64,000 nucleotides of DNA from NCBI RefSeq assembly GCF_004912275.1, contig NZ_STGY01000086.1:1-64000 (forward strand), read 5' to 3'. Shown piece by piece: positions 1-64,000 of this stretch (the first letter of the stretch is position 1; each line of letters begins with the position of its first letter). This DNA is from Glycomyces buryatensis. GTDB lineage: Bacteria > Actinomycetota > Actinomycetes > Mycobacteriales > Micromonosporaceae. The position numbers were made by a program, and so were the translations under genes. The notes below the pieces were generated by a model, which saw nothing but the letters and a program-made list of their open reading frames with translations, did not search any database and was not told the origin of the DNA.

Positions 1-423
1 GCCCGGGGAGCCTCCCGGACCGAACCCGCCTGCACACCAGAGGGGGCACGGGAGGGAAGCGGCCAGGACACGGTCGGACCGGCCGGTGAGCACGCCTCGA
101 TGGCGGGGCTGCGCTCGACCGGACCGGCCGGTGAGCGGGACGCTCGTTGAACGGCACCGTGCCACCGGAACAGGGCCGGTCAGCGGAACGGACCGGTGAA
201 CGGGAGCCCCGTCAGCGGGATGCTCCTGGGCGGGCTTGACGCGCTCCCGGGCGAACCGGCGAGCGGGAGGCGCCCCGGTGGGCTTCACCGGGCCGGAACG
301 GACCGGCCCGGGCCGCGAAGCCCCTGAAGAGAGAGGGGCGAGCAGGTCCGAGCAGGTCCGAGCGGCACGAAGACCGAGGGCCGATGTGTGATGCCCGAAG
401 CGGGACACGGGAAGGGAGGCAAG
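1..423. repeat. GC-rich gene-free stretch with short degenerate repeats
   Basis: I see no convincing gene here. The unit GGACCGGCCGGTGAGC occurs exactly at 76-91 and 121-136, 45 nt apart, and a shortened relative GGACCGGTGAAC lies at 190-201. A 10-nt unit AGCAGGTCCG is duplicated in tandem at 341-360. Frames across the region are Pro/Arg or Gly/Trp rich and contradict one another. The function is unknown; it could be decayed tandem repeat or regulatory DNA upstream of an ORF at 424. Confidence 0.45.
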
Positions 424-903
424 ATGACCATGACAGCCATGCAGACCATGACAGACTCGAAGCCGACTGCGCCTCGCCCCTGCCCCCGCCGGCACACCCT
501 CACGCAAGGACCGGCGGCAGAGGCCACCGGCACCGGCCAGCGCCCCCACCACACCCCACACCGGCTCCGCCCGGCCCAATCCGGCCCGGCCCCGGCAGGC
601 CACCCCGACCGGCCTTCCCCGTCCCCCCGTCGCTGCGAGCCTGAACGGCAAGGGAAATGCCACCCGGCCTCGGCGGCGCACCAATGCCCAGCCCGCCACC
701 ACTCCATCGTTGACCGCCTGAACCGCAAGGGAAGCGCGGGCCGACGCCGCGACGCATCGGCGACAGACCGGCCACCTTGCCATCGCTGCGAGCTCGAACC
801 TGCACCGACGGCCAGCCCCACCCCGGCAGGCCACCCCGGCAGGGCACCCCGGCAGGACCCTGACCGGCCATTCCTACCCCCCGCTCGTTTCGGCCGCCGC
901 TAG
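424..903 (+). CDS. Possible low-complexity Pro/Arg/His-rich protein
   Basis: I do not recognise this frame and it may be spurious. For it: an AAGGGAGG Shine-Dalgarno lies 4 nt before the ATG at 424, and the N-terminus is an odd Met-Thr-rich run (MTMTAMQTMTDSKPT). Against it: the remaining 145 residues are Pro, Arg, His and Gly rich without domain structure, and overlapping frames on both strands are equally open. At the DNA level short motifs recur (TCGCTGCGAGC near 632 and 782; GGCAGGCCACCCC near 596 and 826), so the region may be repeat-derived. The stop overlaps that of the convergent MerR gene. Confidence 0.25.
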   Translation: MTMTAMQTMTDSKPTAPRPCPRRHTLTQGPAAEATGTGQRPHHTPHRLRPAQSGPAPAGHPDRPSPSPRRCEPERQGKCHPASAAHQCPARHHSIVDRLNRKGSAGRRRDASATDRPPCHRCELEPAPTASPTPAGHPGRAPRQDPDRPFLPPARFGRR

Positions 904-1904
904 CGTCCCCGCTTTTCGAGCATTCCCGCTAGGGCGGTGGCGGTGCGGGCCACGGTCCGGTCTTCGTCGTCGGCCAGTCCGTGGAGGACCTCCAGCGCGA
1001 TGTCTGTCGGCAGCTCGGCGACCGCCTGGACCAGTCGCATCCGCACCGCCGGTTCCCTAGCAGCGGCGTCGAGCTCATCGACCAGTGCGCTCCTGATCCG
1101 GTCGGCCCTTTCGGGATCGGCGGCCATCGCCCCCAGGACCTCGGACGCTTCGACGTCGTTCGCCCCCTCGACCACCATGCCGACGAGTCGCGGCACCGCT
1201 TCTGGCCTCCCGCGCGCTCCGAGCGCCAGGGTGGCGTGCCCGCGGACCGTCGCGTCCGTGTCCTCGAGCGCCCCCGCAAGGACCGCGGCCGCCTCGTCAC
1301 CGGGGATCTCGGCCAGCGCCAGTGCCGCGCTCCGCCGGACCTCGACGTTCTCCGATTCCAGGCCGGTTGCCAGGCTCGCCACAACGTCGTGGTCCGCCCT
1401 GGCGAGCGCCCACCGCAGGGCCCCGGCGACGTGCGGGTCGCTTTCGGCCAGGATCGCTTCGGTCAGCAGCTCGGCGTGGACCTCGGCCGCCGGCGCAAGC
1501 ACGGCCTGCTGTCGACGGGAGGCGCTCGGCGAGCCCAGACCGTGCAGGAGTTCGACGATGCGCAGGACGTCCTCCCAGCCGAACGGCTCCGACGCGTCGA
1601 CCGCGCGGAGCCGCTTGAGTAGTTCCCGCTCCCGGCTCAGGCGCACTTCGGCCTCCCGGATGAGGTCGCCGATGAGCGTGGCCGGTGCGAAACCCGGGTC
1701 TTCCAGCACGAGTCCGATCTGACGCAGCGACAGGCCCAGGGTCCGCAGGCTCTCCACGTGGAAGATCCGCCGGATGTCCTCGTCGGCGTATTCGCGGTAG
1801 CCGCTCACCGTACGGTCGGACGGCCGCACCAGTCCGAGGGCATCGTAATGCCTGAGCATCCTGGTGCTCACGCCCGAGCGGCGAGCGACCTCCCCGATCA
1901 GCAC
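900..1904 (-). CDS. MerR-family regulator with C-terminal HEAT repeats
   Basis: This 334-residue protein is a transcriptional regulator. Residues 1-70 form a MerR winged helix (starts LIGEVARRSGVSTRMLRHYD), residues about 75-110 look like the dimerisation helix, and residues about 130-330 are alanine- and leucine-rich HEAT/PBS-lyase-like repeats (for example LESENVEVRRSAALALAEIP). A HEAT array in place of the usual small effector-binding tail suggests it senses or binds a protein. The GTG start at 1902-1904 follows a GGAGGCG site inside the end of the preceding gene, 3 nt after that gene's stop, so the two form an operon. It probably controls the 19-bp-spacer promoter at 2594-2624. Family confident, ligand unknown. 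Confidence 0.85.
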   Translation of the reverse strand: MLIGEVARRSGVSTRMLRHYDALGLVRPSDRTVSGYREYADEDIRRIFHVESLRTLGLSLRQIGLVLEDPGFAPATLIGDLIREAEVRLSRERELLKRLRAVDASEPFGWEDVLRIVELLHGLGSPSASRRQQAVLAPAAEVHAELLTEAILAESDPHVAGALRWALARADHDVVASLATGLESENVEVRRSAALALAEIPGDEAAAVLAGALEDTDATVRGHATLALGARGRPEAVPRLVGMVVEGANDVEASEVLGAMAADPERADRIRSALVDELDAAAREPAVRMRLVQAVAELPTDIALEVLHGLADDEDRTVARTATALAGMLEKRGR

Positions 1905-1907
1905 GGT

Positions 1908-2573
1908 TCACGCCTCCCGTTCCCCGCCGAGCGCGAAGATCCGCTTCGCATCGGCAATGGCCAGCTCGAAACCGGCGTCCGGGTCTCGCAGCAGCCGCTC
2001 CGTGGCGCTCGCATGCGCGCGGACGCCCGGATCGTCACTCGCCATCGCCGTCCGCAGCACCGGCTCGATCACCGCTCCGAGCGCGACGAGGGCGCGACTG
2101 AGGCTGAGCTGGGTTTCCCGGTCGCCGCGACCGAGCGAGGCGGCCAGTTCCTCGGCCAATTCATGCTTCTGCCCGTCGGGCACGAGGACGGCGGCGGCCC
2201 GCCAGGCGCTCCGGGCGACCTCGTCGTCGGCATCGCGCAGCAGGGACCGCGTGATCGCGGGCCACACACTCGCGTCCCCGATCTTGGACAGTGTGTGCAG
2301 GGCCTGGCTCCGGGCCTGAGCGCGCTCCGAGCCCAGCTCCGCGCGCAGTCTCGGGACGGTGAGGTCCGACGGGAGCTGGGTCAGCGCCCACGTGAGCATG
2401 TCGCGCACGAAGAAGTCGGGCTCGATCGCACACCGCGCCACGAGGGTGTCGACCAGCGCGGGCTCGGGATGGGTGCCGGCAGCGAGAGCGGCCTTGAGCC
2501 GCGTCGAGGAGTCGCGGGCGGACAGGGCCGGGATCAGGTGCGGGTCCAGCGGATTCGCGTGCGCGGTATTCAT
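1908..2573 (-). CDS. HEAT-repeat domain protein
   Basis: This is a 221-residue, apparently cytosolic protein made almost wholly of HEAT-like helical repeats (residues about 12-200; for example SERAQARSQALHTLSKIGDA). I chose the ATG at 2571-2573 because GGAGG lies 8 nt upstream; a TTG/ATG pair at 2589-2594 would overlap the predicted -10 box. It is the first gene of a two-gene operon with the MerR-HEAT regulator, and its repeats resemble that regulator's C-terminus. A plausible reading is that the protein is the regulator's partner or target, but nothing in the sequence gives an enzymatic role. Confidence 0.75.
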   Translation of the reverse strand: MNTAHANPLDPHLIPALSARDSSTRLKAALAAGTHPEPALVDTLVARCAIEPDFFVRDMLTWALTQLPSDLTVPRLRAELGSERAQARSQALHTLSKIGDASVWPAITRSLLRDADDEVARSAWRAAAVLVPDGQKHELAEELAASLGRGDRETQLSLSRALVALGAVIEPVLRTAMASDDPGVRAHASATERLLRDPDAGFELAIADAKRIFALGGEREA

Positions 2574-2593
2574 GGGGACCACCTCCGCCATCA

Positions 2594-2624
2594 AGTAAAG
2601 ACCTTGTCACCGTGTCAATGTCAA
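2594..2624 (-). promoter_or_regulatory. MerR-type promoter with 19-bp spacer and dyad operator
   Basis: On the minus strand -35 TTGACA (2619-2624) and -10 TTTACT (2594-2599) are separated by exactly 19 bp. The near-perfect dyad TTGACACGGTGACAA (2604-2618) lies inside the spacer. The long spacer with an internal dyad is the signature of promoters activated by MerR-family regulators, and it sits directly before the HEAT/MerR operon, implying autoregulation. Confidence 0.8.
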
Positions 2625-2859
2625 ACTCGTGGGAGATAGCTCTCTGAGTCGTCGGCGCCGTGACCGGCTGGCGCGGCCTGGCCGCCCTGGCCGCGGACTC
2701 GGTTCGGGAGTACTGCCCGGCTACCGCGGGGTCTGGCGGGCGATGCACCTCGGCGGCAGGCTCCGCCGGGCCGACGCCGACACCGCCGGCGTCTGGCCCG
2801 GCTGGCTCGACAGGACCGAGGATGAGGAATCGCGCCCACCTACCTGAGCGGCGTTCCTG

Positions 2860-3348
2860 CTACTTGCCGTGCTCGCGGTCCCAGCGTTCCATCATCGCCG
2901 GGATCTCCTCGGCGAGCCACGAGAACAGCTCGTGCATCTCGCGGACCCGCTCGGTCTTCTCCGGAGGCAGGTCGCCGAACGAATCCAGGCCCTTGGCGAG
3001 GACGTCGGCGAATCCGGCGTACTGGCCGCTCTGGGCTTTGACCAGGTCGGCCATGGCGCCGGGTCGGACGGTGTAGTAGTCCTTGCGGTCACCGGGCTTG
3101 GAGCTCTTGGTGACCCAGCCGGCGGTGGTGAGGAACTTCAGCGCCGTGGAGATCGAACCCTTGGAGGCCTGAAGGACATCGGCGATCTGCCCGAAGGTCT
3201 GTTCGGGAGGGTCGCACACGAGAAGCCAGCCGATGGTGCGGCCGGTCATGCGAACCAGACCGAGACGCTCCATGGCGAGCGCGAATTCTTCGACGAAGGC
3301 GAGCTCCTCGGGAGTCGCGCTGATGTTCTCTTGCTCTGAGCTGGCCAT
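2860..3348 (-). CDS. GbsR/MarR-type transcriptional regulator
   Basis: This 162-residue winged-helix regulator has its helix-turn-helix at about residues 45-95 (QTFGQIADVLQASKGSISTA then the wing near KPGDRKDYYTV), the layout of the GbsR/MarR group often paired with drug or lipid exporters. The ATG at 3346-3348 follows an AAGGAAGGA site. It lies just downstream of, and in the same direction as, the ABC-2 exporter pair, separated by a strong terminator. The half-site GTTCAGTA at 3351-3358, immediately upstream of its start, equals one arm of the dyad in the exporter promoter, suggesting it represses both. DNA-binding family confident; target by inference. Confidence 0.8.
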   Translation of the reverse strand: MASSEQENISATPEELAFVEEFALAMERLGLVRMTGRTIGWLLVCDPPEQTFGQIADVLQASKGSISTALKFLTTAGWVTKSSKPGDRKDYYTVRPGAMADLVKAQSGQYAGFADVLAKGLDSFGDLPPEKTERVREMHELFSWLAEEIPAMMERWDREHGK

Positions 3349-3386
3349 CGGTTCAGTATTCCTTCCTTAGTGTCAAAACGAGCGAT

Positions 3387-3419
3387 GCGGGGTGGGCCCA
3401 GTAGCTGGGCCCACCCCGC
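3387..3419 (-). terminator. Intrinsic terminator of the ABC exporter operon
   Basis: Perfect 15-bp inverted repeat (3387-3401 and 3405-3419) with a 3-nt loop, followed on the minus strand by a CGTTTTG run. It lies 9 nt after the permease stop and separates the exporter from the regulator gene. Confidence 0.8.
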
Positions 3420-3428
3420 GGTGGGTGT

Positions 3429-4208
3429 TCATACAGCAAGGTCTCTGCGGTTGAACGTCGACAGTGACAGCGCCAGGGTCGCCATCGGGAGGATGACCAG
3501 GACCGCGATGAGTCCGAGGTTCCAACCGTTGGTCAGCGGCGAGTCGCCGGTCGCGTAGTAGAACGGCGACAGGTATCGCAGCCACTCGGTGTCAGGGTCC
3601 ATGCCACCGAGGTTGTTGGCGAAGTAGCCGGCGACGGCGATGATCGCGGAGATCCCGATCGCGGAGGCCCGGTGTCCGGTCAGGGCGCCGACCATCTGCG
3701 TGATGGCGCCGAAGGCCAAGGCCAGCAGGCCCGTCCCGACTACGGCGGCGAGGATATTGCCGGCCGGGAGGTCCATGTTCCCGGCCGAGGCCCCGGCCAA
3801 GATCGCCGCGCCGAAGACGCCGGTGACGATTGCGGTCTGGACGGTCAGGGCCGCGAAGCGCTGGGCGAGGACCTTGGTGCGGCTGACCGGTTGGGCCAGG
3901 ATCAGGTCGAGCGTGCCGCTCTCCTCCTGGGACGCGGTGCGGGCTCCGAAGGTGATCGCGAAGATCAGGAGTAGCAGCGGGCCCATCAGGGAGAACATCG
4001 TCGAGTCGAGGTAGCCGGCGGCAGTGTTGAAGTCGCCCATGCCCATCGCGTCGTAGATGCCGCCGCCTTCCATGTCGAGGGCGCCCTGCTCGGCGAAGGA
4101 CTCATAGGACGGGACGTACATCATCGGGACGGCGAACAGGGCGATCGACCAGCCGATGAGGCCGCGGCGCTGTTCCTTCAGGGTCTGGGTGAAGATCGAA
4201 CGGGTCAT
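3429..4208 (-). CDS. ABC-2 type exporter permease
   Basis: This 259-residue polytopic inner-membrane protein has about six hydrophobic segments, near residues 18-35, 70-90, 115-140, 150-175, 180-200 and 230-250. The stretch FGARTASQEESGTLDLILAQ after the second segment is typical of permeases that work with NosF/CcmA-like ATPases. It lies 52 nt behind the ATPase gene in the same operon, and AAGGAG precedes the ATG. Together they should form an ATP-driven exporter; the adjacent MarR-like regulator hints at a drug or toxic lipid, but the substrate cannot be read from the sequence. Confidence 0.85.
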   Translation of the reverse strand: MTRSIFTQTLKEQRRGLIGWSIALFAVPMMYVPSYESFAEQGALDMEGGGIYDAMGMGDFNTAAGYLDSTMFSLMGPLLLLIFAITFGARTASQEESGTLDLILAQPVSRTKVLAQRFAALTVQTAIVTGVFGAAILAGASAGNMDLPAGNILAAVVGTGLLALAFGAITQMVGALTGHRASAIGISAIIAVAGYFANNLGGMDPDTEWLRYLSPFYYATGDSPLTNGWNLGLIAVLVILPMATLALSLSTFNRRDLAV

Positions 4209-4260
4209 GGCGGTTGCTCCTTCTCAGTCTTTGCGGGGGTGGGGGCTTCGGTGTCGGGTC

Positions 4261-5148
4261 TCAGCGGCCGTAGAGGCTGAAGAAGATCGCTTCGAGGTCC
4301 GGTTCGGTCGACAGGACGCTCTGGATCCGGTGCTTGGCGGCGGCCTTGAACAGGTCGTCGACCTCGCCTTCGGTGGTGCACTTGAGGGTGCGGCCGTCGA
4401 CGTGGAGATCGCGCAGCCCGGGCAGCCCCGCGAACTCGGCCTCGTCGACCGGTTCGGCGAAGACCAGCTCGACCGACCGCGGCGAGCGTCGGCGCAGGTC
4501 CTCGACGTTCTCGGTGCCCAGGAGCTTCCCGGCGCGCATGATCACGGCCCGGTCGGCGGTGTCCTGGACCTCAGAGAGGATGTGCGAGGACATGAAGACG
4601 GTCTGTCCATTGTCGGCGGCCTCGCGGACCAGGCCGAGGAAGCGCTGCTGGAGCAGCGGGTCGAGTCCGGAGGTGGGCTCGTCGAGGACGAGCAGGTCGG
4701 GGCGGTGCATGAAGGCGGCGATGATGCCGACCTTCTGCTTGTTGCCCTTCGACATCTTGCCGACGTGCTTGGCCAGGTCGAGGTCGAGCAGCTCGGCCAG
4801 TTCTTCGATGCGGCGCTTCGCGACGGTGCCCCGCTGGTCGGCGAGGAAGCCCAGGAGTTCGCGGGCGGTGTTGCGGCCTTCGATCTCGAGTTCGCCGGGC
4901 AGGTATCCGATGCGCTCGCGCAGGGCGGCCCCGCCGGTGCGGGGGTCGGTGCCGAGGACCTCGATGCGGCCGGCGGTGGGGCGGATGAGGTCGAGCAGGA
5001 TGCGGATCGTGGTCGACTTGCCGGCGCCGTTGGGGCCGAGGAAGCCGAACACCTCGCCGGGCTGGACTTCGAGGTTGAGGTCCGTGAGGGCGACGTGCTT
5101 TCCGTAGTTCTTGCTGAGGCCTGCGACGCGGATGGCGGGGGCGGTCAT
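4261..5148 (-). CDS. ABC transporter ATP-binding protein
   Basis: This 295-residue ATPase has Walker A GPNGAGKST near residue 40, a signature region SKGNKQKVG near 132 and Walker B LLVLDEPTSGLDP near 155, followed by the switch His (MSSHIL). A C-terminal domain of about 80 residues is typical of drug/ABC-2 ATPases. The frame is open upstream to 5262, but the ATG at 5146-5148 has an AAAGGAGGG site and matches the usual N-terminus (MTAPAIRVAGLSKNYG). An upstream start would lie inside the promoter. First gene of the exporter operon. Confidence 0.9.
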   Translation of the reverse strand: MTAPAIRVAGLSKNYGKHVALTDLNLEVQPGEVFGFLGPNGAGKSTTIRILLDLIRPTAGRIEVLGTDPRTGGAALRERIGYLPGELEIEGRNTARELLGFLADQRGTVAKRRIEELAELLDLDLAKHVGKMSKGNKQKVGIIAAFMHRPDLLVLDEPTSGLDPLLQQRFLGLVREAADNGQTVFMSSHILSEVQDTADRAVIMRAGKLLGTENVEDLRRRSPRSVELVFAEPVDEAEFAGLPGLRDLHVDGRTLKCTTEGEVDDLFKAAAKHRIQSVLSTEPDLEAIFFSLYGR

Positions 5149-5198
5149 CTCGACCCTCCTTTGGTCTGTAGTTACGGGATGTTCCGCAATTGCGATTT

Positions 5199-5231
5199 GT
5201 TCAGTAAACACTGAACTTATGGAACAGTCAA
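5199..5231 (-). promoter_or_regulatory. Promoter with overlapping dyad operator for the ABC exporter
   Basis: -35 TTGACT (5226-5231) and -10 TTTACT (5203-5208) are 17 bp apart. The perfect dyad GTTCAGTAAACACTGAAC (5199-5216) covers the -10 box, so a bound repressor would block RNA polymerase. One arm plus A (GTTCAGTA) recurs at 3351-3358 before the regulator gene. Confidence 0.8.
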
Positions 5232-5369
5232 CGCCCCGACCAAGAAAAATGACCGCCATCACAGTCGGAAATCGAGAAATGAGCCTGACCTGGGGTTCCG
5301 TGACCGACTTCGGGTCGCGGACCCGGCCACCGAACCTTCAGCCGCCCGGGACCGGCCGCCCGAGAACCG

Positions 5370-8054
5370 TCAGGTGCCTTCCTGGCGGCGGACTATTTCG
5401 TCCGGGCCTTTCGGAGCTATCCCGAGCTGATCGCCGATCAAGGCCAGGTTCTGGATGGTGGCGAGGCCGCACTGGGCCGCGTCGTTGGTGTACAGCGAGC
5501 GCGTCTCATCCACAGGGGACAGTACTTCCGGCGGCAGGATCCGCACCGCGCGGAAGGCGTCGCCCATGAATTCGCCGCCCTTGAAGTACGCCTCCCACGC
5601 CCGCTCGGCCAGTGCGTCGTCGCCCGTCCGGTCCGAGGCATAGGCCGCGAGCCTCGAATGCGCCTGCTCCAAGTGGATGCCCGAGGGTGCCACTCCCAGT
5701 TCCGCCCGCTGCTCGTCGGGCGACGCGAGGTAGAGCCGGCAGTACTGGAGCCAAGCCTCCCGGAACCCTGGGGCCTCGATCTGGCCGGAGTCGATCAGGC
5801 TCACCAGCTCGCTGCACACCTCTACCAGTCCGAACACGGCGGACAGGTGGGAGACGTTCACGCGGTCGCGCGCGGTGTCGAACCTGCCCGCGTCCAGGTC
5901 GTACAGCGCCTCCCCGGTGAAGAACCCGTGTGGCAGTGCGCCGATGTCGCTCATGGTGCCGATGAGTCGGTCTCGGGAGCGTTCGTTCCCGGTGATCTCC
6001 CAGTCGGCCAGCCAGGTCGCCGCGAGCGCGCTCCAGTCGGTGCCGAGTCCGACGGCCAGGGCGTGGCGCTCCGGCTGGTACGTGGCGGCGTCTTGTCGCA
6101 CCTTGCGGGTGGGGTCGATCGAAAGGAAGGTGGTGTCGGAGTCCCGCAGCTCCAGCATGAGGTCGCGCGTGTGCTCGTCTCCGGTGAGGAAATAGTGGCA
6201 CCGCCGGTACGCGGGCGTGGAGATGCGCAGTTGCTTTGCGCTGCAACCCCAGTGCTGGACATTGTGCCGAGTGCCGAGCCCCTGCCACGGCCCGGAATGG
6301 TAGACGTCCACATCCCCGGTATGGCGGGTCATGCGTTCGGCGAGGCGGAAGACGTCCGCGCGGCCGGTGCGCAGGAACGAGGTCCACAGCCACAGATCCG
6401 GCGACAGCTCGGAGTTGTCCCACGCGTACCCGCCGACGTCGTAGCGCCAGGTGTGCCGGTCGGCGTCGTAGGCGTGCATGACGTCGCCGAAGTTCCAGAA
6501 CCCGTACCAGGAGCGCTGATCGACCTGCCCGATGTAGTAGTCGAGCATGAAGTCGAGCCGGTCTTCGAGCGCGGCGCGGCGCGGATCGGCGCGGTCGGGA
6601 AGATCCCAGTCGCCCATCACGCCGGCCGCGTGCAGCGCCTGTGGCGTGGGCACAAGCTGGGGACGAACGGCCGTGGCGCCGGCGATGCGTGCCAGCTCGT
6701 CTACCGGAGGCGTTGCGGCGAAAGGAGTCACGGTCAGTTCGTGGGTGCGGCCGATGCCGTGTGCCGTGCCGAAGCCGGGCTCGTAGTCCTCGTAGGTGAT
6801 CTCGAGGGCGTCGAGCTGGTCGGCGTAATTCTCCTGACCGAGTCCGTCGTGGTAGAACCGCAGGTCCATCGGGGCGGCGTCCGGCGACCACAGCCAGGTG
6901 GTCAGCGTCGCCGCGTCCGAGTCGGCATCGCGCACATCGAGGCCGGTTGGGTGGGATTGCCAGAATCCGGTCAGTCCGACGGCCAGCCCGCCGGACGTGT
7001 CGCCGACGTAGGCGAGTCCGTCCGCGCGCGTACCCTGCGCGACGTCGATCCAGGGCCGATCGGCGGCCGTTCGCTTGTGGATGGTGTAACCGTTGGCGGT
7101 GAGCTGACGCAGCGAGTAGTCGCCCCAGCAGGGGATCCAGCGCGCGAGATCCGCTACGGACCCCGCCCAGTTCGGCGGGGGAGGAGTGGCCCGCCCTTCG
7201 ATCTGCGCGGCGCGCACCTCGGCCCCCGGGTCGCGGCGCAGCCCGGTCAGCCCGCGCACGGCCTCCCGCAGGAACCCGCCATCGGCGCCCGCCAGGCGAA
7301 CGTGCCGGTCGTGTGGGTCCGCCCGCAGCGGCACGGTGAACCGCAGGCCGAGCGACGACAGGAAGTCCCGCTCGGGGTCGCCGTCCCAGACGAAGGAGTG
7401 GATCAGCCTGAAGGTCGGCGCTCCGGCGGCGAACACCAGCCGCACCGTGAACGGCAGCCATTCGCGGCCGTCGCCCGCCTCGTCGCGGTGGATCCCGTCG
7501 ACCCGGAGGACGGCGCGCAGCGGCCCGTCCTGCTCCACGACGCAGCCGGTGACGTGCCCGACGGCGCAGGCCCGGCCGCGCACGTCGGGTTCCGGATGGT
7601 CCTGCCGACTGGAGACCAGCCGACCCGAGACCGCGACCTCCGCGCCACCGACACGCATGGACCGGACAATGTCGTGCCCATTGTCGGGCACGCCTACCCG
7701 GCACGCGCCGGTGTCGACTTCGAAGCCGTCCTCGAGCGCGGTCACGGTGACCCGGTCCGCCGAATCCTCGGCGCCTCCGCGGTCGCGAACCACGACCCGG
7801 TAGCCGTCCGCGGGCTCGCGGCCCGCGCCGAGCGCAATGCCAGCCCACTTCACGCTGCCGTCGGGCCAGGTGGCCAGCGGCCAGGTTTGGGCGGGCACCG
7901 GTGTCCCCGCAGAATCGACGACCGCCAGTTTCGCCGTATCGGCGACGGCGCCGCAGGCCAGCGGGACGCCGCAGCTGACACCGCCAACCGAGAGGTCGGG
8001 CCGGGCGTCTTCGAGCCAGCGCAGGGGAACATCGACAGTGGCGGCGGTCTTCAT
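5370..8054 (-). CDS. Exo-rhamnogalacturonan lyase-family protein (PcRGLX/YetA-like)
   Basis: This 894-residue protein matches by overall sequence pattern the YetA/PcRGLX family, whose fungal founder (PL26) cleaves rhamnogalacturonan-I from the chain end. An N-terminal beta-rich region (about 1-300) precedes an alpha/alpha-barrel-like C-terminal half rich in Trp, His and Tyr (for example WYGFWNFGDVMHAYD, YAWDNSELSPDLWLW). There is no signal peptide, so it should act on imported oligosaccharides in the cytoplasm. Its ATG overlaps the stop of the DUF1961 gene (ATGA). It is the last gene of the operon and sits with permeases and acetylesterase as yetA does in Bacillus. No endo-lyase is seen nearby. 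Confidence 0.85.
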   Translation of the reverse strand: MKTAATVDVPLRWLEDARPDLSVGGVSCGVPLACGAVADTAKLAVVDSAGTPVPAQTWPLATWPDGSVKWAGIALGAGREPADGYRVVVRDRGGAEDSADRVTVTALEDGFEVDTGACRVGVPDNGHDIVRSMRVGGAEVAVSGRLVSSRQDHPEPDVRGRACAVGHVTGCVVEQDGPLRAVLRVDGIHRDEAGDGREWLPFTVRLVFAAGAPTFRLIHSFVWDGDPERDFLSSLGLRFTVPLRADPHDRHVRLAGADGGFLREAVRGLTGLRRDPGAEVRAAQIEGRATPPPPNWAGSVADLARWIPCWGDYSLRQLTANGYTIHKRTAADRPWIDVAQGTRADGLAYVGDTSGGLAVGLTGFWQSHPTGLDVRDADSDAATLTTWLWSPDAAPMDLRFYHDGLGQENYADQLDALEITYEDYEPGFGTAHGIGRTHELTVTPFAATPPVDELARIAGATAVRPQLVPTPQALHAAGVMGDWDLPDRADPRRAALEDRLDFMLDYYIGQVDQRSWYGFWNFGDVMHAYDADRHTWRYDVGGYAWDNSELSPDLWLWTSFLRTGRADVFRLAERMTRHTGDVDVYHSGPWQGLGTRHNVQHWGCSAKQLRISTPAYRRCHYFLTGDEHTRDLMLELRDSDTTFLSIDPTRKVRQDAATYQPERHALAVGLGTDWSALAATWLADWEITGNERSRDRLIGTMSDIGALPHGFFTGEALYDLDAGRFDTARDRVNVSHLSAVFGLVEVCSELVSLIDSGQIEAPGFREAWLQYCRLYLASPDEQRAELGVAPSGIHLEQAHSRLAAYASDRTGDDALAERAWEAYFKGGEFMGDAFRAVRILPPEVLSPVDETRSLYTNDAAQCGLATIQNLALIGDQLGIAPKGPDEIVRRQEGT

Positions 8055-8725
8055 GACAGCGGATTCACCTCAAGATTGCGGTAGTGGGCCGCGAGCGGGG
8101 ACATCTGGCGGAAGCCGATCCGTCCGGCCCCCAGCGGCTCGTCGTCGTGGAACGTGAACAGCTCCAGGCCGTCGATCGCGAACGACACCTCCGGGCCGCG
8201 CTTGGTGACGCGCACGCGGTAGTGGCCGTCGGCGTCCTCCGCTCCGGGCAGGGGGTCGGCGCTCTGCGCGACCAGGTGGAACCCCGGGCTCTTGCGCAGA
8301 TTGCAGGTGCGGAACCGCCGCTCGGTGGGCCACTTGCGGCGCAGATAGGACACGTGAAACGCCGACACGTCGCCCGAGTGGTACTGCGGGTAGTACCCGG
8401 TGCGCGGCGCCAGCGACGGGTCGAACAGGTCGCGTCCGCCGGTGCCCGTGGCGGCGAAGAAGAGCATCGCCAGGCCCTCTCCGGACAGCGGCCGGAAGTC
8501 CCACGAGATCTCGACGTCGGCGTCGAACACCTCGGGGCACCAGAAGGTGAAGTGCGCGTGGTCGCCCCGACCGGCGGCCACCAGGGCGGCTTCGTCCGCG
8601 GTGCTGGACAGCACCATGCCGCCACCCGAATGCTCGACCCCGGCCGGCCCCTCGGCCACCCAGCCTTCGAGATCCGTCGGTGCGGCGAGCGGGTTGCGGT
8701 ACGAACTCAAGGCCGCACCAGCCAC
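8051..8725 (-). CDS. DUF1961 family protein (YesU-like)
   Basis: This 224-residue, apparently intracellular protein has a concanavalin-like beta-sandwich pattern; the conserved stretches GYYPQYHSGDVSAFHVSYLR and FHLVAQSADPLPG are those of Bacillus YesU (DUF1961), encoded in the rhamnogalacturonan locus. The exact reaction is not established; binding or trimming of an oligosaccharide is likely. The GTG start at 8723-8725 overlaps the acetylesterase end by 19 nt, with GGGAAG just upstream, and the stop overlaps the lyase start, so translation looks coupled. Confidence 0.85.
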   Translation of the reverse strand: MAGAALSSYRNPLAAPTDLEGWVAEGPAGVEHSGGGMVLSSTADEAALVAAGRGDHAHFTFWCPEVFDADVEISWDFRPLSGEGLAMLFFAATGTGGRDLFDPSLAPRTGYYPQYHSGDVSAFHVSYLRRKWPTERRFRTCNLRKSPGFHLVAQSADPLPGAEDADGHYRVRVTKRGPEVSFAIDGLELFTFHDDEPLGAGRIGFRQMSPLAAHYRNLEVNPLS

Positions 8726-9411
8726 TTCCCGAGGGGTTCGACTTCATCGCCGCCGCCGTCCAGGGCCAGAAGCTGCTCCGCGACGAACCGCGCCACGGCG
8801 GCGGCGCCCGCGGTCGTGAAGTGGGTGTTGTCCTTGGCCAGCGCGGGATCGACGTCGATGCCGCGCGCCGCGGCCGCGCCGTGCACGAACAGCGCGGCCG
8901 ACTCCGCCTCGCCGAGCCAGGTGTAGAGCCACCGGGTGAACACGGTCAGGTCGATGACCGGCACGTCGAGCTCGTGGCCCAGGGCGCGGACCGCGGCCGG
9001 GTAGGGGCCGTGCGAGTACTGGAGCTTTCCGGCCTCGTCGAACATGCGGCGTTCGACGCTCGTGGCAAGGATGGCCCGCCCGCCCGCGCCTCGGACCTCG
9101 GTGACGAACTCGGTGAGGCGGGTGCGGTATCCGCCTGACGCGGCAAGGAGTTCGGGCTCCTTCTGGTCGTTGTGCCCGAACTGGATCACGACGGTGTCGC
9201 CCGGTCGGAGCACCGCAGTGACCTTGCCCCAATGCCCCTCCTCGCGGAAGGACTGAGTGGTGGCGCCGCCGACGGCGTAGTTGCGGACCTCGTCGTCGAT
9301 GAACTGGTCCAGCTCGTCGCCCCATCCCAGGAGCGGCAGGTCGGCGCGGCCGGAGGTGGCGCCATTGTCGGTGGGGGCGACCGTGGAGTCGCCCGCGAGG
9401 TGGATCGTCAT
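8707..9411 (-). CDS. Rhamnogalacturonan acetylesterase, SGNH hydrolase (YesT/RhgT-like)
   Basis: This 234-residue SGNH/GDSL esterase removes acetyl groups from rhamnogalacturonan fragments. The catalytic blocks are visible: GDST with Ser8 near the N-terminus, a Gly/Asn block around NYAVGGATT, GHND near residue 84, and DNTHF near residue 203 giving the Asp/His pair. No signal peptide, so it acts on imported acetylated oligosaccharides. The open frame extends far upstream, but the ATG at 9409-9411 overlaps the permease stop (ATGA) and gives the standard N-terminus MTIHLAGDST. Confidence 0.9.
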   Translation of the reverse strand: MTIHLAGDSTVAPTDNGATSGRADLPLLGWGDELDQFIDDEVRNYAVGGATTQSFREEGHWGKVTAVLRPGDTVVIQFGHNDQKEPELLAASGGYRTRLTEFVTEVRGAGGRAILATSVERRMFDEAGKLQYSHGPYPAAVRALGHELDVPVIDLTVFTRWLYTWLGEAESAALFVHGAAAARGIDVDPALAKDNTHFTTAGAAAVARFVAEQLLALDGGGDEVEPLGKWLVRP

Positions 9412-10292
9412 CAGCCCTTCACACTTCCTATGAGCATGCCTTTTGCAAAGTGTTTCTGGAGGAACGGGTACGCCAGGAGCACCGGGATCGTCGCGATGAT
9501 GACCACCGCGAACTTGATGCCCTGCGCCGGAGGCGCCACATCGGAGTTCATCTCCTCCGCCGACAGCGACGCCGCGGCCGTCACCTGGCGCAGGATCATC
9601 TGGAGGGTCCACTTGCTGGTGTCGGTCAGGTACAGCAGCGGCGACATGTAGTCGTTCCAGATGCCCACGGCGTAGAACAGCGCGAACGTCGCCAGCACCG
9701 GTTTGGACAGCGGCAGGATGACGTGCCGCAGCACCTGGAGTTCGTTGGCGCCGTCGATCTTGGCCGACTCCTCCAGCTCGACCGGCAGCTGCTGGAAGAA
9801 GTTCTTGATGATGATCAGGCTGAACGGGTTGATCGCCATGGGCAGGATCAGCGCCCAGTACGTGTCGAGCAGACCGAGGTCCTTGACCACCAGGAACGTC
9901 GGGATCATGCCGGCGCTGAAGACCATCGTGAAGATGACCAGGCTGAGGATGGTGCGGCGGCCGGGGAGGTCCACCTTCGACAGCGGATACGCCATGAGCG
10001 CCGTCAGCGCCAGTTGGATCAGCGTGCCGACGAAGGTGACCAGCACCGTCGTGACGAAGGCGCGCACGAATACGTCCGAGGACAGGATCGACTCGTACGA
10101 TTCGGTGGAGAACTCGTTCGGCCACAGGAAGAACGGCCGGGTGGTGATCTCGTACTCGGTCGCGAAGGAGCCGGCCAGCACGTAGGCGAACGGCAGGATG
10201 GCGAGCAGCCCCACCGCGATCAGCAGCACGATATTGAGGACGTCGAAGGCGCGTCCGGCGCGGGTGTTGAACCGCTTGTAGTCGGAGGACAT
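9411..10292 (-). CDS. Carbohydrate ABC transporter permease (LplC-like)
   Basis: This 293-residue inner-membrane permease of the MalG/LplC class has six predicted membrane spans and the EAA loop EESAKIDGANELQVLRHVIL near residues 175-195 that docks the ATPase. Length and sequence match partners of LplB-type permeases for pectin-derived oligosaccharides. Its ATG shares one base with the stop of the upstream permease. No ATPase is encoded in the operon, so a shared MsiK/MsmX-like ATPase elsewhere is expected, as is common in actinobacteria and bacilli. Confidence 0.92.
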   Translation of the reverse strand: MSSDYKRFNTRAGRAFDVLNIVLLIAVGLLAILPFAYVLAGSFATEYEITTRPFFLWPNEFSTESYESILSSDVFVRAFVTTVLVTFVGTLIQLALTALMAYPLSKVDLPGRRTILSLVIFTMVFSAGMIPTFLVVKDLGLLDTYWALILPMAINPFSLIIIKNFFQQLPVELEESAKIDGANELQVLRHVILPLSKPVLATFALFYAVGIWNDYMSPLLYLTDTSKWTLQMILRQVTAAASLSAEEMNSDVAPPAQGIKFAVVIIATIPVLLAYPFLQKHFAKGMLIGSVKG

Positions 10293-11263
10293 CAGAAGAT
10301 CCCCTGCTGGTTGAAGCGCTTGGCGAGCCAGTTCGTACCGAAGATGAGGACGAGCCCGACGAGCGCCTTGAACAGCCCCACGGTCGTGGAGTAGCTGTAC
10401 GCGCCCTGCTCGATGCCGGTGAAGTAGACGTAGGTGTCGAAGACGTCCGCGACGTGTCGGTTCAGGGAGTTCGACATCAGGTAGATCTGCTCGAATCCGG
10501 TATTGAGGATCTGTCCGGTCTGGAGGATGAGCATCACCACGATGGTGGGGCGGATCGACGGCAGGGTTATGTGCCAGACGCGCTGCCAGCGTCCCGCTCC
10601 GTCGATGATCGCGGCCTGGTACTGCTCCTGGTCAACGCCGGCCAGGGCCGCGAGGAAGATGATCGTGCCCCAGCCCGTGTCCTTCCAGACCATCTGCATG
10701 AGGATGAGCGGCCGGAACCAGTCGGGGTCGGCCATCATATTGGAGTCCGTGCCGAGGAGCCCGTTGAACAGCGTCCATATCGGCCCGTCGCCGATGGCGA
10801 AGAGCAGCGCGGTGAGGGAGACGACGACGGTCCACGACAGGAAGTGAGGGATGTAGACGAGCGTCTGCACCGTGCGTTTGAGGATGTTCAGGCGCAGCTC
10901 GTTGAGCAGGACGGCCAGCACGATGGTGAGCGGGAACGCGATGAACAGGCTGAGCGCCGCGACGATCAGGGTGTTCGTCAGCAGCCGTGGGAAGTCGGGA
11001 TTGGTGAAGAACTCCTGGAAGTGGGCCAGGCCGACCCACTCGCTGTCCTCGATGCCGAGGAACGGGATGTAGTTCTTGAACGCGATCTGGGCCCCGTACA
11101 TGGGCCAGAACCGGAACAGGGCGAAGTACAACAGGCCCGGCAGCATCAGGAAGAACAGCCATCGGTACCGCACTACGCCGTTGAAGAACCTCCGGCGGCG
11201 GGCGGGCGCCTGCGGGGGCTGGGCGTCCGGCGCCTCACGCTCGACTTCGACGACGGTCGTCAT
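10292..11263 (-). CDS. Carbohydrate ABC transporter permease (LplB-like)
   Basis: This 323-residue partner permease has six spans and the EAA-like loop EQYQAAIIDGAGRWQRVWHI at about residues 215-235. A charged, proline-rich N-terminal extension of about 28 residues precedes the first span. The start has an AGGAGAG site. It lies after the binding-protein gene, separated by a GC-rich hairpin that probably lowers permease expression relative to the binding protein. With the LplC-like protein it forms the channel for oligogalacturonide or rhamnogalacturonide uptake; specificity is inferred from neighbours. Confidence 0.92.
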   Translation of the reverse strand: MTTVVEVEREAPDAQPPQAPARRRRFFNGVVRYRWLFFLMLPGLLYFALFRFWPMYGAQIAFKNYIPFLGIEDSEWVGLAHFQEFFTNPDFPRLLTNTLIVAALSLFIAFPLTIVLAVLLNELRLNILKRTVQTLVYIPHFLSWTVVVSLTALLFAIGDGPIWTLFNGLLGTDSNMMADPDWFRPLILMQMVWKDTGWGTIIFLAALAGVDQEQYQAAIIDGAGRWQRVWHITLPSIRPTIVVMLILQTGQILNTGFEQIYLMSNSLNRHVADVFDTYVYFTGIEQGAYSYSTTVGLFKALVGLVLIFGTNWLAKRFNQQGIF

Positions 11264-11306
11264 CGAACTCTCCTAGGGGATCGGGGTGTCAAGGGATTTG
11301 GAAGCG

Positions 11307-11337
11307 GGTGCGGGACCCGTGCCGCGGGTCCCGCACC
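11307..11337 (-). terminator. Intercistronic hairpin after the binding-protein gene
   Basis: Perfect 13-bp arms (11307-11319 and 11325-11337) with a 5-nt loop lie between the solute-binding-protein stop and the permease start. There is no T-run, so it is more likely a partial terminator or mRNA-stabilising structure than a full stop. Confidence 0.6.
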
Positions 11338-11343
11338 GGAGCG

Positions 11344-12870
11344 TTACTGGAGTTCGGCGTAGAGGTCGTTGATCTCCGTCTCCACGTCGCCGCCGCCGCT
11401 GGAACGCCACTGGTCGATGGCGCTCTGGAGCCCGGCATCGTCGATCTGTCCGTCGATGTACTGGATGCGGGCGTCGGCGATGATGGTGTCGAGCTGGCTG
11501 CCGCTGGTGGTGTAAGTCGGCGACACGAGCGCCGCAGCGGGGTTGAAGACCGCGTTTCCGAGATCCTCGGCCTGCAGGTCGAGGCGGAGCTGGAGCAGCT
11601 CCTCGTCGTATTCGGAGGCCGGCTTGATCGTGTAGGCGTTGTAGCCGGCGACGGCCGTGCCGAGCTGGGCCCAGGCCCCGGTCACCTGGTCGGTGAAGTC
11701 CTGCTTCTCGGGGTCGTTCACGGCAAACTCGCCTTCGACCGTGAAGTTGTCGCCCTCGATCCCGTTGTTCAACAGGATCTGCGCCTCGGTGCTGTTCAGC
11801 TTGTCGAGGGCCGTCAGCACCTGGTCGAGCTGCTCCTCGGTCTGCACCCCGGAGCGGGGGATCGCCAGAAATCCGGCGTACCCGGCGGTGGGCATCGCAT
11901 AGGTGCCGTTCGGGCCTTCCAACTGGCCGGCGAGCGCGACGTACTGGTCGTAGTTCTCGGGGTCCTGCTCATTGAACAACTTGACGAGTTCGCTGGCCCG
12001 AGATTGGACGTCGATGATGATGCCGCCCTCGCCGTTCAGGAACGGCTCGTTCCAGGTCTCCGGTGCCATGGTGGCGTAGTCGGGGTTGAGGTAGCCGTTC
12101 TCGACCAGGTCGCGCTCGTACTCCACGGCCTGCCGCCACTCGTCCGATTCGAAGGAGGGGGTGAGCTCGCCGCCCTCCTCCTGCCAGACGTTGCCGGCGC
12201 CGTGCCAGACCTCGATCGCGTCGTACGGGCTGTTGGTGCCGATCGCGGCGGGCCACTCGACATTGATCATGCCGTAGGTGTCGTTCTCGCCGTTGCCGTC
12301 CGGGTCGTCCTCGGTGAAGGCGCGGGCGAGCTCGTAGAGGTCGTCGGTGGTCTCGGGCAGGTCCATGCCCAGGTTCTCGAGCCAGTCCGCCCGGATGATC
12401 ACGCTGTGCCGGATGACGTCCCGGGCGCGGTACACGCCGTAGACCTTGCCGTTGACGCTGGAGGCCTCCTGCACCTCGGGGTTCTCGGTGACGAGGTTGG
12501 GGTAGTCGCCGGAGGCGAGGTGCTCGGTGAGGTCCCAGAATCCGCCCGCTTCGGCGGTCTGGACGAAGGACTGGTCCTTGCCCCCGATGACCATGACGTC
12601 GGGGATGTCGTCGCCCGCCAGGACGGTGTTCGTCTTGGCCGCGTAGTCGCTGTTCGGCACCCATTGGACGCTGAGGTCGAGGCCGGCGACCTCGCTGAGC
12701 GCCTTGTCGATCGGGTCGTCTTCCTCGGGCGGCACCTCGGAGAAGTAGGGGGCCATGATGTCGAGGGACTCCAGCGGCTCATCGCTGCCGGAGTCGCCGC
12801 CGGAGCAGCCGGTCAGCGCGAGGCTGCCGACCGCGAGTACTGCGGTAGGGATCGCTGTCTTTGGTTTCAT
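11344..12870 (-). CDS. Lipoprotein solute-binding protein (LplA/YtcQ-like)
   Basis: This 508-residue lipoprotein has a signal peptide ending in the lipobox LTGC (Cys22), so it should be anchored outside the membrane. The mature protein is acidic, with a D-D-PDVMVIGG segment near residue 90 typical of the large LplA/YtcQ class that binds pectic oligosaccharides (usual size about 500). AAAGG precedes the ATG. It lies between the DUF624 gene and the two permeases, the standard order for this importer. Confidence 0.92.
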   Translation of the reverse strand: MKPKTAIPTAVLAVGSLALTGCSGGDSGSDEPLESLDIMAPYFSEVPPEEDDPIDKALSEVAGLDLSVQWVPNSDYAAKTNTVLAGDDIPDVMVIGGKDQSFVQTAEAGGFWDLTEHLASGDYPNLVTENPEVQEASSVNGKVYGVYRARDVIRHSVIIRADWLENLGMDLPETTDDLYELARAFTEDDPDGNGENDTYGMINVEWPAAIGTNSPYDAIEVWHGAGNVWQEEGGELTPSFESDEWRQAVEYERDLVENGYLNPDYATMAPETWNEPFLNGEGGIIIDVQSRASELVKLFNEQDPENYDQYVALAGQLEGPNGTYAMPTAGYAGFLAIPRSGVQTEEQLDQVLTALDKLNSTEAQILLNNGIEGDNFTVEGEFAVNDPEKQDFTDQVTGAWAQLGTAVAGYNAYTIKPASEYDEELLQLRLDLQAEDLGNAVFNPAAALVSPTYTTSGSQLDTIIADARIQYIDGQIDDAGLQSAIDQWRSSGGGDVETEINDLYAELQ

Positions 12871-12939
12871 GGGGGCCTTTCACCAGGGGATTTCGTTGGT
12901 CACTCGTGCGGTTGGGTAGGCGGGGTCGCCGGCGGGGGA

Positions 12940-13605
12940 TCAGGGGGCGGCCGGGAGGTTCCGGTCGTTCGCGGCGTAGAAGGACAGGCAGAGTCCGGTG
13001 CACAGGTACGCCCATGCACCGATCGAGAACACGGGCAGCAGCCCGGGTATGAAGGCGGTGATGGCGATGACCAGTGCGGTCGTCGCGATGAGCAGCAGCG
13101 GGGCGCCGGGGAATCGCACCAGGAAGGCCCAGGCCAGGCGTATGCACTGCGCGCGCCGCAGGTCGTAATGGGCGTCCATCGTCAATGCGAGCACCAGGTG
13201 CGCGAGGCACACGGCGGCCGCCGCGATGAGCGCCCAGTCGAGCCATGCCGGACCGGACTGTCCGCCCAGTGCGACGAGGCTCACGCCCAGGCACGCGAGG
13301 GCGGCGGCGGACGGGGCGGCGAGGAGGTTGGCGCCGACGAAGCGCTGGCACCACTGGGTGGCGAAGGTCCGCACCAGCCGCTGGCTGTCGCCCCGCAGCC
13401 GGGTCCGGCTGCACGAGGTGGCGGCGGCCAGCGCCGGGGCCCAGCCGAAGAGGAGCCCGCCCGCCAGGGAGAACGCGATCACCAGCAGGTTCAGCAGGCC
13501 GATGAATGCGAAGGCGTCGGCCCATCCGTACCAGCGCTCGACCCGCGCGCCGCCGCGGGCGGAGCGGTCCGGCGTCGGTTGGCGAGCGCTTGCAGCGATA
13601 GTCAT
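12940..13605 (-). CDS. DUF624 membrane protein (YesV/YesL-like)
   Basis: This 221-residue integral membrane protein of the YesL/YesV family has five to six hydrophobic segments from about residue 27 to 200. Such proteins routinely accompany LplA/B/C-type importers, but their role is unknown; an accessory or assembly role in transport is assumed. The open frame extends to 13692, but the ATG at 13603-13605 gives a compact N-terminus. The Shine-Dalgarno is weak. It is the first gene of the rhamnogalacturonan operon, behind a clear promoter and operator. Confidence 0.8.
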   Translation of the reverse strand: MTIAASARQPTPDRSARGGARVERWYGWADAFAFIGLLNLLVIAFSLAGGLLFGWAPALAAATSCSRTRLRGDSQRLVRTFATQWCQRFVGANLLAAPSAAALACLGVSLVALGGQSGPAWLDWALIAAAAVCLAHLVLALTMDAHYDLRRAQCIRLAWAFLVRFPGAPLLLIATTALVIAITAFIPGLLPVFSIGAWAYLCTGLCLSFYAANDRNLPAAP

Positions 13606-13715
13606 ACGGTGTCCAGCGTCATGCGTACTCCCACATCTCCATTGATGCGACGGGGCCACGCTTCCGTCGGCCGCGCATCTGCGGTGCCACATGACGGAAG
13701 CACGGATCTCATCTG

Positions 13716-13735
13716 CGATTGAAAGGATTCAATCG
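13716..13735 (-). promoter_or_regulatory. Dyad operator of the rhamnogalacturonan operon
   Basis: Perfect palindrome CGATTGAA-AGGA-TTCAATCG lying just downstream of the -10 box, over the expected transcription start. A repressor bound here would block initiation. No LacI, GntR or similar gene lies next to the operon, so the regulator must be encoded elsewhere. Confidence 0.75.
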
Positions 13736-13743
13736 TGAGGGAA

Positions 13744-13772
13744 ACAATAGTGAACGATCAATATCGCGTCAA
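13744..13772 (-). promoter_or_regulatory. Promoter of the rhamnogalacturonan operon
   Basis: -35 TTGACG (13767-13772) and -10 TATTGT (13744-13749) with a 17-bp spacer on the minus strand. It is followed directly by the dyad at 13716-13735 and drives the seven minus-strand genes from 13605 to 5370. Confidence 0.75.
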
Positions 13773-14514
13773 CCGGGGCAGGTCAGATTTTATGAAAGGT
13801 TGATTGGGCGGGTGCCCCCTACGCAGGGGTTCGGCCGCCCGACCTCGCAGTTCTTCGGCCTCGAAGGGCCGCGCTGGCCGGCTCCGAGGGCGGCTCGCGG
13901 GCGGGTCGTGACGCTGCGTGACGGACCCCGGGTCCTCGGATCGCGTCAGCCAAGGGGCGGGTCCGACGTCACACGCCGACGATGGGCCGGGATCCGTCGG
14001 GGCGGATGAGGGTGGTGTAGGGTGGACTAGGCCCGCGGAAGTGGAAATCCGCGGCCGCACTGGAATCTTGATCGCTATATGCGACGGATGCGTGCTTATG
14101 GCACGCCATCACTCGGAATTCATCGAGTTTCTAACGCCTCCGTTCACAAGGCGGAGCAACGTTTCCTTACACTTCTACGAATCAGGCAATCATTTCTTCA
14201 GCTTCACCAAACACCGCCCCGCAGAGCAGAATCCTCTGGAGGCAGGCCGTCGAGGGCCTTCACGCCGCTACGCTCGACGGGGAATTCGCCGGATTCGTCG
14301 CTGTTTCAGGACCCCTTCACACACTTCACGGACCGCACGCGCAGATGCTCGGTGTCTACCGATCACTTGAAGACGCGTCATCCGTTCTCGAACTCGAGCT
14401 CTCCTTCGCAAACGATGCGCCGGAGCTGCTCAACACCCCATAGTTTTCCGCGTCGGAACATCGGCACGGACAAGGGATTGCCTCGGCGATCCATCAACAA
14501 ACAGGAGTAACACA
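13773..14514. other. Intergenic region with likely long 5' leader of the cold-shock gene
   Basis: There is no gene I can support in these 740 bases. Base composition drops in GC between about 14070 and 14460. The frame 14079-14510 is open but Arg/Ser rich and shows no family pattern. An actinobacterial -10-like TAGGGT occurs near 14020. A long structured leader is typical of cspA-type mRNAs, so much of 14040-14514 could be untranslated RNA; this is inference. Confidence 0.4.
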
Positions 14515-14718
14515 ATGGCAACTGGCACCGTCAAATGGTTCAACGGCGACAAGGGCTTCGGCTTTATCGCCCCCGACGACGGGTCCGCCGACCTGTTCGC
14601 GCACTTCTCCGCCATCCAGGGCTCGGGTCGCCGTGACCTGGAGGAGAACCAGCAGGTCGAGTTCGACGTCGAGCAGGGCCAGAAGGGCCCGCAGGCCTCG
14701 AACATTCGAGTCCTCTAA
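14515..14718 (+). CDS. cspA: Cold-shock domain protein CspA
   Basis: This 67-residue cold-shock protein is a single OB-fold RNA/DNA chaperone. Both nucleic-acid binding motifs are intact: RNP1 KGFGFIAP (residues about 16-23) and RNP2 [15 protein letters not shown] precedes the ATG by 8 nt. It stands alone behind a long upstream region and in front of two strong hairpins. The product should bind single-stranded RNA and relieve secondary structure during cold or growth transitions. The length equals the family norm. Confidence 0.97.
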
Positions 14719-14724
14719 TAAGAC

Positions 14725-14769
14725 CGACCACTCCGGAACTGCGGTTCGCCCGTAGGACCGGAGTGGTCG
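14725..14769 (+). terminator. Hairpin after cspA
   Basis: 12-bp perfect arms (14725-14736 and 14758-14769) around a 21-nt loop, starting 6 nt after the cspA stop. It lacks a T-run and acts with the following terminator, perhaps as an RNA-stabilising 3' structure. Confidence 0.6.
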
Positions 14770-14774
14770 ACACG

Positions 14775-14804
14775 AAGGCCAGGGGAACTGATTCCCCTGG
14801 CCTT
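14775..14804 (+). terminator. Intrinsic terminator of cspA
   Basis: 13-bp perfect arms (14775-14787 and 14792-14804) with a CTGA loop; the stem ends in CCTTT followed by GTC. Strong rho-independent form. Confidence 0.85.
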
Positions 14805-14911
14805 TGTCATGCCTTCAGCAAGGATTCACCCTGATCGCCAGACCCTTACAGCCTTCCGGCTCCCCAGGCCCGCTATAGCCGCGCGGCGGTTCGGCTCCGG
14901 GGAGCCGTGGC

Positions 14912-15553
14912 TCAGGACGCCGGTCGGAGCGTGACCCAGGTGAACGGCTGGATGAGGCCGGCCGGGGTCAGGTGCTCCTCGGAGCGGGTGGTGACGAGGC
15001 TGAAGTGCGGGGCGAACAGCTCGGCCAGTTCGCTTGCGCTGTAACGCACCACAGGGAGACCGGAGCAGTGGGTCGGGCCGTGGGCGTCGAAGGTGGCGAT
15101 GATGACGTGGCCGTCCCCGGCTATGCCGGAGCGGAGGACTCGCAGGTAGGACTCGCGCTCCTCCGCTTCGATGAGGAAGTGGAATACGGCGCGGTCGTGC
15201 CAGAGGTCGAAGCGGCGTTCGGGCGTCCAGTCGAAGATGTCCCGATGCAGCCAGTGCACGCGTTCGGCGGCCGCGCCGAGGCGGGATCGGGCGTCCTCCA
15301 TGGCCACCTTGGACACATCGAGGACCGAGACGTCGGTGAACCCGCGGTCGAGCAGGTGATCGACGACCACCGAGGCTCCGCCGCCCAGGTCGATGATCGA
15401 CGCGTCACGGCCGATGTCCAGGGCGTCCAGCAGTTCGAGCGTGATGGTCGGGGTCGCCTGAAACCAGCTGACGCCGTCCTCGCCCTTGGTGTCGTAGACC
15501 GTGTTCCAGTGGGCGGCACGGTCTCCGGGTGTCGTCGGCCGATTCATGCGCAT
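14912..15553 (-). CDS. Class I SAM-dependent methyltransferase of the permease/TusA/radical SAM operon
   Basis: This 213-residue Rossmann methyltransferase has motif I at about residue 47 (IIDLGGGAS), an acidic ribose-binding position near VLDVSK, and the distinctive stretch DLWHDRAVFHFL near residue 105. The substrate cannot be told from sequence. The start at 15553 follows AGGAAGG and overlaps the radical SAM gene by 10 nt; the open frame upstream is antisense-like and rejected. Being the last of four tightly coupled minus-strand genes with a permease, a TusA-like protein and a TusA-radical SAM fusion suggests it methylates a product of that pathway. Confidence 0.85.
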   Translation of the reverse strand: MRMNRPTTPGDRAAHWNTVYDTKGEDGVSWFQATPTITLELLDALDIGRDASIIDLGGGASVVVDHLLDRGFTDVSVLDVSKVAMEDARSRLGAAAERVHWLHRDIFDWTPERRFDLWHDRAVFHFLIEAEERESYLRVLRSGIAGDGHVIIATFDAHGPTHCSGLPVVRYSASELAELFAPHFSLVTTRSEEHLTPAGLIQPFTWVTLRPAS

Positions 15554-16557
15554 CGGAATGCCTTCCTGGTGTTGTCCTGCTGCTCCGCGGTGACCTGGAG
15601 GATACGGTCCATCTCCGCGATCGCGGCGCGGATCGGGAGCGGTGCGTCGGTGACCCGCAGGGCCGGGTCGGTGATGCCGACCGGGTGCCACCAGATGCCG
15701 TCTACGGCCACCGTGGGCTCGGGATACAGGTCGTCCCGGGTCAGCACCACGCCGTCGTCGGCGAAGCCCTCCCGGGCGATGCGGCGGATGATCTGGTCTT
15801 CGGGCGGAACGCCTTCGGTGTCGAGCAGTTCGCGCAGCGCGGCCACCTCCTCGGCGTCGGCGGCGTCGATGGTGGCGGCGATTCTGACCCGGAAGCCCAG
15901 CGACCGGGCCAGGGCTATCCCGGCGCGGGCGCGGTCGTAGGAGCCCGCGCCTCGGTGGCGGTCGTGCAGTTCCGGGGTGGCCGAGTCCAGGGAAATCTGC
16001 AGCGTGACCCGTTCGCGGTCCAGCGCTTCCAGGGTGCGGCGCCGATTGCCGCGGTGGAACACCATGCCGTTGGTGAGCACGGTGACCGGGACGTGTTCGA
16101 TCGCCGCGTCAATGAGTTCGCCGAGCTCCGGGTGCAGGAACGGCTCGCCGCCGGTGATGATCACCTCTGCGCCGCCGCCTGAGACGAACTCCGCCACCGC
16201 CGCCCGGACCAGTTCGACCGGCAGTTGCCGGGCGCTCGCGGCGGGGGAGGACTCCGCGCAGCAGTAGTCGCAGGCGAGATTGCAGTTGAAGTTCGAGTAC
16301 AGCCACAGCCGGGTGCCGAGCTTCGGCGGGTCGGGCTCGACCTCCACCGCGCCCTTCCTGACCTGGAGCGGTCCGACCAGGGCATTGCCGGTGAGCACGC
16401 ACCAGGCCGCCAGGTCCTCCGGCACCGACGGGGCGCCGCCGCGCACCTCCAGGATCTCCTCGGCGTTCAGCTGCTCCACCGCCGCATGCAGCTTGACGAG
16501 CAGGCCGCTGCCGAAGTCGGCTCCGTCCGCGTTCAGGACCACATCGGATCGCACCAT
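15544..16557 (-). CDS. Radical SAM protein with N-terminal TusA-like domain
   Basis: This 337-residue protein has two parts. Residues 1-65 follow the TusA/SirA fold pattern (LLVKLHAAVEQLNAEEILEV then EDLAAWCVLTGNAL), but the catalytic Cys position is Phe (DFGSG). Residues about 85-260 form a radical SAM core with the cluster motif CNLACDYC (Cys92, 96, 99) and GGEP at about 136. The C-terminus (260-337) has Cys336 but no clear second cluster motif. It should generate a 5'-deoxyadenosyl radical; its substrate is unknown. It lies 2 nt after the free-standing TusA-like gene and overlaps the methyltransferase. The fusion is unusual and suggests the TusA-like domain docks a sulfur carrier or partner. 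Confidence 0.85.
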   Translation of the reverse strand: MVRSDVVLNADGADFGSGLLVKLHAAVEQLNAEEILEVRGGAPSVPEDLAAWCVLTGNALVGPLQVRKGAVEVEPDPPKLGTRLWLYSNFNCNLACDYCCAESSPAASARQLPVELVRAAVAEFVSGGGAEVIITGGEPFLHPELGELIDAAIEHVPVTVLTNGMVFHRGNRRRTLEALDRERVTLQISLDSATPELHDRHRGAGSYDRARAGIALARSLGFRVRIAATIDAADAEEVAALRELLDTEGVPPEDQIIRRIAREGFADDGVVLTRDDLYPEPTVAVDGIWWHPVGITDPALRVTDAPLPIRAAIAEMDRILQVTAEQQDNTRKAFRCA

Positions 16558-16559
16558 GG

Positions 16560-16808
16560 TCAACGTCCCCTTCGTACGAAGTAGCTGGACTCGGACCCAT
16601 TGCGGGCCACCAGTTCCAGAGGGTGACCGGCGAGCTCGCACCAGGCGGGCAGGTCGACCTCCACCGACGGGGCCTGGCTGCGGATCTCGAGGATCGCTCC
16701 GACCGCGATGCCGTTCAGCGCCCGCCGGATGGCGATGAGCAGTCCGCCGTTGCAGTCGAGCGTGCCGCCGTCGCACACCGCTGCCGGAACCGGTGCCGCC
16801 GAGGTCAT
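16560..16808 (-). CDS. TusA-like sulfurtransferase family protein, degenerate active site
   Basis: This 82-residue protein aligns by eye with TusA/SirA sulfur-carrier proteins: RRALNGIAVGAILEI matches the helix and strand after the active site, and VDLPAWCELAGHPL matches the conserved C-terminal motif. The usual Cys-Pro-x-Pro is replaced by Cys-Asn-Gly-Gly, so a Cys remains but both prolines are gone. Its ATG overlaps the permease stop (ATGA). The same position is Phe in the TusA-like part of the next gene. A sulfur or selenium carrier role is plausible but unproven. Confidence 0.75.
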   Translation of the reverse strand: MTSAAPVPAAVCDGGTLDCNGGLLIAIRRALNGIAVGAILEIRSQAPSVEVDLPAWCELAGHPLELVARNGSESSYFVRRGR

Positions 16809-17896
16809 GACAGCACCACCAGCAGGCCCGCGCCCGCCAGGCCCAGCGCGAACACGGACGCGCCGGTCGCGGCGATCACCGCGGCCGGGAAGGCCCGCCG
16901 GATCATGAGCATCGACGGCAGCGACAGCGCCGGGAGCGTGAGGATCAGGGCTCCGACCGGGCCCAGCGCGACCCCGGCCAGGGCCAATCCCTGGATGATC
17001 GGAATCTCGCCGGCGGTGGGGATGACGAACAGCGTCCCGACCACCGCGAACAGGAGCACGGCGAGCACGCCCCACTCGGATGCACCCGCCGGGAACAGCC
17101 AGCCGCGCAGCCCGCCCAGCAGCAGCACGATGACCACGTACTCGGGGATCAGGACCACCGACAGGCGGCCCAGCGTCTTGAAGAACCGACCGAGCGCGTC
17201 GCGCACACTCACGGGCTCATCGGAGGCGGCGGAGTCGTCCTCCGGCAGAAGATCCGGGTCGGAGACGGCCTTGCGGGCGCCGGCCAGCCTGGCGACCAGC
17301 AATGTCACGCCGAATACCAGCAGCACTCCGGTGACGACGCGGACGGTGACGAACTGCCAGGGCAGCACCACCGCCATGAACACCAGCACCACCGGATTGA
17401 GGACCGGATTGCCCAGCCAGAACGCCAGCGCCGAGGACATTGGCACGCCCCGCTTCCTGACGCTGGCCGCGACCGGTGCCGCGCAGCAGGTGCACATCAT
17501 CGACGTCGTGGACAACGCACCGCCGGCCGCCGTGCTCACTGCCGCACCGCGGTGCCGCGCAAAAAGTTTCAACAGCCTACGGCGCGGCAGGAAGGCCTCC
17601 ACCGACGCGGCCAGCAGCAGGCCGGCCACCATGGCGGGCCAGATCGCCAGGCCGTAGGCGACGGCATAGTCCACCGCCGCCCGCCAGGAGGGGGCCGGCG
17701 GGGCCGACTCCTCACCGTTCACGATCGACGTTCCAACGGTGCCGCTGTCGATCACGGCGGGAAGTCGCTCCGTATAGGGCAGCCATTTGGCCCAGGCGAG
17801 GGCTGCCACGGCGACCGCGGCGAAGCCGATCGTTCCAAGCAACATCGCACGACGTGAGGGGGTGGCCGCTGGGCTGGCGGTCTCGGTCGTCGCCAT
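16805..17896 (-). CDS. UPF0718/ArsP-like permease
   Basis: This 363-residue polytopic membrane protein has about eight to nine spans. The conserved motif MMCTCCAAPVAASVRKRG near residue 133, with Cys-Thr-Cys-Cys-Ala-Ala-Pro, is characteristic of the UPF0718 (DUF318) permeases, which include the organoarsenical exporter ArsP; a second GEIPIIQG-type motif lies near residue 300. I chose the ATG at 17894-17896, which follows AAAGGA. First gene of the four-gene unit, it would export or import the small thiol-, selenium- or metalloid-containing compound handled by the downstream enzymes; the substrate is inference. Confidence 0.85.
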   Translation of the reverse strand: MATTETASPAATPSRRAMLLGTIGFAAVAVAALAWAKWLPYTERLPAVIDSGTVGTSIVNGEESAPPAPSWRAAVDYAVAYGLAIWPAMVAGLLLAASVEAFLPRRRLLKLFARHRGAAVSTAAGGALSTTSMMCTCCAAPVAASVRKRGVPMSSALAFWLGNPVLNPVVLVFMAVVLPWQFVTVRVVTGVLLVFGVTLLVARLAGARKAVSDPDLLPEDDSAASDEPVSVRDALGRFFKTLGRLSVVLIPEYVVIVLLLGGLRGWLFPAGASEWGVLAVLLFAVVGTLFVIPTAGEIPIIQGLALAGVALGPVGALILTLPALSLPSMLMIRRAFPAAVIAATGASVFALGLAGAGLLVVLS

Positions 17897-17963
17897 CACT
17901 GCATTCCTTTCGACGACTACGGGGGGCATGTTTTCGAGTGCACCACGACCGGCCCGCGCCGTT

Positions 17964-17981
17964 CCTTACAAATCGTGAAAC
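17964..17981 (-). promoter_or_regulatory. Shared 18-nt upstream element, permease operon copy
   Basis: Read towards the permease gene this is GTTTCACGATTTGTAAGG. A copy with only two mismatches faces the opposite gene at 18062-18079. Both sit 35-68 nt upstream of a first gene, so they are either operators of one regulator or the -35 part of promoters for an alternative (ECF-type) sigma factor. Confidence 0.65.
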
Positions 17982-18061
17982 TCGGCAGGTCGAGCGCATG
18001 GTGAGGCGGACTAATGCGCCATGTGTTCGCTCCCGTCCCAATGCGCCGAGCCCCCGCCGCG

Positions 18062-18079
18062 GTTTCGTGATTTGTAAGG
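18062..18079 (+). promoter_or_regulatory. Shared 18-nt upstream element, DoxD operon copy
   Basis: GTTTCGTGATTTGTAAGG, differing from the divergent copy at 17964-17981 only at positions 6 and 7 (AC against GT), located 34 nt before the DoxD-like start. The shared element implies coordinate control of the two divergent units. Confidence 0.65.
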
Positions 18080-18113
18080 TCCGCGGGCGCCCTATCCATG
18101 CTGTACTCGGGAA

Positions 18114-18635
18114 ATGAAGGCAGCAACCCCAATCGCGCCGTCGCGGCTGAACGTCTGGCTCATCGCCGTCGTCCGCGTCGGCGTGGCGCTGATGTGGATC
18201 GACAATGTCTCCTGGAAGGTCCCGCCGAACTTCGGCGAGGGAACTTCGAGAGGGCTGTACCGCTGGACGCTCTACGGCGTCGAATACGAGGTGCTCGCCC
18301 CCTGGGCCTGGTTCGTGGAGACCGTCGTCGTCCCGAACTTCCTCCTCTTCGGATGGCTCGTCCTCGCCATGGAGGCCTCCCTCGGCGCGTTCCTGCTCAT
18401 TGGACTGTTCACCAGGGCCTTCGCGCTGCTCGGGGTCGTCCAGAGTCTCGCGATCACCTTCTCGGTGCTCAACGCCCCGCACGAGTGGTACTGGGCCTAC
18501 CTGCTCATGATCCTCATCCACCTGCTGCTCTTCGCGGTCGCGGCCGGGCGCTACGGCGGCATGGACGGCATCCTCAGGCCACTGTGGATACATCGTAATG
18601 GTCGCGTCTACCGACTCATGAAGGCGGCGTCATGA
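18114..18635 (+). CDS. DoxD/DoxX-like integral membrane protein
   Basis: This 173-residue protein has four predicted spans (about 13-31, 66-90, 95-125, 128-145) and a conserved N-terminus (VVRVGVALMWIDNVSWKVPP) resembling DoxD, the large subunit of thiosulfate:quinone oxidoreductase, and DoxX relatives. DoxD-like proteins feed electrons from sulfur compounds to quinone in archaea; many bacterial relatives have unknown roles. The ATG at 18114 has only a weak GGGAA site. It overlaps the next gene by 4 nt and is divergent from the TusA/radical SAM unit, with which it shares an upstream element. A link to sulfur redox chemistry is inference. Confidence 0.75.
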   Translation: MKAATPIAPSRLNVWLIAVVRVGVALMWIDNVSWKVPPNFGEGTSRGLYRWTLYGVEYEVLAPWAWFVETVVVPNFLLFGWLVLAMEASLGAFLLIGLFTRAFALLGVVQSLAITFSVLNAPHEWYWAYLLMILIHLLLFAVAAGRYGGMDGILRPLWIHRNGRVYRLMKAAS

Positions 18636-19009
18636 CCCACATCCGCACGCTCGACCGCGCCGCGACCGTCCTCGGGCTCGCCTCGATCGCCAGCGTCGTG
18701 TTCGCCTGGGAGGGCCTCGACAAGTTCCGGTTCATGACCATCGGCGGCGTCGCCATCGCCGTGGCCCTGGGCCTCGGCGCCCTCGCCGTGGCCGCCGGCC
18801 TCCTCGGCATGCGCCTCCTCGCGCTGGCGGCCGGACTCGGCTTCGCCGTCGCGGCGCTCCTCCAGCTCATCGCCACCGCCTCCGGCGACGACTGGCTCGG
18901 TGCCGACCTCAGCGCCATGTCGTTCTGGATCGGACTCGCCATCGGCCTCCTCATCGTCGGGACCGCACCGCGAACCGCCGCAAGGGAAACCGCACCCGAG
19001 AGTCCTTGA
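18632..19009 (+). CDS. Small four-span membrane protein of unknown function
   Basis: I do not recognise a named family. The 125-residue product has four hydrophobic segments (about 12-28, 33-57, 60-82, 94-112) and short charged loops (DKFRF near residue 33), consistent with an inner-membrane protein. Its ATG overlaps the DoxD-like stop (ATGA), so it is translationally coupled and probably part of the same complex. The stop at 19007-19009 is followed in the same frame by a remnant of a sigma-factor C-terminus. Confidence 0.7.
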   Translation: MTHIRTLDRAATVLGLASIASVVFAWEGLDKFRFMTIGGVAIAVALGLGALAVAAGLLGMRLLALAAGLGFAVAALLQLIATASGDDWLGADLSAMSFWIGLAIGLLIVGTAPRTAARETAPESP

Positions 19010-19138
19010 GATCGGGCTCAGCGCACGCAGGAAGCCTCCTCTCGAATCGAGGTCACGGGCGACCGGATCGGGCGGCTCTGGGCCGTCCGCAACCCCGAGA
19101 AGCTCCGCTCCTGGATGACAGACACCCCTAGGGCGTGA
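19010..19138 (+). pseudogene. Remnant of an ECF sigma factor C-terminus
   Basis: Translated in the frame ending at the TGA 19136-19138, the sequence reads IEVTGDRIGRLWAVRNPEKL followed by RSW. That is the characteristic end of SigJ/ECF41-type sigma factors with a SnoaL-like tail. No start, sigma-2 or sigma-4 region is present, so this is the last 30-40 codons of a deleted gene. It directly follows the DoxD pair; an intact ECF41 gene occurs elsewhere at 47830. Confidence 0.6.
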
Positions 19139-19187
19139 CGTGCGTCCACGGCAGGCGCCGAGCGTGGCCGGTGCGAACCGCATGTGC

Positions 19188-19199
19188 TACGGTCGCCGC
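19188..19199 (+). promoter_or_regulatory. Extended -10 promoter of the aro leader
   Basis: TG-C-TACGGT (-10 at 19188-19193, TG at 19185-19186) places the expected transcription start at about 19200, exactly on the leader peptide ATG, so the transcript would be leaderless. No good -35 box is visible. Confidence 0.5.
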
Positions 19200-19271
19200 A
19201 TGTCTACGACAGTTCGTTGGTATCAGCGCTTTACGCTGGCTCCGGGTGGAGCCCGTAGTCGCACGCGCTGA
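19200..19271 (+). CDS. Aromatic amino acid leader peptide of DAHP synthase
   Basis: A 23-codon ORF reads MSTTVRWYQRF and ends LAPGGARSRTR. Consecutive Trp-Tyr and a nearby Phe are the three end products of the aromatic pathway, as expected for a ribosome-stalling attenuator in front of the first shikimate-pathway enzyme. There is no Shine-Dalgarno; a -10 box 6 nt upstream implies leaderless translation. The segment 19238-19248 within the peptide frame can pair with 19281-19291, an antiterminator-like arrangement, and a terminator follows at 19295-19320. Confidence 0.8.
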   Translation: MSTTVRWYQRFTLAPGGARSRTR

Positions 19272-19291
19272 CTGAACGAACACCCGGAGCC
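19238..19291 (+). promoter_or_regulatory. Alternative RNA stems of the aro attenuator
   Basis: GGCTCCGGGTG (19238-19248) pairs perfectly with CACCCGGAGCC (19281-19291), and can instead fold locally as GGCTCC-GGGT-GGAGCC (19238-19253). The two folds are mutually exclusive and are placed so that a ribosome paused at the Trp-Tyr or Phe codons would influence the choice. Confidence 0.65.
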
Positions 19292-19294
19292 AAC

Positions 19295-19320
19295 AAGGCA
19301 GAGACGACCGTCTCTGCCTT
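19295..19320 (+). terminator. Attenuator terminator before DAHP synthase
   Basis: 12-bp perfect arms (19295-19306 and 19309-19320) with a 2-nt loop; the stem ends CCTT followed by T. It lies between the leader peptide and aroG, so it must be read through for aroG expression. Confidence 0.75.
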
Positions 19321-19405
19321 TCGTCGTGAAGGCGGGCCGGCACCGGGGTGGAAATCCACGAACGGACGCGGACCCGCTTCAGCCAGAAGATGGGAATCCC
19401 GCGAA

Positions 19406-20485
19406 ATGACCACGCCCGCCGAGCACACGCCGCAGACCAACGACCTCCGTGTCCTCGGATTCCAGCCCCTCGTACCCCCGGACGTGCTGCTCGCCGAGCT
19501 TCCGCTCGGCCCCGACCGCGCCGCCCTGGTGAACCGCAGCCGCGACGAGGTCCGCGATGTCCTGGCCGGCGAGGACGACCGCCTGCTCCTGGTCGTCGGC
19601 CCCTGTTCCGTGCACGACCCGGCCGCCGCCAAGGACTACGCGCAGCGCCTCGCCGCGGCCGTCGCCTCGCTCGCAGACGACCTGTGCGTGGTCATGCGCG
19701 TCTACTTTGAGAAGCCCCGCACCACCCTCGGCTGGAAGGGCCTGATCAACGACCCGCACCTGAACGGCACCCACGACGTCGAGCTGGGCCTCCGGCTCGC
19801 CCGCCAGGTCCTGCTCGACGTACTCGACACCGGCCTGCCCGTCGGCTGCGAGTTCCTGGAACCGACGAGTCCGCAGCACATCGCCGACGCCGTCTCCTGG
19901 GGCGCCATCGGCGCGCGCACGACCGAAAGCCAGGTCCACCGCCAGCTCGCCTCGGGTCTGTCGATGCCGGTCGGATTCAAGAACGCCACCGACGGCGACC
20001 TGACGTCCGCCATCGACGGCTGCCGCGCCGCGGCCGGCGACCACGTCTTCTTCGGCATCGACGGGGAAGGCCGCGCGTCGATCGTCTCGACCAGCGGCAA
20101 CCCCGACTGCCATCTCATCCTCCGCGGCGGCCGCGGAGGCCCCAACTACAGCCCGGAGGACATCCGCGACGCGCTGGCCCTCCTCTCCAAGCACGGCATG
20201 CCCGAGCGCCTGGTCGTCGACGCCAGCCACGCCAACAGCGGCAAGGACCACGTCCGCCAGGCCGAGGTCGTCAGCGAGGTCGCGACCCGGATCGCCGAGG
20301 GCGAGCAGGGCATTGCGGGCCTGATGATCGAGAGCTTCCTCGCCGAGGGCCGCCAGGAACCGGGGCCGCTGGAGACCCTGAAGTACGGCCAGAGCGTCAC
20401 CGACGCCTGCGTCGGCTGGGAGCGCACCGAGCAGCTCCTGGGCGAGCTGGCCGCCGCGGTCCGCCACCGCCGCGCCTCCCAATGA
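19406..20485 (+). CDS. aroG: 3-deoxy-7-phosphoheptulonate (DAHP) synthase, type I
   Basis: This 359-residue cytosolic enzyme joins phosphoenolpyruvate and erythrose 4-phosphate, the first step of the shikimate pathway. The AroG/F/H-type pattern is complete: GPCSVHD near residue 65, RVYFEKPRTTLGWKGLINDP near 98-118, CEFLEP near 150, and DASHANSGK near 275. The N-terminal 40 residues are variable as in the feedback-regulated class. It is preceded by a Trp/Tyr/Phe leader peptide and terminator, so transcription is probably attenuated by aromatic aminoacyl-tRNA supply. It is convergent with, and only 1 nt from, the methyltransferase gene at 20487. Confidence 0.96.
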   Translation: MTTPAEHTPQTNDLRVLGFQPLVPPDVLLAELPLGPDRAALVNRSRDEVRDVLAGEDDRLLLVVGPCSVHDPAAAKDYAQRLAAAVASLADDLCVVMRVYFEKPRTTLGWKGLINDPHLNGTHDVELGLRLARQVLLDVLDTGLPVGCEFLEPTSPQHIADAVSWGAIGARTTESQVHRQLASGLSMPVGFKNATDGDLTSAIDGCRAAAGDHVFFGIDGEGRASIVSTSGNPDCHLILRGGRGGPNYSPEDIRDALALLSKHGMPERLVVDASHANSGKDHVRQAEVVSEVATRIAEGEQGIAGLMIESFLAEGRQEPGPLETLKYGQSVTDACVGWERTEQLLGELAAAVRHRRASQ

Positions 20486-20486
20486 G

Positions 20487-21161
20487 CTAAGGCAGCGGGC
20501 GGCGGGCGCTGAACGCGAGGACGAACGGGATCGCGTGCTCGCGGGGTTCGCGGACGCGGGCCAACGCGAGCCCCGCATCGAGCACGCCGTTGAGCAGATC
20601 GCTGAGTGGCAGGTGCCGCATGCCGAGCTGCCGGCGAACGCCGCCGCTGCTCCACCAGGGCGCATCCTCGTGCCAGCCGGCCTCCCGATAGACCGGGTGG
20701 ATGATCCGGGCCCCATCGTCGCGATTCTGGACGTGGGGCCCGTTGAAGCACGGGTGGACGCCGTAGAACACGAACAGCCCGCCGGGCCGCAGCACCCGGG
20801 CCGTCTCCCGCATCACCCGGCCCCAGTCGTCCACATCGGTTGAGGCCCAGAGGGAGACAACGGTCGGGAAGGTCGCGTCGGCGAAGGGGAGGGCCGCCGC
20901 GTCGGCTTGGAGTACCGCCCGGTCTCGCCGGGACGCGATGCGGAGCTGGTCGCCGGAGCGGTCCAGGCCGACCGGAGTTCGGCCGGTGGAGCGGATCGCG
21001 TCGAAGTATTGGCCGGTGCCGCAACCGAGGTCGAGGCACCAGCCCTCCCCGCGCCCGAGGAGTTCGGTCAGTGCGCCCCGGTTCTCCTTGGCGGCCTTGG
21101 CGTTGTAGTCCTCGTACCACGTCGCCAGCCCGTCATACCGGGGCTTCGTGCTTTCGGTCAT
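20487..21161 (-). CDS. Class I SAM-dependent methyltransferase
   Basis: This 224-residue methyltransferase of the UbiE/type 11 group has motif I CLDLGCGTGQY near residue 42, an acidic strand-2 end in PVGLDRSGDQL, and ALPFADATFPTVVSLWAST as motif post-II to IV. The C-terminus has MRHLPLSDLLNG, found in a family acting on small molecules. The start follows GGAGGCG. It appears to be a single gene with no pathway context, so the substrate is unknown. No terminator separates it from the convergent aroG. Confidence 0.85.
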   Translation of the reverse strand: MTESTKPRYDGLATWYEDYNAKAAKENRGALTELLGRGEGWCLDLGCGTGQYFDAIRSTGRTPVGLDRSGDQLRIASRRDRAVLQADAAALPFADATFPTVVSLWASTDVDDWGRVMRETARVLRPGGLFVFYGVHPCFNGPHVQNRDDGARIIHPVYREAGWHEDAPWWSSGGVRRQLGMRHLPLSDLLNGVLDAGLALARVREPREHAIPFVLAFSARRPLP

Positions 21162-21201
21162 GACGCCTCCTGACGCAGGGACGGGGATTCGGTTCAGGCT
21201 G

Positions 21202-22092
21202 TCAGTTGTCGGTGCCGGTGCCGGTGCCGGTGCCGGTGCCGGTGTCGACGCCGACGGTCAGGGCCACGGTGTAACCGCTGGTGACATCCCCGGTGACCGT
21301 CGCGGTCTGGCTGGCGCCGCCGTCGTCGCTGAAGACCATGTCGGTGTCGAGCGCGACGTCGGCGAAGGTGGTGACCGACTGCTCGTAGCCCGCTTCGGCG
21401 TACACCGCGTCGCAGGCCTCCTCGGTCAGGGCCACTTGCGAAGTGGCGATCACGTTGGCGGCGTCGGTGATGGAGTCGGCGTCCGGGTAGACCTCGAAGT
21501 GGATGTGCGGCCAGCGCCCGTCGTAGCAGGCGGGGTAGATGCTGGTGAACGTCACCTTCCCGGCATCGTCGGCGATCTGGACGCCGCGCAGGTAGTTCTC
21601 GTGCTCCACGCCCTCGGAATACATCGAGTAACCGCCCTCGCGGCTGCAGTGCCATACGTATACGGCCACGCCCTCGAACGGGGCATTGCCATTGGCCATG
21701 TCGATGATCTCAAGCTCCAGCGTCATGAGAACTCCCTTGGCGGTGGTGGTGCTGTCGCCGACGCTGGAGCGGATGTCTCTGCGGATTACCCCGCTCTCCT
21801 CAAGCACGTCCGCGCCGTTGGAGCCATCGCCCGGGAAGGGGCCGGTGGTCTCCTCGGGAATCTCGGACAGCTCCGAGGAGTCGGCGGCCGAGGGGTCGCC
21901 GTCGGGCGTGGACTCGCCGCCGCAGGCCGCCACGACCGCCGCCGCGGTGCCCGCCCCCGCCAGGCCCAGCATCCGCCGACGCGAGAAGATCGTGTCGATG
22001 TCGAAACGAAGTCCCTGGTCGACGACCTCCTCGTCCGGGTGGTCCAGCGGACGTCCTTCGTACATCCGTTCCGTGCTCTTGAGTCCTGGCAT
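21202..22092 (-). CDS. Secreted intradiol ring-cleavage dioxygenase-like protein
   Basis: This 296-residue protein has a twin-arginine-like motif (SRRRMLGL) starting about 38 residues in, followed by a hydrophobic stretch ending in Cys (AACGG), so it is probably an exported lipoprotein. The core resembles the Fe(III) intradiol dioxygenases: VYVWHCSREGGYSMY and PACYDGRWPHIHFEVY supply the two Tyr and two His iron ligands. Secreted actinobacterial members cleave catechol-type aromatics from lignin or siderophores; the substrate here is unknown. The C-terminus is a (TG)n dipeptide run from a GGTGCC microsatellite. The ATG at 22090-22092 follows AGGAGA. Confidence 0.82.
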   Translation of the reverse strand: MPGLKSTERMYEGRPLDHPDEEVVDQGLRFDIDTIFSRRRMLGLAGAGTAAAVVAACGGESTPDGDPSAADSSELSEIPEETTGPFPGDGSNGADVLEESGVIRRDIRSSVGDSTTTAKGVLMTLELEIIDMANGNAPFEGVAVYVWHCSREGGYSMYSEGVEHENYLRGVQIADDAGKVTFTSIYPACYDGRWPHIHFEVYPDADSITDAANVIATSQVALTEEACDAVYAEAGYEQSVTTFADVALDTDMVFSDDGGASQTATVTGDVTSGYTVALTVGVDTGTGTGTGTGTDN

Positions 22093-22197
22093 CACTGCTT
22101 CTCCTATCGGTAGCTCCCAGTGATCAAAGCCGGGAAACCTCGGAGCCAGCTGCGGCTTGGATTGGAGCCGGCTTGCGATTGCAGTGGAGTTCTCTCA

Positions 22198-23487
22198 TCA
22201 CCGGATCTCGTCGGCCCTGCAGACGGCCCTGGCGATGCGGCGGTTGGCCGCGCGACGGTAGGCCGAGTCGGTGCCCCAGTCGCGGGTCGGGTGGACCCGG
22301 TTGGCGAGCAGGACCGAGACGATGCTGGTGACCGGGTTCAGCACGATCGACGTGCCGGTGAATCCGGTGTGGCCCACGGTGACCGGGGAGCTTAGTTCGT
22401 CCATGTACCAGCTCTGGTCGAGCTGCCAGCCCAGGCCGCGCGCCGCGCTCGGGTCAAGGTCGGCATTCTGGTTCGTGAAGACGAGCCGCGTGGTCGTCTC
22501 CGAGAGGACGCGGGCGCCGCCGTAGCGTCCGCCATTGAGGATCATCTGGCCGAAGACGGCCAGATCCCAGGCGGTCGAGAAGACTCCGGCGTGGCCGGCG
22601 ACCCCGCCGAAGCTCCACGCATTCTCGTCGTGGACCTGGCCGCGGATCATGCCGCGACCCGTCCATGGCTGGTACTCCGTTGCCGCGCAGCGCGATCGCA
22701 GCTGCGGGGGTGGGTTGTAGCCGGTGTCGCGCATGTCGAGCGGTCCGGTGACGAGGTCGGCCACGAGCCGGTCGAGTCCCTTGCCGCTGACGCGTTCGAG
22801 GGTCTTGCCCAGGACGATGAGGTTGAGGTCGGAGTACTCGTAGCCGGTGCCGGGCGCGCGCCGCAGCGGTTCGGCGAAGATCGCGTCCATCCGCGCTCGG
22901 TTGTCGGCCAGGTCGTAGACGTGATTGAAAGCGATCATCCCGGAGGTGTGGCTCAGCAACTGCCCCAACGTGATCGGCGTCTTCTCGGGATCCATCGAGT
23001 CGAACTCGGGGAGGTAGTCGACCACGCGCGCAGCCAGGTCGATCTCGCCGGTGTCGATCATCGCGCCGGTCACCGTGGCGGTGAACAGCTTCGAGAGCGA
23101 GGCCAGGTCGAACACGGTGTCGACGGTCATGGGCTCCCACTGCTCGCGGAGGAGTTCGATCGGCTCGCCATGCTTGTCGTCCCAGCCCGCATAGCGCACC
23201 CGGTGCCCGGCGGCCTCGTGCTTGACGACTATGCCGTCGCGGGCGGCCAGGACCACGAAACCGGGCATTGAGGGGGCCGGCCCGGTCATATAGGCGGCCG
23301 TGTCGCCGGTGATGAGCTCGACCTGCTCGACGTCCATGTCCGCCAGGAACGACGCCCCGTACCGCAGCCGCCGGGGCGTGGAGCGGAAGACCACGTCCTC
23401 GGGCCCGACGGCCGACGCGGCGGCCGTTCGGGAGGCGACGGCGAGCGAGGCTCCGGCGGAGACGCCCAGCAGGTATCTGCGATTCAT
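22198..23487 (-). CDS. Serine hydrolase, beta-lactamase/PBP family
   Basis: This 429-residue class C beta-lactamase-like hydrolase has the nucleophile motif SLSK (near residue 129), the tyrosine motif YSD near 222, and HTG (GHTGFTG) near 373. The N-terminus (NRRYLLGVSAGASLAVASRT) is a Tat- or Sec-type export signal, so it acts outside the membrane, probably on peptidoglycan D-amino acid bonds or peptide esters. Its ATG overlaps the S66 peptidase stop (ATGA). As the last gene of a peptide import and peptidase operon it could release murein peptides for import; this is inference. Confidence 0.85.
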   Translation of the reverse strand: MNRRYLLGVSAGASLAVASRTAAASAVGPEDVVFRSTPRRLRYGASFLADMDVEQVELITGDTAAYMTGPAPSMPGFVVLAARDGIVVKHEAAGHRVRYAGWDDKHGEPIELLREQWEPMTVDTVFDLASLSKLFTATVTGAMIDTGEIDLAARVVDYLPEFDSMDPEKTPITLGQLLSHTSGMIAFNHVYDLADNRARMDAIFAEPLRRAPGTGYEYSDLNLIVLGKTLERVSGKGLDRLVADLVTGPLDMRDTGYNPPPQLRSRCAATEYQPWTGRGMIRGQVHDENAWSFGGVAGHAGVFSTAWDLAVFGQMILNGGRYGGARVLSETTTRLVFTNQNADLDPSAARGLGWQLDQSWYMDELSSPVTVGHTGFTGTSIVLNPVTSIVSVLLANRVHPTRDWGTDSAYRRAANRRIARAVCRADEIR

Positions 23488-24626
23488 CCTGGTCCCTTGC
23501 GACGCGGTAATGGCAACAGCGGTACTTCAAGTAGGTTGCCAGTTACGCGTCGGCGTCGCCGGGGTTCCAACCTGTAAGGGGTCGGGAGGCGATGGGTGAC
23601 GTCCCCGGGGCGGTTATGACCCCTTCGGACCATCCTGGCAGGAATCGCCAAGGGAAGGCAAGATGCGCGACACGGATTCAGGTGAAGAATCGATAACGGT
23701 AAGTAAAGGGCGGGCGTGTCGAATTGGAGCGTCCCGGCGTCGGCGTCGAGGGTCGCCTTGAGGCCGAGCGGGATCGTGAGGGATGGGATGCAGTGCCCGA
23801 AGCCGAAGTCCTCGACCACCGGGACGCCCAGGTCTCCCAGGCGGTCGAGGAGGGTCGCGCGGATCTCTTCATACGGGCCGCAGTCCACCCAGGACCCGAG
23901 GGCGATGCCCCTGACGCCGTCGAACCAACCGGCGCGCCGCATCTGGGTCAGGTAGCGGTCGAGCCGGTACCCGGCCTCCTCGATCTCCTCCAGCAGCAGG
24001 ATGCCGCCCTCGACGTTCAGGCGGGATTCGGCGGTGCCGATGCCAGCGGCGAGGAGGCTGATGCAGCCGCCGAAGGTGACGCCGGAGGCCTGCCCGGGCA
24101 CCAGGGTCCGCGCCGAGGCCGGGGTCAGCTTCTGGGTCAGCTCGGGCTCGAAGAGCGTGCGCCGCAAGTGCTCCTGGCTCTCGGCGTTCGCGATGAACTT
24201 CCGCCACGCGGGCATCGGGCCGTGGAGCGTGGACACTCCCAAGCGGAGGGCGATCGCCTCGTGCAGGGCCGTGGCGTCGCTGAATCCGATGTACGGCTTC
24301 GGCTCCGCCGGTGCCATGGCCGACCAGTCGACCAGGTCGAGCATGCGCTGCGTCCCGTAGCCGCCCCGAGCCGAAATGACGGCGGCGTATGCGGGATCGC
24401 TCCACGCGGCCTGGAAGTCCTCGGCCCGCTCCCGGTCCCCGCCCGCCAGATATGACAGCGCCGCATGGCGTTCGAGGGCGTGCGGCATGGCCTCGGGCTC
24501 GAGGCCCCAGCTGCGCAGGACCGCCATCCCCGCCTCGAGATCCTCGGGCGGAAAGGGCCCGCTCGGGGCGACGACCGCGACCCGGTCTCCGGCGACGAGG
24601 CGCCTGGGCCGGCGCAGGGGCTCCAT
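23484..24626 (-). CDS. S66 LD-carboxypeptidase (murein tetrapeptide carboxypeptidase) with C-terminal readthrough
   Basis: The catalytic triad of LdcA-type S66 peptidases is present: Ser in GFSDATALHEA near residue 107, Glu in ILLLEEIEE near 203, His in FGFGHCIPSLTIPLG near 273. The enzyme trims the terminal D-residue from L-Ala-gamma-Glu-diamino-acid-D-Ala in murein recycling (YkfA in Bacillus). Family members end about residue 305, at the segment LDADAGTLQFDTPALY; here the frame runs on about 70 basic residues with three TTA Leu codons, rare in this GC-rich genome, and stops exactly on the ATGA of the next gene. The natural stop was probably lost. The start overlaps the S9 peptidase stop. 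Confidence 0.85.
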   Translation of the reverse strand: MEPLRRPRRLVAGDRVAVVAPSGPFPPEDLEAGMAVLRSWGLEPEAMPHALERHAALSYLAGGDRERAEDFQAAWSDPAYAAVISARGGYGTQRMLDLVDWSAMAPAEPKPYIGFSDATALHEAIALRLGVSTLHGPMPAWRKFIANAESQEHLRRTLFEPELTQKLTPASARTLVPGQASGVTFGGCISLLAAGIGTAESRLNVEGGILLLEEIEEAGYRLDRYLTQMRRAGWFDGVRGIALGSWVDCGPYEEIRATLLDRLGDLGVPVVEDFGFGHCIPSLTIPLGLKATLDADAGTLQFDTPALYLPLSILHLNPCRASCLPLAIPARMVRRGHNRPGDVTHRLPTPYRLEPRRRRRVTGNLLEVPLLPLPRRKGPG

Positions 24627-26626
24627 CACCCCTCCAGCTCCAGTTCGAAGCGCTCGGGGCCCTCGAATCCGAAGACCTGGGCGTAGAGCGCGTGCTCGGC
24701 GAGGACCGCGTCCATGATGGTCGAAGCCTTCCGGAAGCCGTGCTGCTCGCCCTCGTAGGTCCGGTAGGCGTGCGGGATGCCCTTGCCCTCGACCGCCGCC
24801 AGCAGCTTCTCGCTCTGCGAGGGCGGGCAGATGGCATCCTCCAGGCCCTGCAGCAGGATGAACGGGGCGGTGATGCGCTCGGCGTGGTTGACCGGCGAGC
24901 GCTCCCGGTAGCGCCCCGGCACCTTCAGGCTCGGACCGATGAGCGATTCGAGGTACTGCGACTCGAAGTCGTGGGTCTTGTCGCCCCTCCAGTTCGACAG
25001 GTCCAGGATGGGGTACTTGATCGTCGCGCAGGCGTAGAGCCGTTCGGATGCGGGCGAAGTCAGCGACGCCGCCGCCGTCCAGCCGCCGGCGCTGCCGCCC
25101 CGGATCGCCAGGCGCGCCCGATCGGCGGTGCCCTCGTCGGCCAGGGCCCGCGCCACGGCCGCGCAGTCCTCGACGTCGACCACGCCCCACTGCTCGCGCA
25201 GCCGATTGCGGTACTCGCGCCCGTAGCCGGTGGAGCCGCCGTAGTTGACCTCGGCGACGCCGATGCCGCGCGAAGTGAAGTAGGCCAGTTCGAGATCGAG
25301 CACGGCCCGCACGTGGCTGGTCGGGCCGCCGTGCACCCAGATCACGTACGGCGGCAGTTCGCCTTCGGGCGCGGCGAAATCGGGATTGCGCGGGGGATAG
25401 ACGTGGGCGTGGACCTCGCGCCCGTTCGGCCCGGCGAAGGTGCGGTGCTCGGGTACCGGGTAGTAGGTGGGATCGACCTTGTCGACGTGCTCGGTAAATA
25501 CGCCGTCGACCTCGCCGGCGAGCGAGTCGTACGAGACGATCTCGTACCCCGAGGACGGGCTCGCGCCCAGGGCGTAAACCCAGTCGTCGTTGGCGATGAT
25601 GCCCGTCCAGTCGGTCCACGGCCCCGGCGCGTAGTCCGTCGACCCGCCCGCCCAGCCGTCGAAGAATCCGAGCCGGCTCTCGCCCTTGCCGTGGATCGCG
25701 GCGAACTCGCCGCGGGGGAGGAGCTGGAACCACCGTTTCCCCAGCGTCCACATCGGGCCGCCGTATTCGGCCTCCTGAGTGGAGCGTTCGAAGAAGGGCC
25801 CGGTCTCGCCGCTGTCGGGGTCGATGCGGTGCAGGTTCCACCAGCCCGTCCGGTCGCCGGCGAACACCAGCGTTCCGTCCGGGGCCCATTCGACCTGGAC
25901 GATGGACTCCCCGTCGCCGCCCGCGATGGTCCGCTCGCCGCTGAAGGCGCCGGAGTCGGTGATCTCGGCGACGCGCAGTTCCGTTTCGTCCCAAGGCATG
26001 TTCGGGTGGTTCCACACGATCCACGCGGCCCGCTTCCCGTCGGCGCTGACCCTGGGGCCGGTGGTGAAGCGGTACTCGTCGGACGTGAGCGGGCGGACCG
26101 CCGTCCGGTCGGCGACGGCCGAGCCGTCCAGCGGGACGGCCGCGATGAGCCGCCGCAGCTCGGTCGGCCGCTCCCCGAGGAAGTCCTCCACGACCGCCCA
26201 GACCTCGCCGCGCCCCTCGTCGATCACCATGTCGCACCAGCGCAGCCCCGCGGGGAAGCGCGGCGAGGGCGTCAGCGGCTCGGGGGCGCGCCCCGAATCC
26301 GGCTCGAACCGGTAGAGCCGCTGGTCGGCGTAGTTGGAGAACACGATGAGCGGGCCCGATTCGGTCATGGTCCCCACCCACGGGGTACCGCCGTACTCCA
26401 GGACGCGGTTGCGCGGATTCCACGGCTCGGGGAGGACCGACTCGGTGGACCCGTCGGGGCGGCGGCGGATCAGCGCCCGCCGCCCGCCCTCGGCCGGGCG
26501 CGGCTCGGTCCACCACAGCTCCTGACCGACCATGCCCAGGTGCGCGGGGCTGCCGTCGCCCTCGGCGACCAGGTCGACGGTGATGGGCGAATCCCAGGTG
26601 CCGTAGGGCAGTCGCTTCTGGTCCAT
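24626..26626 (-). CDS. S9 family prolyl oligopeptidase-like peptidase
   Basis: This 666-residue protein has an N-terminal beta-propeller (about 1-400) and a C-terminal alpha/beta hydrolase domain. The nucleophile lies in GGSAGG near residue 516, the Asp in LQGLEDAICPP near 600, and the His in EGEQHGF near 640. There is no signal peptide, so it should hydrolyse short peptides in the cytosol. AAGGAACC precedes the ATG. It lies within the peptide uptake operon, 37 nt after the M20 gene, and overlaps the S66 gene by ATGA. Confidence 0.92.
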   Translation of the reverse strand: MDQKRLPYGTWDSPITVDLVAEGDGSPAHLGMVGQELWWTEPRPAEGGRRALIRRRPDGSTESVLPEPWNPRNRVLEYGGTPWVGTMTESGPLIVFSNYADQRLYRFEPDSGRAPEPLTPSPRFPAGLRWCDMVIDEGRGEVWAVVEDFLGERPTELRRLIAAVPLDGSAVADRTAVRPLTSDEYRFTTGPRVSADGKRAAWIVWNHPNMPWDETELRVAEITDSGAFSGERTIAGGDGESIVQVEWAPDGTLVFAGDRTGWWNLHRIDPDSGETGPFFERSTQEAEYGGPMWTLGKRWFQLLPRGEFAAIHGKGESRLGFFDGWAGGSTDYAPGPWTDWTGIIANDDWVYALGASPSSGYEIVSYDSLAGEVDGVFTEHVDKVDPTYYPVPEHRTFAGPNGREVHAHVYPPRNPDFAAPEGELPPYVIWVHGGPTSHVRAVLDLELAYFTSRGIGVAEVNYGGSTGYGREYRNRLREQWGVVDVEDCAAVARALADEGTADRARLAIRGGSAGGWTAAASLTSPASERLYACATIKYPILDLSNWRGDKTHDFESQYLESLIGPSLKVPGRYRERSPVNHAERITAPFILLQGLEDAICPPSQSEKLLAAVEGKGIPHAYRTYEGEQHGFRKASTIMDAVLAEHALYAQVFGFEGPERFELELEG

Positions 26627-26663
26627 ATTGGTTCCTTCATCGTTCGTCGTTGCCGCGCATTGC

Positions 26664-27995
26664 CTATGCCCTCTTGAGGAAGGCGTCGAGTACCCGCACC
26701 CCGAATTGCAGTCCGTCGACGGGGACCCGCTCGTCCACGCCGTGCGCGAGTTTCCCGTAACCGAACTCGGCGGGCAGACGCAGCGGCGAGAAGCCGTACC
26801 CGGTGATTCCCAGGCGGGAGAACTGCTTCGCGTCGGTGCCGCCGGACATGCAGTAGGGGACGACGTGGCCCTCGGGATCGAACTCGAGCACCGCAGCCCG
26901 CATGGCCGCGAACGTCGGCGAGTCGACCGGCGCGCCCAGCGGCTCGGTGCGGTGCTGGAACTCCCAGGCCACGTCGGGTCCGCACAGCTCGTCCATCACC
27001 CTGCAGAACTCGTCCTCATAGCCCGGCAGCATCCGCCCGTCCACCTGCGCCGCAGCGTGTTCGGGGATCACATTGACCTTGTAGCCGGCCTCCAGCGCCG
27101 TCGGGTTCGCGCTATTGCGCAGCGTCGACTCGACCAGTTGCGCCGCGGGGCCCAGCTTCACCAGCAGCCCGTCGACATCGTCCAGATCCGCCTCGGCGCC
27201 GTAGACGGCCGCGAGCTCGGTCAGCGCCGCCCGCACCGTCGGGACCAGCCGCACCGGCCACCGGTGCGCGCCGATCCGGGCCACGGCCCCCGCCAGCATG
27301 GTGACGGCATTGCGCGGGTTCGCCTTCGAACCGTGGCCGGCCCGGCCCCGAGCCGACAGCCGCAGCCACGCGGTACCGCGCTCGCCCGCCCCGATCGGAT
27401 AGATCCGCAGGCCCGATCCGCCGTGGAAGGTGAAGCCGCCCGATTCGGAGATGCCCTCGGTGCAGCCCTCGAACAGCCCGGCGTGCTCCTCGGCAAGGAA
27501 GCCCGCTCCGTACTCGGCGCTGGCCTCCTCGTCGGCGGTGAACGCGATGACTATGTCGCGCCTCGGGCGCACCCCGGCCCGAGCCCAGGCCCGGACCGTC
27601 GCGAGCACCATCGCGTCCATGCTCTTCATGTCCAGGGCCCCGCGGCCCCAGACGATCCCGTCGCGGATCTCCCCGGAGAACGGGTCGACGCTCCAGTCCG
27701 AGGCCTCGGCGGGCACGACGTCGAGGTGCCCGTGGACGAGCAGCGCGTCCGCGCCCGGGTCGGTCCCGGCGATGCGGGCGACCACATTGGATCGGCCCGG
27801 GGCCTTCTCCAGGATCACCGGGTCCAGACCGGCCTCGGCCAGGTGCGCGGCCGCGTACTCGGCGGCCGCTCGCTCGTTCCCGTCCCCGCCGCCGTGATTG
27901 GTGGTGTCGATGCGGATGAGCTCGGACGTGAACCGCACGACCTCGTCGAGCGCCTGCTCGTCGATGCCGTGCTCGCCGGTGCCCGGCTCAGCCAT
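26664..27995 (-). CDS. M20 family metallopeptidase
   Basis: This 443-residue di-zinc exopeptidase has metal ligands in HGHLDVVP (His and Asp near residues 88-90), GRGALDMK near 117, the general base/ligand pair ADEEAS near 154, and a late His in KLAHGVDE near 418; the lid dimerisation domain sits between about 210 and 330. Such enzymes split dipeptides or N-acyl amino acids. It starts within the end of the D-aminopeptidase gene (8-nt overlap) with GGAGGAG as Shine-Dalgarno, so translation is coupled. It probably degrades imported peptides. Confidence 0.92.
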   Translation of the reverse strand: MAEPGTGEHGIDEQALDEVVRFTSELIRIDTTNHGGGDGNERAAAEYAAAHLAEAGLDPVILEKAPGRSNVVARIAGTDPGADALLVHGHLDVVPAEASDWSVDPFSGEIRDGIVWGRGALDMKSMDAMVLATVRAWARAGVRPRRDIVIAFTADEEASAEYGAGFLAEEHAGLFEGCTEGISESGGFTFHGGSGLRIYPIGAGERGTAWLRLSARGRAGHGSKANPRNAVTMLAGAVARIGAHRWPVRLVPTVRAALTELAAVYGAEADLDDVDGLLVKLGPAAQLVESTLRNSANPTALEAGYKVNVIPEHAAAQVDGRMLPGYEDEFCRVMDELCGPDVAWEFQHRTEPLGAPVDSPTFAAMRAAVLEFDPEGHVVPYCMSGGTDAKQFSRLGITGYGFSPLRLPAEFGYGKLAHGVDERVPVDGLQFGVRVLDAFLKRA

Positions 27996-28821
27996 ACTGC
28001 TCCTCCATTGCCGCCGAGGCGATCGTGGTGACGGCCTTGAAGCACCGGATGGCCTCGTACATAGTCGGCGCCTCGAAGGTCACGCGCCGCTCCCCGCCCG
28101 GCTCGACCCCCGGAATGACGGTGACCGCCTCCGCCAGGTGACTCGCGTCGAACTCGATGTCGATGCGGTGCGGGCGGACCACCGGGTCGTGCCGCACCGC
28201 CTGCGCGACGGCCTCGGACGCGCCATCTGCGATGGCCCGGCTCGACGCCCCCGGCGTGAGGCAGCGGGCGGCATAGCGCGAGACGCACTCCTTGACGATC
28301 ACGCCGACCGCCTGGGGCGCATAGTCCTTCGCGTCCTCGATGGTCTTGTCGTCGCCGGTCACCATGATCACCGGGACGCCGTACTCGGCGGCCAGCGCCG
28401 CGTTCAGGCGGCCCTCGCTCGCGCGCACCCAGTCGAGCCACACCCCGGTGATCGAGTTCGCCAGGTAGGTGTGCGCGAGCACGCCCTCGGTCCCGGCCCC
28501 CGCGTGGTAACCCAGGAAGACCACCCCGTCGACGTCGCCGTACTGCACACCCTCCATCATAGACAGCGCCTTGTGCCGCCCGGTGATCATCGACGCCCGG
28601 CCGTCGAGCTCCTCGAGCAGGAGATTCCGCATCGTCCAATGCGCCTCATTGACGACGAACTTCGCCCGGCTGTTCATGGCGTGCAGCCCCTCGATGACGG
28701 CGTTCACGTCACCGGTGAACAGCGGGCGCATCCGCTCCCACTGCGCCGTACCCGGCAGCACATCGTCCGGGCCCGTCACACCGGTCGCGCCCTCCATATC
28801 AGCGCTGATGAGAATCCTCAT
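27988..28821 (-). CDS. M55 family D-aminopeptidase (DppA-like)
   Basis: This 277-residue protein is the DppA type: a decameric zinc D-aminopeptidase that removes N-terminal D-Ala or Gly. Zinc ligand motifs are ILISADMEGATGV at the N-terminus, NEAHWTMRN near 57, GYHAG near 103, LAHTY near 112 and RASEG near 132. The ATG at 28819-28821 follows AAGGAGG and overlaps the ATPase stop (ATGA); the longer frame to 28857 is rejected. In Bacillus dppA heads the dipeptide permease operon used for murein peptides; here it follows the permease genes. Confidence 0.93.
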   Translation of the reverse strand: MRILISADMEGATGVTGPDDVLPGTAQWERMRPLFTGDVNAVIEGLHAMNSRAKFVVNEAHWTMRNLLLEELDGRASMITGRHKALSMMEGVQYGDVDGVVFLGYHAGAGTEGVLAHTYLANSITGVWLDWVRASEGRLNAALAAEYGVPVIMVTGDDKTIEDAKDYAPQAVGVIVKECVSRYAARCLTPGASSRAIADGASEAVAQAVRHDPVVRPHRIDIEFDASHLAEAVTVIPGVEPGGERRVTFEAPTMYEAIRCFKAVTTIASAAMEEQYG

Positions 28822-29822
28822 GCGGCCTCCTTGACCTGCAGTCGATGCAGATGGCACGCCACAGCATGATCCACAGTCTGGGCGCCCATCACCTCCAGGT
28901 CCTCATGTTGACACCGGGCCGCCACCGCGGCGGCCCGACCCGAGGAGAACTCCTGGCAGCGAGGTCTGAAGCGGCACCCGCCCGGAATATTCGCGGCGTC
29001 GGGCAGTTCCCCGGTCAGCACGATCGGCTCGCGCACCGGCGACTGTGCCTTCTGCAACGACCCTGGCAGGACCGACACCAGCGCCTGCGTATACGGGTGC
29101 CGCGGGTCGGTCAGGACCTGCTCGACCGTGCCCTGCTCCACGATCCGCCCCAGATACATGATCGCGATCCGGTCGGCGATGCTCCACGCCAGGCCCAGAT
29201 CGTGCGTGATCACCAAGGCGCCCAAGTCCATCTCCTCCTTCAACCGCAGCAGCAGCGCCAGGATCTCCCCGCGCACCGACGCGTCCAGGCTCGCGACCGG
29301 CTCGTCCGCGACGATGATGTGCGGGTGGAGCACCAGCGCCCCGGCGATGACCACCCGCTGGCGCTGCCCGCCCGACAGCTCATGCGGATACGACAGGAAG
29401 AACCGCTCCGGCGGGCGCAGCCCCGCCCGCGCGAGCGCCTCCGAGACCCGCTCGGTCTCGTTGCCGGTGATCCCGTGGATGCGCAGCCCCTCGGCCACCG
29501 CGTCATAGACGGTGTGGCGCGGATTCAGCGCCCCCGTCGGATCCTGCAGGATCAGCTGCACGCGCCGACGGTAGGCCTTGAGCGCCTTGGACTTGTGGCT
29601 CAGCGGCACCCCGCCGAACGAGACCTCGCCGCCCGTGGCCCGCTCCAGACCCAGCAGCGTGCGCGCCAACGTCGTCTTGCCGCAACCGGACTCCCCGGCC
29701 AGCGCCACGATCTCACCCGGCGCCACATCCAGGTCGACCCCGTCGACCGCCCGCGCCACCCGCCCGCCGGGCAAACCGAACTCCACGCGCAGATCCCGCG
29801 CCGACAGCAGCTGTGCGGACAA
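28818..29822 (-). CDS. Oligopeptide/dipeptide ABC transporter ATPase (DppF-like)
   Basis: This 334-residue ATPase has Walker A AGESGCGKTT near residue 45, signature LSGGQRQR near 148, Walker B IIVADEP near 168, and a C-terminal Cys-rich oligopeptide domain (PGGCRFRPRC), probably an iron-sulfur site. I chose the TTG at 29820-29822 because AAGGAGG lies 7 nt upstream; an ATG at 29883-29885 would overlap the previous gene and add residues without family match. It pairs with the DppD-like ATPase to drive peptide uptake. Confidence 0.9.
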   Translation of the reverse strand: MSAQLLSARDLRVEFGLPGGRVARAVDGVDLDVAPGEIVALAGESGCGKTTLARTLLGLERATGGEVSFGGVPLSHKSKALKAYRRRVQLILQDPTGALNPRHTVYDAVAEGLRIHGITGNETERVSEALARAGLRPPERFFLSYPHELSGGQRQRVVIAGALVLHPHIIVADEPVASLDASVRGEILALLLRLKEEMDLGALVITHDLGLAWSIADRIAIMYLGRIVEQGTVEQVLTDPRHPYTQALVSVLPGSLQKAQSPVREPIVLTGELPDAANIPGGCRFRPRCQEFSSGRAAAVAARCQHEDLEVMGAQTVDHAVACHLHRLQVKEAA

Positions 29823-29841
29823 TCGCCGACCTCCTTCATCC

Positions 29842-30825
29842 TCAGGCGACAACGGGCCTCCCATCCTGTGCGACGAAACAGGCACTCAGCCGGCCCGCGT
29901 CCCCCGGCACCGGCTTCAGAGCGGGAGTCTCCTTCGAGCAGTGCTCCACCGCCACCACGCACCGCGGCCGGAACTCACACCCCCGCGGCAGATCGGCAGG
30001 ATCTGGAGGATCACCCGCGAGCCCCGCCGGGCGCAGCCGCGCCGCCGCGTCCCCGATCACCGGGAACGCCGCGCCCAGCGCCGCCGAATACGGGTGGCGC
30101 GCCGAGGTGAACAACTCGTGAGCCGGGCCGGTCTCCACCACGCGCCCCGCGTACATGACCGCGACCCGGTCGCACGTGGACGACAGCACCGACAGGTCAT
30201 GGCTGATCATGACGAGGCCGACGCCCCGCTCGGCCACCAGCCCTGAGATCAGCCGCAGCACCTGCGCCTGCACCATCACGTCCAGCGCCGTGGTGGCCTC
30301 GTCCGCGATGACCAGATCCGGGTCGCACGCCAGCGCCATCGCGATCATGACCCGCTGGCGTTGGCCGCCCGACAACTCGTGCGGGTACGCCCGCATGCGC
30401 GACGGAGGCAACCCGACCCGGTCCAGCAGCTCCTCGGCCCGCTTCATCGCCTCGCGCTCCGACACCTTCTCGTGCAACAGGATCGGCTCGGCGACCTGCC
30501 GCCCGATCCGGTGCACCGCATTGAGCGAGTGCATCGCGCCCTGGAACACGATCGAGGCGCCGACCCAGCGCACCGCCCGCAGCCGGCCCCAGCCCATCGT
30601 GAGCACGTCCTCGCCGTCGAGCAGAATCTCCCCGGTGACCCTCGCGCTGCGCGGCAACAGCCGCAGCACCGCCATCGCCAACGTCGACTTCCCGCAGCCG
30701 GACTCCCCGGCAATGCCGATCGTCTGCCCCGCCTCCAGCGCCAGGTTCACCCCGCGCACCGCCGGGACCTTGCCCCTCGAACCCGAATACGTCACGTTCA
30801 GGTCGCGGATCTCCAAGAGCGTCAT
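29842..30825 (-). CDS. Oligopeptide/dipeptide ABC transporter ATPase (DppD-like)
   Basis: This 327-residue ATPase has Walker A AGESGCGKST near residue 38, signature LSGGQRQR near 150, Walker B LVIADEATTALD near 170, and the C-terminal oligopeptide-transporter tail with RGCEFRPRC. The frame is open far upstream over the permease gene, but the ATG at 30823-30825 overlaps that gene's stop (ATGA) and starts with the standard MTLLEIRDLNV. Confidence 0.93.
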   Translation of the reverse strand: MTLLEIRDLNVTYSGSRGKVPAVRGVNLALEAGQTIGIAGESGCGKSTLAMAVLRLLPRSARVTGEILLDGEDVLTMGWGRLRAVRWVGASIVFQGAMHSLNAVHRIGRQVAEPILLHEKVSEREAMKRAEELLDRVGLPPSRMRAYPHELSGGQRQRVMIAMALACDPDLVIADEATTALDVMVQAQVLRLISGLVAERGVGLVMISHDLSVLSSTCDRVAVMYAGRVVETGPAHELFTSARHPYSAALGAAFPVIGDAAARLRPAGLAGDPPDPADLPRGCEFRPRCVVAVEHCSKETPALKPVPGDAGRLSACFVAQDGRPVVA

Positions 30826-31748
30826 GACGACTCGCCTCGCAATCGGGGATTGAAGACCGCCTCGAGCGCCCGGCCGCACATCATGAACGACAGCACCACC
30901 AATAGGATCGCCAGGCCCGGAGGCAGCAGATACCACCAGGCGCGAGCCGAGACGGCACCCTGGTTCGAGGCCTCGTTGAGAATCGAGCCCCACGAGATCA
31001 CGGTCGGGTCGCCCAGACCCAGCCACGCCAGGGTCGACTCCATGAGGATCGCTGAGGGGACCAGCAGCGTCGCGCTGGCCAGGACCAGCGGCAGGACGTT
31101 GGGGAGCAGGTGCTTGGTCATCTGGTGCCAGTCTCCGGCGCCGAGGGCGCGGGCCCGCTCCAGGTAGGGCCGGGACTTGACCGTCAGGGTCTGGGCTCGC
31201 ACCAAGCGGGTGGTGCCCGACCAGGAGACGATCGCGATGACGACGATGGTGGTGACGACGCTCCGGCCCATGACGGCCAGCAGTGCGATTGCCACGACCA
31301 GGCTGGGCAGCACCATGAACCAGTCGGAGAAGCGCAGCGTGAACCAGCCGTACCAGCCGCCGTAGTAACCGCTGGTGAGGCCGAGCAGCGTGCCGATGAC
31401 GATGGCGACGACCGTGGCGGTCAGCCCGATCACCAGGGACAGGCGCGAGCCCCACAGGACCAGCGCCAGAACCGACCGTCCGTTCGTGTCGGTGCCGAGC
31501 GGGAAGCCGGCGCTGGGCGGGTCCATGCGCCCGCCGGTGGCCTGGGTGACGCTCAGGTCCGCGGGGGACACCAGGAGCGGTGCGGCAATGGCCAACAGGA
31601 CGATGGCGCCGAGCAGCACCAGTCCGACCATCCCGGAGCGCTGGACACGGTAGGCGTCCCACGCCCGCCGGGTGGCCTGCCTGCGGCGCGCCCAGGTGAC
31701 GGCGCGCGGAGAGAGGGTCTTAGCGTCGGTACTCATTCCCCGCCTCAT
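30822..31748 (-). CDS. Dipeptide/oligopeptide ABC permease (DppC-like)
   Basis: This 308-residue permease has about six spans, the N-terminal hydrophobic anchor near residues 40-60 typical of DppC/OppC, the motif FPLGTDTNGRSVLALVLWG near 87 and the EAA loop ERARALGAGDWHQMTKHLLP near 197-216. It forms the membrane channel with the DppB-like protein. The first ATG (31746-31748) overlaps the DppB stop; an internal ATG four codons on is an alternative. Confidence 0.93.
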   Translation of the reverse strand: MRRGMSTDAKTLSPRAVTWARRRQATRRAWDAYRVQRSGMVGLVLLGAIVLLAIAAPLLVSPADLSVTQATGGRMDPPSAGFPLGTDTNGRSVLALVLWGSRLSLVIGLTATVVAIVIGTLLGLTSGYYGGWYGWFTLRFSDWFMVLPSLVVAIALLAVMGRSVVTTIVVIAIVSWSGTTRLVRAQTLTVKSRPYLERARALGAGDWHQMTKHLLPNVLPLVLASATLLVPSAILMESTLAWLGLGDPTVISWGSILNEASNQGAVSARAWWYLLPPGLAILLVVLSFMMCGRALEAVFNPRLRGESS

Positions 31749-32812
31749 GACGATCGCCGGATTCTCGGGTCGATGAACCAGTAGAGGATCTCCGCGCAGA
31801 ACACGGCGATGATCGTGGAGGCGGAGAACAGCACGAACAGGGCCTGGAGGACCGGCCGGTCGGGATAGAAGATCGCGTGGACGAACATGCTCCCGAGTCC
31901 GGGCCAGCTGAAGACCGCCTCGGTCACGATCGAGCCGTTGACGACGTTGCCGAGCGCCAGGAAGACGAGCGTCACCGACGGCAGCAGCGCGTTGGGCACG
32001 GCGTGCTTGCGACGGACGTCGTCGTCGCGCAATCCCTTGGCGCGGGCGGTGGTCAGGTAGTCGGCGCCGACTTCATCCAGAATGGATGATCGCATCACCA
32101 GGAGGTATCCCGCGTACACCACCGCGGTATAGGTGAGCACCGGCAGGACCAGGTGGTGGGCGATGTCGAGCGCCTGCGGCCATAGCTCCGGCGGCGTGCT
32201 CGACGAACGCATCCCGTTGACCGGGAACAGGCGCAGGTACCTCGCGAAGACCAGGATGATGATCATGCCGAGCCAGAATGTGGGCGTCGAATACAGCAGC
32301 AGGCTCGTCCCCACCTGGGTGCGGTCGAACCGGCTGCCCGGCTTCCACCCGGAGCGGGCGCCGATCCAGAATCCGAGGGCCACGGCCAGCACCATGCCGG
32401 TGCCCGACAGGAGCAGCGTCGCCGGGAGCCGTTCGAGCATGAGCTCCAGGATGGGGCGCCGGTACTGGAACGATTCGCCCAGGTCCCCGGTAAGCGTCCC
32501 GGTGATGTAGTCGGTGAACTGGTTCCACATCGGCTTGTCGAGCCCGAGTTCGGCCCGCATGGCCGCGCGCTGTTCGGGGCTGACCGGCCGTTCGCTGGTG
32601 AGCTGGTCGATCGGGTCGCCGCCGACGAGGCGGAAGATGAAGAACGAGGAGAACAGCACCAGCAGCAGCGAGACCGCGGCGCCCCCGGCGTGTTTGAGGA
32701 CGTAGCGGGCGAATCCGGAGGAGATGCGGCCCGAGGGCCCGGCCGCGCGCTTGTGGCGCACGGCCGGGTTCCCCTGCGAGGCCTCGTCCCCGGAGGACGG
32801 ACTATCGGTCAT
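31745..32812 (-). CDS. Dipeptide/oligopeptide ABC permease (DppB-like)
   Basis: This 355-residue permease of the DppB/OppB class has a first span near residues 45-60, the family signature FIFRLVGGDPIDQL after it, five further spans, and the EAA loop EVGADYLTTARAKGLRDDDV near 237-256. A 38-residue charged N-terminal extension precedes the first span. The start lies 9 nt after the binding-protein stop with only a weak ribosome site, suggesting lower expression than the binding protein. Confidence 0.93.
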   Translation of the reverse strand: MTDSPSSGDEASQGNPAVRHKRAAGPSGRISSGFARYVLKHAGGAAVSLLLVLFSSFFIFRLVGGDPIDQLTSERPVSPEQRAAMRAELGLDKPMWNQFTDYITGTLTGDLGESFQYRRPILELMLERLPATLLLSGTGMVLAVALGFWIGARSGWKPGSRFDRTQVGTSLLLYSTPTFWLGMIIILVFARYLRLFPVNGMRSSSTPPELWPQALDIAHHLVLPVLTYTAVVYAGYLLVMRSSILDEVGADYLTTARAKGLRDDDVRRKHAVPNALLPSVTLVFLALGNVVNGSIVTEAVFSWPGLGSMFVHAIFYPDRPVLQALFVLFSASTIIAVFCAEILYWFIDPRIRRSS

Positions 32813-32821
32813 TGAGGACGA

Positions 32822-34639
32822 TCACTCTCGTTCGTCGGCGGTGCTCCTGCGCCGCATGAGGAGGAAGCCTCCGGCGGCGAGGATGACCACGACGGCGGCC
32901 CCCACCGCGATCCACACCCACATCGGGGTGCCGCCTTCGTCGGACTCCGCTGCGGGCTGGGCGGTGAGGTAGGCCCACATGAAGCCCTCCTGGCCGGTGA
33001 CCATGCCGTCGGTCGGCTGGGTGGTCATGCCGGAGATCTTGTCGCTGTTGTAGGCCTCCATATTGTTCTGGTAGTACAGCCAGATCACGGGGTTGTCGCT
33101 GTAGAGCAGCTGCTGTTGCTGCCGGACGAGCTCGGCGCGCGCGTCGGGGTCGGACTCGACCTTCTGCTGCTCGTGCAGGGCGTCGAACTCCTCGTTGCAG
33201 TAGGAGTTCTCGCTGGACCGCTCCGAACCGTCGGTCAGGGTCGGCAGCACCGCGCAGGTGTGCATGCCCAGCTGCTCGGTCGGGTTCGGGCCCACGCCCC
33301 AGCCGGAGAAGGCCACGTCGAACTCGCCCAGGTAGGCCAGGTCGTTCAGGGCCGTCTGCTCGATCGGCTCGGGAGTGATCTCCAGGCCGATCTGCTTCCA
33401 CCACTCGGACACGAACTGCACGACGGTGGCGTAGTCGGTGTTGTCGGCGTGCTGGTAGAAGCGGAAGCTGAGCTTCTGGTCCGAGTCGGGCATCGTGCGG
33501 ATGCCGTCCTCGCCCATCTCGTAGCCGGCCTCGTCGAGGATCCGGTTGGCCTCGTCGATGTCGAATTCGACCAGGTCCTCCCCGCCGTCCCAGTGCCACT
33601 GCTCGAAGATGGCGGGGATGAGCGAGGTAGCGGGGGTGCCGCTGCCGTCCAGGACGGTGTCCACAAGCGCCTGCTTGTCGATCGCGGTGTGCATGGCCAA
33701 CCGCACCGCCGGGTCCTTGAGGGCGGGGTGCCCGTCGCCGAACTCCTCGCCGTCCTGCGTGACGGTGCCGTGGTTGATCGTCAGCGAGACGTACCGGCGG
33801 CCTTGGGTGTCGTTGACGGTGACGTGGTCGTATTCGCCGAGGGCCTCGGCCTGCGCCGGGTTGAGCGCGCCGACGATGTCCACTTCGCCGGTCTCCAGCG
33901 CGGCGACGGCCGCGTCGGGCTCGGAGTAGTAGTCGTAGACGATCTCGTCGAAGCCGGGCGCGCCGTCCCAGTAGTTCTCGTTGGCGTCCAGGCGGATGAA
34001 CTCGTCGGTCTCGTACTCGCTCACCCGGAACGGGCCGGAGCCCACCAGCGGGAGCTGGTCGTTGGCGTCGTCGGCCGACGGGTCGGGGTAGGTCGACCAG
34101 ATGTGCTCGGGAACGATGTAGATGCCCCGGTTGATGACCTCGGCGGGGGCCGCTTCCTTGAGCGTGAGCACGAACGTGGTGTCGTCGGGGGCCTCGGCGC
34201 TGACCAGGTTCCCGGCGAAGTCGATGTTCCAGTCGCGAATGGCCTGGTTCTCGATGAGGAGGTTGTACGTGTAGGCCACGTCGGCCGCCGTCAGCGGCTC
34301 GCCGTCGGACCAGGTCGCACCCTCGCGAATGGTGAACGTCCACGTCAGACCGTCGTCGGACTCCGTCCACTCGGTGGCCAGGCCGGGGACCGGCTCGTAG
34401 CCGTCGGCGCCGATCCTAATGAGAGTGTCGTACGTCATCAGGTTGGTGTTGTAGGTGATGACGTAGCGCGCCTTGAACGGGTTCCACGTGTCGACTTCCT
34501 GATCGGTGGCGATCCGGATGGTGTCGGTGTCCTCGTCCTGGGCGGCGGCGCCGCTCGGCGCGGCGGCGACCAGCGCGGCCGACAGCGCCAGCGTCGCGCC
34601 CGCCGCGAGTAGACGCCAGGCTTTCGAAAGCTTGCTCAT
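32822..34639 (-). CDS. Peptide-binding protein with C-terminal membrane anchor
   Basis: This protein of about 605 residues is a family 5 (DppA/OppA-type) binding protein for the downstream peptide importer; the family pattern includes GLTWTFTIREGATWSDGEPL near residue 95. Unlike typical Gram-positive members it has no lipobox: the N-terminus is a Sec signal (KAWRLLAAGATLALSAALVA, cleavage near AAA-QDE). Instead residues about 575-597 form a hydrophobic span (MWVWIAVGAAVVVILAAGGF) followed by RRR, so it is anchored by its C-terminus. ATG at 34637-34639 gives a compact signal peptide; an ATG at 34658-34660 is an alternative. First gene of the ten-gene operon. Confidence 0.9.
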   Translation of the reverse strand: MSKLSKAWRLLAAGATLALSAALVAAAPSGAAAQDEDTDTIRIATDQEVDTWNPFKARYVITYNTNLMTYDTLIRIGADGYEPVPGLATEWTESDDGLTWTFTIREGATWSDGEPLTAADVAYTYNLLIENQAIRDWNIDFAGNLVSAEAPDDTTFVLTLKEAAPAEVINRGIYIVPEHIWSTYPDPSADDANDQLPLVGSGPFRVSEYETDEFIRLDANENYWDGAPGFDEIVYDYYSEPDAAVAALETGEVDIVGALNPAQAEALGEYDHVTVNDTQGRRYVSLTINHGTVTQDGEEFGDGHPALKDPAVRLAMHTAIDKQALVDTVLDGSGTPATSLIPAIFEQWHWDGGEDLVEFDIDEANRILDEAGYEMGEDGIRTMPDSDQKLSFRFYQHADNTDYATVVQFVSEWWKQIGLEITPEPIEQTALNDLAYLGEFDVAFSGWGVGPNPTEQLGMHTCAVLPTLTDGSERSSENSYCNEEFDALHEQQKVESDPDARAELVRQQQQLLYSDNPVIWLYYQNNMEAYNSDKISGMTTQPTDGMVTGQEGFMWAYLTAQPAAESDEGGTPMWVWIAVGAAVVVILAAGGFLLMRRRSTADERE

Positions 34640-34713
34640 GGGGGTGACTGCGCCTCGCATTCGGTTCCGGGTGCGGATCGGGCATCCGCCGTTTCCGGTC
34701 GGTTCACCGACCA

Positions 34714-34742
34714 GAATGACGGAATTCTTCGCGTGTTGTCAA
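34714..34742 (-). promoter_or_regulatory. Likely promoter of the peptide operon
   Basis: A consensus -35 TTGACA at 34737-34742 (minus strand) with poor -10 candidates at 17-18 bp (TCATTC or CATTCT, about 34713-34719). A weak -10 suggests dependence on an activator. Confidence 0.4.
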
Positions 34743-34910
34743 TGTTGTGGAGAAAGTTTTCAAGTCCGACACTGAACTGGAACGCGCCGCTCGGCCGAAC
34801 CCCCTGATCGAACCAACCTAGAGGGTGGTCGCCCGCGAGGGAAACCAGGGTACAAGAGGGAAAAATCGGTTAGATTCACAGCCAATGCAGTGAGTGAGTC
34901 GGGGGTCACT

Positions 34911-35000
34911 GTGTGGAATCGACCGAGTGACGCGCTCGTCCCCAAGCTCCTCGGCTACGCACCTGGCTGGGGCGCGGTCATCGTGGCCTTCCTCGCCTGA
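34911..35000 (+). CDS. Possible 29-residue upstream ORF before the aspartate decarboxylase gene
   Basis: A GTG-started frame preceded by GGGGG runs 29 codons (WNRPSDALVPKLLGYAPGW then GAVIVAFLA) and stops 19 nt before the aspD ATG. The C-terminal half is hydrophobic. It could be a leader peptide coupling translation to the decarboxylase or a tiny membrane peptide; a chance frame is also possible. The upstream sequence has a CAGTGA/TCACTG hairpin (about 34888-34911). Confidence 0.3.
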   Translation: MWNRPSDALVPKLLGYAPGWGAVIVAFLA

Positions 35001-35019
35001 CCGATCGAAGGAGTTCACA

Positions 35020-36642
35020 ATGTCCGACCAGCACACCGGGCGTGCCGAGCAGCGCCGTCTCGAATCGCTCAGCCCGTTCGAACTCAAGGGCAAGCTCATC
35101 GAGCTCGCCGACTCGAACCAGAAGCGCGAGGCCATCGCGATGGTCAACGCCGGTCGCGGCAACCCCAACTGGACGGCGACCTCGCCCCGTGAGGCGTTCT
35201 TCCAGCTCGGACTGTTCTCGGTGGAGGAATGCCGTCGCGACTGGGACGAGTTCGCCGATCTCGGCGGCATGCCCCAGAAGGACGGCATCGCCGCCCGGCT
35301 CGACAGCTTCCTCGGCCAGAACGCCGACGCGCCCGGCGCCGCGCAGCTGCGGGCCTCGGTCGCCTGGGCCACCGGCAAACTCGGGCTCGACCCCGACGAG
35401 TTCGTGGGCGAGTTGTCGGACGCGGTCGTCGGCGACCACTACCCGATGCCCGACCGGATGCTCGTGAACTGCGAGAAGATCGTCCATGCCTACCTGGCAG
35501 AAGCGATGGGCGGCGCACCCGAGGGCGGCTGGGACCTCTTCGCGGTCGAAGGCGGCACCGCCGCGATGTGCTACCTCTTCGATTCGGCACAGGTCAACGG
35601 CCTGCTCGCCAAGGGCGACAAGATCGCGATCATGACGCCGATCTTCACGCCGTACCTGGAGATCCCGCATCTGGACCGCTACGACTTCGAGGTCGTGGAG
35701 CTCAAGGCCGACAAGTTCACCGACAACGGCTTCCACGCCTGGCAGTACTCGGAGGCCGAGATCGACAAGCTCCGCGACCCGAGCATCAAGGCGCTGTTCT
35801 GCGTCAACCCGTCCAACCCGCCGTCGGTGAAGCTCACGCCCGACACCATGAACCAGATCGCCCAGATCGTCAAGGACGACAACCCGAACCTGGTGATCAT
35901 CACCGACGACGTGTACGGCACCTTCGTGGACGGCTTCCAGTCCCTCATGTCCGTCATCCCGCGCAATACGCTCGGCGTCTACTCCTTCTCCAAGTACTTC
36001 GGCTGCACCGGTTGGCGCCTCGGCGTCATCGCCGTCGGCAGGAACAACATCTTCGACCCGGCCATCGCCGCGCTGCCGCAGGACCACCAGGTCGCACTCA
36101 ACCGCCGCTACTCCACGATCTCGCTGGAGCCGGAGAACCTGAAGTTCGTCGACCGGCTCGTGGCCGACTCGCGGGACGTGGCGCTCAACCACACCGCCGG
36201 TCTCTCGACCCCGCAGCAGGTCCAGATGGCCCTGTTCTCGCTGCACTGCCTCATGGACGCCGAGGACCAGTACCGAAAGGACTGCCAGGCCATCATCGCC
36301 CGCCGCATGCAGGCCCTCACCGAGGCGCTCGACGTCGATCTGCCCGACGATACCGACGCCGCCCGCTACTACATTGAGCTCGACCTGCTCAGTTGGGCCA
36401 GTCAGCACCTGGGGGAGGACTTCGCGGACTGGATGCGGGAGACCTACGAGCCGACCGACCCGATCTTCCGCCTCGCCGAGCAGGCCTCGGTGGTGCTGCT
36501 CAACGGCGGCGGCTTCAGCGGTCCCGAATGGTCGGTCCGCGTCTCGATGGCGAACCTGCCCAAGGACGCCTACACCACCATCGGGTCCTGGCTTCGCCGC
36601 ATCGGCGACGAATACCAGGCCGAATACGCGAACCGCGGATAG
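35020..36642 (+). CDS. aspD: Bifunctional aspartate transaminase/aspartate 4-decarboxylase
   Basis: This 540-residue pyridoxal-phosphate enzyme converts L-aspartate to L-alanine and CO2 (with a side transaminase activity). The PLP lysine lies in YSFSKYFGCTGWRLG near residue 320, and the family-specific stretches VEGGTAAMCYLF near 180 and FCVNPSNPPSVKL near 268 are present; the length matches AsdA/AspD. The ATG at 35020 follows GAAGGAG. The antiporter gene lies 11 nt downstream. Together they form the classic decarboxylation cycle that consumes a cytosolic proton and generates proton motive force. Confidence 0.95.
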   Translation: MSDQHTGRAEQRRLESLSPFELKGKLIELADSNQKREAIAMVNAGRGNPNWTATSPREAFFQLGLFSVEECRRDWDEFADLGGMPQKDGIAARLDSFLGQNADAPGAAQLRASVAWATGKLGLDPDEFVGELSDAVVGDHYPMPDRMLVNCEKIVHAYLAEAMGGAPEGGWDLFAVEGGTAAMCYLFDSAQVNGLLAKGDKIAIMTPIFTPYLEIPHLDRYDFEVVELKADKFTDNGFHAWQYSEAEIDKLRDPSIKALFCVNPSNPPSVKLTPDTMNQIAQIVKDDNPNLVIITDDVYGTFVDGFQSLMSVIPRNTLGVYSFSKYFGCTGWRLGVIAVGRNNIFDPAIAALPQDHQVALNRRYSTISLEPENLKFVDRLVADSRDVALNHTAGLSTPQQVQMALFSLHCLMDAEDQYRKDCQAIIARRMQALTEALDVDLPDDTDAARYYIELDLLSWASQHLGEDFADWMRETYEPTDPIFRLAEQASVVLLNGGGFSGPEWSVRVSMANLPKDAYTTIGSWLRRIGDEYQAEYANRG

Positions 36643-36653
36643 GGGAGACGGCG

Positions 36654-38345
36654 ATGGACTGGATAGCGAACGAACTGCGCTCCAACCCGGAGATCGCCCT
36701 GTTCGTGTGCCTGGCCCTCGGCTTCGCCGTGGGCAAGGTCCGGATCTGGAAGATCTCCCTGGGCGGCGTCGCGGGCACGCTGGTCGTGGCGATCCTCATC
36801 GGCATGATCGGGGAAATCCAACTCAACGACCAGGTCAAGACCATCGCCTTCGCCCTGTTCATCTTCACGCTCGGATACATCTCCGGGCCGACATTCGTGG
36901 CGAGCCTCAACCGCAAGAGCCTCAAGTACGGCACGTTCACCGTCATCGAGGTCGTCTCGGTCCTGGTCATCACGGCCATCGCGATCGTGATCATGGGCCT
37001 GGACGTCGGCACCGCCGCCGGACTGCTGGCCGGCGGGGCGACCGAGTCGGCGGCGGTCGGCACTGCGACCGACGCGATCGCCCGACTCAACCTGCCGCAG
37101 AGCGAGATCGAGACGCTGCAGAACAATGTGGGCACCGCCTACTCGATCTCCTACATCTGCGGGCTCATCACGATCGTGCTGCTCGCCAGCCAGATCTTCC
37201 CTCAGATCATGCGGATCAACCTGCGCGAAGAGGCCACGAAGCTGTGGCGCAAGATGGGCGGCGCCGAGGACGAGGAGACCGCCACTCCGGCGGCGCCGAG
37301 CGTGGTCGGACGCGAGTACGAGGTCACCGCGGCCGCCGACCAGTCGGTCGGCACGCTCCAGGAATCATTCAACGGGGATGTCACCGTCGAAGCGGTGTAC
37401 CGGGGCCGTCAGAAGCAGATCCTCGACGACGAACTGATCCTTGTGGAGGGGGACAGGATCCTGGTAGTCGGCCGGCGCGAGGTCCTGGTGGGCGGCGCGA
37501 GCCAGATCGGCGACGAGGTCGCCGTCGAGGAACGCATGGAGATGGACCTGGACGTGGCCGAGGTCGTGGTCACCGCCAAGGGCTACAAGGCCACCACGCT
37601 CGGAGACATCCGCCACGACTTCGCCGAGGAGCGGCAGGGCGTGTTCCTGCAGAAGATCCAGCGGGGCGACCACGAACTGCCCGTGGAGCCGCAGACCGTC
37701 ATCCAGCACGGCGACACGGTGCGCCTGGCCGGGTCCGGACGCGACCTGCGCCGCGTCATTCCGCTGGTGGGCTTCCGGCTCGACCCGTCGGTGCGGATCG
37801 ACTTGGTGTTCATCTCGATCGGCGTGGTCGCGGGCTTCCTGGTCGGTCAGCTCGTCTGGCAGATCGGCGACATCCCGCTGACGCTCGGCACCGGCGGCGG
37901 TTGCCTGCTCACCGGTCTGCTGTTCGGGTGGCTGCGCTCCAAGCGGCCCACCTTCGGGCAGTACGACTCGGGGGCGGCCGACGTCATCAAGACGCTCGGC
38001 CTGGCCGTGTTCATCTGCGCGGTCGGCCTGTCCTCCGGGCCCGAGGCGGTCTCGCTGGTCAAGGAGTTCGGCGTGGGCCTGCCCATCGCCGGCGTCGCCA
38101 TGACGCTGATTCCCGCCTGCATTTCGCTGTTCGTGGCCTGGAGGGTCATGAAGCTGCCCGCGCCGCTGGCGCTCGGCGCGATCACCGGACAGCAGTGCTC
38201 GACGCCCGGCGTGACCGCCGTCCAGCAGGCCGCGGGCAATGCGACTCCCTTGATGGCCTATACGATCGTCTATGCCTTCTCCAATGTGGTGCTGCCCTTG
38301 CTGGGCCCGGTCGTCGTCGCTATGGCCCACGCCATCACCGGCTGA
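36654..38345 (+). CDS. aspT: Aspartate:alanine antiporter AspT
   Basis: This 563-residue protein of the AAE transporter family has two hydrophobic blocks (about 14-190 and 380-560, roughly 10 spans) separated by a large cytosolic region with two TrkA-C-like domains (about 215-370). Each half carries the Gly/Ser-rich family repeat (LAGGATESAAVGTATDAI; ITGQQCSTPGVTAVQQAAGN). It exchanges external aspartate for internal alanine. GGGGAG precedes the ATG. It is the partner of the upstream decarboxylase. Confidence 0.95.
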   Translation: MDWIANELRSNPEIALFVCLALGFAVGKVRIWKISLGGVAGTLVVAILIGMIGEIQLNDQVKTIAFALFIFTLGYISGPTFVASLNRKSLKYGTFTVIEVVSVLVITAIAIVIMGLDVGTAAGLLAGGATESAAVGTATDAIARLNLPQSEIETLQNNVGTAYSISYICGLITIVLLASQIFPQIMRINLREEATKLWRKMGGAEDEETATPAAPSVVGREYEVTAAADQSVGTLQESFNGDVTVEAVYRGRQKQILDDELILVEGDRILVVGRREVLVGGASQIGDEVAVEERMEMDLDVAEVVVTAKGYKATTLGDIRHDFAEERQGVFLQKIQRGDHELPVEPQTVIQHGDTVRLAGSGRDLRRVIPLVGFRLDPSVRIDLVFISIGVVAGFLVGQLVWQIGDIPLTLGTGGGCLLTGLLFGWLRSKRPTFGQYDSGAADVIKTLGLAVFICAVGLSSGPEAVSLVKEFGVGLPIAGVAMTLIPACISLFVAWRVMKLPAPLALGAITGQQCSTPGVTAVQQAAGNATPLMAYTIVYAFSNVVLPLLGPVVVAMAHAITG

Positions 38346-38708
38346 GCGTCCGTGCCGGTGTCCGCGCTCACCCTTGCGGGGCGCGGGTGCGGATGATTTA
38401 ATGGGCGCTGTGCCACGTGGCGCCGACCGAGAAATTCGAGGCAGGTCGGGCGCCGGGCGAGCACAATTACCTGAAGGGTCGTGTCATGAGGTCAAACTCC
38501 ACGCTCATCATCTGACGCCTTAGTCGCGTCGTCTTCTGTCCCCGGGAATCAACTCCCGTGCCGCGACAGCTCTGAACCCACCGTCCCCAGTGGATGCGGC
38601 CTGGTGCCGTCTCCCGTGACGGTCGCTTCGCGTCCGAATGCAGATTCGGCGCGCCCCCAATACTTTCCGCGTGCGCGGAACCCTATTCATGGAGTCAGAC
38701 CAATACCT
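38346..38708. other. Intergenic region after aspT
   Basis: I see no gene. A GC-rich imperfect hairpin (GGCGC around 38404, GCGCC around 38420) might end aspT transcription but has no T-run. The hemerythrin promoter should lie near 38650-38690 but no clear boxes are visible. Confidence 0.35.
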
Positions 38709-39200
38709 ATGCACGAAACCAAGACCATCGACAATATGGGCGACAAGCTCATTGAAATCCACGACGCGCTCCGCGAGCAGTTGGACCGGGTTCGCAGTGA
38801 GGCCGACGCCCACTTCGCCGCGGCGGCCGAGTCCGCCGAGCCACCGAAGCCCGGGCTCGGGCTCCAGCTGCGCCAGCACTGCCTGACGTTCTGCGAGTTC
38901 CTGACCTTCCACCACGACAGCGAGGAGAACGGCGTGTTCCCCTCTCTGGCCGAGCACCACCCGCACCTGCGGGAGCCCATCGACCGGCTCCGCGAGGAGC
39001 ACAAGGTGGTGAACCGCCTCAAGGACGAGATCGCGGCGCTGGTGGGGGACATCGAGCTGTTCGACGCCGCCGCGTTCGCCACCGAGCTCGAGTCGATGAC
39101 CGACCGGTTGCACGCGCACCTGGACTACGAAGAGACCGAGCTGATCCCGGTGCTCGCCGAGATCCCGTTCCCGCCGGTGGCACCACCAGACACCCCCTAG
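38709..39200 (+). CDS. Hemerythrin domain-containing protein
   Basis: This 163-residue four-helix-bundle protein has the diiron ligand pattern: His in EIHDALREQ (near residue 18), an HHDSEENGVFP helix (near 78-85), HKVVN near 108, and HAHLDYEETELIP (near 140-148). The first ligand helix fits the cation-binding hemerythrin group used for oxygen, NO or iron sensing. The open frame extends upstream to 38604, but the ATG at 38709 gives a normal N-terminus; an ATG at 38736 is an alternative, and neither has a strong ribosome site. It stands alone. Confidence 0.85.
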   Translation: MHETKTIDNMGDKLIEIHDALREQLDRVRSEADAHFAAAAESAEPPKPGLGLQLRQHCLTFCEFLTFHHDSEENGVFPSLAEHHPHLREPIDRLREEHKVVNRLKDEIAALVGDIELFDAAAFATELESMTDRLHAHLDYEETELIPVLAEIPFPPVAPPDTP

Positions 39201-39259
39201 CGTTTTCGGAAAACTCCCCCAGTGGGGCCGTTGACCAGGCCCGAAGTCCGATGTGTCCG

Positions 39260-39307
39260 ACTGATCACGATCAGTGGCTTGTGCCCAGGATCATACCCGC
39301 CTAGCGT
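39260..39307 (+). promoter_or_regulatory. Promoter and upstream dyad of the secreted metallopeptidase
   Basis: -35 TTGTGC (39279-39284) and -10 TAGCGT (39302-39307) are 17 bp apart. The perfect dyad ACTGATC-AC-GATCAGT (39260-39275) ends 3 bp before the -35 box, a position typical of an activator site. Confidence 0.55.
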
Positions 39308-39374
39308 TTCTATTGCGAATATCACACGCGGCCGGGGCTTCGGTCCCGGTCGCGGCGACAAGATTGGAATCGAT

Positions 39375-40256
39375 ATGGGACCGGCACTCCCAAAGCGACG
39401 CAATAGAAAGCGCACCATCCTCGCGGCCATCGGCGCGACCGTCATCGCATTCGGCACCACCGCCTTTGCGCTGACTTCCGCCGGGGCCGAAACGACCGGA
39501 TCGGATGCCGGTGCGGCCCAAGAGGATTGGAACCCGCCCGCGGAGCTCGTCCAGCCGCTCGACGAGGTCTGGGCGCACTACGAAGACACCTACAACATGG
39601 ACTTCCAGAACTTCGGCTGGGACCAGGTCATGGCCACCGGGGGGACGATCAATTACTGCGTCCGCTGGGATTCGACGCAGCAGGCCTCGGCCGAGCTGCG
39701 GGACGGCATCGAGGCGAAGCTGGCCGAGCAGTACCAGCTCTGGTTCGACCAGATGGCCGGGTTCAGTGACTGGCCGTTCGAGACCATCGAGGTCAATGTC
39801 GTCGGCTGGGCCGCGACCGATCGGGCCCTGCTCGATTGGGACGACGACTCGGTGGACGTCTACATCGGGGACATGAACGAGGGTGCGCCGCAGTGCTCCG
39901 AGGACTGCGGCCGATTCTTCAATCAGGACGGTGACTACTCGAACTGTCCCGGCGGAGCCGACCATCATTACGACCAGAGCCTGTGGCTCACGGACGGCAT
40001 GGGCGGCGGCGCCGGCGGCGACTGGGGCCAGCGCATGGGCCAGGAGTACTTCACCGGCGCGCTCGATCAGGAGCAGATCACGATCTACCTGCACGAGCTC
40101 GGCCACACCTTCGGGCTGGACGACTTCTACGACTGGACCCCGACGGGCCAGTGCTGCTTCATCATGAACGCCGGCTCCTCGCCGACCATCACCGAATTCG
40201 ACGAGTGGATGCTCAGGGACTGGTGGTGGCACCTCAAAACCCGCTACGACCTCTGA
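39375..40256 (+). CDS. Secreted zinc metallopeptidase (HExxHxxGxxD)
   Basis: This 293-residue protein has a basic N-terminus (PALPKRRNRKR) and a hydrophobic signal segment ending near SAGAETT, so it is exported. The zinc site HELGHTFGLDD lies near residue 236, with the third ligand Asp two residues after the Gly, and a Met-turn candidate FIMNAGSS follows, placing it among metzincin-like peptidases. Six or more Cys (CSEDCG, GQCCF) suggest disulfides. The C-terminus EWMLRDWWWHLK recurs in secreted actinobacterial relatives. Substrate unknown; a terminator follows at 40346. Confidence 0.82.
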   Translation: MGPALPKRRNRKRTILAAIGATVIAFGTTAFALTSAGAETTGSDAGAAQEDWNPPAELVQPLDEVWAHYEDTYNMDFQNFGWDQVMATGGTINYCVRWDSTQQASAELRDGIEAKLAEQYQLWFDQMAGFSDWPFETIEVNVVGWAATDRALLDWDDDSVDVYIGDMNEGAPQCSEDCGRFFNQDGDYSNCPGGADHHYDQSLWLTDGMGGGAGGDWGQRMGQEYFTGALDQEQITIYLHELGHTFGLDDFYDWTPTGQCCFIMNAGSSPTITEFDEWMLRDWWWHLKTRYDL

Positions 40257-40297
40257 TCCGGCACCGGTGAAGCGGAGGCGCCCATGAGCAACCGCGA

Positions 40298-40330
40298 ATC
40301 CTATATTATATATCCTATATGAAATAGGAT
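40298..40330. repeat. AT-rich ATCCTAT repeat cluster
   Basis: ATCCTAT occurs at 40298-40304 and 40312-40318 in direct orientation and inverted (ATAGGAT) at 40324-40330. The last two form a 7-bp inverted repeat with 5-nt spacing. The block is nearly pure A/T in a GC-rich genome and lies between the metallopeptidase stop and its terminator. It could be a protein-binding or DNA-unwinding site. Confidence 0.6.
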
Positions 40331-40345
40331 CTGCCGAAACGCAGG

Positions 40346-40370
40346 GCGGAGGCCCCGATGGGGCCTCCGC
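40346..40370 (+). terminator. Intrinsic terminator after the metallopeptidase
   Basis: 11-bp perfect arms (40346-40356 and 40360-40370) with a GAT loop followed by TTTCG. Confidence 0.85.
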
Positions 40371-40449
40371 TTTCGTCTGCCCAAAGCGACATTCCGGACC
40401 CGCATGGACACCCGGGCAACCCTGGTCGCGAAGAGCCGATAGTGTTTAG

Positions 40450-40462
40450 CATTGTCGAACGC
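40450..40462 (+). promoter_or_regulatory. Operator-like site before gylR
   Basis: CATTGTCGAACGC, 28 nt upstream of the gylR start. Its first 11 bases recur exactly at 41519-41529 before glpF, suggesting autoregulation by GylR. Confidence 0.65.
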
Positions 40463-40490
40463 GGAACGCATTTGGAACGGAGGCGCCGCC

Positions 40491-41255
40491 ATGGCCCGGA
40501 ACATCCAGTCGCTGGAGCGCGCGGCGGCCATGCTTCGCCTGCTCGCCGGCGGCGAGCGCCGCCTGGGCCTGTCCGACATCGCCTCTTCATTGGACCTGGC
40601 CAAGGCCACCGCCCACGGCATTCTGCGCACCCTCCAGCACGAGGGCTTCGTGGAGCAGGACCCCGACTCCGGCCGCTACCAGCTGGGGGCCGAACTGCTT
40701 CGCCTCGGCACCACCTACCTCGACGTGCACGAACTGCGGGCGCGCGCCCTCGTGTGGACCGACGACCTGGCCCGCGCCAGCGGCGAGGCGGTCTACCTGG
40801 GGGTGCTGCACCAGCAGGGCGTCCTGGTAGTCCACCACGTCTTCCGGCCGGACGACAGCCGCCAGGTGCTGGAAGTGGGGGCGATGCAGCCGCTCCACGC
40901 GACCGCGCTGGGCAGGGTCTTGGCCGGCTACGATCCGGTGGCGCACAGCGAGATGGTCGACGGGAAGCGGGAGCCGTTCACGGCCCGCACCGTCACCGAG
41001 CTGCCCGCCCTCGAAGAGGTCCTGAATCTGACTCGGGCGCAAGGGTATGCGACCGATATCGAGGAGACTTGGGAGGGCGTGGCCTCGGTCGCGGCCCCGG
41101 TCTTCGACCGGCGCCGCATGGCGGTCGGCGCGGTCGGCGTCACCGGCGCGGTCGAGCGGGTCTGCTCGGGCGGGGAGCTGCGTCCCGAGCTCATCGCGGC
41201 GATCCGCGATACCGCCAGGGCCGTCTCCCGGGACCTGGGCTCGGGCCCCTTCTAG
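40491..41255 (+). CDS. gylR: IclR-family glycerol operon regulator (GylR-like)
   Basis: This 254-residue regulator has an N-terminal winged helix (residues 1-65; LGLSDIASSLDLAKATAHGI) and a C-terminal IclR effector domain (about 80-250). The size and position upstream of glpF-glpK-glpD match Streptomyces GylR, which represses the glycerol operon and itself and is released by glycerol 3-phosphate. The ATG at 40491 follows GGAGG; the longer frame from 40452 begins inside the operator-like site and is rejected. Confidence 0.88.
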   Translation: MARNIQSLERAAAMLRLLAGGERRLGLSDIASSLDLAKATAHGILRTLQHEGFVEQDPDSGRYQLGAELLRLGTTYLDVHELRARALVWTDDLARASGEAVYLGVLHQQGVLVVHHVFRPDDSRQVLEVGAMQPLHATALGRVLAGYDPVAHSEMVDGKREPFTARTVTELPALEEVLNLTRAQGYATDIEETWEGVASVAAPVFDRRRMAVGAVGVTGAVERVCSGGELRPELIAAIRDTARAVSRDLGSGPF

Positions 41256-41467
41256 CGGCTTTCTGAACGCCCCCGGCCGCCTCGGCCCGTCCGCGCTGAA
41301 ATTTCTTCGTCAATCTGACCGATTTCGTTGACATGTTTACTTCATTGCGGATGTACTGGGTGATCCACTCCTGCAAGCCACTTCATCGCATCCGGTGGTG
41401 CCCGCGCTGTCGCGTGGGGTCGCCGGTGCCACGAGGTGCCGGATTGTCTATGTGTCGGTAGTCACAA

Positions 41468-41495
41468 TTGGCTTGACGGTGTAGTAATGTAGGAG
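41468..41495 (+). promoter_or_regulatory. Possible promoter of the glpFKD operon
   Basis: -35 TTGGCT (41468-41473) and -10 TAGGAG (41490-41495) with a 16-bp spacer. The expected start near 41502 lies just upstream of the operator-like repeat, fitting repression by GylR. The boxes are weak. Confidence 0.35.
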
Positions 41496-41518
41496 AACAC
41501 TTTGCGTACGTCGGTCGA

Positions 41519-41553
41519 CATTGTCGAACACCTAACGGATTGAGTGTTCGGCA
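41519..41553 (+). promoter_or_regulatory. Operator-like inverted repeat before glpF
   Basis: TGTCGAACAC (41522-41531) is matched by inverted GTGTTCGGCA (41544-41553) with one mismatch and a 12-nt spacer. The left part extends to CATTGTCGAACAC, the same core as the site before gylR. Confidence 0.7.
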
Positions 41554-41644
41554 GGACTGCCGGCTGGCGCAAGCCCTTCCAATGGGGCGGGAACCCGGCC
41601 ACCTCCGGGAAGCCCACCCCAGACCAATGACAAAGGAGTCACGG

Positions 41645-42430
41645 GTGTCCACTTCAGATATCCTCACCGGCGAGATCCTCGGCACCGCCATGCTGATCCT
41701 GCTCGGCGGCGGCGTATGCGCGGCCGTAACCCTCACGAAGTCCAAGGCCCAGAACGCCGGATGGCTCACCATCACGTTCGGTTGGGGCTTCGGCGTTCTC
41801 ACCGGCGCCTACATCGCCGCCGGCGTCTCGGGCGCGCACCTCAACCCCGCCGTGACCGTCGGCCTCGCCATCCAAGGCGGCATCGAGTGGTCCCAGGTCC
41901 CCGTCTACTTCCTCGGTGAGATGGTCGGCGCGATGCTCGGCGCCTTCCTGGTCTACCTCGCCTACTACGGGCACTTCAAGGCCCACATGGCCGACCTCGC
42001 CGTCCAGTCGGGACCCGGCGCGCAGGCCACCGCCGACGCCACCCGGGAGAAGGCCGGACCGGTCCTGGGGATCTTCTCCACCGCCCCCGAGATCCGCAAT
42101 ACCGCGCAGAACCTGACCACCGAGATCATCGCGACCTTCGTGCTGGTCATCGCCATCCTCACCCAGGGCCTCAACGACGAAGGCAATGGCCTGGGCACCC
42201 TCGGCGTCCTCATCACCGCCCTCGTCGTCGTCGGCATCGGCATCTCCCTCGGCGGCCCCACCGGATACGCCATCAACCCCGCCCGCGACCTGGGCCCCCG
42301 CATCGTCCACGCCCTGCTGCCGCTCAAGCACAAGGGCGCATCGGACTGGGGCTACGCCTGGATCCCCGTGGTCGGACCGATCGTCGGCGCCGTGATCGCC
42401 GGTGGCGTCTACAACCTGGCCTTCGCGTGA
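41645..42430 (+). CDS. glpF: Glycerol facilitator (aquaglyceroporin)
   Basis: This 261-residue MIP-family channel has six spans and two pore motifs, HLNPAVT near residue 60 (NPA box 1) and INPARD near 211 (NPA box 2, with the D/R of glycerol-conducting members). I chose the GTG at 41645-41647 because AAAGGAG lies 6 nt upstream; the frame itself is open from 41540. It begins the glycerol operon with glpK and glpD (gylC-gylA-gylB in Streptomyces). Confidence 0.94.
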
Positions 42431-42486
42431 TGCACCATGACCCCGTGTAACGAAGACACCTCGACAACGACGTTCAGGAGCGCACT

Positions 42487-44016
42487 ATGACCGACACGCA
42501 CACCGGCCCGTTCATCGCGGCTATCGACCAGGGCACGACCTCCAGCCGCTGCATCATCTTCGACAAAGACGGCCGCATCGTCGCCGTCGACCAGAAGGAG
42601 CATGAGCAGATCTTCCCTAAGCCGGGCTGGGTCGAGCACAATGCGGCCGAGATCTGGAACAACGTCCAGGAGGTCGTCGCCGGGGCCATGGTCAAGGCCA
42701 AGGTCTCCAAAGAGGACATCCTCGCGATCGGCATCACCAACCAGCGCGAGACCACCATGCTGTGGGACAAGCACACCGGCCAGCCGGCGCACAACGCCAT
42801 CGTCTGGCAGGACACCCGCACCGACACGCTGTGCCGCGAACTGGGCGGCGACATCGGCCAGGACCGCTTCCGCCAGCAGACCGGGCTGCCGCTGGCCGCC
42901 TACTTCGCCGGCCCCAAGATCGCCTGGCTGCTCGACAACGTCCCCGGCCTGCGCGAAAAGGCAGAGGCCGGCGACCTGATCTACGGCACCATGGACTCCT
43001 GGGTCATCTGGAACCTCACCGGCGGAGTGCGGGGCGGCGTCCACGTCACCGACGTCACCAACGCCTCCCGGACCCTGCTGATGAACCTCGACGACCTCAA
43101 GTGGAACGAGGACATCGCCGCCGAAATGGGCGTCCCGATGCAGGTGCTGCCCGAGATCCGCTCCTCCTCGGAGGTCTACGGCGAGGTCAAGGGCGGGGCC
43201 CTGGGCGGGCTCCTCGGCGGCGTCCCCGTCGCCTCCGCGCTCGGCGACCAGCAGGCCGCCCTGTTCGGACAGACCTGCTTCAGCGTCGGCGAGGCCAAGT
43301 CCACCTACGGCACCGGCACGTTCATGCTCATGAACACCGGCGAGCAGCTCATCCACTCCGAGTCCGGGCTGCTGACCACCGTCGGCTACCGGATCGGCGA
43401 CGCCGCACCGGTGTACGCCCTCGAAGGCTCGATCGCCGTCACCGGTTCGCTGGTGCAGTGGATGCGAGACCAGATGGGTCTCATCAGCACCGCCGCCGAG
43501 ATCGAGACGCTGGCCTCCAGCGTGGAGGACAACGGCGGCGCCTACTTCGTCCCGGCCTTCTCGGGGCTCTTCGCCCCCTACTGGCGAAGCGACGCGCGCG
43601 GCGTCATCGCGGGGCTCACCCGCTACGTCACCAAGGCGCACATCGCACGTGCCGTCCTGGAAGCCACCGCGTGGCAGACCCGCGAGATCACCGACGCCAT
43701 GACCAAGGACTCCGGCGTCGAGCTCGCCGCGCTCAAGGTCGACGGCGGCATGACCTCCAACAACCTCCTCATGCAGTTCCTCGCCGACGTCCTCGACGCA
43801 CCCGTGGTTCGCCCCATGGTCGCCGAGACCACCTGCCTCGGCGCCGCCTACGCCGCCGGGCTCGCCGTCGGCTTCTGGGACAACACGGAGGACCTGCGCG
43901 TCAACTGGCGCCGCGCCGCGGAATGGACGCCCGACATGGACCCCGAGATCCGCGAACGCGAATACAAGAGCTGGCTCAAGGCCGTCGAACGGACCATGGG
44001 CTGGCTGGACGACTAA
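42487..44016 (+). CDS. glpK: Glycerol kinase
   Basis: This 509-residue FGGY-family kinase phosphorylates glycerol to sn-glycerol 3-phosphate, trapping it and producing the expected inducer of GylR. The N-terminal phosphate-binding motif [16 protein letters not shown] (near residue 10) and the FGGY-like signature [18 protein letters not shown] (near 420) are intact, as is the substrate-contact stretch [11 protein letters not shown] near 83. AGGAGCGCACT precedes the ATG. Confidence 0.98.
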
Positions 44017-44041
44017 GAAAAGTCGAAATAGGAGCGAGACC

Positions 44042-45667
44042 ATGACCACCTTGCAGCACGTCCCCGAACTCGGGACGACCCCGACCGCCGGCCCCACCGT
44101 GCTTCCCGCGAAGCATGCGGGCCGGGCCGAGAACCGCGAGCAGTTGTCGAAGGCGACCTACGACCTGCTGGTGATCGGCGGCGGCATCCTGGGCATCTCC
44201 ACCGCCTGGCACGCCGCCCAGTCGGGGCTGCGGGTGGCCCTGGTCGACGCCGGCGACTTCGCCGGCGCCACCTCCTCGGCCTCCTCCAAACTCCTCCACG
44301 GCGGACTGCGCTACCTGCAGACCGGCGCGGTGAAACTGGTGGCCGAGAACCACTTCGAACGCCGCGCCGTCACCCGGCAGGTCGCCCCGCACCTGTCCAA
44401 CCCGCTGGCGTTCTACCTCCCCATCTACAAGGGAGGACCGCACGGCGCGGCCAAGATGGGCGCCGGCGTGTTCGCCTACTCCGCGCTCTCGGGCTTCGGC
44501 GACGGCGTCGGGCACCTGCTCAACCCCGTCAAGGCCCGCATGGACGTCCCCGAACTGCGCACCGACGGACTCAAGGCCGTGGCCGTCTACGGCGACAGCC
44601 AGATGAACGACGCCCGCATGGCGCTCATGACCGCGCGCGCCGCCGTCCAGGCCGGAGCGGTCGCCCTCAACCACGCCGAAGTCACCGGCCTGCGGCTCAC
44701 CGGCGGCCGCGTCACCGGCGCCGACCTGCGCGACCGCACCGACGGTACCGAGTTCGGCGTCAACGCCCACGTGGTCCTCAACGCGACCGGACCCTGGGTC
44801 GACCACCTGCGGCGCATGGAGGACTCGGCGGCGAACCCGTCGATCCGCCTTTCCAAGGGGGCGCACCTGGTGCTCAAGCGCACCTCCCAGTGGAAGGCCG
44901 CGCTGGCGACCCCGATCGACAAGTACCGCATCACCTTCGCCCTCCCCTGGGAGGACATGCTGCTGCTCGGCACCACCGACGAGGTCTACGAGGGCGACCC
45001 GGGGGACTTGTCCGTCACCGGCGCCGACACGGACCAGATCCTCTCGGAGGCGGCGCATTCGGTGCGGGACCAGCAGCTGCGGCGCGACCTCATCACGTAC
45101 TCCTTTGCGGGCCTGCGGGTCCTGCCGGGCGGACCCGGCGAGACGTCGAAGGCCAAGCGGGAGACCGTGGTGACCGAGGGCCGCGGCGGCATGCTCTCGG
45201 TGGCCGGCGGCAAGTGGACCACCTTCCGCCACATCGGACGCCAGGTAATCAAGAAGCTCTCCGACCTCCCCGGTTACTCACTGGGGGAGGGGATGGAGCC
45301 GATGTCGAAGCTGCCGCGGCTGCCGCTGCCGGGCATCGCCAATCCGCACGCGGTGCAGCACCGCCTCCTCACCGACGGCGGCGCCCCGCTGCCGAGTCTC
45401 GGCGAGGACACCGCCAAACACCTTGCGACGCATTACGGCTCGCTCGCCTTCGAGATCACCCGCCTGGCGGGGGAGCAGCCGGAACTGGCCGAACGCATCC
45501 ACCCGGACGCCCCCGAGATCTGGGCGCAGGTCGCCTACGCCAGGGACCACGAATGGGCCGAGACCACCGACGACGTCCTGCGCCGCCGGACCACCTTGAA
45601 GATCCGGGGTCTTGACACTCCGGAGATCCGCGCCGGGGTGCAGGGGATGCTCGATAAGCGAAACTGA
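44042..45667 (+). CDS. glpD: Glycerol-3-phosphate dehydrogenase (FAD, respiratory)
   Basis: This 541-residue flavoprotein oxidises glycerol 3-phosphate to dihydroxyacetone phosphate and passes electrons to quinone. The FAD-binding motif YDLLVIGGGILGISTAWHA lies at about residue 40 after an extra N-terminal tail of about 38 residues; ASSASSKLLHGGLRYLQTG near 79 and the C-terminal DUF (about 400-520) are typical. AGGAGCGAGACC precedes the ATG, 25 nt after glpK. A strong terminator follows. Confidence 0.97.
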   Translation: MTTLQHVPELGTTPTAGPTVLPAKHAGRAENREQLSKATYDLLVIGGGILGISTAWHAAQSGLRVALVDAGDFAGATSSASSKLLHGGLRYLQTGAVKLVAENHFERRAVTRQVAPHLSNPLAFYLPIYKGGPHGAAKMGAGVFAYSALSGFGDGVGHLLNPVKARMDVPELRTDGLKAVAVYGDSQMNDARMALMTARAAVQAGAVALNHAEVTGLRLTGGRVTGADLRDRTDGTEFGVNAHVVLNATGPWVDHLRRMEDSAANPSIRLSKGAHLVLKRTSQWKAALATPIDKYRITFALPWEDMLLLGTTDEVYEGDPGDLSVTGADTDQILSEAAHSVRDQQLRRDLITYSFAGLRVLPGGPGETSKAKRETVVTEGRGGMLSVAGGKWTTFRHIGRQVIKKLSDLPGYSLGEGMEPMSKLPRLPLPGIANPHAVQHRLLTDGGAPLPSLGEDTAKHLATHYGSLAFEITRLAGEQPELAERIHPDAPEIWAQVAYARDHEWAETTDDVLRRRTTLKIRGLDTPEIRAGVQGMLDKRN

Positions 45668-45677
45668 TTGAGGGAGC

Positions 45678-45717
45678 GGCCGGCACCGGAGCCTTCGGGC
45701 GCCGGTGCCGGCCTTTT
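45678..45717 (+). terminator. Terminator of the glycerol operon
   Basis: 12-bp perfect arms (45678-45689 and 45702-45713), 12-nt loop, followed by TTTT. Confidence 0.9.
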
Positions 45718-45796
45718 AGCGTTAGAAATTTAGCTAGCGCCCGAAGGAGTCGGAGTCGGCCGCGTCATCCTCGCCCTGGTCGCCGCTTCCGGTCCC

Positions 45797-46213
45797 TCAC
45801 GCCGCTTGGAGCGTCTCTTGAAGCGCCTCTTTGCGCGCCACCTGCAGCTGGAGCACGCCCGCCACGATCACGAGTGCCGCCGTGGCGTAGTGGACCCCGA
45901 ACGCCGTCGCGAGGTTGCCGTCGTGAAGCAGGACGAGCGTGCCGTCGGCGATCGGGGCCGCAGTCTCGACCAGCAGGACCCAGCCGAGGGCGCGGCGCTG
46001 GCCCGTGAGGAACAGGGCGAGGGGGATCAGGCCCATGACGATGTCGCGGCCGCCTTTGATGGTGAGGATGTCGGCGGCCTCTCCGGTGGGCCAGTGGGGG
46101 AACCCGAAGCTCGAGCCGAGCGTCTCCGGCGTCAGGAGATAGGAGACGCCGATGTAGATGATGCCGAGGGCGACGATGAGAGTGAGGACGTTGGCGGTGA
46201 TCTTGCGTGCCAC
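45797..46213 (-). CDS. DUF4267 small membrane protein
   Basis: This 138-residue four-span membrane protein has the DUF4267 pattern (LGSSFGFP and KGGRDIVMGLIPLALF near residues 32-67). The family is usually divergently paired with a TetR regulator, as here; its function is unknown, though such pairs often respond to toxic compounds. The GTG start follows AGGAG. Its promoter carries the same operator as the TetR gene. Confidence 0.88.
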   Translation of the reverse strand: MARKITANVLTLIVALGIIYIGVSYLLTPETLGSSFGFPHWPTGEAADILTIKGGRDIVMGLIPLALFLTGQRRALGWVLLVETAAPIADGTLVLLHDGNLATAFGVHYATAALVIVAGVLQLQVARKEALQETLQAA

Positions 46214-46238
46214 GGGGGGCTCCTAAGCTAAGCTAGAA

Positions 46239-46266
46239 AATCTATCGTTGCTAGATATGAGAGTAA
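46239..46266 (-). promoter_or_regulatory. Promoter and operator of the DUF4267 gene
   Basis: -35 TTACTC (46261-46266) and -10 TAGATT (46239-46244) with a 16-bp spacer. The near-dyad TCTATC-GTT-GCTAGA (46241-46255) lies across the spacer and -10, so the TetR protein should repress this gene. Confidence 0.75.
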
Positions 46267-46279
46267 CGCTAACATAGCC

Positions 46280-46307
46280 TTGCTCGAAAGTCTAGCGATG
46301 CTAGAAT
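46280..46307 (+). promoter_or_regulatory. Promoter and operator of the TetR gene
   Basis: -35 TTGCTC (46280-46285) and -10 TAGAAT (46302-46307) with a 16-bp spacer. The perfect dyad TCTAGC-GAT-GCTAGA (46291-46305) sits between them. The expected start coincides with the TetR start codon, so the mRNA is probably leaderless and autoregulated. Confidence 0.8.
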
Positions 46308-46313
46308 GAGGTG

Positions 46314-47753
46314 ATGGTCGTCCAGAACCGCCGCGAACGCGAACGCGCGCAACGCAGAGAACTGATCGTCAGCTCCGCCCGCGAGATGGCCGAGGCCGAA
46401 GGCTGGGACGCGGTGACCATTCGCAAGCTCGCCGAGCGCATCGAATACAGCCAACCGGTCCTCTACAGCCACTTCGCCGGCCGCGGCGCGATCATCGACG
46501 CCGTCGCGCTCCAAGGCTCCGCCGAACTCGCCGTCGAGCTGAAGCGGGCGCGGACCGGTGCCAAGGGCGAACCCGCGCTGGCGGCGGTCGCGCGGGCCTA
46601 TATCGACTTCGCGGCGGCGCACCCCGCGCTCTTCGAAGCGCTGTTCACCAGGGCCGAGGGACTGAAGTTCGGGCCCGAGGCGCCCGAGGAGCTCAAGGCG
46701 GCATTCGCCGAGCTCTATACGGTCTTCGCGGACGTGGCGGGCGAGCGCAACCCCGAGCTGCTGACCGAGACCGGCTGGGCCGCGATCCACGGCCTGGCGA
46801 TTCTCGATCGGGACGGCCGGCTTCGCCCGGGCCTCCAGGCGGAGCGCCTGGAGATCCTGGTCGGCCAATTCATCGGAGACTTACCGGGGCGCGACCGGCC
46901 GCCGGCTCGCGCCCCTCGAAGAGGAGCGGAGGCCGGTGTCCGAGGCCGCACCGGCGAACCCGAGGACGCGACCGCTCGGGCGCAGCGCCCACGAGACCAG
47001 GGTGAGGACCGAGAACAGGCCCGTCCAGAACACGTGGCCCGCCTCGGATCCCATGATCAGGTGCGAGGTGAACGCCCCCGCGAAGTTGTAGAACGCCCCC
47101 GCGTACGCCCATTCCTTGAGCCGCCCGAAACGCGGCGCGCTCAGGGCGATCGCACCGAGCACCTTCGCGGTGCCGAGGAACGTCATGAAGTACACCGGGT
47201 ATCCGAGGGCCACCATGCCGTCGACGGTCGGCTCCCGGCGGATCAGGTCGGCCCCGCCGCCGGTGAGCAGCACGGCGACGATGATCCCGGTGGCCGCCCA
47301 GTACAGGGCGACCTTGCCCCTGAAGGGCCGGCCCGGACGCCACGAGTCGGGGGCCGGGTCGCGCCGGGATGCAGGCCGCAGCGCCCACGACGCCATGGTG
47401 ATCGCCAGGAAGCCGAGCGGTCCGCTCGCCGCGGCAGGATCGCCGACCGCCAGATGGGAGGTGACTGCGCCCAGATAGATGAAGGCCACCCCGGCGTAGA
47501 CCCACTCCTTCAACCGCGGGAAGCGGGGGAGGACCAGGACCATCGCTGCGGGGATCTTGCAGACGCCGATGATCACGGCAACGTAGAGCGGGAAGCTCAG
47601 GCCCTCGCCGATCACGTCCCTGACGTAGTCGGTCCGCATGATGTCCCAGACCCCGCCCAGCGCCGATTCGGCTGCGATGATGAGGGTCGTCGTCCAGTAG
47701 GCGGCGGAGCGCGCACGGGTTCGCACCGCGGCGCGGGAAGCGTCGGTCATTGA
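46314..47753 (+). CDS. TetR/AcrR-family regulator with lost stop codon
   Basis: Residues 1-50 form a TetR DNA-binding domain (RRELIVSSAREMAEAEGWDA then SQPVLYSHFAGRGAIIDAV), and the ligand domain continues to about residue 190, near 46880, where the family normally ends. The frame then stays open for another 290 residues that are Arg/Asp/Gly/His rich and lie exactly antisense to the convergent DoxX gene, so they are not evolved protein. The true stop seems lost by mutation or a sequencing error. It is divergent from the DUF4267 gene and should repress both through the shared dyads. Confidence 0.75.
   Translation: MVVQNRRERERAQRRELIVSSAREMAEAEGWDAVTIRKLAERIEYSQPVLYSHFAGRGAIIDAVALQGSAELAVELKRARTGAKGEPALAAVARAYIDFAAAHPALFEALFTRAEGLKFGPEAPEELKAAFAELYTVFADVAGERNPELLTETGWAAIHGLAILDRDGRLRPGLQAERLEILVGQFIGDLPGRDRPPARAPRRGAEAGVRGRTGEPEDATARAQRPRDQGEDREQARPEHVARLGSHDQVRGERPREVVERPRVRPFLEPPETRRAQGDRTEHLRGAEERHEVHRVSEGHHAVDGRLPADQVGPAAGEQHGDDDPGGRPVQGDLAPEGPARTPRVGGRVAPGCRPQRPRRHGDRQEAERSARRGRIADRQMGGDCAQIDEGHPGVDPLLQPREAGEDQDHRCGDLADADDHGNVEREAQALADHVPDVVGPHDVPDPAQRRFGCDDEGRRPVGGGARTGSHRGAGSVGH
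46881..47750 (-). CDS. Tandem DoxX-like membrane protein
   Basis: This 289-residue protein contains two DoxX-like four-span units, residues about 15-130 and about 150-260, that resemble each other (PRFPRLKEWVYAGVAFIYLG against PRFGRLKEWAYAGAFYNFAG; AVTSHLAVGD against AFTSHLIMGS). Single units of about 130 residues are the usual form, so this is a duplication and fusion. The role is unknown, possibly redox-related in the membrane. ATG at 47748-47750 follows GAAGGA; the longer frame to 48050 is antisense to the sigma gene and rejected. It is divergent from an ECF41 sigma gene, which may activate it. Confidence 0.85.
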   Translation of the reverse strand: MTDASRAAVRTRARSAAYWTTTLIIAAESALGGVWDIMRTDYVRDVIGEGLSFPLYVAVIIGVCKIPAAMVLVLPRFPRLKEWVYAGVAFIYLGAVTSHLAVGDPAAASGPLGFLAITMASWALRPASRRDPAPDSWRPGRPFRGKVALYWAATGIIVAVLLTGGGADLIRREPTVDGMVALGYPVYFMTFLGTAKVLGAIALSAPRFGRLKEWAYAGAFYNFAGAFTSHLIMGSEAGHVFWTGLFSVLTLVSWALRPSGRVLGFAGAASDTGLRSSSRGASRRPVAPR

Positions 47754-47788
47754 TCTCGTCCTTCTCGTCACGCCGGCCGGATTCGGCC

Positions 47789-47805
47789 GGTCAACATGAT
47801 TGACC
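47789..47805. promoter_or_regulatory. Dyad in the DoxX/ECF41 divergent region
   Basis: Perfect GGTCAA-CATGA-TTGACC between the divergent starts. Towards the DoxX gene, TGTTGAC followed 17 nt later by CGTG loosely resembles the TGTCACA/CGTC pattern reported for ECF41-type sigma factors; this is speculative. Confidence 0.45.
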
Positions 47806-47829
47806 ATCCCCGGACGAAGGAAGTGACCG

Positions 47830-48687
47830 ATGAGCGAGGACGAATTCGCGGTACAGCGCTTCGAAGCGCACCGCGCCCATCTGCGGGCGGTGGCCCACCG
47901 CATGCTCGGCACGGCGAGCGAGGCCGATGACGCGGTCCAGGAGACGTGGATCCGGTTCGCCCGCACCGATACCGGAGACGTGGCGAACCTGCGCGGCTGG
48001 CTGACCACGGTCGTCTCACGGGTGTGCCTGAACCTGCTCGAAACCCGCAAGACCCGTCGCGAGACGCCGATCGAGTTCCACGGCGCAGGCGCCTCCGAGG
48101 ACGCGGACCCCGAGCGCGAGGCGATGCTGTCGGACTCGGTCGGCCTGGCGTTGCTGGTCGTGCTCGACTCCCTGGGCCCCGCGGAGCGACTGGCGTTCGT
48201 CCTCCACGATCTCTTCGGCGTCCCATACGAGCGGATCGGACCGATCGTCGAACGGACCCCGGAGGCGGCGCGTCAGCTCGCGAGTCGGGCCCGGCGCCGG
48301 GTGCGCGGCACCGCTCCGGTGCCCGATCTGGGGCGCCAGCGCGAAGTCGTCGACGCCTTTCTGGATGCCTCCCGCAACGGCGACTTCGAAAGACTCCTGA
48401 CCGTCCTGGACCCCGAGATCGTGGTGCGCGCGGACGACGCGGCGGTCAAGGCGGGCGCGGAGCGCGAGGTGAGCGGGGTGCGGGCGGTGGCCGAGACGTT
48501 CCTGGGCCGCGCCCGAGGGGCCGAGGTCGCACTCGTCGGCGACCGTATCGGCGCCCTGTGGTCCCGCGGTGGCAAGCCGCGGATCGCGTTCCGCTTCACC
48601 ATCGTGGACGGACGGGTCGCGGCCATCGATATCGTCGCCGAACCCGACGGTCTCCAGGCCCTGTCCCCGGTCGTCCTCGAACCCTGA
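47830..48687 (+). CDS. ECF41-type RNA polymerase sigma factor with SnoaL-like tail
   Basis: This 285-residue extracytoplasmic-function sigma factor has region 2 at residues about 10-75 (HRMLGTASEADDAVQETWIR), region 4 at about 115-165 (LGPAERLAFVLHDLFGVPYE), and a C-terminal SnoaL-like domain (about 170-285) that in the ECF41 group replaces a separate anti-sigma factor. No anti-sigma gene lies nearby, as expected. GAAGGAAG precedes the ATG. The divergent DoxX gene is a probable target. The C-terminus ends AEPDGLQAL rather than the VRNPEKL of the remnant at 19010. Confidence 0.93.
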   Translation: MSEDEFAVQRFEAHRAHLRAVAHRMLGTASEADDAVQETWIRFARTDTGDVANLRGWLTTVVSRVCLNLLETRKTRRETPIEFHGAGASEDADPEREAMLSDSVGLALLVVLDSLGPAERLAFVLHDLFGVPYERIGPIVERTPEAARQLASRARRRVRGTAPVPDLGRQREVVDAFLDASRNGDFERLLTVLDPEIVVRADDAAVKAGAEREVSGVRAVAETFLGRARGAEVALVGDRIGALWSRGGKPRIAFRFTIVDGRVAAIDIVAEPDGLQALSPVVLEP

Positions 48688-48698
48688 TGACTCACAAG

Positions 48699-48724
48699 GG
48701 GCCGTTCGCGATCGCGAACGGCCC
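48699..48724. terminator. Bidirectional terminator
   Basis: A 26-bp perfect palindrome centred between 48711 and 48712, placed between the convergent sigma and beta-galactosidase genes. Confidence 0.8.
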
Positions 48725-48778
48725 TGGGCCATCAGACCTCCCCAGGGCACCGCGCCATTTCCACGGCAGCGGAGTCGG

Positions 48779-50857
48779 TCAGCCCTCGATGAGAACCCGC
48801 ACGTCCCACGGGCCCAGCCGGAGCGACTCGCCCGCGGCGAAGTGGCTCTCGGAGAGCGGATCGTGAACGGCCGCAGGCAGTTCGAAGTCGGCTTCGGTCC
48901 ATGACCAGTTGTGGATGAACCTGACCCGGCGACCGTCGGCGGTGGTGCCGCTCGTCGCGGTCAGGCTCGGGTTGGCCGGGCGCCACGGATCGGCCGGTGC
49001 GATCCAGTCGAACAGCGCCCTCGCGAAGGCCTGGTTCGGCACCGTCCCCACATACGTGATGCGGCCCTTTCCATGTGCCTTCGTCGAGGCCGCCGCGAAC
49101 TGGCCGTAATGCGGGTGGACATATGAGGCCACCGCGTCGGCTCCCTTGAGCTGCAACCCATCGGCCCAGCGGGTTGCCGCGGCGTCCTCCGGCAGGTTCA
49201 GCGGCGAGTCCGCTCCGGCGGCCACGCCGACCTGATCGGTGAGATTCGCGAACTCGTCGTACCAAGCACCGGCCGCCTCGGCCAGGCGTCCGGGCTTGAC
49301 GTCCAGGCGCGCCCGGGATTCGGTGTCGCCGTAGCCGGTTCGCGGGCCCATCACCAGGTGCCCGCCTGCGGCCGCGTAATCGCCCAGCCAGTCCAGCAGG
49401 TCGTCGCCCGCGACGTACAGGCCCGACGCCACCAACACCGGGTACTGTGCCGCGGCGGTCTCAGCGTCGCCGAGCTGTTCGGTGTGGACGATGCGCGTCT
49501 GGAGCCCGGCCTCGAAGGCGCCCCGGTAGAACGGGTTCGAGAAACCCTCGTAGCTGTCGCGGTCCGCCTCGCCGTTCTCGCGCGCGAGCTGCGGATGCGC
49601 AGCCAGGCCCCACTGGCTCGACTTCGAGTACAGCACCGCCACATCGGCGTCGGGGATCATGTCGCCGATGAGCGGCCCGGCCTTGCGGAACTCGGCGCCC
49701 AGCCGCGACAGTTCGCGGTAGACGCGACCCGGCTCCAGCGAGTGGGGGAGCACTCCGCCCCAGTACGTCTCGGTTCCGAAGTGGAGGGTGTGCCAGTGCC
49801 AGTACTCGATCATGCGGGCTCCGCGCGAGACCAGCGCCCAACCGGCCTGGCGCCATTGCCCATCGAAGGCCGGCTCGTTGCGCCACGGTTCCCCGATCGC
49901 CTGCGCGTTCGTCTCGGTGACCAGGAACGGCTCCTGCCGCGAGGAGTACATCCGGTCGGCGGAGTGGTACAGCGCCCACGTCCCCTCGGTCTGCCACGAG
50001 TGCGCGTCGCCCTCGGTGCGCGGCAGGGCGAACGCGTCCTGCATGCGGTAGTACGGGTTCCCCGCGGTGACGTCGAGCCGCTCTGAGACGGCCCGGTCGT
50101 CGATCGCCGGACGCGGATAGGAGATACAGGTCGTGACGAACTGGTCCGCGCCGGCGTACTCGCGCGCGATGTCCGCCTGCCAACCGATGAACTCGGTGGT
50201 CAACTGCGCCTGGAAGCGCCGCCACGCGAGCGTGTACTGCGGCTGGGCATTCCCGTCGGGCCGCCACAGGTCGGCCCAGGTGGACAGCCGGTGCGACCAG
50301 TAGACCAGGCCCCATTCTCGGTTCAGCGTCTCGACGTCGCCGTAGGTGTGCCGCAGGTGATCCACGAACTGCTGGAAGACGCCTTCGTTGTGGAAGATTT
50401 GCAGGCCCGGTTCGTTGTCGACCTGGAAGCCGATGACCGCCGGGTGGTCGGCGTAGCGCTCCAGGATCTTGCGGATGACCCGCTCGGCGTGGAACTTGAA
50501 GGCCGCGTGGGTGTAGTCGACCTCCTGGCGTCCGCCCCAGCCGATGCGCCGGCCGGTGTGGTGCTCCCCGGCGATCTCGGGGTAGAGCCGCGCCAGCCAC
50601 GGCGGTACCGCGTATGTCGGCGTGCCCACGATGACGGCGATCCCGCGTTCGTGCGCCCCGTCCAGCACCGGCTGGAGCCAGTCCAGATCGAAGCGGCCGT
50701 TCTCCGGTTCCCAAGTGCTCCACACCGATTCGCCGACTCGGATGACCGAGAACCCGGCCTCGACCATCTGGTCCAGGTCATTTTTGAGCCGGGGTTCAGG
50801 CTGGTACTCGTGGTAGTACGCCGCCCCGAAGAGGATCGGGTTGGGCCAGTTGCTCAT
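48779..50857 (-). CDS. Beta-galactosidase, GH42 family
   Basis: This 692-residue cytosolic glycosidase removes terminal beta-galactosyl residues. The acid/base Glu lies in GFQVDNEPGL near residue 150 and the nucleophile Glu in FLVTETNAQAIG near 315; the N-terminal TIM barrel (1-390), trimerisation domain (about 400-600) and C-terminal beta domain are all present at family length. It is the last gene of a LacI-controlled sugar import operon. The Bacillus YesZ of the rhamnogalacturonan locus is the same family, so galactan side chains of pectin are likely substrates; this is inference. Confidence 0.95.
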   Translation of the reverse strand: MSNWPNPILFGAAYYHEYQPEPRLKNDLDQMVEAGFSVIRVGESVWSTWEPENGRFDLDWLQPVLDGAHERGIAVIVGTPTYAVPPWLARLYPEIAGEHHTGRRIGWGGRQEVDYTHAAFKFHAERVIRKILERYADHPAVIGFQVDNEPGLQIFHNEGVFQQFVDHLRHTYGDVETLNREWGLVYWSHRLSTWADLWRPDGNAQPQYTLAWRRFQAQLTTEFIGWQADIAREYAGADQFVTTCISYPRPAIDDRAVSERLDVTAGNPYYRMQDAFALPRTEGDAHSWQTEGTWALYHSADRMYSSRQEPFLVTETNAQAIGEPWRNEPAFDGQWRQAGWALVSRGARMIEYWHWHTLHFGTETYWGGVLPHSLEPGRVYRELSRLGAEFRKAGPLIGDMIPDADVAVLYSKSSQWGLAAHPQLARENGEADRDSYEGFSNPFYRGAFEAGLQTRIVHTEQLGDAETAAAQYPVLVASGLYVAGDDLLDWLGDYAAAGGHLVMGPRTGYGDTESRARLDVKPGRLAEAAGAWYDEFANLTDQVGVAAGADSPLNLPEDAAATRWADGLQLKGADAVASYVHPHYGQFAAASTKAHGKGRITYVGTVPNQAFARALFDWIAPADPWRPANPSLTATSGTTADGRRVRFIHNWSWTEADFELPAAVHDPLSESHFAAGESLRLGPWDVRVLIEG

Positions 50858-50890
50858 GGGTGGTTTCCTTTCCTATCGCCAGATCGAAAC

Positions 50891-50925
50891 GGGTCGGGCG
50901 CCGCTTTCGCATCGGCGCCCGACCC
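50891..50925 (-). terminator. Intercistronic hairpin before the GH42 gene
   Basis: 13-bp perfect arms (50891-50903 and 50913-50925) with a 9-nt loop between permease stop and GH42 start; no T-run. It probably tunes or protects the mRNA rather than ending it fully. Confidence 0.6.
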
Positions 50926-50935
50926 GGGTATTCGG

Positions 50936-51817
50936 TTACTGCTTGACGGCGCCCGCGACCAGACCGGACTGCCAGTACCGCTGGAGGTACAGGAATGCGA
51001 TGACCAGGGGGATGATCGACAGCATCGACCCGGTGACCACCAGGGACACCAGGTCGCCGCTGGCCCCGCCGGCCGCTGCGGCCTGGCCCTGCCACCGCGC
51101 CAGGCCGACCGTGATCGGATACAGCTCGGGGTCGTTGAGCATGATCAGCGGCAGGAAGTAGTTGTTCCAGGTGTGCACCAGAGCGAACAGCAGCACCGTC
51201 GCGAAGCCGGGCGCGAGCAGCCGCAGCGTCACCTGGAAGAAGATCCGCGCCTCGCTCGCTCCGTCGATGCGGGCGGCCTCCAGGAGACTGTCCGGAACCG
51301 CCTGCTCGGCGTAGACGCGCATCAGGAAGAGCCCGAAGGGATTCACCAGTGAGGGCAGGATGATCGCCCACGGCGTGTCGGCGAGCCCGATCTCGCTGAA
51401 CAGCAGGTACGTCGGGATGGCGAGTGCCGTGGTCGGCACCATGACCGCGCCGAGGACGCCCATGAACATGGCGCGGTTGCCCTTGAATCGATACTTGGCG
51501 AAGCCGTACCCGGCCAGGGCCGCCAGGAGCGCGCCGCCGCCGGCGGCGGCGACGGCGTACAGGATGGTGTTGCCCATCCACCTGAGGAAGACGCCGTTGT
51601 CGTACGTCAACGTCTGCTGCAGATTGTCGAAGAAGGCGAAGTCGCCAGAGAACCAAAATCCGAAGGTGGAGAACAGGTCGGCGCTGGACTTGGTGGAGGC
51701 GATGATCAGCCACACCAGCGGCAGCAGGAAGTAGGCGGTGACGGCGAGCAACGCCACCGTGAGGATTGTGCTGCGCTTGCCCTTGGGGCGCTTGAGATTC
51801 AGCTTTGTCGCGGTCAT
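50936..51817 (-). CDS. Carbohydrate ABC transporter permease (MalG-like)
   Basis: This 293-residue permease has six spans and the EAA loop LEAARIDGASEARIFFQVTL near residues 190-210, and matches the MalG/LacG class for galactosides and other oligosaccharides. It starts within the stop of the MalF-like gene (ATGA). The operon has no ATPase, so a shared ATPase is presumed. Confidence 0.93.
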   Translation of the reverse strand: MTATKLNLKRPKGKRSTILTVALLAVTAYFLLPLVWLIIASTKSSADLFSTFGFWFSGDFAFFDNLQQTLTYDNGVFLRWMGNTILYAVAAAGGGALLAALAGYGFAKYRFKGNRAMFMGVLGAVMVPTTALAIPTYLLFSEIGLADTPWAIILPSLVNPFGLFLMRVYAEQAVPDSLLEAARIDGASEARIFFQVTLRLLAPGFATVLLFALVHTWNNYFLPLIMLNDPELYPITVGLARWQGQAAAAGGASGDLVSLVVTGSMLSIIPLVIAFLYLQRYWQSGLVAGAVKQ

Positions 51818-52725
51818 GACCGGCTCCGGCGGTTGGTGACGAACATGAACGCGTACGAGCCGGTCAGGATGACCAGGCCGAGGACGAACGACACGGCGGC
51901 GGCGTAGTTGTACTCCTGCCCGACGAACGCGAGGTTATAGGCGTACAGGTTCGGGGTGTACGCGCTGTCGATGACGGTGGGTGCCAACGAGGCCATGAGG
52001 TTGGGTTCGTTGAACAGCTGGAATGCGCCGATGATCGAGAAGATCAGGCAGACCATGAGTGCCGGGCGCAGCGAGGGGATCTTGATGCTCCACGCGGTGC
52101 GCCACTGCCCGGCTCCGTCGACGCTGGCTGCCTCGTACAGCTCCGTCGGGACGGCCCGCAGCGCGGCGAACAGGATCACCATGTTGTAGCCGGTGAACTC
52201 CCAGAACACGATGTTGGCCAGGGACCCGAGCATGAGGTTGGGGCCGAGGAAGTCCGGTGCGGCCGTGCCGAACATGTCGGCAATCTGCGCGAACGGTCCG
52301 AAGTCCGGCCCGTACAGGAAGCCCCACATGAGGGTGGCGATGACGCCCGGGACGGCGTAGGGCACGAAGATCCCCAGCCTGGCCACCCTCGACAACCGTG
52401 CCAGGCCGGTGTCGAGGACCAGCGCGAAGACCAGGGCCGCGACGAGCATGAGCGGGACCTGGAGGAGGAAGAACATCCCGACCCGGGCGACTCCGCTCCA
52501 CAGCTCCGCGTCCCCGAAGGCCCGGGCGTAGTTCTCGAACCCGACGAAGATCGTGCCGCCGACGAGCTGTTCGCGGAAGAGGCTGAAGTACGCGGCGTAC
52601 AGCAGCGGCACCACGAACATGGCGGCGAAGACGAGCATGAACGGGGCGACGAAGAGGTAGCCGGCCAGCGGGCGCCGCCGTCCGGTCACCGGTTTCGCCT
52701 GTGCGGCATTGCTGGTGGTGGTCAT
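51814..52725 (-). CDS. Carbohydrate ABC transporter permease (MalF-like)
   Basis: This 303-residue permease has six spans and the EAA loop ELYEAASVDGAGQWRTAWSI near residue 195. The ATG at 52723-52725 overlaps the binding-protein stop; the longer frame to 52782 is rejected because it lies inside that gene. It forms the sugar channel with the MalG-like partner. Confidence 0.93.
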   Translation of the reverse strand: MTTTSNAAQAKPVTGRRRPLAGYLFVAPFMLVFAAMFVVPLLYAAYFSLFREQLVGGTIFVGFENYARAFGDAELWSGVARVGMFFLLQVPLMLVAALVFALVLDTGLARLSRVARLGIFVPYAVPGVIATLMWGFLYGPDFGPFAQIADMFGTAAPDFLGPNLMLGSLANIVFWEFTGYNMVILFAALRAVPTELYEAASVDGAGQWRTAWSIKIPSLRPALMVCLIFSIIGAFQLFNEPNLMASLAPTVIDSAYTPNLYAYNLAFVGQEYNYAAAVSFVLGLVILTGSYAFMFVTNRRSRS

Positions 52726-54083
52726 GGCTGCCTCACCGTGAATCCCTGGAACTCGGCGTATTCCTTGATGCGTTCGGCCCACTCTTCGAGTGCCGCAACG
52801 GCATCGGTCCGCTCAGTGAACGCGGTGCCGACGGTTTCGGTGAACTCGGCGTAGACCTGGTCCTGGAACGGCGACCATTGGAAGTCGTCGCTGACGGTTT
52901 CGCTGATCTCGGCGAAGAGGGCGTTGACCTCTTGGCCGCCGTAGAACTCGAGCGGCCGGCCGGTGAATTCGGGGTCCTCCAGCAACGCCGTGGTGGGCGG
53001 GTAGAGGAGCTGCTCGTTGGCCAACTTGGTGGTCGATTCGACGTCGGTGTTGAGGAACTGGGCGAACAGTGCGGCGGGGATCGGGTTCTCGGTGGTGGAC
53101 ATGACCGCCGAGGTCGAGCCGCCCCAGTTGGAGGAGGCCGGTGCGGCCGTGGCGTCCCACTGCGGCAGCGGCGCGACCCTCCAATTGCCGGAGGTGGAAC
53201 TCGCCGCGGTGGAGAGGAAACTGGGAGCCCATGCTGGGGCGAGCCAGGCGGCGTATTTGCCGTTGTTGAGCGCCTGATACCACTGATCGGTGTAGTCGGG
53301 GTCGACCGAGACCAGGCCTTCCTCCGCGAGATCGCTCCAGTACCTGGTGACCCGGACGGCCTCCTCGGAGCCGAGGTCGAGGTGGAAGTCGCCGCCGGAA
53401 CTGCCGGCGAACGGGTTCGACCCCGCCTGCCACAGCAGCGCGGCGTAGAACCCTCCCTGAGCGGGGGGCAGGTTGGTCAGGAAGATCTCGGGGTCGGCCT
53501 CGTGCAGGTCGCGGGCGGCCGCGGCGAACTCGTCCCAGGTTTCGGGGATCTCCAAGTTGTGGGCTTCGAAGATGTCGGTGCGGTAGAGCATTCCCATCGG
53601 ACCGGTGTCCTGCGGGATCGCCCAGACCTCGCCGCCCTCTCCGCTCACCTGCGACCAGGCGAAGTCGACGAACTGGTCGGCCAGGTCGCCGGCGCCGAAG
53701 GGGCGCAGGTCGAGCAGGTGATCGGTGATGGTGAAGGAGGGGATCATCTGGAATTCGAGCTGGGCGACGTCGGGGGCGCCGTTTCCGGCCCGCAGCGCGG
53801 TGCGGAGCTTGGCGTAGTGCGGGGCGCCCTGCCCGGCATTGACGATGTTCACGGTGATGTCCGGGTAGAGCTCTTGGAAGAGGGCGACTTCCTGGTCGAT
53901 ATTGGCCACCCAAGTCCAGAAGTTGATCTCGGTGGGGGTGCTCATCGCCTTGTCGATATCGGATTGGGTGACGTGGGTCGGCGGGGCCGGGGGGCCGCTA
54001 TTGCAGGCGGAGAGCGCCAACGGGCCTGCTAGGGCGGCGGCGACCCCCTTGGCCGCCGACCGGCGGCTGAGACGGGGATTCAT
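52722..54083 (-). CDS. Lipoprotein sugar-binding protein (family 1)
   Basis: This 453-residue extracellular binding protein has a twin-Arg-like signal (LSRRSAAKG) and the lipobox LSAC (Cys27), so it is a lipoprotein possibly exported by Tat. The mature part follows the family 1 pattern (INFWTWVANIDQEV, then APDVAQLEFQMIP). The ATG at 54081-54083 overlaps the LacI gene stop, with AAAGGAAC upstream. The neighbouring beta-galactosidase suggests a galactoside or galacto-oligosaccharide ligand. Confidence 0.92.
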   Translation of the reverse strand: MNPRLSRRSAAKGVAAALAGPLALSACNSGPPAPPTHVTQSDIDKAMSTPTEINFWTWVANIDQEVALFQELYPDITVNIVNAGQGAPHYAKLRTALRAGNGAPDVAQLEFQMIPSFTITDHLLDLRPFGAGDLADQFVDFAWSQVSGEGGEVWAIPQDTGPMGMLYRTDIFEAHNLEIPETWDEFAAAARDLHEADPEIFLTNLPPAQGGFYAALLWQAGSNPFAGSSGGDFHLDLGSEEAVRVTRYWSDLAEEGLVSVDPDYTDQWYQALNNGKYAAWLAPAWAPSFLSTAASSTSGNWRVAPLPQWDATAAPASSNWGGSTSAVMSTTENPIPAALFAQFLNTDVESTTKLANEQLLYPPTTALLEDPEFTGRPLEFYGGQEVNALFAEISETVSDDFQWSPFQDQVYAEFTETVGTAFTERTDAVAALEEWAERIKEYAEFQGFTVRQP

Positions 54084-55171
54084 CACTGTTCCTTTCGTTG
54101 CGGCACTTCGTTGCGCCGGAAGGGAGGTGGGGCGGTTGAGCCGCGGACGACCAGGCGGCGTCCGGGCGCGGGTTCGGCCGTCCTGTCGGCGGTGCCGGGC
54201 TCGGCGGTCGCCGCGCCCGGCAGGTGCCGGAGGAGGAGATCGAGGCCGCGGGTCGCGTCGGCCTCGAAGTCCTGGGGGATGGTGGTCAGGGGAGGGGTGA
54301 GGAAAGCGGCGGCGGGGATGTCGTCGAAGCCGACGATGCTGATGCTTTCGGGAATGCGGCGCCCGGATTCGGCGAGGGCGCCGATGAGCCCGATGGCCAT
54401 GTCGTCGTTGGCGCAGAACACGGCCGTCACCTCGGGGTCACGTGAGAGCTCCAGGCCCGCTTGGTATCCGGAGGCGGGGGTCCAGTCGCCCTCGAACGGG
54501 GGCGGGGCGATGATGCCGCGGTCGGTGTGGGCCTGGCGCCATCCCTTGAGGCGGTCGCGCGCCTCCCACCACCGGCTCGGCCCGCCGATGTGCCAGACCC
54601 GTTCGTGTCCCAGGTCGAGCAGGTGCTCGGTGGCCTCGCGGGAGTCGGCGACGGTGCGTGTCCCGGGGACGGCCTCGGGGATGCCGGATGCCTGGCCGAT
54701 GCTGACGATTGGCGTGTCCGTGTCGAGGCGCAAGGCGGGACCGTCGGCGATCGGTTCGGCGATGACGATGCCGTCCACGCCCTGATCCAGCAGCCAGTCG
54801 ATCGCCTGCTGAAGCGAGTCGGGTTGGTCCTCAACGGTATTGGCGATCATGAAGGAGAATCCGGCGGCCCGGGTGGCGCGCTCCAGTGCGACCAGCAGCG
54901 AGGCCGGGCCGTACAGGGCGGTGCCGAGGGAGACGACGCCGATGCGCTGAGACCGGCCGGTGATGAGGGCGCGGGCGGCGGTATTGGGCCGGTACCCCAA
55001 CTCGGCGGCGGCGGTCAGCACCCGCTCGCGGACGTCGGCGCTGACATAGCGCTCGTTGTTGATGACCCGCGAGACGGTCTTCTGCGAAACCCCGGCCGCG
55101 CGCGCCACATCGGTCATCCCGGGAGGGCGGCGCTTGCCACCGGCATCTTCCGGCGGCGCGTGGGACGGCAT
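54083..55171 (-). CDS. LacI-family transcriptional regulator
   Basis: This 362-residue repressor has a LacI helix-turn-helix (TDVARAAGVSQKTVSRVINN, residues about 19-38) and hinge helix, then a periplasmic-binding-like sugar domain to about residue 325, and a Pro/Arg-rich tail. It is the first gene of the operon it should control, with AGGAG before the ATG. The dyad at 55197-55217 overlaps its own -10 box, giving autoregulation and control of the importer and GH42. Confidence 0.93.
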   Translation of the reverse strand: MPSHAPPEDAGGKRRPPGMTDVARAAGVSQKTVSRVINNERYVSADVRERVLTAAAELGYRPNTAARALITGRSQRIGVVSLGTALYGPASLLVALERATRAAGFSFMIANTVEDQPDSLQQAIDWLLDQGVDGIVIAEPIADGPALRLDTDTPIVSIGQASGIPEAVPGTRTVADSREATEHLLDLGHERVWHIGGPSRWWEARDRLKGWRQAHTDRGIIAPPPFEGDWTPASGYQAGLELSRDPEVTAVFCANDDMAIGLIGALAESGRRIPESISIVGFDDIPAAAFLTPPLTTIPQDFEADATRGLDLLLRHLPGAATAEPGTADRTAEPAPGRRLVVRGSTAPPPFRRNEVPQRKEQ

Positions 55172-55196
55172 GAGGGCTCCTGGGGGAAGCTCTGAC

Positions 55197-55241
55197 TACG
55201 TTGTCATGCGCAACGTACACGGGTTTCTTTTCACGCGTCAA
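55197..55241 (-). promoter_or_regulatory. Promoter with LacI-type operator of the galactoside operon
   Basis: -35 TTGACG (55236-55241) and -10 TACGTT (55212-55217), 18-bp spacer. The perfect dyad TACGTTG-N7-CAACGTA (55197-55217) starts at the -10 box and covers the transcription start. Confidence 0.75.
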
Positions 55242-55472
55242 GGCCTCCGAATTTGAATGCCTCGATATTTTTTGCGGGAGCGTTCCACCTCCCGCGGCCT
55301 CCCGGATACCTCGCCCGGCCCGCGGTACGCTGCCCCGTGGCACGTCCGGTGTCCTCGTTGGACCGCGAATCCACCTTGTGAGGTGCGAAATGTCCGAGAA
55401 TTGTTGGCCGATAGGCGCTGTCGCCGCCTCCGGTTCATCTTTGATTCATCGACCGCCTCCACACTCTGAGTT

Positions 55473-58400
55473 ATGACGCCCTCCCCCCGGAAACGCGTGT
55501 CATGGCGCCTGCCCGCAATCGCGGCGTCCCTGACCGCTGCCCTCACCGCCTCCCTCCTCGCCTACTCCAGCTCCGCCTCGGCCCAGGCCGGCCCGAACGT
55601 GCTCATCAGCGAACTGAGCAACTACGGGGCCGCCGGCAGCGCCGACGAGATCATCGAACTCACCAACTACGGCGACGAGCCGGCCAATATGGACGCCTGG
55701 AGCGTCTACCGCTGCGCCGCAAGCGGATCCCGCGCCTACGAGCCGCAGTTCCCGCCGCTGGAGGGGGTCGTGCTCGACCCCGGCGAGACCTTCCTCATCG
55801 CCAATGCCAAGGGCACCATCGATGACGCGGACGCCTACTACGAGATCAGCACCGCGAACGCCGGATTCGGCGTCCTGCTCCAGGACTCAGGCCGCAATGT
55901 GGTCGACTCCGTCGCCGTCTACGCGCCCGGCGTCGACAGCGAATGCGCCCTCGGCGACACCCCGCTCCGCAATAACCTCAACGGGATTCGCAACGAGACC
56001 TGGCAGCGCACCGGCGACACCGGGACCGACCGGGACGACTTCATCCGGGCCACCCGCACCCCTCGCGAGCCCAACGCCACCGAACCCAATTCGGGTGTGC
56101 AGGCCAGCGATGTGCTCATCTCCGAACTGACCAACGCCGGCCCGGCCGGGAGCTCGGACGACTTCGTCGAGTTCGCGAACTTCGGCTCTGAGGCGGTCGG
56201 CATCGGCGGCTGGCAGTTCTACCGCTGCTGGGGCTCGGGCCAGTCCACACCAGGCAGTCTCCAGTCGACCATCCCGGCGGGCACCGTCCTCGACCCCGGC
56301 GAGGTCTTCGTCACCGCCCACAACTCGGTATCGGTTCCCAGTGGCGTGCAGTCGAATCGATACTCGGTGAGCTTGGCCAACGAGGGTTTCGGCGCGATGC
56401 TGGTCGATGACCACGGCGAGATCCGCGACGCGGTCGGCGTCTACGAGGCCGACGGCGTACACCAGGCCCCCACCGACGGCCCCTGCATTCAGGGCACGGC
56501 CCTCCCGAACCGGCTCGACTTCGGCTGGAACCAGACCTGGCAGCGTACCGGGAACACCGGTGAGAACGCCGCCGACTTCGTCAAGGGCGAACGCACCATC
56601 GGCTCCCTCGCCGAACCGGTCGAGGTGAGCGACCCCGAACCGGTCGAGACCGGCGTCCGCATCAGCGAACTGATCAACACGGGCCCGGGTGGCGGCGCCG
56701 ACGAATTCTTCGAACTGGCCAACTTCGGCGACACCTCCGTCTCCCTGGAAGGCTGGCAGGTCCACCGCTGTCAAGGCGACGGCCGCCGCAGCCCCTCCGA
56801 CCAGATCCCCGTCATCGGCGATGTCGTGCTCGAACCCGGCGACACCTACCTGGCCGTCCACACCGGATCCAGCTACTACCAGGCCGGCGATTACAACGTC
56901 GCCTACGGCACCGGACTCGCCGACGAAGGCTACGGGCTCATGGTCCTCACCGCCGACGGCGGACTGGCCGACAGCGTCGGCGTCTTCAACTCGGGCTACA
57001 GCCCCTGCACCCAAGGGCTGTCACTGATGAACCTCATCGCCACCGGGGACGGCCGGACCCACCAGCGGTTCGAGTCGACCGCCTTCAATGCCGACGACTT
57101 CGTCCCCGCGGCCGCCAGCCCCGGTGTCGTACCGGGCGACCTGCGGGCCCCGACCGACTTCACCGAAGACGAGCTCGCTCCGGTGGAGGTCGAGGCGGCC
57201 GCCCGGCCTCTCGCTCCCCAGACCGCCGCCGAGGTCGCCGATCGCGAGGCCCGGCTCAGCGCCACCGCCGCCCACGCCACCGGCGGCGACTCCGAGCTTT
57301 CTTACCTGGGCTCCCAGGTGATCAGCCTGAACGACCAGACCTCCCGGATCTATACCGGCACCACCGACCAGGCTCCGCCGATCACCCGCCGAATCGGTGG
57401 CGAACAGGAGGCCGACAACGACATCCTCGACGGCGGTGAACCGCTCATCACCGAGGCGAGCGACGGATTCCCTTTCCAGCGCTATGAACTCAGGCTCGAT
57501 GACACCCGGCGAAGCGACTTCGAGCTGACCTGGAGCGGCACCTCCACCGGCACCAACGAACTCCAGATGTACGGCTGGAACCGCCGCGCCGAGACTTGGG
57601 ACCTCCTCGCCGCCGACGGCGGCACCGTCGGAGGACAGATCACCCTCACCGGGACGATCGACGTCGCCGACCACACCAGGGGCCGCATCGTCGACATCCT
57701 CATCCAAGATGGACCCGGGAGCGGCGAGGCCTTCTCCGATGAGGCCGCCGAACCGAACCTGGCGTTCAAGGACCCGGCCGAGTACGACCTGTCGTTCGGC
57801 TTCGTCACCGACACGCAGTACCTCACCGAGGGCTACCGCGACGCCTACGCCGAGATGAACCGCTGGATGGTCACCAACGCCGACGCCCGCGAGATCGACT
57901 ACGTCTCGCACACCGGCGACGTCATCCAGAACTGGCTCAACGGAACCCACTCCTCGGCCCGCGCCACCGACGAGTACGAATTCGCCTCCGATTCCATGTC
58001 CATCCTGGACGAGGCCGGGCTGCCCTACGGCGTCACGCCCGGCAACCACGACAATAAGTGGGGCCGCGAGTCCTCCCTTTACAACCAGTTCTTCCCACCC
58101 CAGCGCTTCGAGGAGAACCCCTGGTACGGAGGGGCGTGGCGCGAGGACGACGGCCAGAACCACTACGACCTCATCGAGGCCGAAGGGGCCCAGTTCCTCA
58201 TCCTCTACCTCGGCTACTACGCCGGCGACGAGGCGATCGAATGGGCCAACCAGGTCATCGCCGACCACCCCGACCACAATGTCGTCTTCGCCACCCACGA
58301 CTACATCAATCCCGAGGGCGAGCACACCAGCGTCGACTCCCTGGAAGGGCGCTGGACCTCGATGGGCGAGCGGTACTGGAACGAGATCATCCTGCCCAAC

Positions 58401-58931
58401 GACAACGTGTTCATGGTCCTGTGCGGCCATTACCACGGCGTCGCCCTCAATATCCAGCGCGACGTCGACGGCGTCGAGGGCCGGACCGTGGTCGAAATGC
58501 TCGCCAACTACCAGGACTTCCAGGACAACGGAAACCAGAACGCCGGGTTCATGCGGCTGCTTCAGTTCGATGTGGACTCAGGTCTGATGGCCGTCAACAC
58601 CTACTCGCCGCTGCGCGACGAGTTCAACGCCTGGGAGTACGACACCGAAGGCCGCTACACCGACGCCGACGACGAATTCACCGTGGAGGTCGACCTGAAC
58701 GCCGTGTACGACAAGCGGGTCGCCACCGACCTCATCACCCCGCATACCGAACGCAGGGAGATCGGCACCGCGACGGCGGGCGACGGCGAGACGACCACCG
58801 TCGACTGGAACGGCCTGAACCGCTGTTCCGACTACCTCTGGTACGTCCAGGCCGCCGCCGCGGACCGCACCGCCCGCTCGGCGGCCGACATCCTGTCCAC
58901 CCCCGACCGAGGAGGCCGCGAATGCGGCTGA
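55473..58931 (+). CDS. Secreted metallophosphoesterase with three lamin-tail domains
   Basis: This 1152-residue exported protein has a signal peptide (residues 1-38, ending SSSASAQAG). Three lamin-tail domains follow at about 43-205, 210-375 and 390-555; each begins ISEL and contains a conserved GW/AW-x-xYRC or HRC segment, and two end with TWQRTG. A linker leads to a calcineurin-like phosphoesterase domain (about 768-1050) with all metal motifs: FVTDTQY, HTGD, GNHD, THDY and CGHYHG. The lamin-tail parts probably bind partner or surface. The substrate could be nucleotides, phospholipid or teichoic acid. There is no clear ribosome site. The next gene overlaps it. Confidence 0.9.
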   Translation: MTPSPRKRVSWRLPAIAASLTAALTASLLAYSSSASAQAGPNVLISELSNYGAAGSADEIIELTNYGDEPANMDAWSVYRCAASGSRAYEPQFPPLEGVVLDPGETFLIANAKGTIDDADAYYEISTANAGFGVLLQDSGRNVVDSVAVYAPGVDSECALGDTPLRNNLNGIRNETWQRTGDTGTDRDDFIRATRTPREPNATEPNSGVQASDVLISELTNAGPAGSSDDFVEFANFGSEAVGIGGWQFYRCWGSGQSTPGSLQSTIPAGTVLDPGEVFVTAHNSVSVPSGVQSNRYSVSLANEGFGAMLVDDHGEIRDAVGVYEADGVHQAPTDGPCIQGTALPNRLDFGWNQTWQRTGNTGENAADFVKGERTIGSLAEPVEVSDPEPVETGVRISELINTGPGGGADEFFELANFGDTSVSLEGWQVHRCQGDGRRSPSDQIPVIGDVVLEPGDTYLAVHTGSSYYQAGDYNVAYGTGLADEGYGLMVLTADGGLADSVGVFNSGYSPCTQGLSLMNLIATGDGRTHQRFESTAFNADDFVPAAASPGVVPGDLRAPTDFTEDELAPVEVEAAARPLAPQTAAEVADREARLSATAAHATGGDSELSYLGSQVISLNDQTSRIYTGTTDQAPPITRRIGGEQEADNDILDGGEPLITEASDGFPFQRYELRLDDTRRSDFELTWSGTSTGTNELQMYGWNRRAETWDLLAADGGTVGGQITLTGTIDVADHTRGRIVDILIQDGPGSGEAFSDEAAEPNLAFKDPAEYDLSFGFVTDTQYLTEGYRDAYAEMNRWMVTNADAREIDYVSHTGDVIQNWLNGTHSSARATDEYEFASDSMSILDEAGLPYGVTPGNHDNKWGRESSLYNQFFPPQRFEENPWYGGAWREDDGQNHYDLIEAEGAQFLILYLGYYAGDEAIEWANQVIADHPDHNVVFATHDYINPEGEHTSVDSLEGRWTSMGERYWNEIILPNDNVFMVLCGHYHGVALNIQRDVDGVEGRTVVEMLANYQDFQDNGNQNAGFMRLLQFDVDSGLMAVNTYSPLRDEFNAWEYDTEGRYTDADDEFTVEVDLNAVYDKRVATDLITPHTERREIGTATAGDGETTTVDWNGLNRCSDYLWYVQAAAADRTARSAADILSTPDRGGRECG

Positions 58932-59608
58932 CCGCCTGCGCCGCCAAGGCGCTCATCGCATTCGCCGCACTGGCGACCGCCATTGCGGTGGGTCCCGCCC
59001 CGGCTTCGGGCCACGCGGAGGGCGATTCCCAGACACTGAGCATGGAAACCGACGGCAATACGCTGACGGCAATGTGGACGGCACCCGCCGACGACCTCCT
59101 GGTTCTGGGCGCGCTGACCGGAGCCATTCCCGAGCAGCGCGAATACGTCTTCGAGCTCGATGAGGACGGCGACCACGAGCAGGTGGGGGACTCCGACGCC
59201 CAGCTGCTCGCCGACTCACCCGAAGTCGCCGACTACCTCGCCGAACACGTCACGGTGCGCCAGAACGGGAACGAGTGTCCGGTAGAGGTGGACCTGTCCG
59301 AGCTGGCGCACCACGGCGCCGAGCTCACCTTCGAGTGCCGCGACCCGGTCGAGGCGGTCCAGGTGGAGGTCACGACCCTCACTGACGCCGACCCCGAGTA
59401 CCGGACCCTGGTGTCCGCCGAGGACGCCGACGAGGACCACTTCCTGTACACCAGCGCGGAATCGGTCCATGAATGGCACTTCGACGCGGGAGCCGGCGGA
59501 CCCCAGGCCGCCGTGCTCCTAGCGGCCGGCGCGGCGCTCCTGATCCTGATCGCAACGGCGGTCGTCTTCGCAATGCGCCGCCTCAATACAAGGGCGCTAG
59601 CCCGATAA
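58922..59608 (+). CDS. Exported protein with C-terminal membrane anchor
   Basis: I do not recognise the family. The 228-residue product has a signal peptide (residues 1-33, ending PASGHAEG), an acidic beta-rich middle (about 34-190) with two Cys (ECPVEV, ECRDPV) that may bond, and a hydrophobic span (about 197-218) followed by RR and other basic residues. It is therefore a single-span surface protein. AGGAGG inside the phosphoesterase end precedes the ATG, and the genes overlap by 10 nt, so it is probably a partner that ties the phosphoesterase to the membrane. Confidence 0.75.
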   Translation: MRLTACAAKALIAFAALATAIAVGPAPASGHAEGDSQTLSMETDGNTLTAMWTAPADDLLVLGALTGAIPEQREYVFELDEDGDHEQVGDSDAQLLADSPEVADYLAEHVTVRQNGNECPVEVDLSELAHHGAELTFECRDPVEAVQVEVTTLTDADPEYRTLVSAEDADEDHFLYTSAESVHEWHFDAGAGGPQAAVLLAAGAALLILIATAVVFAMRRLNTRALAR

Positions 59609-59611
59609 CGG

Positions 59612-59656
59612 CCTCGGGGCCGATGCGCTCGCCCACCGTGCGCACCGGCCCCGAGG
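59612..59656. terminator. Bidirectional terminator
   Basis: 11-bp perfect outer arms (59612-59622 and 59646-59656), extended inside by TGCGC/GCGCA pairing, between convergent genes; followed on the plus strand by TCTTCCC. Confidence 0.75.
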
Positions 59657-59666
59657 TCTTCCCGGC

Positions 59667-60017
59667 TCACCAGGTGAATCGCTCGATCGGTACTTCGCTG
59701 CCGCGCAGCAGTGGCCACAGTTCGTATGAGGCAGGGCCGCTGTAGCGTTCGGCCAGGAACTCCAGTACATCGCAGCCGGGTGCACCGCCGAGTTCCTCGA
59801 TGAGCTTCTCGAGGTGCTCGGCCCGGACCTTCATGGTCGTCTCGACCTCGTCCTTCCCGAAGAACTGGTCGAGATCGGGGTCGACGTCGTTGAATTCGAA
59901 GATCAATGTGCCGTCGTCGTCGACCATCGCCAATACGTAGTGGCTCCGCACGCCTTCGCGTTCGTTGCGCAGGACGACCCCGGGAAAAGTCCAGGCGACG
60001 TCTTCAGAATCGTTCAC
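59667..60017 (-). CDS. Small acidic protein of unknown function
   Basis: I do not recognise this 116-residue protein. It is acidic, has no signal peptide or membrane span, and alternates short beta-strand-like segments (HYVLAMVDDDGTLIFEFNDV) with a helix (VRAEHLEKLIEELGG). GAGGAGGTG is an excellent ribosome site before the ATG. It stands alone downstream of the Otr(A)-like gene in the same direction, 76 nt away, so it could be cotranscribed. Confidence 0.7.
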   Translation of the reverse strand: MNDSEDVAWTFPGVVLRNEREGVRSHYVLAMVDDDGTLIFEFNDVDPDLDQFFGKDEVETTMKVRAEHLEKLIEELGGAPGCDVLEFLAERYSGPASYELWPLLRGSEVPIERFTW

Positions 60018-60093
60018 CTCCTCATTAGATCGCGTGCTCGCTCAGGAAGTCCAGCGCCTCTGGGCACTGGACTCGTCAGATCGTTGCCCGCCT

Positions 60094-62004
60094 TTACGAC
60101 CGGCGCGGCGGGTTCGTGCGGATCGGTCGGTAGTGGTCGAGTTCGGCGAGGAAGACCGACCGGCCGCGCGTGAGCGACGGCAGCCGCGACTCGAAGCCGT
60201 TGACCGATTCGGCGTCCATTGCGCCGCGAATGTAGCCGACTCCGTTCGCCGAGAACTGGCCGTTGATCATGGCGCGGCAGTCGATCAGCGCGGCCACGAC
60301 CGCGCCCGACGAGCGGTGGGGGAACTCCAGTTCGAAGCGGTTGACCGGCGCGTACACGGTCGTGCCCGCCTCCTCGATCATCCCGTCCAGCAGCAGCACT
60401 GCCACCTCGCGGAACTGGCCCGGTTTGACGGGCCCCAGGTAGCCGGTCGCGGTCACCGCCACCCGGCAGTCGGTGATCTCCCAGCCGTGAGGGCCGCGGC
60501 GAAGTCTCGTGCGAACGGCCTCCTCGACCGCATTGCGCATGGCCCTGGTCAGCGATCCGCGCTCGACCTCCAACTCGTACACCAGGCCCGAACCGGGTTC
60601 GGCGGGTTCGATCCGCAGCCCCAGGGTCAATGCATGCGACGTGGGCGCCCAGCGGCCCATTTCGTGCAGCGCCTCCGCAGCCTGGTTCGGCCGTTCGATG
60701 TGGATCGCCCGGGTCTGCTCGAAACGGACCGCGATCCCGAATTCCTCGGCCAGCAGCGAGGCCACGACCTCCTTCTGGACCTCCCCGTACAGCCGCACCG
60801 CCGTCTGGCCCGACACCTCGTCCAGGTGTGGGTCCACCAGCGGATCCCGTTCGGCCAGGCTCGTCAACGCCTTCGCCAGCGCGATCTTGTCGTTCCGGTC
60901 GACCGCCCGCACCACCGTTTCCAGTGTCGGCGGCGTGAACAGGCCCCGGTCCGCGAGTTCGGCGGCCGATCCGACCGCGTCGCCGATGCGGACGTCGGTC
61001 AGCCCGGACGCCTTCGCGATGCTGCCGGGCGGCGCGGATCCGGTCGTCGTGCCCGCGCCCGAAGCGAACACCTCGACCCCGGTCACCTTGCCCGCATCGA
61101 GACTGACGGTTCCCTCAGGGCTGCGGCGGAACACCTCGAGCCGCTCACGGGGAACGAGCGTCCCGGCCCGGAGCCGGATGTAGGCGGTCTTGCGGCCCGT
61201 CTCGGAATGCTCGACTTTGAAGACCGTGCCCTGCGGCGGACCGTCCGCCTCCCGCGCAGGTGCCGGCAGAAATCGCCGGATCCCCGCGGTCAGCGCCTCG
61301 ACGCCCGCCCCGGTCACCGCCGACCCGAAATAGACCGGATGGGCCGCACCCCGGCGGGTCTGCGCGGTCAGCTCGGACTGCCAGTCCAGGCCGCGCGGGT
61401 CCGACGCGTCCAAATAGGCCGCCAGGAAGTCGTCGTTCCCGGCCGTCAGTCTTTCTATCGCTTGATCAAAACGTTCCGGTTGGTCGAACGAAACCGGCGC
61501 GACCTGGGCTTCGATGCCGCCGATGCCGACCACCGTCGTCATGGGCAGGATCGCCGGCGTCAGGTGCTCGGCCATTTCGCGCAGCAGGTCGTCCTCCCTC
61601 GCCCCGCGCCGGTCGATCTTGTTGACGAACACGAGCGTCGGCACGCCGAGGCGCTTCAGGGTCCGCATGAGCACCCGCGTCTGCGCCTGCACGCCCTCGA
61701 CGGCCGAGACCACCAAGACGGCGCCGTCGAGCACGTGGAGCGCCCGCTCCACCTCGGCGATGAAATCGGTGTGGCCGGGGGTGTCGATCAGATTGACCGT
61801 CAAGTCGCCCAAGGCGAACGCGACCACCGCGGACTGGATCGTGATGCCGCGGCGCCGTTCCAGCTCCATGGAATCGGTCTGCGTCGAGCCCTGGTCGACA
61901 CTGCCGACCCGGTCGATGATCCCGGCGTTGAACAGGAGCCGCTCGGTAAGACTGGTTTTACCCGCGTCGACATGCGCAAGGATCCCCAGGTTCAGAAAGT
62001 TCAA
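60094..62004 (-). CDS. otr(A): Ribosomal protection protein of the Otr(A)/TetM family
   Basis: This 636-residue translational GTPase resembles elongation factor G. G1 AHVDAGKTS, the switch region with RRGITIQSA, G3 DTPGH and G4 NKID are intact; domains III-V continue to the end. Otr(A)/TetM proteins release tetracycline from the ribosome, and chromosomal actinobacterial homologues may serve self-protection or another ribosome role. The start is TTG at 62002-62004 with GAGGAC 6 nt upstream (NFLNLGILAHVDAGKTSLTE). A short ORF overlaps the start. Confidence 0.93.
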   Translation of the reverse strand: MNFLNLGILAHVDAGKTSLTERLLFNAGIIDRVGSVDQGSTQTDSMELERRRGITIQSAVVAFALGDLTVNLIDTPGHTDFIAEVERALHVLDGAVLVVSAVEGVQAQTRVLMRTLKRLGVPTLVFVNKIDRRGAREDDLLREMAEHLTPAILPMTTVVGIGGIEAQVAPVSFDQPERFDQAIERLTAGNDDFLAAYLDASDPRGLDWQSELTAQTRRGAAHPVYFGSAVTGAGVEALTAGIRRFLPAPAREADGPPQGTVFKVEHSETGRKTAYIRLRAGTLVPRERLEVFRRSPEGTVSLDAGKVTGVEVFASGAGTTTGSAPPGSIAKASGLTDVRIGDAVGSAAELADRGLFTPPTLETVVRAVDRNDKIALAKALTSLAERDPLVDPHLDEVSGQTAVRLYGEVQKEVVASLLAEEFGIAVRFEQTRAIHIERPNQAAEALHEMGRWAPTSHALTLGLRIEPAEPGSGLVYELEVERGSLTRAMRNAVEEAVRTRLRRGPHGWEITDCRVAVTATGYLGPVKPGQFREVAVLLLDGMIEEAGTTVYAPVNRFELEFPHRSSGAVVAALIDCRAMINGQFSANGVGYIRGAMDAESVNGFESRLPSLTRGRSVFLAELDHYRPIRTNPPRRS

Positions 62005-62065
62005 TTGACGTCCTCGGAAGAGAGAGCAGATGGCCTGGCGTGAAGATCTCCGCTGTTTGGCGCAT
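61958..62065 (-). CDS. Possible 35-residue upstream ORF overlapping otr(A)
   Basis: An ATG at 62063-62065 with AAAGGG 6 nt upstream opens a 35-codon frame (MRQTAEIFTPGHLLSLPRTS then IELSEPGDPCACRRG) that passes through the otr(A) TTG start in another frame and stops 46 nt inside it. Leader peptides control tet(M)-type genes, so a regulatory role is possible; it may also be chance. Confidence 0.35.
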   Translation of the reverse strand: MRQTAEIFTPGHLLSLPRTSIELSEPGDPCACRRG

Positions 62066-62156
62066 TGCCGTCCCTTTCCGTGCCGAGTTGACGTTCGGGC
62101 CCAGGCTAGAGGGGCCTCCTGAGGCTCGCAAGCGATTTATTCCTTCCGCGCAAGGG

Positions 62157-62184
62157 TGGACGCTTCGCCACCTCGCGATAGAGT
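62157..62184 (+). promoter_or_regulatory. Promoter of the first serpin gene
   Basis: -35 TGGACG (62157-62162) and -10 TAGAGT (62179-62184) with a 16-bp spacer. The expected start lies at the serpin ATG (62192), implying a leaderless mRNA. Confidence 0.5.
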
Positions 62185-62191
62185 CCGTGAC

Positions 62192-63391
62192 ATGGGATCG
62201 GAGACGGCATTCGAGACGCTGCTGGACCGCGATGAGATCGCCGCGGCCAATGACCTGACGCGCCGGTGGTTCGCCTCCCGCGACGAGCCCCCGGCCGTCG
62301 CGTCGGCGCTCGGCATCTGGCCGCTGCTGACCGCGCTGGCCTCGGGCGCGATAGGCGAGACCAGATCCGAACTGCTCGCGGCCGCCGGCGTCGGGCCGAC
62401 CCGTGAGTCCGAAGTGGCCGACGCGGTCCTGGGCGCCGCCAAGTACGCCCCCGCGATCCGCCTCGCCGTGGCCGTCTGGGCCGGTTCGCGGATCACGCTC
62501 GACCCGGAGTGGATCGCCAAGCTCCCGACCGAATCGGTCGGCGCGCTCACCGGCGATGCCGCCCTCGACAAGGAGGCGCTCGACGCCTGGGCCGCCCGCG
62601 AATCCGGCGGCCTCATCGAAGAGATGCCGCTGAACTTCAACGTACCGATCGACCTGGTGCTGGCCAGTGCCCTCTCGGTCCGCACCACCTGGACCACGCC
62701 GTTCCGGGATTCGAGCCAGCCGTTCCGCACCGGTCCCTGGGCCGGCCTCGGACCGTGCCGTCGACTGTCGGCGACCCTCAACGAGGACGTCGTCCGCACC
62801 TCCGATCTCGCCTCCGTCCTGACGGTCTCGGGCGGCAAGGACATCGACGTGCTCCTGGCCATCGGCCGCGAGGACCTCACCGCCGGCCGGGTCATGTCCG
62901 AGCTCATCGACGCCTCCGCCGACCCCCACTGGGGCCGACACTCTGGCGACATGCAGGTGGGGGAGCAGGCCCCGGGCGTCGAGATCACCGAATACCGGTC
63001 CTCCAAGCCCCAGCTGGGCCCCGAAGTCGACGTGCAGACCGTGCGATTCTCGCTCGAATCAGACCTCGACCTGCTCGAGGATTCGACCGTCCTCGGTCTG
63101 GTTTTGGCCTCCGACGAGGAGCAGGCCCAGTTCGATCGCCTTGCGGCCGAACGCACCTATGTCAGCCAGGCCAAGCAGACCTGTGTGGCCACGTTCAGCG
63201 CCACCGGCTTCGAGGCGGCCGCCGTCACCGCCATGGCGATGACCCGCGCCGCCGGAGTGCCCAAAATGGAGCACAAGCGCGTGAGGACGCAGATCGCCTT
63301 CGACCGGCCCTTCGCCTACCTGGCCCGCCACCGCGGGTCCGGCCTGATCCTGGTGGCCGGCTGGGTGGACGAACCCGAAACTGCCGGTTGA
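62192..63391 (+). CDS. Serpin-family protein
   Basis: This 399-residue protein follows the serpin pattern: an N-terminal helix region (ANDLTRRWFAS, then SALGIWPLLTALASGA), the hinge before the reactive loop (SATGFEAAAVTAMAM, residues about 345-360), and the C-terminal signature FDRPFAYLARHRGSGLILVAG. Serpins trap serine or cysteine proteases by suicide inhibition. The hinge is Ala-rich as in inhibitory members, but the conserved breach residues differ, so activity is uncertain. There is no signal peptide, suggesting a cytosolic role. The ATG at 62192 has no ribosome site but a -10 box 7 nt upstream. A paralogue follows 23 nt later. Confidence 0.85.
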   Translation: MGSETAFETLLDRDEIAAANDLTRRWFASRDEPPAVASALGIWPLLTALASGAIGETRSELLAAAGVGPTRESEVADAVLGAAKYAPAIRLAVAVWAGSRITLDPEWIAKLPTESVGALTGDAALDKEALDAWAARESGGLIEEMPLNFNVPIDLVLASALSVRTTWTTPFRDSSQPFRTGPWAGLGPCRRLSATLNEDVVRTSDLASVLTVSGGKDIDVLLAIGREDLTAGRVMSELIDASADPHWGRHSGDMQVGEQAPGVEITEYRSSKPQLGPEVDVQTVRFSLESDLDLLEDSTVLGLVLASDEEQAQFDRLAAERTYVSQAKQTCVATFSATGFEAAAVTAMAMTRAAGVPKMEHKRVRTQIAFDRPFAYLARHRGSGLILVAGWVDEPETAG

Positions 63392-63401
63392 TCTCGCGGA
63401 A

Positions 63402-63407
63402 TACAGT
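63402..63407 (+). promoter_or_regulatory. -10 box before the second serpin
   Basis: TACAGT ends 7 nt before the ATG at 63415, again a leaderless arrangement, although no -35 box is clear and readthrough from the first serpin is possible. Confidence 0.35.
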
Positions 63408-63414
63408 GCAGGAC

Positions 63415-64000
63415 ATGAGCACCGGAAGTTCAGGTCCCGCATTCGAGACCCTGCTGTCCCGAGACGAGATCGCGGCGGCCAATGAACTGACACGGCGCTG
63501 GCTCGACTCGCGGACCGAAATTCCGGGCGCGGCGTCGGCGCTCGGCATCTGGCCGCTGCTGACCGCGCTGGCCTCCGGGGCGAGCGGCGAGACCCGGAAC
63601 GAACTGCTCGCGGCGGCGGGCATTGCCCCCTCCCGCGAAGTTGAACTCGCCGAAGCCCTGCTCAATGCCGTCGCCCACGCCCCGGGAATCCGCCTGGCGA
63701 TCGGGGCGTGGGCCAGAGCCGCCATCACCCTCGATCCAGAATGGATCGAGAAGCAACCGGTCGATTCCATCGGCTCCCTCACCGGTGATCGGGGTATCGA
63801 CGGGCCCATGCTCGACGCTTGGGCCTCGCACCACACCGACGGCTTGATCGAGCGGATGCCGATCGAACTCGACTCCGACATCGTTCTGATCCTCGCCAGC
63901 GCGCTCTTGGTGCGCACCACCTGGGCCACCGAGTTCACGGAAGGCGCCACCCACTTCAAGACCGGGCCGTGGGCGGGTGAACGGCGATATGCGGGCCTGT
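63415..64000 (+). CDS. Second serpin-family protein, cut by the window end
   Basis: The first 195 codons of a close paralogue of the upstream serpin are present: FETLLSRDEIAAANELTRRW and SALGIWPLLTALASGA match it almost exactly, and TGPWAGERRYAG lies where the other has TGPWAGLGPCRR. The reactive loop lies beyond the window, so inhibitory ability and specificity cannot be judged. The start ATG at 63415 gives the same N-terminus as its neighbour. It arose by tandem duplication. Confidence 0.85.
   Translation, partial: MSTGSSGPAFETLLSRDEIAAANELTRRWLDSRTEIPGAASALGIWPLLTALASGASGETRNELLAAAGIAPSREVELAEALLNAVAHAPGIRLAIGAWARAAITLDPEWIEKQPVDSIGSLTGDRGIDGPMLDAWASHHTDGLIERMPIELDSDIVLILASALLVRTTWATEFTEGATHFKTGPWAGERRYAGL

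What the first reader, a model, noticed from the sequence alone, without database searches (positions are those of the whole stretch)
14912..18079. Candidate undescribed system: permease, TusA-like protein, TusA-radical SAM fusion and methyltransferase
Four tightly coupled genes combine a UPF0718/ArsP-like permease, a free TusA-like carrier, a radical SAM enzyme fused to a second TusA-like domain, and a methyltransferase. A divergent DoxD-like unit shares its upstream element. The set suggests radical chemistry plus methylation on a sulfur-, selenium- or metalloid-containing compound and its transport. I know of no characterised pathway with this composition.
Basis: partly seen in the sequence, partly recalled or inferred. 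Interest (0 to 1): 0.78.

Follow-up and report, generated by a model that had tools for sequence, protein, structure and literature searches.

The report
Radical-SAM cassette for methylthio-sugar synthesis
A compact set of bacterial genes pairing a radical enzyme with sulfur-carrier proteins appears to be switched on together with, and sometimes sits beside, genes resembling those that make the sulfur-containing sugar caps of the tuberculosis bacterium's surface, which suggests a testable role for a gene family that had none.

Summary
The four genes and the divergent DoxD unit are real and tightly coupled. They are not an orphan set. The radical SAM protein belongs to NCBIfam NF049973 (Rv1681/'MoeX' family) and the divergent unit is a split Rv1678, so the window holds a variant of the uncharacterised Rv1678-Rv1681 cassette.

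I found three configurations. A: FadE16 + SBP-like protein + rSAM. B, the window: permease + TusA + TusA-rSAM + methyltransferase. C: Cys-bearing TusA-rSAM, with methyltransferase and ABC importer in some. The genus holds both A and B.

A 20-bp motif occurs twice, inverted, between the window's operons. A matrix trained only on cassette promoters (13 sites) also finds those of methylthioxylose (MTX)-type clusters: its 28 best hits in 1.0 Mb are the 13 training sites and 15 DUF2064-MtxS promoters, one in the window's own genome. MTX-type genes lie within 10 kb of the rSAM in 10 of 41 loci.

Best reading: the cassette serves a 5-deoxy-5-methylthio-pentose pathway. My inference for the chemistry is 5'-deoxyadenosyl transfer to carrier-bound sulfur, then S-methylation. 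Pathway membership is fairly well supported; the reaction is not shown. A selenophosphate route is disfavoured: the own genome has no SelD above cut-off.

The parts
14912..15547 (-). Class I SAM-dependent methyltransferase (type B/C cassette MT); one Cys invariant in 7 homologues (C161, in CSGLPVVRY); a second ATG lies at 15553
   Evidence: Pfam Methyltransf_12/25 above cut-off; alignment A5; model pLDDT 84.9; fold matches are generic class I MTs, among them halide MT and TPMT
15544..16557 (-). Radical SAM protein of the Rv1681 (MoeX) family with N-terminal TusA-like domain
   Evidence: NF049973 404.6 bits, cut-off 380; model pLDDT 84.8; alignment A4 of 24
16348..16557 (-). TusA-like domain of the rSAM protein (about residues 1-70); Phe where free TusA has the Cys at its position 19, WC pair kept
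   Evidence: PF01206 20.9 bits, below cut-off; b-a-b-a-b-b in model; residue table
16258..16284 (-). Radical SAM cluster motif CNLACDYCC
   Evidence: alignments A1 and A4
15547..15558 (-). C-terminal FRCA tail; the penultimate Cys C336 is invariant in 24 of 24 homologues
16560..16808 (-). Free TusA-like carrier; C12, C19 and C57 invariant in 6 homologues
   Evidence: PF01206 30.9 bits; A7; PDB profile hit TusA 3lvj 2.3e-5
16805..17896 (-). UPF0718/ArsP_1-type permease with CTCC motif
   Evidence: PF03773 93.2 bits; A6
17961..17980 (-). Regulon motif TTTCACGATTTGTAAGGAAC, in front of the permease operon
18063..18082 (+). Regulon motif TTTCGTGATTTGTAAGGTCC, in front of the DoxD operon
18114..18635 (+). 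DoxD-like membrane protein (N-terminal part of an Rv1678-type protein)
   Evidence: PF04173 29.2 bits; one fused protein in L053
18632..19009 (+). Rv1678 family C-terminal membrane domain as separate ORF
   Evidence: NF049986 101.1 bits, cut-off 50

Best explanation
The window carries a variant (type B) of the Rv1678-Rv1681 cassette, working as a feeder or partner module of a 5-deoxy-5-methylthio-pentose (MTX-type) sugar pathway. The rest of that pathway (DUF2064-MtxS fusion, MTAP, galE, MtxT, response regulator and kinase) lies on another contig of the same genome and shares its promoter motif. Proposed working: (1) the regulator in the MTX-type cluster switches on the permease operon, the DoxD operon and the MtxS operon together; (2) the permease and DoxD membrane proteins handle a soft, sulfur-type compound and its redox state; (3) free TusA holds sulfur as a persulfide on its Cys and docks with the TusA-like domain of the rSAM enzyme; (4) the rSAM enzyme makes a 5'-deoxyadenosyl radical and joins C5' to that sulfur, perhaps via the invariant C-terminal Cys; (5) the methyltransferase caps the thiol to give 5'-methylthioadenosine or an analogue; (6) MTAP, the DUF2064 nucleotidyltransferase-like domain, the epimerase, MtxS and MtxT turn this into a lipid-linked and then glycan-bound thiosugar. 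Shown by computation: gene content, shared motif, gene clustering, the Cys pattern of the TusA copies. Inferred: the regulator, every chemical step, and that the product is a methylthio-pentose. The confidence below is for membership in the pathway with a supply role; step 4 alone I put at about 0.25.
For: Motif: a matrix from 12 site strings upstream of DoxD or the permease, run over 63 loci (1,001,051 bases, both strands), gives 28 hits of >=18.9 bits: the 13 DoxD/permease sites it was trained on (10 DoxD, 3 permease, L005 6601 assigned by hand) and 15 DUF2064-MtxS promoters, none used in training; first stray hit 18.5. Own genome: MTX-type operon site 25.3 bits. Whole genomes: 8 of 8 sites with <=2 mismatches in 7 genomes lie at these promoters, two control hits. 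Neighbourhood: MtxS, DUF2064, MtxT or MTAP within 10 kb of the rSAM in 10 of 41 loci, two or more in 8; 11-20 kb away in G019 and G082, and in G296 the motif-bearing DoxD gene, unlinked to the rSAM, lies about 11 kb from MtxT. In L140 FadE16, SBP, rSAM, galE, MtxS and DUF2064 run in one row. Types A and B occur in one genus, and its two type A genomes have the cassette beside the MTX-type cluster. Regulator: a response-regulator subfamily (>=430 bits) and the motif coincide in 14 of 30 MTX-type loci, one locus having only the one and one only the other (threshold set after seeing the scores, p 0.014 instead of 2.9e-6 with a 220-bit cut). Cys division: type C fused domain has Cys 4 of 4, type B fused domain has Phe 5 of 5 while the free TusA has the Cys 6 of 6. 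Precedents: rSAM adenosylation of arsenic in arsenosugar synthesis (PMC12159101, passage); PDB 5few, HydE with S-adenosyl-L-cysteine as final product (title). Literature: MTX called unique to M. tuberculosis complex ManLAM (PMC10675199, passage) and the MoeX gene called unique to that complex (PMC4202705, passage).
Against: MTX-type genes also occur without the rSAM: MtxT above 400 bits in 9 of the 34 rSAM-less genomes among the 55 searched, so the cassette is not needed for every product of such clusters. In 31 of 41 loci no MtxS, DUF2064, MtxT or MTAP lies within 10 kb, the window included (some loci are short). The motif was not found in front of the type B operons of L003, L006 and L007. 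Cells normally make methylthioadenosine anyway (general knowledge), so de novo synthesis may be redundant. Type A lacks the TusA Cys and the methyltransferase, so steps 3 and 5 cannot apply there. The rSAM model resembles peptide maturases, viperin, BlsE, EpeE and HydE alike, which fixes no chemistry. No experiment shows what sugar these clusters make; the MtxS/MtxT names rest on family type, a figure legend and recalled gene order. I recall a report of methylthio-pentose in LAM of another mycobacterium (M. kansasii), which would weaken the uniqueness argument.
Confidence: 0.55

Rival explanations
1. The cassette tailors the sugar after it is made: the radical enzyme epimerises, oxidises or rearranges the methylthio-pentose (free, nucleotide- or lipid-linked) and the other genes are accessory redox and transport functions.
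For: Same motif and clustering evidence. Sequence and fold relatives act on sugars or nucleotides or epimerise (BlsE, DesII, EpeE, viperin). One invariant non-cluster Cys near the C-terminus (C336, 24 of 24) could be the H-atom donor of an epimerase. A sulfoxide form (MSX) of MTX exists (PMC8531672, passages), and the type A flavoprotein tested has SfnB and DszC among its model hits (94.1 and 79.8 bits, both far below cut-off).
Against: The galE-type epimerase is already in MTX-type clusters with and without the rSAM. It leaves the Cys-bearing TusA and the methyltransferase of types B and C without a clear job.
Confidence: 0.22
2. A detoxification or efflux set for a soft chalcogen or metalloid compound: methyltransferase and ArsP-like permease neutralise and export it, and co-regulation with sugar genes reflects a shared sulfur or redox stress signal.
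For: ArsP_1 permease (93.2 bits), weak SaoE similarity (46.1 of 325), MT related to a halide MT (3lcc, 2.6e-8) and TehB (4.2e-5). Type C importer SBPs match 'putative selenate' TIGR04553 (309.7 and 306.6, cut-off 250).
Against: In the eight genomes scanned for the motif the close matches lie at these units only. Type A has no permease or MT of this kind. The 10 permease homologues outside the cassette, seen with 1.5 kb on each side, had no consistent metal or arsenic neighbours.
Confidence: 0.12
3. A selenium version: the same chemistry builds a methylseleno-pentose from imported selenium.
For: TIGR04553 match of the two type C importers; the Rv1680-like SBP of L047 has TIGR04553 as its next best model (84.3 bits, cut-off 250); weak YciW-related (seleno)protein similarity of an L146 neighbour (34.1 of 310).
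Against: SelD is absent above cut-off from the own genome and from both type C importer genomes G423 and G379; 15 of 31 rSAM genomes have it. The TIGR04553 name is itself only putative.
Confidence: 0.08
4. The rSAM protein works in molybdopterin synthesis, as the old gene name MoeX suggests.
For: Annotation repeated in PMC4202705 (passage); partial similarity to MoaA (57.2 bits).
Against: MoaA cut-off 284.05 not approached. I recognised no Moco synthesis gene next to the cassette, but did not annotate every neighbour.
Confidence: 0.02

Closest known systems
Rv1678-Rv1679(FadE16)-Rv1680(SBP-like)-Rv1681(MoeX) cassette, NCBIfam NF049986/NF049984/NF049985/NF049973 (uncharacterised)
   Same: Same rSAM family (404.6 of 380) and same membrane family (101.1 of 50); the type A locus tested, L047, passes the FadE16, SBP and rSAM models (655.5, 493.9, 494.5).
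   Different: The window has permease, free TusA and methyltransferase in place of FadE16 and the SBP-like protein; Rv1678 is split in two; the rSAM keeps a full TusA-like domain.
Methylthioxylose (MTX) cap synthesis, MtxS (Rv0539) and MtxT (Rv0541c), with MTAP, galE and DUF2064 neighbours (neighbours recalled for M. tuberculosis)
   Same: Shares promoter motif and, in 10 of 41 loci, the neighbourhood; MTX-type cluster present in own genome.
   Different: The cassette genes are no part of the published MTX steps I could see (figure legend; the 2017 paper itself was not held).
Arsenosugar synthesis (ArsM, ArsS, TIGR04282/TIGR04283 proteins)
   Same: MT plus radical SAM plus DUF2064/GT2-type proteins plus nucleoside phosphorylase; two DUF2064 proteins here score 107.7 and 107.6 to TIGR04282 (cut-off 134, so not met).
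   Different: rSAM scores only 47.8 to ArsS (cut-off 300); TusA and DoxD proteins instead of arsenic genes.
TusA/YedF-type sulfur carriers and YeeE/YedE-TusA pairs (recalled)
   Same: A permease directly followed by a TusA-like carrier; free copy in the TusA family by profile with conserved Cys.
   Different: The permease is ArsP_1/UPF0718, not YeeE/YedE; CNGG in place of CPxP; in the class sample the subfamily was found only with this rSAM.

Membership tests
Rv1681 family radical SAM (NF049973) | Curated full-length score cut-off 380 bits | tested here: met
   404.6 bits, profile 1-326 of 326
Rv1681 family radical SAM (NF049973) | CxxxCxxC cluster motif | tested here: met
   CNLACDYC; C92, C96 and C99 invariant in 24
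Rv1678 family membrane protein (NF049986) | Curated cut-off 50 bits | tested here: met
   101.1 bits for ORF 18632-19009
TusA (PF01206), free copy | Curated cut-off 28.6 bits | tested here: met
   30.9 bits
TusA (PF01206), free copy | Catalytic Cys in a CPxP motif (motif recalled) | tested here: inconclusive
   Cys present, prolines absent (CNGG); Cys invariant in 6
Sulfurtransferase TusA equivalog (NF001423) | Cut-off 78 bits | tested here: not met
   23 bits
TusA (PF01206), domain fused to rSAM | Curated cut-off 28.6 bits | tested here: not met
   20.9 bits, though the model has the b-a-b-a-b-b order
ArsP_1 permease (PF03773) | Cut-off 32.3 bits | tested here: met
   93.2 bits
SaoE efflux (NF040736) and SO_0444 Cu/Zn efflux (NF033936) | Cut-offs 325 and 300 bits | tested here: not met
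   46.1 and 26.4 bits
DoxD thiosulfate:quinone oxidoreductase large subunit (NF041179) | Cut-off 300 bits | tested here: not met
   16.4 bits; Pfam DoxD met at 29.2 of 22.7
Arsenosugar radical SAM ArsS (TIGR04167) | Cut-off 300 bits | tested here: not met
   47.8 bits
Adenosyl-hopene transferase HpnH (TIGR03470) | Cut-off 225.05 bits | tested here: not met
   58.1 bits
MoaA / molybdopterin synthesis | MoaA cut-off 284.05 bits | tested here: not met
   57.2 bits
MTX-type regulon (DoxD, rSAM cassette, MtxS operon) | Shared promoter motif with the MtxS operon of the same genome | tested here: met
   G000 sites 33.7 and 31.6 (training sites) and 25.3 bits (not in training); function of the motif untested
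MTX synthesis proper (product is 5-deoxy-5-methylthio-xylose) | Product identity | not testable with these tools
   needs glycan chemistry
5'-deoxyadenosyl-sulfur transferase | C5'-S bond formation | not testable with these tools
   needs enzyme assay
Selenophosphate-dependent selenium system | SelD in the genome (TIGR00476, cut-off 125) | tested here: not met
   best own-genome match 62.5 bits

The most novel reading that the evidence does not exclude
A second, SAM-only route into sulfur sugars: a radical SAM enzyme joins the 5'-deoxyadenosyl radical to a persulfide sulfur delivered by a TusA carrier, and a methyltransferase caps it, so that the carbon skeleton and the methyl group of a methylthio-sugar both come from S-adenosylmethionine and the sulfur from sulfane sulfur. 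Exchangeable sulfur-feeding modules (FadE16/SBP-like, permease/TusA/MT, ABC importer/Cys-TusA/MT) supply one radical core, under one promoter motif with the MTX pathway. The orphan locus Rv1678-Rv1681 would then be part of MTX cap biosynthesis.
Probability: 0.2. Interest if true: 0.9.

Novelty: new variant of a known kind. Interest (0 to 1): 0.72.

Why it matters
The MTX cap is called the hallmark of M. tuberculosis LAM (PMC8531672, abstract) and the Rv1681 protein is a reported urine marker of tuberculosis (PMC4202705, passages). None of the papers listed by my searches of an open-licence library links the two. A shared promoter motif and gene clustering across actinobacteria would give the Rv1678-Rv1681 family its first concrete pathway. 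It would also name a candidate regulator and offer harmless organisms (Glycomyces) in which to test it. If the chemistry is C5'-S bond formation with a protein-bound sulfur, it would add a natural sulfur counterpart to the arsenic adenosylation of ArsS.

Tried and rejected
Arsenosugar: the analogy is useful, but ArsS membership fails. Selenium: followed because TIGR04553 matched the type C importers; SelD is missing from the own genome, so kept only as a minor rival. Molybdopterin (MoeX name): rejected. Replacement idea: MTX-type clusters without the rSAM carry a methyltransferase, mostly with a molybdenum oxidoreductase (of 9 fetched loci, 9 with the MT, 8 with the oxidoreductase), while of 18 rSAM-genome loci counted 15 lack both and 3 have them. 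I first read this as swapping of modules. The genome-wide search weakened it: the MT occurs in 11 of 29 rSAM genomes and in 18 of 28 without rSAM, and in G298, G300 and G304 it sits beside MtxS although the rSAM is present. It is a tendency at most.

Fold searches gave no specific function for the rSAM or the methyltransferase; families not listed there are not excluded. Permease relatives outside the cassette (10 of 296 genomes) had no consistent neighbours in the 1.5 kb seen on each side. In 13500-20500 the only Rfam match up to E 0.5 was cspA, so nothing in the divergent region. Rows dropped before the counts: L012 and L013 (29-32% identity, other rSAM proteins), and the short loci L014-L043, which repeat loci fetched later or hold other rSAM proteins. 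In one search locus L135 is labelled rSAM- by mistake; it is rSAM+, and it, L102 and L149 were left out of the 15/3 count because contig ends cut them. L131 and L132 are also near the end of the fetched stretch there, but one search finds no such MT in their genomes. In one search my thresholds miss the MTX-like genes of L145 (DUF2064 88 bits), and galE was not counted. The response-regulator profile was built from five of the loci it then scored, and its 430-bit threshold was set after seeing the scores (one search gives the laxer test). Start codons of the rSAM proteins in A1 and A4 are my choice.

Full report
What is there. The minus-strand operon 17896-14912 encodes, in order, an ArsP_1/UPF0718 permease, a free TusA-like protein, a radical SAM (rSAM) protein with an N-terminal TusA-like domain, and a class I methyltransferase (MT). 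The genes overlap by ATGA or lie 2 bp apart. Divergently, 18114-18635 and 18632-19009 encode a DoxD-like membrane protein and a second membrane protein. The second matches NCBIfam NF049986 (Rv1678 family, 101.1 bits, cut-off 50). The rSAM protein matches NF049973 (Rv1681 family, 404.6 bits, cut-off 380) over the whole profile. In L053 both membrane parts are one protein (NF049986, DoxD by my own profile). So the window is a variant of the cassette that NCBIfam names after Rv1678-Rv1681; the papers listed by my searches include no functional study of it, judged by title, abstract and a few passages. The genus is probably Glycomyces: L004 and L005, titled Glycomyces, lie in genomes G441 and G450, which the tool calls same genus.

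Distribution and variants. The rSAM family is rare: 10 of 296 class genomes over the cut-off, plus two more at 347-351 bits; 11 of 200 family genomes at E<=1e-60, 5 of the 22 same-genus genomes among them; 13 of 396 in a phylum sample at the same threshold, distant relatives included. I examined 41 loci, some on short contigs. Type A: FadE16 within 10 kb of the rSAM in 18 of 41, with an SBP-like protein lacking an evident signal peptide (inspection of a few sequences); in L047, the one tested, they match NF049984 and NF049985. Type B: permease in 5 of 41 and free TusA in 6 of 41, the window included. Type C (L053, L054, L138, L139): TusA-rSAM with a Cys in the fused domain. L138 and L139 carry an ABC importer whose SBP matches TIGR04553 'putative selenate' (306.6 and 309.7 bits, cut-off 250) and whose permease, tested in L139, matches PhnE. 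The MT is near 8 of 41 and DoxD near 28 of 41. The window's rSAM is 86% identical to that of L003 (another genus by its record title, which may be wrong) but 45-46% to those of the same-genus genomes G314 and G453, which are type A. This suggests horizontal exchange. More distant relatives are fused to a metallophosphoesterase (L144 tested by Pfam; L141-L145 by inspection) or are short rSAMs with DoxD nearby (L146-L150).

The TusA copies share out a cysteine. In six free TusA proteins C12, C19 and C57 are invariant. The fused domain of type B has Phe at the C19 position in 5 of 5 and keeps the WC pair. The fused domain of type C has Cys there in 4 of 4 but lacks the second Cys. The 15 type A proteins have no Cys there; with the start codons I chose, most begin within or after that stretch. 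In L006 a second, partial TusA-like piece also lies before the rSAM, so the one-Cys-per-locus picture is not without exception. In all 24 rSAM proteins the C-terminal tail keeps a Cys (C336; FxCA in 22). The pattern suggests a carrier that moved from a fused to a free protein, with the fused domain kept for docking (inference). The AlphaFold2 model (pLDDT 84.8) shows b-a-b-a-b-b at the N-terminus; the tail is below pLDDT 50.

The promoter motif. Two inverted copies of TTTCRCGnnTTGTAAGGWMC (one with a mismatch) lie between the operons (arms 17964-17981 and 18062-18079). Similar sites precede DoxD or the permease in L004, L005, L046, L047, L048 and L050. In the own genome the window's two are the only sites with at most one mismatch. 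Of four sites with three mismatches, one lies before the MtxS operon on contig 14; the reversed control pattern gave 3 hits. In the L004 genome DoxD lies on another contig than the permease and both have the motif. A matrix from 12 DoxD/permease site strings, scanned over 63 loci (1,001,051 bases, both strands), gave 28 hits of at least 18.9 bits: the 13 DoxD/permease sites that supplied the strings (10 DoxD, 3 permease; L005 6601 assigned by hand) and 15 DUF2064-MtxS promoters, none of them in training. The first stray hit is at 18.5. At the loose threshold of 13 bits there were 50 hits against 23 in mononucleotide shuffles. Over 7 whole genomes, all 8 sites with at most two mismatches are at these promoters; one genome had none; control 2 hits.

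The partner pathway. The DUF2064-MtxS operons belong to a cluster of GT2 polyprenyl-sugar synthase (MtxS-type), DUF2064, GT-C (MtxT-type), galE-type epimerase and MTAP; the MTAP of L069 passes the PRK07823 cut-off, 323.5 of 306. By PMC8780516 (figure legend), MtxS (Rv0539) forms MTX-phospho-decaprenol and MtxT (Rv0541c) transfers MTX to LAM. That the actinobacterial clusters correspond to these genes rests on family type and on the order in L099 (MTAP, galE, two others, MtxS, DUF2064, MtxT opposite), which fits the Rv0535-Rv0541c order as I recall it. The own genome has the cluster on contig 14: galE, MtxT, kinase, response regulator, then motif, DUF2064-MtxS fusion and MTAP. MtxS, DUF2064, MtxT or MTAP lies within 10 kb of the rSAM in 10 of 41 loci, two or more in 8 (8 and 6 of the 30 loci with at least 5 kb on each side). 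A random place in a 5-Mb genome would give about 0.2 of 41 (my arithmetic). Links at 11-20 kb exist in G019 and G082, and in G296 DoxD is about 11 kb from MtxT. Of 30 loci with MtxS above 200 bits, a response-regulator subfamily (at least 430 bits) is adjacent in 15 and the motif (at least 18.9 bits) present in 15, with 14 in common (Fisher 2.9e-6). The 430-bit line was drawn after seeing the scores; at 220 bits the regulator is in 21 and p is 0.014; relatedness is not corrected. This makes that regulator the likely binder (inference).

Against it. MtxT above 400 bits occurs in 9 of the 34 rSAM-less genomes among 55 searched. Most rSAM loci (31 of 41) have no such gene within 10 kb. L003, L006 and L007 show no motif. 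An alternative module (MT, mostly with a molybdenum oxidoreductase) looked mutually exclusive in most of the fetched loci but is not so genome-wide: 11 of 29 rSAM genomes have the MT.

Mechanism. MTAP, a nucleotidyltransferase-like DUF2064, an epimerase, MtxS and MtxT form a plausible line from a 5'-substituted adenosine to a glycan-bound 5-substituted pentose (inference). An rSAM enzyme with sulfur-carrier domains plus an MT is what would be needed to make such an adenosine from SAM and sulfur. rSAM adenosylation of arsenic is known in arsenosugar synthesis (PMC12159101, passage), and a solved HydE structure contains S-adenosyl-L-cysteine as product (title of 5few). Type A, without carrier Cys and MT, would then use an already methylated sulfur compound handled by the SBP-like protein and FadE16 (conjecture). 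The main rival is that the rSAM tailors the finished sugar. Sequence and fold evidence cannot decide.

Literature correlation. One review calls MTX unique to M. [quoted passage not shown] Another calls the MoeX gene unique to that complex (PMC4202705, passages). I recall, without a call, a report of the sugar in M. kansasii, which would loosen this. Same-order genomes without the rSAM still hold MtxT- and MtxS-like genes scoring like those of the rSAM-bearing G082 (G003, G031, G049, G066). If these are mycobacteria (unnamed here), MTX would track the rSAM cassette rather than MtxS/MtxT.

Verdict. Observation confirmed; interpretation partly supported. It is a variant of a known but uncharacterised cassette, tied by a shared promoter motif and by clustering to a methylthio-sugar type pathway. 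Pathway membership is likely, the exact chemistry open.

Noticed in passing
window 19201-19330 (+): Short ORF with W, Y and F codons (MSTTVRWYQRF..., my reading) followed by two strong hairpins and a short T run ahead of the DAHP-synthase-like gene at 19406 (identity recalled, not searched): looks like a leader-peptide attenuator (fold z -4.2).
   Followed up: partly
window 14344-14772 (+): cspA-type thermoregulator RNA overlapping a cold-shock-like protein gene (14515-14718); Rfam RF01766 58.3 bits, below gathering 78 but E 4e-13.
   Followed up: no
L141-L145: Distant rSAM relatives with an N-terminal calcineurin-like metallophosphoesterase (Pfam on L144 only); in L145 beside TIGR04282-like and MTAP-like genes.
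   Followed up: partly
L092-L096, L100, L101, L103-L105, L107, L108: MTX-type clusters with an extra methyltransferase (DGNIGIGG motif) and mostly a cytochrome-b/molybdopterin oxidoreductase near DUF2064 and MtxS; function unknown.
   Followed up: partly
L003 (record titled Rhodococcus rhodnii): Held genome is 12.4 Mb and its rSAM is 86% identical to the window's; the species label may be wrong.
   Followed up: no
L133, L134, L135 (genome G330): One genome carries three full rSAM copies and a partial one; the three full ones are in type A settings.
   Followed up: no
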